This document shows positions 1-8,410 of a stretch of DNA of 8,410 nucleotides, one piece after another (positions within the stretch are counted from its first letter, which is position 1; the number at the start of each line of letters is the position of its first letter). The translations under genes were made by a program, and so were the position numbers. The notes below the pieces were generated by a model. That model did not search any database, had not been told where the DNA came from, and worked only from the letters and a program-made list of their open reading frames with translations. This DNA comes from Chloroflexota bacterium. GTDB taxonomy: Bacteria > Chloroflexota > Anaerolineae > Anaerolineales > UBA4823. Location: positions 1 through 8,410 of the forward strand of contig DAOVXM010000085.1 of NCBI GenBank assembly GCA_030636125.1. Reading direction: 5' to 3'.

Positions 1-581
1 ATCTTGCCAATATCATGTAATATGCTACCGTACATCAAATGGTTTAATTGGGCATCCGTCCATCCCTGATGCTTGGCAATTGCCACAGCATGGTCTCTAA
101 CTCGTTCTACATGCCCGCGTGTATAATGATCACGCAGCTCGATAGCGTTTGCCAGCATGATCAGGGAGGACTCATAGGCTTGTTGCAACTGCGCCAGCAG
201 GAGTTCCTGGCTACGCGATAGGCGCGAAGTGATCGTGGTAATCAATTCACCCCGCGTAACCGGTTTGACCAGGTAGTCCTCAGCACCCAACCTTTTTCCA
301 GCGTAAATGTCCTCTCTGCCTCTGCGAGCAGTCAGAAAAATAAACGGAATCGATACCCATTCCGGTTGGGCGCGTACAGCCTCGAAAAACTCGTAGCCGT
401 TCATCTCCGGCATAGAAATATCCGCTAAGATCAAATCAGGTGGAAGGGATTTCAACTGCTCTAATCCCCCCATCCCATTACCAGCAGTGAGCACAGAATA
501 TCCCTCGGTTACCAGGATTGCCTCCAACCCTTCTCTAAGGACATCGTTGTCTTCAACGATTAGGATAGTTTCTCCGGCCAT
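1..581 (-). CDS. Response regulator with HD-GYP domain (putative c-di-GMP phosphodiesterase), 3' part missing
   Basis: The minus-strand frame opens with ATG at 581 and runs off the left edge after 193 codons. Residues 4-120 are a CheY-like receiver: acidic pair E10/D11, phospho-acceptor D54 (in ADISMPEMNG), T84 and K106 (LVKP). After a helical linker, residues 140-193 match the beginning of an HD-GYP domain: ELRDHYTRGHVERV with H157, then LHDIGK with the HD pair H189-D190. In this family the domain hydrolyses cyclic-di-GMP; the GYP motif itself lies beyond the window, so activity cannot be judged. A ribosome site AGGAG (586-590) sits 4 bases before the ATG. The gene overlaps the end of the upstream sensor-kinase gene by 22 bp (560-581), which argues for coupled translation and a cognate kinase-regulator pair. 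The regulator probably changes c-di-GMP levels rather than binding DNA. Confidence 0.9.
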   Translation of the reverse strand, partial: MAGETILIVEDNDVLREGLEAILVTEGYSVLTAGNGMGGLEQLKSLPPDLILADISMPEMNGYEFFEAVRAQPEWVSIPFIFLTARRGREDIYAGKRLGAEDYLVKPVTRGELITTITSRLSRSQELLLAQLQQAYESSLIMLANAIELRDHYTRGHVERVRDHAVAIAKHQGWTDAQLNHLMYGSILHDIGK

Positions 582-3406
582 AATTCTCCTACTTGAATGG
601 GGAAATATACACTAAAAGTAGATCCCTTGTCAACCTCACTCCGAACATCTATGGAACTATCGTGGAGATCAATAATTTCTTTAACAATAGCCAAACCTAG
701 ACCAGTACCGTGAATCTTCGTTTGCCTGACTCGTTTTCCACGGTAAAATCGTTCAAACAAGTGTGCCTGATCCTCCGGATGGATACCCATACCAGTGTCC
801 GTCACCTCGAGACAAATGTTGTCAACGGTTTGACGAGTGTGCACATACACACCACCCACAGTTGTATAACGGATGGCATTCGATAAAAGGTTATTGATCA
901 CCCTTGCAAGCTGGTTTTGCTCTCCCCAAACTGGTGGTATATCCAAATCAGGTTCAAAAACCAACATCAGACCAGTGGCTTCGGCCATTGGACGATGAGC
1001 GGTAACAATCTGTTCCGTTAAAATATTTATATCAACAGGAGCGAATTCAATTTTCTTCGCTTTACCTATGGATAACCTGGAAAGATCTAAAATATCTTCT
1101 ACAAGTTTCATCAATAAATAGCTTTGATCCTTTAGAACTTCCAGGTAGGCCTTACGCTTTTTGGGTGGTGCATCAGCTAAGAGCTCTAGATACAAACTGA
1201 TATTTGTGGTGGGGGTGCGCAATTCATGGGATACATCTGAAACAAACAAGTCTTTAAGCCTGTCGAGTTCTTTTTGATGCGTAATATCGCGTTGGCTGCC
1301 CACATAACCCACAATCTGATTGCCCTCATCCCGTAAGGGGGAAACAGTCATCTGAACATCATAGCGACTAACATTTTTCCGAACTCCAACAAGTTCACCG
1401 CTCCAGACACGCCCCTCCTGTAAGATATCTCTTATCCCAACCAAGCGATCTGGTAAATCCTCATCAGCGTAAAATCCCCACAATTCCTGACCAATCAATT
1501 CCGTCTCCTGGTAGCCTGATTGCTCTTCATAAGCAGCATTTACGGTGATGAAGGTCCCCTCCAGATCGGTTACGACCACCCCTTCACCAACACTGGCCAA
1601 AATGGCTTCCACTCGCTCCTTGGATGCATGTAATTCATCTGTTCGTTCTGCGACGCGTTGTTCCAGTTCCGTTGCATAGCGTTTCAACCGTGTTACCAGG
1701 TGGATGTTCTCAATTAGGGGAGCAATCTGGCGCGCGACCACACGTAATATATCAATATCCTCCCCGCTGAAAATATCGCCACCCATTTTTGGACCAAGCG
1801 CTAACAAGCCTAAAATGCTTCCATGTCCAATAATGGGTACCCACAAATGAACCTGCTCACTATTGAGCAGTTGGTGCTCTTCCGGTGAGAGTTCCACTTC
1901 AGATAACGCGTTGCGTAAAGCTGATCGTTCGACAGCTTCACCCATATTTAACAGGTAAGATAAGCTGGTCCTAGGTAGAGTTGCGTAGGGTACGCTTGTC
2001 TGGTCATCTTCAATCGGATGTGGTGCAACCGCGATAACCGAAAAATCACCAGCTAAATCAGAGAGAAAAACACTGGTCTCATCCAGGCGCAGTGTCGTAA
2101 TCAGGCGCTGACTGACTGCCTCGGCCAAGTCCGGAAGCTCAGTGAGCTGCTCTAATCCTTGAGTGATCTGCGAAACGGCAAAGCGGTAGTCATACCAACC
2201 CCCGTAAAACACAGTATCCACAACTCTTTGGATGCGCCGGTGAAGTGGCACAAAAACGCTGGCGAGCACCAAGACAAGTACCGTGTTGACCACGGCTGTA
2301 TTGGCTAACTCAGGTGGCATCAAACGACTTAATACTACATATAGAATTAAGTAAAACGCTCCCAGGATCGAATAAACCAAAATAAAAGTAGCACCGCGGT
2401 TGACATGTCTCTCCACCTCAATTAGACGGTGACGGAAGATCGCGTAACCATAAGTTAAAGGTAGAAGAGCCAACCACAGTAAGGCATATGTATATGGGAT
2501 GATTGGAACCTGTAACAGCGCATCTGGTATCACTACCAGAGCCACCAGTGGCAATAAAGCGAGGACGCCACCCAAGACAACAATACGGATTTTCCCGCGT
2601 ACACCGGCTGTCGTTGCGTTGCGATATGAATAAAAGAGCAGACCAACAGCCAACAGAAAATTGATCGCCAGGAAGATACGATTAGCTAATTGATATTGTG
2701 GAAACCAGGCACTTGATTGAACCGCCTGTGAACCCCAAATCAGGTATGGCAGTCCACCAAGTATCGCTATTGCATACAAGCCGATCAATAAATAGCGACG
2801 TCCTTTTAAAGGTGTATTTTGTGGAAAATAAAAGTGAAAATGTACCGCCAGTGGACCAATGATCCATAAGAGAATGTTCACCAAACTAGAAATCCATGGA
2901 GGACCCAAATACGAACCCACACCAGCGACCAATAGCAGAGCCGTCACCATAAAGAAAAGGAAAAACAGGTTAGTCGCCTCACTGGCCGGTTTAAAAGCCT
3001 GGATTCCCACCCCAATCCCCCAGAAGATGAGAGCCACGATCAATGGCCCAAGACGGTTAACTTTCTCATCAAAAGATGGAATAACCAACCTGATGGGGAC
3101 TGTTATCATATTTCCATCTCGCTGGATCATAAGATGAGCAGTATCTCCAGGACGTTTATTACCATAAATCGGTCGCGCCTCGATCATGGGTACCCCATCG
3201 ATCGATAAGATAAGATCTCCCTCCTGAAGGGCCGCAAAATTGGGGCCTAAAGAGTCGATTTCTATGATTAAACCTGTATTGTCATAGTCAGTAATCCCGC
3301 CATAAGGATAGACCAAAGCCAGCGATACGCTCCAGCCGAGAAAAACTAAAACGACCAAAGCGAAAAGAAACGGCAAACTGATCCACCAACGTTGGGAGGT
3401 TTTCAT
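560..3406 (-). CDS. Membrane sensor histidine kinase: TM-PDZ-multiTM-GAF-PAS-HisKA-HATPase (ComP-like input half)
   Basis: This 948-residue kinase is numbered from the ATG at 3406; a TTG two codons earlier (3412) is also possible, and neither has a clear ribosome site. Domains in order: membrane segment 9-33; PDZ-like extracytoplasmic domain about 44-108 (LQEGDLILSIDG); roughly nine hydrophobic segments from 119 to 393; GAF-like domain about 420-570; short coiled coil 574-597; PAS 598-713; HisKA with phospho-acceptor H727 in VSDVSHELRTP; HATPase with N box N843, G1 box DTGMG (870-874), F box around 884-888 and G2 box GTGLGL (900-905). All catalytic boxes look intact, so an active autokinase is expected. 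The order TM, PDZ, membrane bundle, GAF, with a GYAIFRHRLIEVE-type sequence after the last-but-two helices, is as I recall it for Bacillus ComP. ComP, however, has a HisKA_3 core and no PAS. Gene order after a ComX/ComQ-like pair suggests that a peptide is the ligand (inference). Confidence 0.93.
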   Translation of the reverse strand: MKTSQRWWISLPFLFALVVLVFLGWSVSLALVYPYGGITDYDNTGLIIEIDSLGPNFAALQEGDLILSIDGVPMIEARPIYGNKRPGDTAHLMIQRDGNMITVPIRLVIPSFDEKVNRLGPLIVALIFWGIGVGIQAFKPASEATNLFFLFFMVTALLLVAGVGSYLGPPWISSLVNILLWIIGPLAVHFHFYFPQNTPLKGRRYLLIGLYAIAILGGLPYLIWGSQAVQSSAWFPQYQLANRIFLAINFLLAVGLLFYSYRNATTAGVRGKIRIVVLGGVLALLPLVALVVIPDALLQVPIIPYTYALLWLALLPLTYGYAIFRHRLIEVERHVNRGATFILVYSILGAFYLILYVVLSRLMPPELANTAVVNTVLVLVLASVFVPLHRRIQRVVDTVFYGGWYDYRFAVSQITQGLEQLTELPDLAEAVSQRLITTLRLDETSVFLSDLAGDFSVIAVAPHPIEDDQTSVPYATLPRTSLSYLLNMGEAVERSALRNALSEVELSPEEHQLLNSEQVHLWVPIIGHGSILGLLALGPKMGGDIFSGEDIDILRVVARQIAPLIENIHLVTRLKRYATELEQRVAERTDELHASKERVEAILASVGEGVVVTDLEGTFITVNAAYEEQSGYQETELIGQELWGFYADEDLPDRLVGIRDILQEGRVWSGELVGVRKNVSRYDVQMTVSPLRDEGNQIVGYVGSQRDITHQKELDRLKDLFVSDVSHELRTPTTNISLYLELLADAPPKKRKAYLEVLKDQSYLLMKLVEDILDLSRLSIGKAKKIEFAPVDINILTEQIVTAHRPMAEATGLMLVFEPDLDIPPVWGEQNQLARVINNLLSNAIRYTTVGGVYVHTRQTVDNICLEVTDTGMGIHPEDQAHLFERFYRGKRVRQTKIHGTGLGLAIVKEIIDLHDSSIDVRSEVDKGSTFSVYFPIQVGELWPEKLS

Positions 3407-3444
3407 TGTCAATTATTGCTAAATCGGTTATCCACGCTGAAAAG

Positions 3445-3453
3445 ATTTTATCA
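3445..3453 (-). promoter_or_regulatory. Possible extended -10 promoter for the sensor kinase gene
   Basis: Read on the minus strand this site is TGATAAAAT: a TGn extension followed by TAAAAT (5 of 6 matches to TATAAT). Initiation near 3438 would give a leader of about 30 bases before the ATG at 3406. No good -35 is present at 17 bases; TTGTGA lies 20 bases upstream of TAAAAT. It would let the kinase and regulator be expressed independently of the peptide gene, from which they are separated by a hairpin. Confidence 0.4.
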
Positions 3454-3502
3454 CAAGTAGGGTTATTTATTCACAAACCGAATTGTAAGGCAGAAAATAC
3501 AG

Positions 3503-3534
3503 CTACCCCCTCTCCATTGTCAGAAAGGGGGTAG
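3503..3534 (-). terminator. Hairpin after the ComQ-like gene, probable terminator or attenuator
   Basis: CTACCCCCT and AGGGGGTAG form a perfect 9-bp stem around a 14-base loop, starting 26 bases after the stop codon of the polyprenyl-synthase-like gene. On the minus strand the following sequence (CTGTATTTTCTG) has only a weak T-run, so termination may be partial. On the plus strand it is followed by A-rich sequence and no T-run, so minus-strand use is favoured. Confidence 0.55.
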
Positions 3535-3560
3535 AGAAAATTAATGATCTTTACAAGAAA

Positions 3561-4523
3561 TTACAGGCTTTGCAATAAAAGTAATAGCTCTTCCTGTGCT
3601 GTATATGCTGGATTTGCATTTTCCAGGAATGACGAAGCCATTGCTTTATGGCGCTCGATCTCTGCCACCATATAGGTCGCAGCCCCGCTAGTATCAATGA
3701 GATCCAAAGCTGATTCGGCTGCAGAGGGATCGATTGTGGCAACTCGCAGATACTCTCGTAAGCGCGCCCGCTGAGCAGGTGGGGAAACTTCCAGTGCAAA
3801 TACAGCAGGTAAGGAGCGTGCCAGTTCAGGTCTCTGGCCCGGTACTCCCGCTCCTTCAGGGGAGCGTACCTCATCAAAATCATCTAATAGCTGGATCACC
3901 AAGCCCAAATGTTGTCCAAACTGCGCGAAATTCTCCAACCTGTCAACCTCATCAATCGCTAAACGGGCTCCGCTGCGACAGGCCAAGCTAAAGAATACCC
4001 CCGATTTCGCTTCAGCATTTTGCCAATATTGTTCTAGTGTGGGCTCAGGGTTGGTTAACTCGCTTTGTTGCCCGCCGGACATGACAAGCAAACTTTTATA
4101 AAATTTATTTGCGATATCGAGTGCTGCCTCCTGCGAGGCTCCATGCTTATAAAGATCATTCAACGCCCAGGAGGCGCTAAAATAAAGACCTGAAGCTGCA
4201 TTCAAGGCCGCCGCTGTACCCTGTTCATCCCACCAAGGATCGGGCACGTCTTGGTCTTGCACACTGTCCATCAGATCAGCAGCGGCGTAGAACAACAGCC
4301 AGGCAACTGTGAGCCGGTTCGCCCAATGCAGTTCACCTCCAGCTGCCTGGCAGCATAATCCCGGTAAACGTGCCAACCGGGACAGACTGCCATCCGTCCC
4401 GGTAGTGTTTGAATGCTGAAACAACAAACCCAGGCGCATCACATCAACGAGATCCTGCCACGCACCTGTTTCTGCCCACAGAGCTTCTATTTGTTGTTGT
4501 AGTCCTTCGGTAAAATCGGACAA
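3561..4523 (-). CDS. Polyprenyl-synthase-fold protein, ComQ-like peptide isoprenyltransferase candidate
   Basis: This 320-residue protein has the class I trans-isoprenyl-diphosphate synthase layout. The first Asp-rich motif region is at 82-92 (ADLMDSVQDQD; D83, D86, D90, D92). GGQQSEL at 150-156 is equivalent to the GQ-x-x-D segment, K173 sits in NAEAKSG, and the second Asp-rich motif is at 211-218 (QLLDDFDE; D214, D215, D217). The motifs bind Mg2+ and the allylic diphosphate. The first motif reads DSVQD where ordinary chain-elongating synthases have DDxxD. Diverged first motifs fit enzymes that transfer a prenyl group to a non-prenyl acceptor, such as ComQ, which modifies a tryptophan of the ComX pheromone. 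The start is TTG at 4523; an in-frame stop three codons upstream rules out a longer form, and no strong ribosome site is seen. It begins 17 bp after the stop of the small peptide gene, so translational coupling is likely. The alternative is a housekeeping farnesyl- or geranylgeranyl-diphosphate synthase; the fold is much surer than the acceptor. Confidence 0.85.
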   Translation of the reverse strand: MSDFTEGLQQQIEALWAETGAWQDLVDVMRLGLLFQHSNTTGTDGSLSRLARLPGLCCQAAGGELHWANRLTVAWLLFYAAADLMDSVQDQDVPDPWWDEQGTAAALNAASGLYFSASWALNDLYKHGASQEAALDIANKFYKSLLVMSGGQQSELTNPEPTLEQYWQNAEAKSGVFFSLACRSGARLAIDEVDRLENFAQFGQHLGLVIQLLDDFDEVRSPEGAGVPGQRPELARSLPAVFALEVSPPAQRARLREYLRVATIDPSAAESALDLIDTSGAATYMVAEIERHKAMASSFLENANPAYTAQEELLLLLQSL

Positions 4524-4540
4524 ATTTACTTATTCAATTT

Positions 4541-4750
4541 TTACCGCCACCTGGCAGCCCTATCATCTGCGATATTGACGATATGCATCTTATCCTGACC
4601 AGCCCGGTTGTGGGCAGTCAAAAGGAAGGCCAATTCTTCCTGGCTCAGTTCATATCCCTTTTTTTTCAACGCAGATTCAGGATTGGAAAGCAATTGCGAG
4701 AGAAAGTCCGTATCTGTGGACATTTGATAGACTACTTGGGCGAGTGTCAT
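4541..4750 (-). CDS. Small peptide, candidate ComX-like prenylated pheromone precursor (69 aa)
   Basis: The ATG at 4750 has a strong ribosome site (AAGGAG, 4758-4763, 7 bases away). It encodes 69 residues with no signal peptide and no membrane segment. Residues 16-44 form a leader-like block, FLSQLLSNPESALKKKG then YELSQEELAFLL. The pattern L-x(n)-PE-x-ALKK...G...E resembles the leader of Bacillus ComX as I recall it, and more loosely Nif11-type RiPP leaders. The C terminus is IADDRAARWR: W68 is the only tryptophan and the penultimate residue, where ComX carries its prenylated tryptophan near the C-terminal end (RQWGD in strain 168, from memory). The next gene, 17 bp downstream, encodes a polyprenyl-synthase-fold protein, and a ComP-like kinase follows. 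I infer a peptide that is prenylated on W68, cut to a short C-terminal piece and sensed outside the cell. A small unmodified protein of unknown role remains possible. Confidence 0.8.
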   Translation of the reverse strand: MTLAQVVYQMSTDTDFLSQLLSNPESALKKKGYELSQEELAFLLTAHNRAGQDKMHIVNIADDRAARWR

Positions 4751-4757
4751 TGTTTAT

Positions 4758-4763
4758 CTCCTT
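4758..4763 (-). promoter_or_regulatory. Ribosome binding site of the peptide gene
   Basis: On the minus strand AAGGAG lies 7 bases before the ATG at 4750, which fixes that start. The stop codon of a short leader frame (4766-4768) lies just upstream. Confidence 0.85.
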
Positions 4764-4765
4764 CT

Positions 4766-4846
4766 TTAGGATACAGAATTATTTAATTGTAGATAATGTG
4801 TAAATCGATGTTCAAAGTCAAATTTCTGTGAAATATCTGTCTCCAG
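4766..4846 (-). other. Possible 26-residue upstream reading frame in the peptide-gene leader, with a perfect Shine-Dalgarno
   Basis: The leader contains AGGAGGTGA (4849-4857 on the minus strand), a 9-base perfect complement of the 16S rRNA tail. It lies about 100 bases upstream of the peptide start, too far to serve that gene. Five bases after AGGAGG comes CTG (4846), opening a 26-codon frame that ends in TAA (4768-4766) immediately before the peptide gene's own ribosome site. A GTG two codons earlier (4852) overlaps the Shine-Dalgarno. No ATG or TTG start exists in the frame, so translation is doubtful. If real it could be a leader peptide that couples translation to the downstream gene. Confidence 0.25.
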
Positions 4847-4923
4847 CGTCACCTCCTGTAGCCGCACTCAATGCGTGATGAATATTTAATTACGGACCTA
4901 ACAAATTTGAAAGCTTATGGTAC

Positions 4924-4952
4924 AAGATAGCATAATTCTATATGTTTGTCAA
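4924..4952 (-). promoter_or_regulatory. Strong sigma70-type promoter of the peptide/ComQ-like operon
   Basis: On the minus strand there is a perfect -35 TTGACA (4952-4947), a 17-base spacer and -10 TATCTT (4929-4924) preceded by TGC, that is, an extended -10. Predicted initiation is near 4917, which gives a leader of about 165 bases before the peptide ATG at 4750. It is the best promoter in the window, consistent with high or inducible expression of a secreted signal. Confidence 0.8.
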
Positions 4953-4971
4953 GGAAAATGATTACTTGTTT

Positions 4972-4990
4972 CAGGTGACATTGTCATCAG
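4972..4990. promoter_or_regulatory. Inverted repeat TGACA-T-TGTCA upstream of the peptide promoter, candidate operator
   Basis: TGACA (4976-4980) and TGTCA (4982-4986) form a dyad around one base; counting flanking bases, 15 of 19 positions are symmetric over 4972-4990. Its centre lies about 64 bases upstream of the predicted transcription start, a typical position for an activator contacting RNA polymerase from upstream. The binding protein is unknown; the regulator in this window has no DNA-binding domain in the part visible. Confidence 0.4.
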
Positions 4991-5013
4991 ACCAGTACCT
5001 TATGAAAATCAAG

Positions 5014-5031
5014 TTGGAAAAAACGTTCCAA
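5014..5031. promoter_or_regulatory. Inverted repeat TTGGAA-N6-TTCCAA, candidate operator
   Basis: Two perfect 6-base arms (5014-5019 and 5026-5031) are separated by AAAACG. The site lies about 100 bases upstream of the predicted peptide-gene start of transcription and between the two divergent units. Dyads of this size commonly bind dimeric regulators. It could equally be a chance palindrome in AT-rich sequence. Confidence 0.35.
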
Positions 5032-5044
5032 GCCTTAAAAACAT

Positions 5045-5067
5045 CTAATAGAATCGCTAATAGCATC
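5045..5067. repeat. Two direct repeats CTAATAG-n-ATC, 12-bp period
   Basis: CTAATAGAATC (5045-5055) and CTAATAGCATC (5057-5067) match at 10 of 11 positions and begin 12 bases apart. They are head to tail within the repeat-rich part of the intergenic region, so they may be protein-binding half-sites. Confidence 0.4.
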
Positions 5068-5090
5068 ACTCCAAACTGGCGCTAACGATA

Positions 5091-5120
5091 CCAACATTTC
5101 CCAACATAATCCAGAATTTT
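5091..5120. repeat. Tandem CCAACAT repeats at 10-bp period
   Basis: CCAACAT occurs at 5091-5097 and 5101-5107, and a weaker CCAGAAT follows at 5111-5117, each starting exactly 10 bases after the last. That is about one helical turn, so equivalent sites would face the same side of the DNA. A further CCAAACT at 5071 is in the same phase. This is consistent with a cooperative regulator but unproven. Confidence 0.35.
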
Positions 5121-5161
5121 TTGATTAAGTCTAAGTTACTATAGAGTTAAGTGGGTATCTG

Positions 5162-5333
5162 ATGAAATTCAATAACCGCCGCTCATACGAGGATGATATC
5201 GAAAAACTTTATTCATCTTCTAAGCGAACCACAACATTTTACGCATTTTTTTGAAAATCTACTGAATGCAAATGCACCGTTGTGTGATATATATATGTGT
5301 CATGCAGTTGAAGTAGTATGGACCCGGAAATGA
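5162..5333 (+). other. Two overlapping short frames joined across a T7 run; possible broken small gene
   Basis: ATG at 5162 opens a 30-residue frame (begins MKFNNRRSYEDD) that ends in TGA at 5252-5254, directly after a run of seven T (5246-5252). A second frame from ATG 5193 runs through the same T-run to TGA 5331-5333 (46 residues, ends AVEVVWTRK). One T fewer would fuse them into a 56-residue product. No strong ribosome site precedes either ATG and I recognise no family. It could be a frameshifted small gene, a sequencing error in a homopolymer, or chance. Confidence 0.2.
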
Positions 5334-5414
5334 GCCTCGTTGACTGCTTAAGTCCTAATGTAAAGAAGGCCATAGTAAGAGGCTATTTATCATTATTAGT
5401 TCAGGATCCTTTAT

Positions 5415-6338
5415 ATGTCTAAAAAAATCATGTACACAATAGACTTGCACTTCATGGACATTCCAGGAACAATTACCAGCTATTTAATCCCACATAAACG
5501 AGGTGGCGTTCTGGTGGAATGCGGACCTGGATCTACCCAAGCTGCACTCCAAGCTGGTCTTGAGCTTCACGGACTTTCCCCGGGCGATATCACCGACGTT
5601 CTACTAACGCATATCCATCTCGATCACGCCGGAGCTGCTGGATGGTTGGCCCAACAAGGCGCGCGCATTCATGTTCACCCTAAAGGTGCACCGCATATGC
5701 TCAACCCAGAAAAGCTTCTCGATAGCGCCGGACGCATTTATGGAGACACGATGGAATCCCTATGGGGAGAATTCCTTCCTGTGGAAGAAGAACGTCTTTC
5801 TGTAGTCGAAGATGGTGACATAATCGATGTGGATGGTTTACAATTCCGCGCTATTGATACACCAGGTCATGCCAATCACCATTATGTTTATATATTTGAG
5901 GATATATGTTTCAGCGGTGATATCGGGGGGGTACGCTTAGCTGGTCTACATCATTTGCGTTTGCCGATGCCGCCACCTGAATTCCACCTTGAAAAATGGC
6001 ATACCAGCCTAAAAAAGCTCACCCAGGAGAACTTCGATCGAATCGCGCCGACCCATTTCGGCATATACAGTGACTCACGTTGGCATCTGAACGCAGTAGA
6101 AAAGGCATTGGATGAAGTGGAAATTTGGATCGAGGCGACATTACCCAATGATCCACCAATTGAGGCTCTCAATGAGCAGTTCTTAGAGTGGTCTCGCACG
6201 CGTTCTCTAAAAAGTGGACTCGATCCTGAACAAATTAAGGCCTACCAGGCAGTCAACCCAAACTCGATGTCCAGTGTTGGGATCCATAGATACTGGCATA
6301 AGTACCGGGCAGGAAATTTATCAGGACATAATGAATAA
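5415..6338 (+). CDS. Metallo-beta-lactamase-fold hydrolase
   Basis: This 307-residue cytoplasmic protein has no signal peptide. The full dinuclear metal site of the family is visible: THIHLDH (H66, H68, D70, H71), H152 in DTPGHANHH, D169 in FSGDIGG and H214 in PTHFG. These ligands hold two metal ions, usually zinc, that activate water for hydrolysis. The C-terminal 90 residues are helical and extend beyond the core, as in glyoxalase II-like and lactonase-like members. The substrate cannot be told from sequence; thioesters, lactones and phosphoesters are all cleaved by relatives. The start ATG at 5415 follows AGGA (5403-5406) with 8 bases spacing. The gene overlaps the sirtuin gene by 8 bp, so the two are very likely co-transcribed. 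It is divergent from the peptide-signal operon, and no direct link to signalling is shown. Confidence 0.9.
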   Translation: MSKKIMYTIDLHFMDIPGTITSYLIPHKRGGVLVECGPGSTQAALQAGLELHGLSPGDITDVLLTHIHLDHAGAAGWLAQQGARIHVHPKGAPHMLNPEKLLDSAGRIYGDTMESLWGEFLPVEEERLSVVEDGDIIDVDGLQFRAIDTPGHANHHYVYIFEDICFSGDIGGVRLAGLHHLRLPMPPPEFHLEKWHTSLKKLTQENFDRIAPTHFGIYSDSRWHLNAVEKALDEVEIWIEATLPNDPPIEALNEQFLEWSRTRSLKSGLDPEQIKAYQAVNPNSMSSVGIHRYWHKYRAGNLSGHNE

Positions 6339-7119
6339 CCATTCCTCGCAAATTTCAGACCCTTGTGGGTATGATCTGCCTGTAGAATTGATCCGTTCGC
6401 TGCGGACGGCGCGACAGGTCGCCGTACTTACCGGCTCTGGTATCTCAGCTGAAAGCGGCATACCCACATTTCGAGAAGCCCAAACCGGACTCTGGGCGCG
6501 CTACGACCCTCAAGAGCTGGCAACCCCTCAGGCTTTTCGCAGCAACCCTCGCCTGGTATGGGAGTGGTACACCTGGCGCCGCGAACTTGTTTCCCAGGCC
6601 GAGCCCAATCCTGGTCATATCGCCTTAGCAGAACTAGAAAAACGGCTTGGTGGGACAGATTCTCAGTTCACCTTGATTACACAAAACGTAGATGGACTTC
6701 ACCAGCGGGCAGGAAGCCAAGCGATCATCGAGTTGCACGGAAACATCATGCGAACGAAATGTTTTAATGAAGATACACCCGTTGAGAAATGGAATGATAT
6801 TGATGATATCCCGCCGCACTGCCCTAACTGTGGTGGTCCTTTGCGACCTGACGTGGTCTGGTTCGGAGAAAATCTCCCACCAGATACTCTGCAATCATCT
6901 TGGGATACCGCTCAAACCTGCGATCTGTTTTTTTCGATCGGCACATCAATCCTCGTCGAGCCTGCAGCATCTCTGCCATACATTGCCCTACTCCAGGGGG
7001 CTACCATCATCGAGGTCAATCCATCCGCAACCCCGCTGACTGAGCAAGCGACTTACGTTTTACGAGGTCCTGCTGGAAAGATTTTGCCACGACTAGTACA
7101 GGCAATCTGGGGCAAATAA
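6331..7119 (+). CDS. cobB: Sirtuin (Sir2 family) NAD+-dependent protein deacylase
   Basis: This 262-residue protein has the complete sirtuin core: NAD-binding GSGISAESGIPTFRE (35-49), TQNVDGLH (117-124) with catalytic H136 in ELHGN, GTS (204-206) and VNPS (229-232). Y80 and R83 (WYTWRREL) correspond to the tyrosine-arginine pair that in SIRT5 and CobB recognises acyl groups with a carboxylate, so removal of succinyl or malonyl groups from lysine is plausible besides deacetylation. The zinc site is unusual: the second pair is normal (C164, C167 in CPNC), but the first has only C144 (KCFNED), with no partner Cys. The start is taken at ATG 6331, which has CAGGA just upstream. An in-frame ATG at 6214 would lie deep inside the hydrolase gene and add 39 unrelated residues. 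The start overlaps the hydrolase stop by 8 bp. Confidence 0.93.
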   Translation: MNNHSSQISDPCGYDLPVELIRSLRTARQVAVLTGSGISAESGIPTFREAQTGLWARYDPQELATPQAFRSNPRLVWEWYTWRRELVSQAEPNPGHIALAELEKRLGGTDSQFTLITQNVDGLHQRAGSQAIIELHGNIMRTKCFNEDTPVEKWNDIDDIPPHCPNCGGPLRPDVVWFGENLPPDTLQSSWDTAQTCDLFFSIGTSILVEPAASLPYIALLQGATIIEVNPSATPLTEQATYVLRGPAGKILPRLVQAIWGK

Positions 7120-7165
7120 CGCTCGGTTCTCGATATCAAGCCCGACCAGAACGCTTAATGAAAAA

Positions 7166-7201
7166 AAGGATATGCTGCGTAGTATTTGCTAGCACATCCT
7201 T
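7166..7201. terminator. Bidirectional rho-independent terminator between convergent genes
   Basis: AAGGATATGCT (7166-7176) and AGCACATCCTT (7191-7201) form an 11-bp stem with one mismatch and a 14-base loop. On the minus strand it is followed by seven T (complement of 7161-7167), a strong signal that would end the oxidoreductase operon. On the plus strand the trailing sequence TATTATTT is weaker but usable for the sirtuin operon. It sits between the two stop codons, 46 bases after one and 22 after the other. Confidence 0.8.
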
Positions 7202-7223
7202 ATTATTTGGTAGTTAAGCAGAG

Positions 7224-8273
7224 TTAAAACATCAAATCATTGATCATCTGGATTGTATCAGGACCGGGGCGAATCCGGCTCTCTGGTAAACGATTCAGTG
7301 GTGTATCTGGCAAATTGTAAATATCAGTCATTGAGGGCTGATCCGTATCGATATAGATCAGGCCTGTTATCAAACAATTGCAATCATTGGCCTCCTCAAG
7401 GACACGAATTGCCGCGGATCTATCAGTTGGGTCGTAATCACGTTCCAGTTTCTTGAGTACGACCATAGAACCATCATGCATAGTAACTTCAAGGTCTTCC
7501 CCGTGCTCATACTCAACCAGGATCTCCTCTGCGGGTGGCACAAAGGATAGTTCATGTAGGGCTATTTCATGGTGTTTACCCCAGGAATACGAATGTGTCG
7601 CCGAATCCTGGTTATTAAAAGTCACACATGGGCTGATGATATCCAATACAGCCACACCATCATGGCTTAAAGCAGCCTTGATCAGCTCTTTAACCTGTCT
7701 CGGGTCACCAGCAAAGGAACGTGCTACAAAAGTAGCATGACCGACCAGGGCTTCCCAGGCAATATCAACTGGCATATAGCGATTTGTACCCTGACCTTTC
7801 AGGGTTAGACCTTCTTCCGCCGTTGCAGAGAATTGACCCTTCGTCAACCCATAAACACCGTTATTCTCTACAATATAAACCAAGCGCATATTACGGCGGA
7901 TGACATGTTTGAACTGCCCCATGCCTATACTGGCGGTATCCCCGTCGCCGCTCACAGCCATACCCTTGAGCGTGTGATCAGCAAATAATGCGCCTGTGGC
8001 GATGGAGGGCATTCGCCCGTGAAGTGAATTGAATCCGAAAGAACGGTTCAAGAAATAGGTAGGGCTCTTACTAGAACAGCCAATGCCGCTGAATTTGACA
8101 ATATCTTCCGGAAGAATATCCATTTCATAGCATGCAGTAGTGATCTGGCTTGAGATGGAATTGTGACCGCAACCCTGACACAATGTGGTGGGATTACCAC
8201 GATAATCAGATTTGCTAAGCCCAACAAGGTTTACCTGAACACGAGGTTTTGTCGTAGATGCTTGGTTCGTCAT
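7224..8273 (-). CDS. korB: 2-oxoacid:ferredoxin oxidoreductase, beta (TPP-binding) subunit
   Basis: This 349-residue subunit binds thiamine diphosphate and a [4Fe-4S] cluster. It oxidatively decarboxylates a 2-oxoacid (2-oxoglutarate or pyruvate) to acyl-CoA and passes electrons to ferredoxin. Cluster ligands are visible at C32 and C35 (CQGCGH), C66 (GIGCSSKSP) and C216 (ISPCVTF). The TPP/Mg motif is GDGD (109-112) through NNGVYGLTKGQ (137-147). Residues from about 230 form the extra C-terminal region typical of the longer KorB type of Actinobacteria and Chloroflexota rather than the shorter archaeal form; the sequence resembles the M. tuberculosis KorB pattern as I recall it. The ATG at 8273 is chosen because GAGGAG lies 7 bases upstream. 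A longer frame from 8312 would overlap the alpha-subunit gene and adds residues with no family match. Only one base separates it from the alpha-subunit stop, so the two subunits are surely co-transcribed. The 2-oxoacid specificity is not decided by the sequence. Confidence 0.93.
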   Translation of the reverse strand: MTNQASTTKPRVQVNLVGLSKSDYRGNPTTLCQGCGHNSISSQITTACYEMDILPEDIVKFSGIGCSSKSPTYFLNRSFGFNSLHGRMPSIATGALFADHTLKGMAVSGDGDTASIGMGQFKHVIRRNMRLVYIVENNGVYGLTKGQFSATAEEGLTLKGQGTNRYMPVDIAWEALVGHATFVARSFAGDPRQVKELIKAALSHDGVAVLDIISPCVTFNNQDSATHSYSWGKHHEIALHELSFVPPAEEILVEYEHGEDLEVTMHDGSMVVLKKLERDYDPTDRSAAIRVLEEANDCNCLITGLIYIDTDQPSMTDIYNLPDTPLNRLPESRIRPGPDTIQMINDLMF

Positions 8274-8274
8274 A

Positions 8275-8410
8275 TTATTTCTCCTCATGAGCCAGGATTG
8301 AATTGCGCACACGGTTGGCTGTTATTGACAAGCCATCAGTATGAGCTAATGAGATCAACTTCGTTGCCTGGTCAGGATAATCTAAGCTGAGCAACTGGTG
8401 AAGTTGCCCA
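8275..8410 (-). CDS. korA: 2-oxoacid:ferredoxin oxidoreductase, alpha subunit, C-terminal end only
   Basis: An open frame enters from the right edge and ends with TAA at 8277-8275. The visible 44 residues begin GQLHQLLSLDYPDQ and end RVRNSILAHEEK. A GQL segment near the C terminus, followed by a short helical tail, is usual for the alpha subunit of this enzyme family. Identification rests mostly on position, with the stop one base before the beta-subunit ATG and on the same strand. The pyruvate/2-oxoacid-binding core lies outside the window. Confidence 0.75.
   Translation of the reverse strand, partial: GQLHQLLSLDYPDQATKLISLAHTDGLSITANRVRNSILAHEEK
8281..8286 (-). promoter_or_regulatory. Ribosome binding site deciding the beta-subunit start
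   Basis: GAGGAG on the minus strand lies 7 bases before the ATG at 8273 and inside the last codons of the alpha-subunit gene. It supports that start over the upstream in-frame ATG at 8312. Confidence 0.8.

Follow-up and report, generated by a model that had tools for sequence, protein, structure and literature searches.

The window analysed here is a stretch of 8,410 nucleotides from a Chloroflexota bacterium (contig DAOVXM010000085.1), in which all genes of interest are located on the minus strand and, as read from the open reading frames, are arranged in the order precursor peptide, enzyme, histidine kinase and response regulator (Table 1). The peptide and enzyme genes are separated by 17 bp and the enzyme and kinase genes by 148 bp, while the kinase and regulator genes overlap by 22 bp. 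An earlier note on this DNA had described a 69-residue peptide gene followed at this spacing by a gene for a protein of the polyprenyl-synthase fold, and both open reading frames exist exactly as described; the note had overlooked the histidine kinase and receiver genes on the same strand just downstream of the enzyme. The kinase gene also has an ATG at 3406. Between positions 3400 and 5450 three terminator-like sites were found, against 1.8 expected in shuffled sequences. Of the seven window proteins scanned, none was recognised as an exporter, a protease, a transporter or an immunity protein. The metallo-beta-lactamase-fold gene of the window has a homologue divergently upstream of the enzyme locus in 12 of 27 Chloroflexota loci selected by the enzyme (loci are given by L numbers below), and in one of these (L027) the Sir2 and TPP-enzyme genes of the window are repeated further on, as judged by reading; together with the group titles of the 27 loci, this shared neighbourhood points to an Anaerolineae-type host.

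Table 1. Features of the locus, with positions counted from the first letter of the window
Feature	Position	Strand	Basis
Precursor peptide gene, X-like, 69 aa	4541..4750	-	NF038399 match; 123 homologues listed
Precursor leader, approximately aa 1-45	4616-4750	-	NF038399 match aa 3-45; tail aa 46-69 variable
Codon of W68, proposed prenylation site, penultimate residue	4547..4549	-	W column conserved in homologues
AAGGAG, ribosome-binding-site-like, ahead of peptide start	4758..4763	-	Direct sequence reading
Q-like enzyme, 320 aa, TTG start, isoprenoid-synthase fold, proposed tryptophan prenyltransferase	3561..4523	-	PF00348; ComQ clade
First Asp motif D86-S-V-Q-D90 (ComQ DDxxD position)	4254..4268	-	Invariant D86 and D90; ComQ alignment
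Second Asp motif Q211-L-L-D214-D215-F-D-E	3870..3893	-	42-row alignment; ComQ comparison
Terminator-like hairpin, 14 pairs, 7 G-C, in the enzyme/kinase interval	3503..3534	-	Consensus match only
P-like histidine kinase, 950 aa: PDZ and multi-helix sensor, GAF, PAS, HisKA, HATPase_c	560..3412	-	Pfam; linkage
Kinase sensor module, aa 1-392	2237..3412	-	PDZ_2 match; hydropathy; hhalign to ComP
Response regulator, REC and start of HD domain, cut by window end	3..581	-	PF00072; PF13487 start

Precursor peptide and its tryptophan

The peptide matches NF038399 (Os1348 family, NHLP clan) with 42.3 bits, above the curated cut-off of 40, and a match to PF14407 fell below its cut-off; the block that had been called leader-like is thus an NHLP-clan leader. 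The Pfam scan of the peptide gave no match to the ComX family PF05952 up to an E value of 0.1. When genomes were searched with PF05952, none of five genomes and none of 14 control genomes, B. subtilis among them, was matched, so that this search says nothing either way. A search of plasmids with the peptide gave no match.

As the earlier note had observed, the peptide contains a lone tryptophan next to the C terminus: W68 is followed only by R69. In the corresponding column 52 of 53 near homologues (98%, window included) have tryptophan; of the last eight columns, the remaining seven have a commonest residue in 22-56% of the same sequences. The tryptophan is also invariant in 28 chosen diverse rows of the peptide alignment. 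Among 123 listed homologues (52 from one search and 71 new ones among the 120 listed of 389) the last tryptophan is at most three residues from the C terminus in 120, the exceptions being P0146, where it is one place further in, and P0143 and P0172, whose tails are unrelated. A lack of conservation of W68, which had been named in advance as an observation that would speak against a prenylated peptide, was looked for in these alignments and was not seen. Tryptophan is the very last residue in 2 of the 123 listed relatives and not in the window, and it is preceded by glycine in 74 of 122 listed homologues and by arginine in the window. The prenyltransferase PalQ is helped by a glycine preceding the tryptophan and loses its activity when residues follow it (PMC13290415), so R69 counts against prenylation of W68.

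In several relatives the tryptophan segment is repeated. Tandem cores of the GPNGPWGWQF kind are arranged head to tail in the leader peptides of L171 (three copies), L172 (four) and L173 (five), and in the precursor of L175 a GPFPGWQ core, partly masked, is repeated at least six times. Multi-core precursors are well known from other RiPPs and from yeast pheromones; for ComX-type peptides we know of none. The tandem cores are the best internal argument for the tryptophan segment being the product.

Enzyme family, motifs and phylogeny

The enzyme belongs to PF00348 (60.3 bits, cut-off 27, Pfam scan). A homologue search gave 284 matches, of which 120 were listed, and an alignment of 42 rows was built from the window enzyme and 41 of those 120. 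D86, D90, Q211 and D214 are invariant in all 42 rows, and D215 is kept in at least 90%. The first Asp motif (FARM) had been called diverged, and this holds: its first and fifth Asp are retained and the second is replaced in the window. D86 and D90 align with the first and fifth FARM Asp of four ComQs taken from plasmid loci adjoining annotated ComX genes, and these two residues are retained in 27 of 27 family rows and in 4 of 4 ComQs; both have been reported as essential in ComQ (PMC5331326). A longer, Arg-bearing loop follows the FARM in all 23 housekeeping rows; the 27 family rows, two diverged rows, the four ComQs, L030 and L037 all lack it in the alignment. The second Asp motif (SARM) of the family keeps its first Asp and mostly its second and is not degenerate, unlike that of ComQ; the first SARM Asp is lost in the four ComQs and in the diverged Chloroflexota enzymes of L029 and L033. 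Since the first SARM Asp and a preceding Gln have been proposed to hold the indole of tryptophan (PMC13290415), the invariance of Q211 and D214 fits the indole-binding model, although the reaction is not thereby proven. The intact second motif is compatible, too, with continued prenyl-chain elongation by the enzyme.

A tree was calculated from 13 family rows, four ComQs, two diverged rows, L104, 23 type I geranylgeranyl diphosphate synthases (the housekeeping rows) and 12 other synthases. The family, ComQ, the diverged rows and L104 were placed on one side of a branch with support of 100/98, and a repeat tree calculated without the motif columns and the two longest rows, with three ComQs, gave the same grouping (99/96); these trees have long branches and few ComQs (four or three), and in the tree with four ComQs the outgroup split was weak (46/43), with one outgroup row misplaced. 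The clade of the family and ComQ nests among the type I geranylgeranyl diphosphate synthases. The grouping with ComQ rests on the trees; by profile score alone, ComQ and housekeeping enzymes are not told apart. Scored against ComQ, the window enzyme reached 60.7 bits and the best housekeeping synthase 76.4, and a family profile gave 137.8 bits for the outlier L030, up to 135.8 for regular geranylgeranyl diphosphate synthases and 69.4 for ComQ. L030 had first been labelled as housekeeping, and it grouped with the family in the first tree, which had no outgroup and in which rooting was undecided.

Many public annotations among the 120 listed homologues name these proteins geranylgeranyl pyrophosphate synthases. 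Identification of the enzyme as a housekeeping synthase was rejected on the trees, the missing loop, the gene linkage described below and the presence of separate, high-scoring PF00348 synthases in all seven genomes searched. No separate cyclase domain was found in the 320 residues by the Pfam scan.

Putative receptor kinase and response regulator

In the kinase, GAF, PAS, HisKA and HATPase_c domains scored over their Pfam cut-offs, and PDZ_2 scored 26.1 bits, just under its cut-off of 27. The sensor module consists of a hydrophobic segment at residues 7-38, the PDZ region at 48-108 and more hydrophobic segments within residues 121-392, as seen by hydropathy. Over 421 columns, a profile of 27 Chloroflexota sensors could be aligned with two ComP-position kinases at an hhalign probability of 98.6; with this profile the two kinases reached 90.6 and 66.7 bits. 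When the sensor profile was run against 1671 frames from 100 loci, 88 and 64 bits were found in L060 and L061, beside annotated comX genes, and 81 bits for a kinase in the ComQ-bearing record L063, while frames that are neither such sensors nor pieces of ComP reached at most 6.1 bits. Among 13 kinases the PDZ region is the most variable of five parts, with a mean identity of 32% versus 61% in the kinase core, as expected for the receptor of a variable signal. Eight further sensor-like regions were found in these genomes, and because six of them have no synthase within approximately 6 kb, this receptor type serves other inputs as well.

The regulator matches PF00072 with 94.6 bits; the start of PF13487 scored 14 bits, which is under its cut-off, the gene being truncated where the window ends, and a full relative with REC and HD_5 is encoded in L008. 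Among ten proteins scanned, the regulators differ by lineage: REC with HD in the window and L008, REC alone in L024, and REC-GerE in L014, L018 and L025. In L002 the two following genes code for a DnaG-like primase and a sigma-70 factor; L016 has a kinase/pyrophosphorylase instead. The kinase of L013 is of the HisKA_3 type. The output in the window is perhaps cyclic-di-GMP; because the regulator varies in this way, its turnover is proposed for no lineage but that of the window.

Linkage of precursor, enzyme and kinase in Chloroflexota

For the analysis of linkage, 27 loci were selected by the enzyme alignment alone; all come from records titled as Chloroflexota groups, mostly Anaerolineales or Anaerolineae, and two genomes contribute two loci each. 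A genome scan with a single enzyme sequence had found nothing, and the alignment-based scan succeeded. A leader peptide is located directly upstream of the enzyme in 23 of the 27 loci (peptide profile, E < 0.1; the highest E value, 0.01, is that of L014). No peptide was matched in the other four: L015 and L021, where contigs end, L024, which has a masked stretch upstream, and L026, where only a doubtful candidate was seen. By reading, tryptophan falls within the last three residues in 20 of the 23 peptides, is fourth from the end in L025 and lies further in in L012 and L014. A kinase homologous to the sensor half of the window kinase follows the enzyme in 24 of the 27 loci, with contig ends in L007 and L019 and a partial copy with a masked stretch in L027; the gap between enzyme and kinase is at most 301 bp in 22 of the 24, 527 bp in L011 and 1270 bp in L003. 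In the loci of the 23 housekeeping rows, examined for approximately 1.5 kb on each side, there was no peptide-profile match at E < 0.5 and no sensor-profile match. Because the peptide profile matches directly upstream in so many loci chosen by the enzyme, the arrangement of peptide and enzyme is not a chance one. It had been stated beforehand that a signal would be contradicted if the enzyme homologues occurred mostly without the peptide gene and clustered with housekeeping synthases; instead, most have the peptide and they fall in the ComQ clade.

A class-wide survey found the family in 16 of 396 genomes, with 18 loci at E 1e-45 or better, and 17 of these loci were examined, including three that repeat the first set (L164, L165 and L166, the same as L013, L018 and L015). 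Of these 17 loci, 14 have the sensor kinase; it is missing from L170, L177 is cut at the enzyme by the contig end, and a search of L178 gave no such kinase. Inspection by eye showed an upstream frame resembling a leader peptide, with tryptophan in its second half, in 14 of the 17, none being visible in L163 and L170 and L166 being cut. In a phylum-wide sample, 287 of 400 genomes had some PF00348-type match, and among the best 30 loci the full-length family occurred once, in the seed genome itself. The family is thus patchy in Chloroflexota and not universal. Among the same best 30 loci, far-diverged trios of precursor, enzyme and kinase were found in L029/L109 and L033/L110. In L037/L141 the enzyme is preceded by a leader peptide that ends in Tyr instead of Trp, and there is no sensor; L030/L143 has an enzyme without the Arg-bearing loop and neither peptide nor sensor nearby.

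A loose test, scoring any short upstream open reading frame with tryptophan in its last 12 residues, was positive in 20 of 25 and 10 of 16 loci versus 5 of 23 controls (L034-L036 and L038-L057, differing in two loci from the 23 housekeeping rows), with L019, L027 and L177 uncounted because they gave no enzyme. This test was dropped as too unspecific, and the leader profile was relied on instead.

The leader family itself is present in 125 of 301 Chloroflexota genomes. None of 30 leader-family loci has a synthase within the approximately 3 kb examined. A frame was recognised in 24 of them, and 13 of these 24 encode a peptide with G[RK]GF and one further residue at its end; in 3 of the 30 (L133, L134 and L138) the tail is Trp-rich, which speaks against the specificity of the tryptophan. 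The leader alone was rejected as evidence because its family is widespread with other tails.

Comparison with known systems

The PalX/PalQ/PalP cluster of Paenibacillus alvei, an experimental precedent for an NHLP precursor and a tryptophan prenyltransferase beside a histidine kinase, resembles the locus in its NHLP-type precursor with a conserved C-terminal tryptophan and in its isoprenoid-synthase-fold prenyltransferase (PMC10853753). PalX ends in Trp, a feature that the window precursor, ending in Trp-Arg, does not share. PalQ has been assigned to a separate cluster, distant from both the FPP-synthase and the ComQ subfamily (PMC10853753), while the window enzyme is a PF00348 member of the ComQ clade. 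The three-gene Pal cluster as described includes no regulator (PMC10853753), and the window has one.

With ComQXPA (PMC5331326, PMC4008528; loci L059-L061) the locus shares a short precursor with tryptophan near the C terminus, a FARM-bearing enzyme of the same clade, and a PDZ/multi-helix receptor kinase with a regulator next door. The second to fourth position from the C terminus, given as the range for tryptophan in ComX (PMC5331326), includes that of W68 among 69 residues. The gene order is X-Q-P-regulator instead of Q-X-P-A, confirming that it is reversed with the peptide first; the precursor carries a RiPP leader; and the SARM is intact, while in ComQ it is degenerate with only the second Asp kept. 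ComP and ComA are of the HisKA_3 and LuxR (LuxR/NarL) type, and the window has a HisKA kinase and a REC-HD regulator in place of HisKA_3 and REC-LuxR. The locus was not filed as ComQXPA since it differs in the ComX family, the degenerate SARM, the type of kinase and regulator, and the gene order; it is best regarded, from its genes, as a variant with a PalX-like leader and reversed order and not as a strict member. Of the idea that the two genes form a ComX/ComQ-like pair, the enzyme half stands by its place in the ComQ clade, and the precursor is nearer to PalX than to ComX.

Among other relatives, peptides with NHLP, Os1348 and Franean1_4349 leaders (NF038399, PF14407) share the leader with the window and differ in their frequent G[RK]GF-type ends and in lacking a synthase within the approximately 3 kb examined. 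ChrPC and Ord1 have the isoprenoid-synthase fold and act on tryptophan, and the Gln and first SARM Asp proposed as indole binders correspond to Q211 and D214 of the window (PMC13290415). As described, ChrPC has an extra cyclase domain and Ord1 uses free tryptophan as substrate (PMC13290415). Type I geranylgeranyl diphosphate synthases share the PF00348 fold and differ in their longer Arg-bearing loop and in having no leader peptide or sensor in the flanks examined.

The 2014 census of comQXPA-like loci reports none outside Firmicutes (PMC4008528), and PMC12715784 concerns another kind of prenyltransferase. No tryptophan-prenylated pheromone from outside Firmicutes is named in the literature examined, and among the matches listed by full-text searches covering few subscription papers, at most 20 of up to 456 per search, no title or abstract describes such a system in Chloroflexota.

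Proposed function and alternatives

On the computed gene content, conservation, linkage, homology and clade, we propose that the locus encodes a ComX- or PalX-like prenylated signal peptide together with the receptor that senses it, in an Anaerolineae-type Chloroflexota bacterium, a reading to which we give a probability of roughly three in four. The earlier note had taken the gene pair to make a prenylated peptide signal, and the linkage, the ComQ clade and the conserved W68 support this, the chemistry being predicted from them. Because a ComP-like receptor kinase and a response regulator are part of the locus, a signal is likelier than it would be from the two genes alone. The events proposed, from chemistry and chain length to export, sensing and output, are as follows. 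The 69-residue precursor would be made and its NHLP-type leader would dock on the ComQ-clade enzyme, which would bind a prenyl diphosphate through D86 and D90 and prenylate the W68 indole, Q211 and D214 lying close to the indole NH during transfer. Proteases would then remove the leader and the modified C-terminal peptide would leave the cell, to be recognised by the extracellular PDZ and the membrane part of the neighbouring kinase; phosphate would pass to the REC-HD regulator, and in this lineage cyclic-di-GMP would change. Counted against this explanation were the terminator-like hairpin between enzyme and kinase, the lack of a recognised exporter or protease in the window, PDZ-type sensors that occur without the enzyme, Trp-rich tails in leader-family loci lacking a synthase nearby, the intact second Asp motif, R69 after the tryptophan, the profile scores and long tree branches of the enzyme, and L037/L141 and L030/L143, which break the pattern.

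The enzyme may do more than ComQ, elongating the chain with IPP before transfer or cyclising it, so that a longer or polycyclic terpenoid would be placed on the tryptophan. We consider this possible but improbable: D214 and D215 are retained, while the ComQs, L029 and L033 have lost the first Asp, and ChrPC is known both to prenylate and to cyclise on tryptophan (PMC13290415), but the Arg-bearing loop is missing, a cyclase domain was not found, and the role of D214 may be no more than the indole binding proposed for the first SARM Asp (PMC13290415). Less probable still is a secreted, prenylated bioactive RiPP, antimicrobial or surface-active, for which the kinase would sense envelope stress or the product level and not cell density. 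Prenylation of the PalQ type raises the antimicrobial activity of peptides (PMC13290415), and the occurrence of such sensors without the enzyme agrees with this idea; against it, neither a transporter nor an immunity gene was recognised among the window proteins scanned, the nearest architecture of known function, that of ComQXPA, belongs to a pheromone system, and ComP and the window kinase have homologous sensor modules.

The missing exporter would also agree with a prenylated peptide that is not secreted and instead sits in the membrane of the producer, gating the kinase as an internal subunit, since the mature peptide could be short and lipidic. We regard this as quite unlikely, because the variable tail, the variable PDZ and the tandem-core precursors look like those of an outward signal, and because ComX, too, gets out of the cell although its locus encodes no dedicated exporter. 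Least probable of all is that an ordinary short-chain prenyl diphosphate synthase merely adjoins a small gene for an unrelated RiPP or a regulator; membership of PF00348, the annotation of many relatives and the many leader-family genes with no synthase nearby would be explained, but the genomes have separate synthases, the Arg-bearing loop is lost, and both the tryptophan and the order of peptide, enzyme and kinase are conserved.

Biological significance

With the prenylated signal and its receptor as the preferred reading, it is conceivable, and we suggest it tentatively at somewhat less than even odds, that ComQXPA of Bacillus is one derived lineage within an older family of prenyl-RiPP signalling systems that is more diverse in Chloroflexota, with leaders, single or tandem tryptophan cores, two-motif enzymes and varied outputs. 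If so, the enzyme may build its own prenyl donor before transfer, and the receptor kinases may be wired either to LuxR-type transcription or to cyclic-di-GMP turnover of the HD-GYP type. The conserved cassette would give the mostly uncultured, often filamentous Chloroflexota a testable peptide signal between cells and would link RiPP leader biology with the evolution of ComX. It would also supply many candidate tryptophan prenyltransferases, and would offer matched pairs of signal and receptor together with multi-core precursors for biochemistry.

Variants of the cassette and its surroundings

Precursors with several tandem Trp cores were found at the class-wide survey loci L171, L172, L173 and L175 (see table), the count at L175, which is partly masked, being a lower bound. 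In L001, one of the 27 Chloroflexota loci picked by enzyme, the precursor gene itself is doubled in tandem 5' of the enzyme gene, and the two copies are near-identical. L024 and L027 of the same set lie on one chromosome (CP070785); L024 carries its enzyme, kinase and regulator, while L027 holds a second, partial copy (precursor and enzyme start) that stops at a masked stretch. At the synthase-sensor pairs of L103 and L104 no peptide was recognised, and the enzyme reading frame in L103 is short. Among the sensors without synthase, the L101 protein ends C-terminally in a putative phosphatase domain, as read from its sequence.

Coordinates of features in the window and in comparison loci
Feature	Position	Remarks
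Tandem-Trp-core precursor, 3 cores	L171:5046-5384	NHLP-like leader, adjoins ComQ-clade enzyme
Tandem-Trp-core precursor, 4 cores	L172:1517-1945	NHLP-like leader, adjoins ComQ-clade enzyme
Tandem-Trp-core precursor, 5 cores	L173:3188-3742	NHLP-like leader, adjoins ComQ-clade enzyme
Tandem-Trp-core precursor, at least 6 cores	L175:5154-5870	NHLP-like leader, adjoins ComQ-clade enzyme
Doubled precursor gene	L001:2361-2576, 2606-2821	
Second synthase-sensor pair, divergent	L103:5258-8156	Main cassette also in that genome
Second synthase-sensor pair, divergent	L104:3761-7438	Main cassette also in that genome
PDZ/membrane sensor, cassette type	L101:5570-8104	Without synthase
PDZ/membrane sensor, cassette type	L102:4405-6798	Without synthase
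Enzyme of Tyr-ending peptide locus	L141:3825-4856	
Terminator-like hairpin	window 3503-3534	Between enzyme and kinase genes
Metallo-beta-lactamase-fold gene	window 5415-6338	Beside cassette
Sir2 gene	window 6304-7119	Beside cassette
TPP-enzyme gene	window 7224-8312	Beside cassette

Upstream of the enzyme, the peptide tails of L167 (ENIWVPPTYP), L168 (QQWVP) and L169 (EALWVPPNLP) have Trp followed by a Pro-bearing end, and by sequence they possibly form a separate signal class. Leader-family peptides of L133, L134 and L138 have Trp-rich tails (e.g. ...WGWFSWW, ...SSGLWL), with no synthase in the stretches of about 3 kb that were covered. At L037/L141 a leader-family peptide ending in Tyr, not Trp, lies 4 bp upstream of a synthase without the Arg-bearing loop, and no sensor kinase was found there; peptide and synthase could be a Tyr-modifying pair or an unrelated one. 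ComQ-like and ComP-like frames occur on a plasmid labelled gammaproteobacterial (L063, CP065518, Stenotrophomonas rhizophila), an organism label that may be wrong because the ComQ match score nearly equals that of the Lysinibacillus match.

The metallo-beta-lactamase-fold gene is present upstream in 12 of the 27 enzyme-selected loci, and L027 has all three flanking genes of the window. The position of the terminator-like hairpin suggests that signal and receptor would be under separate control.
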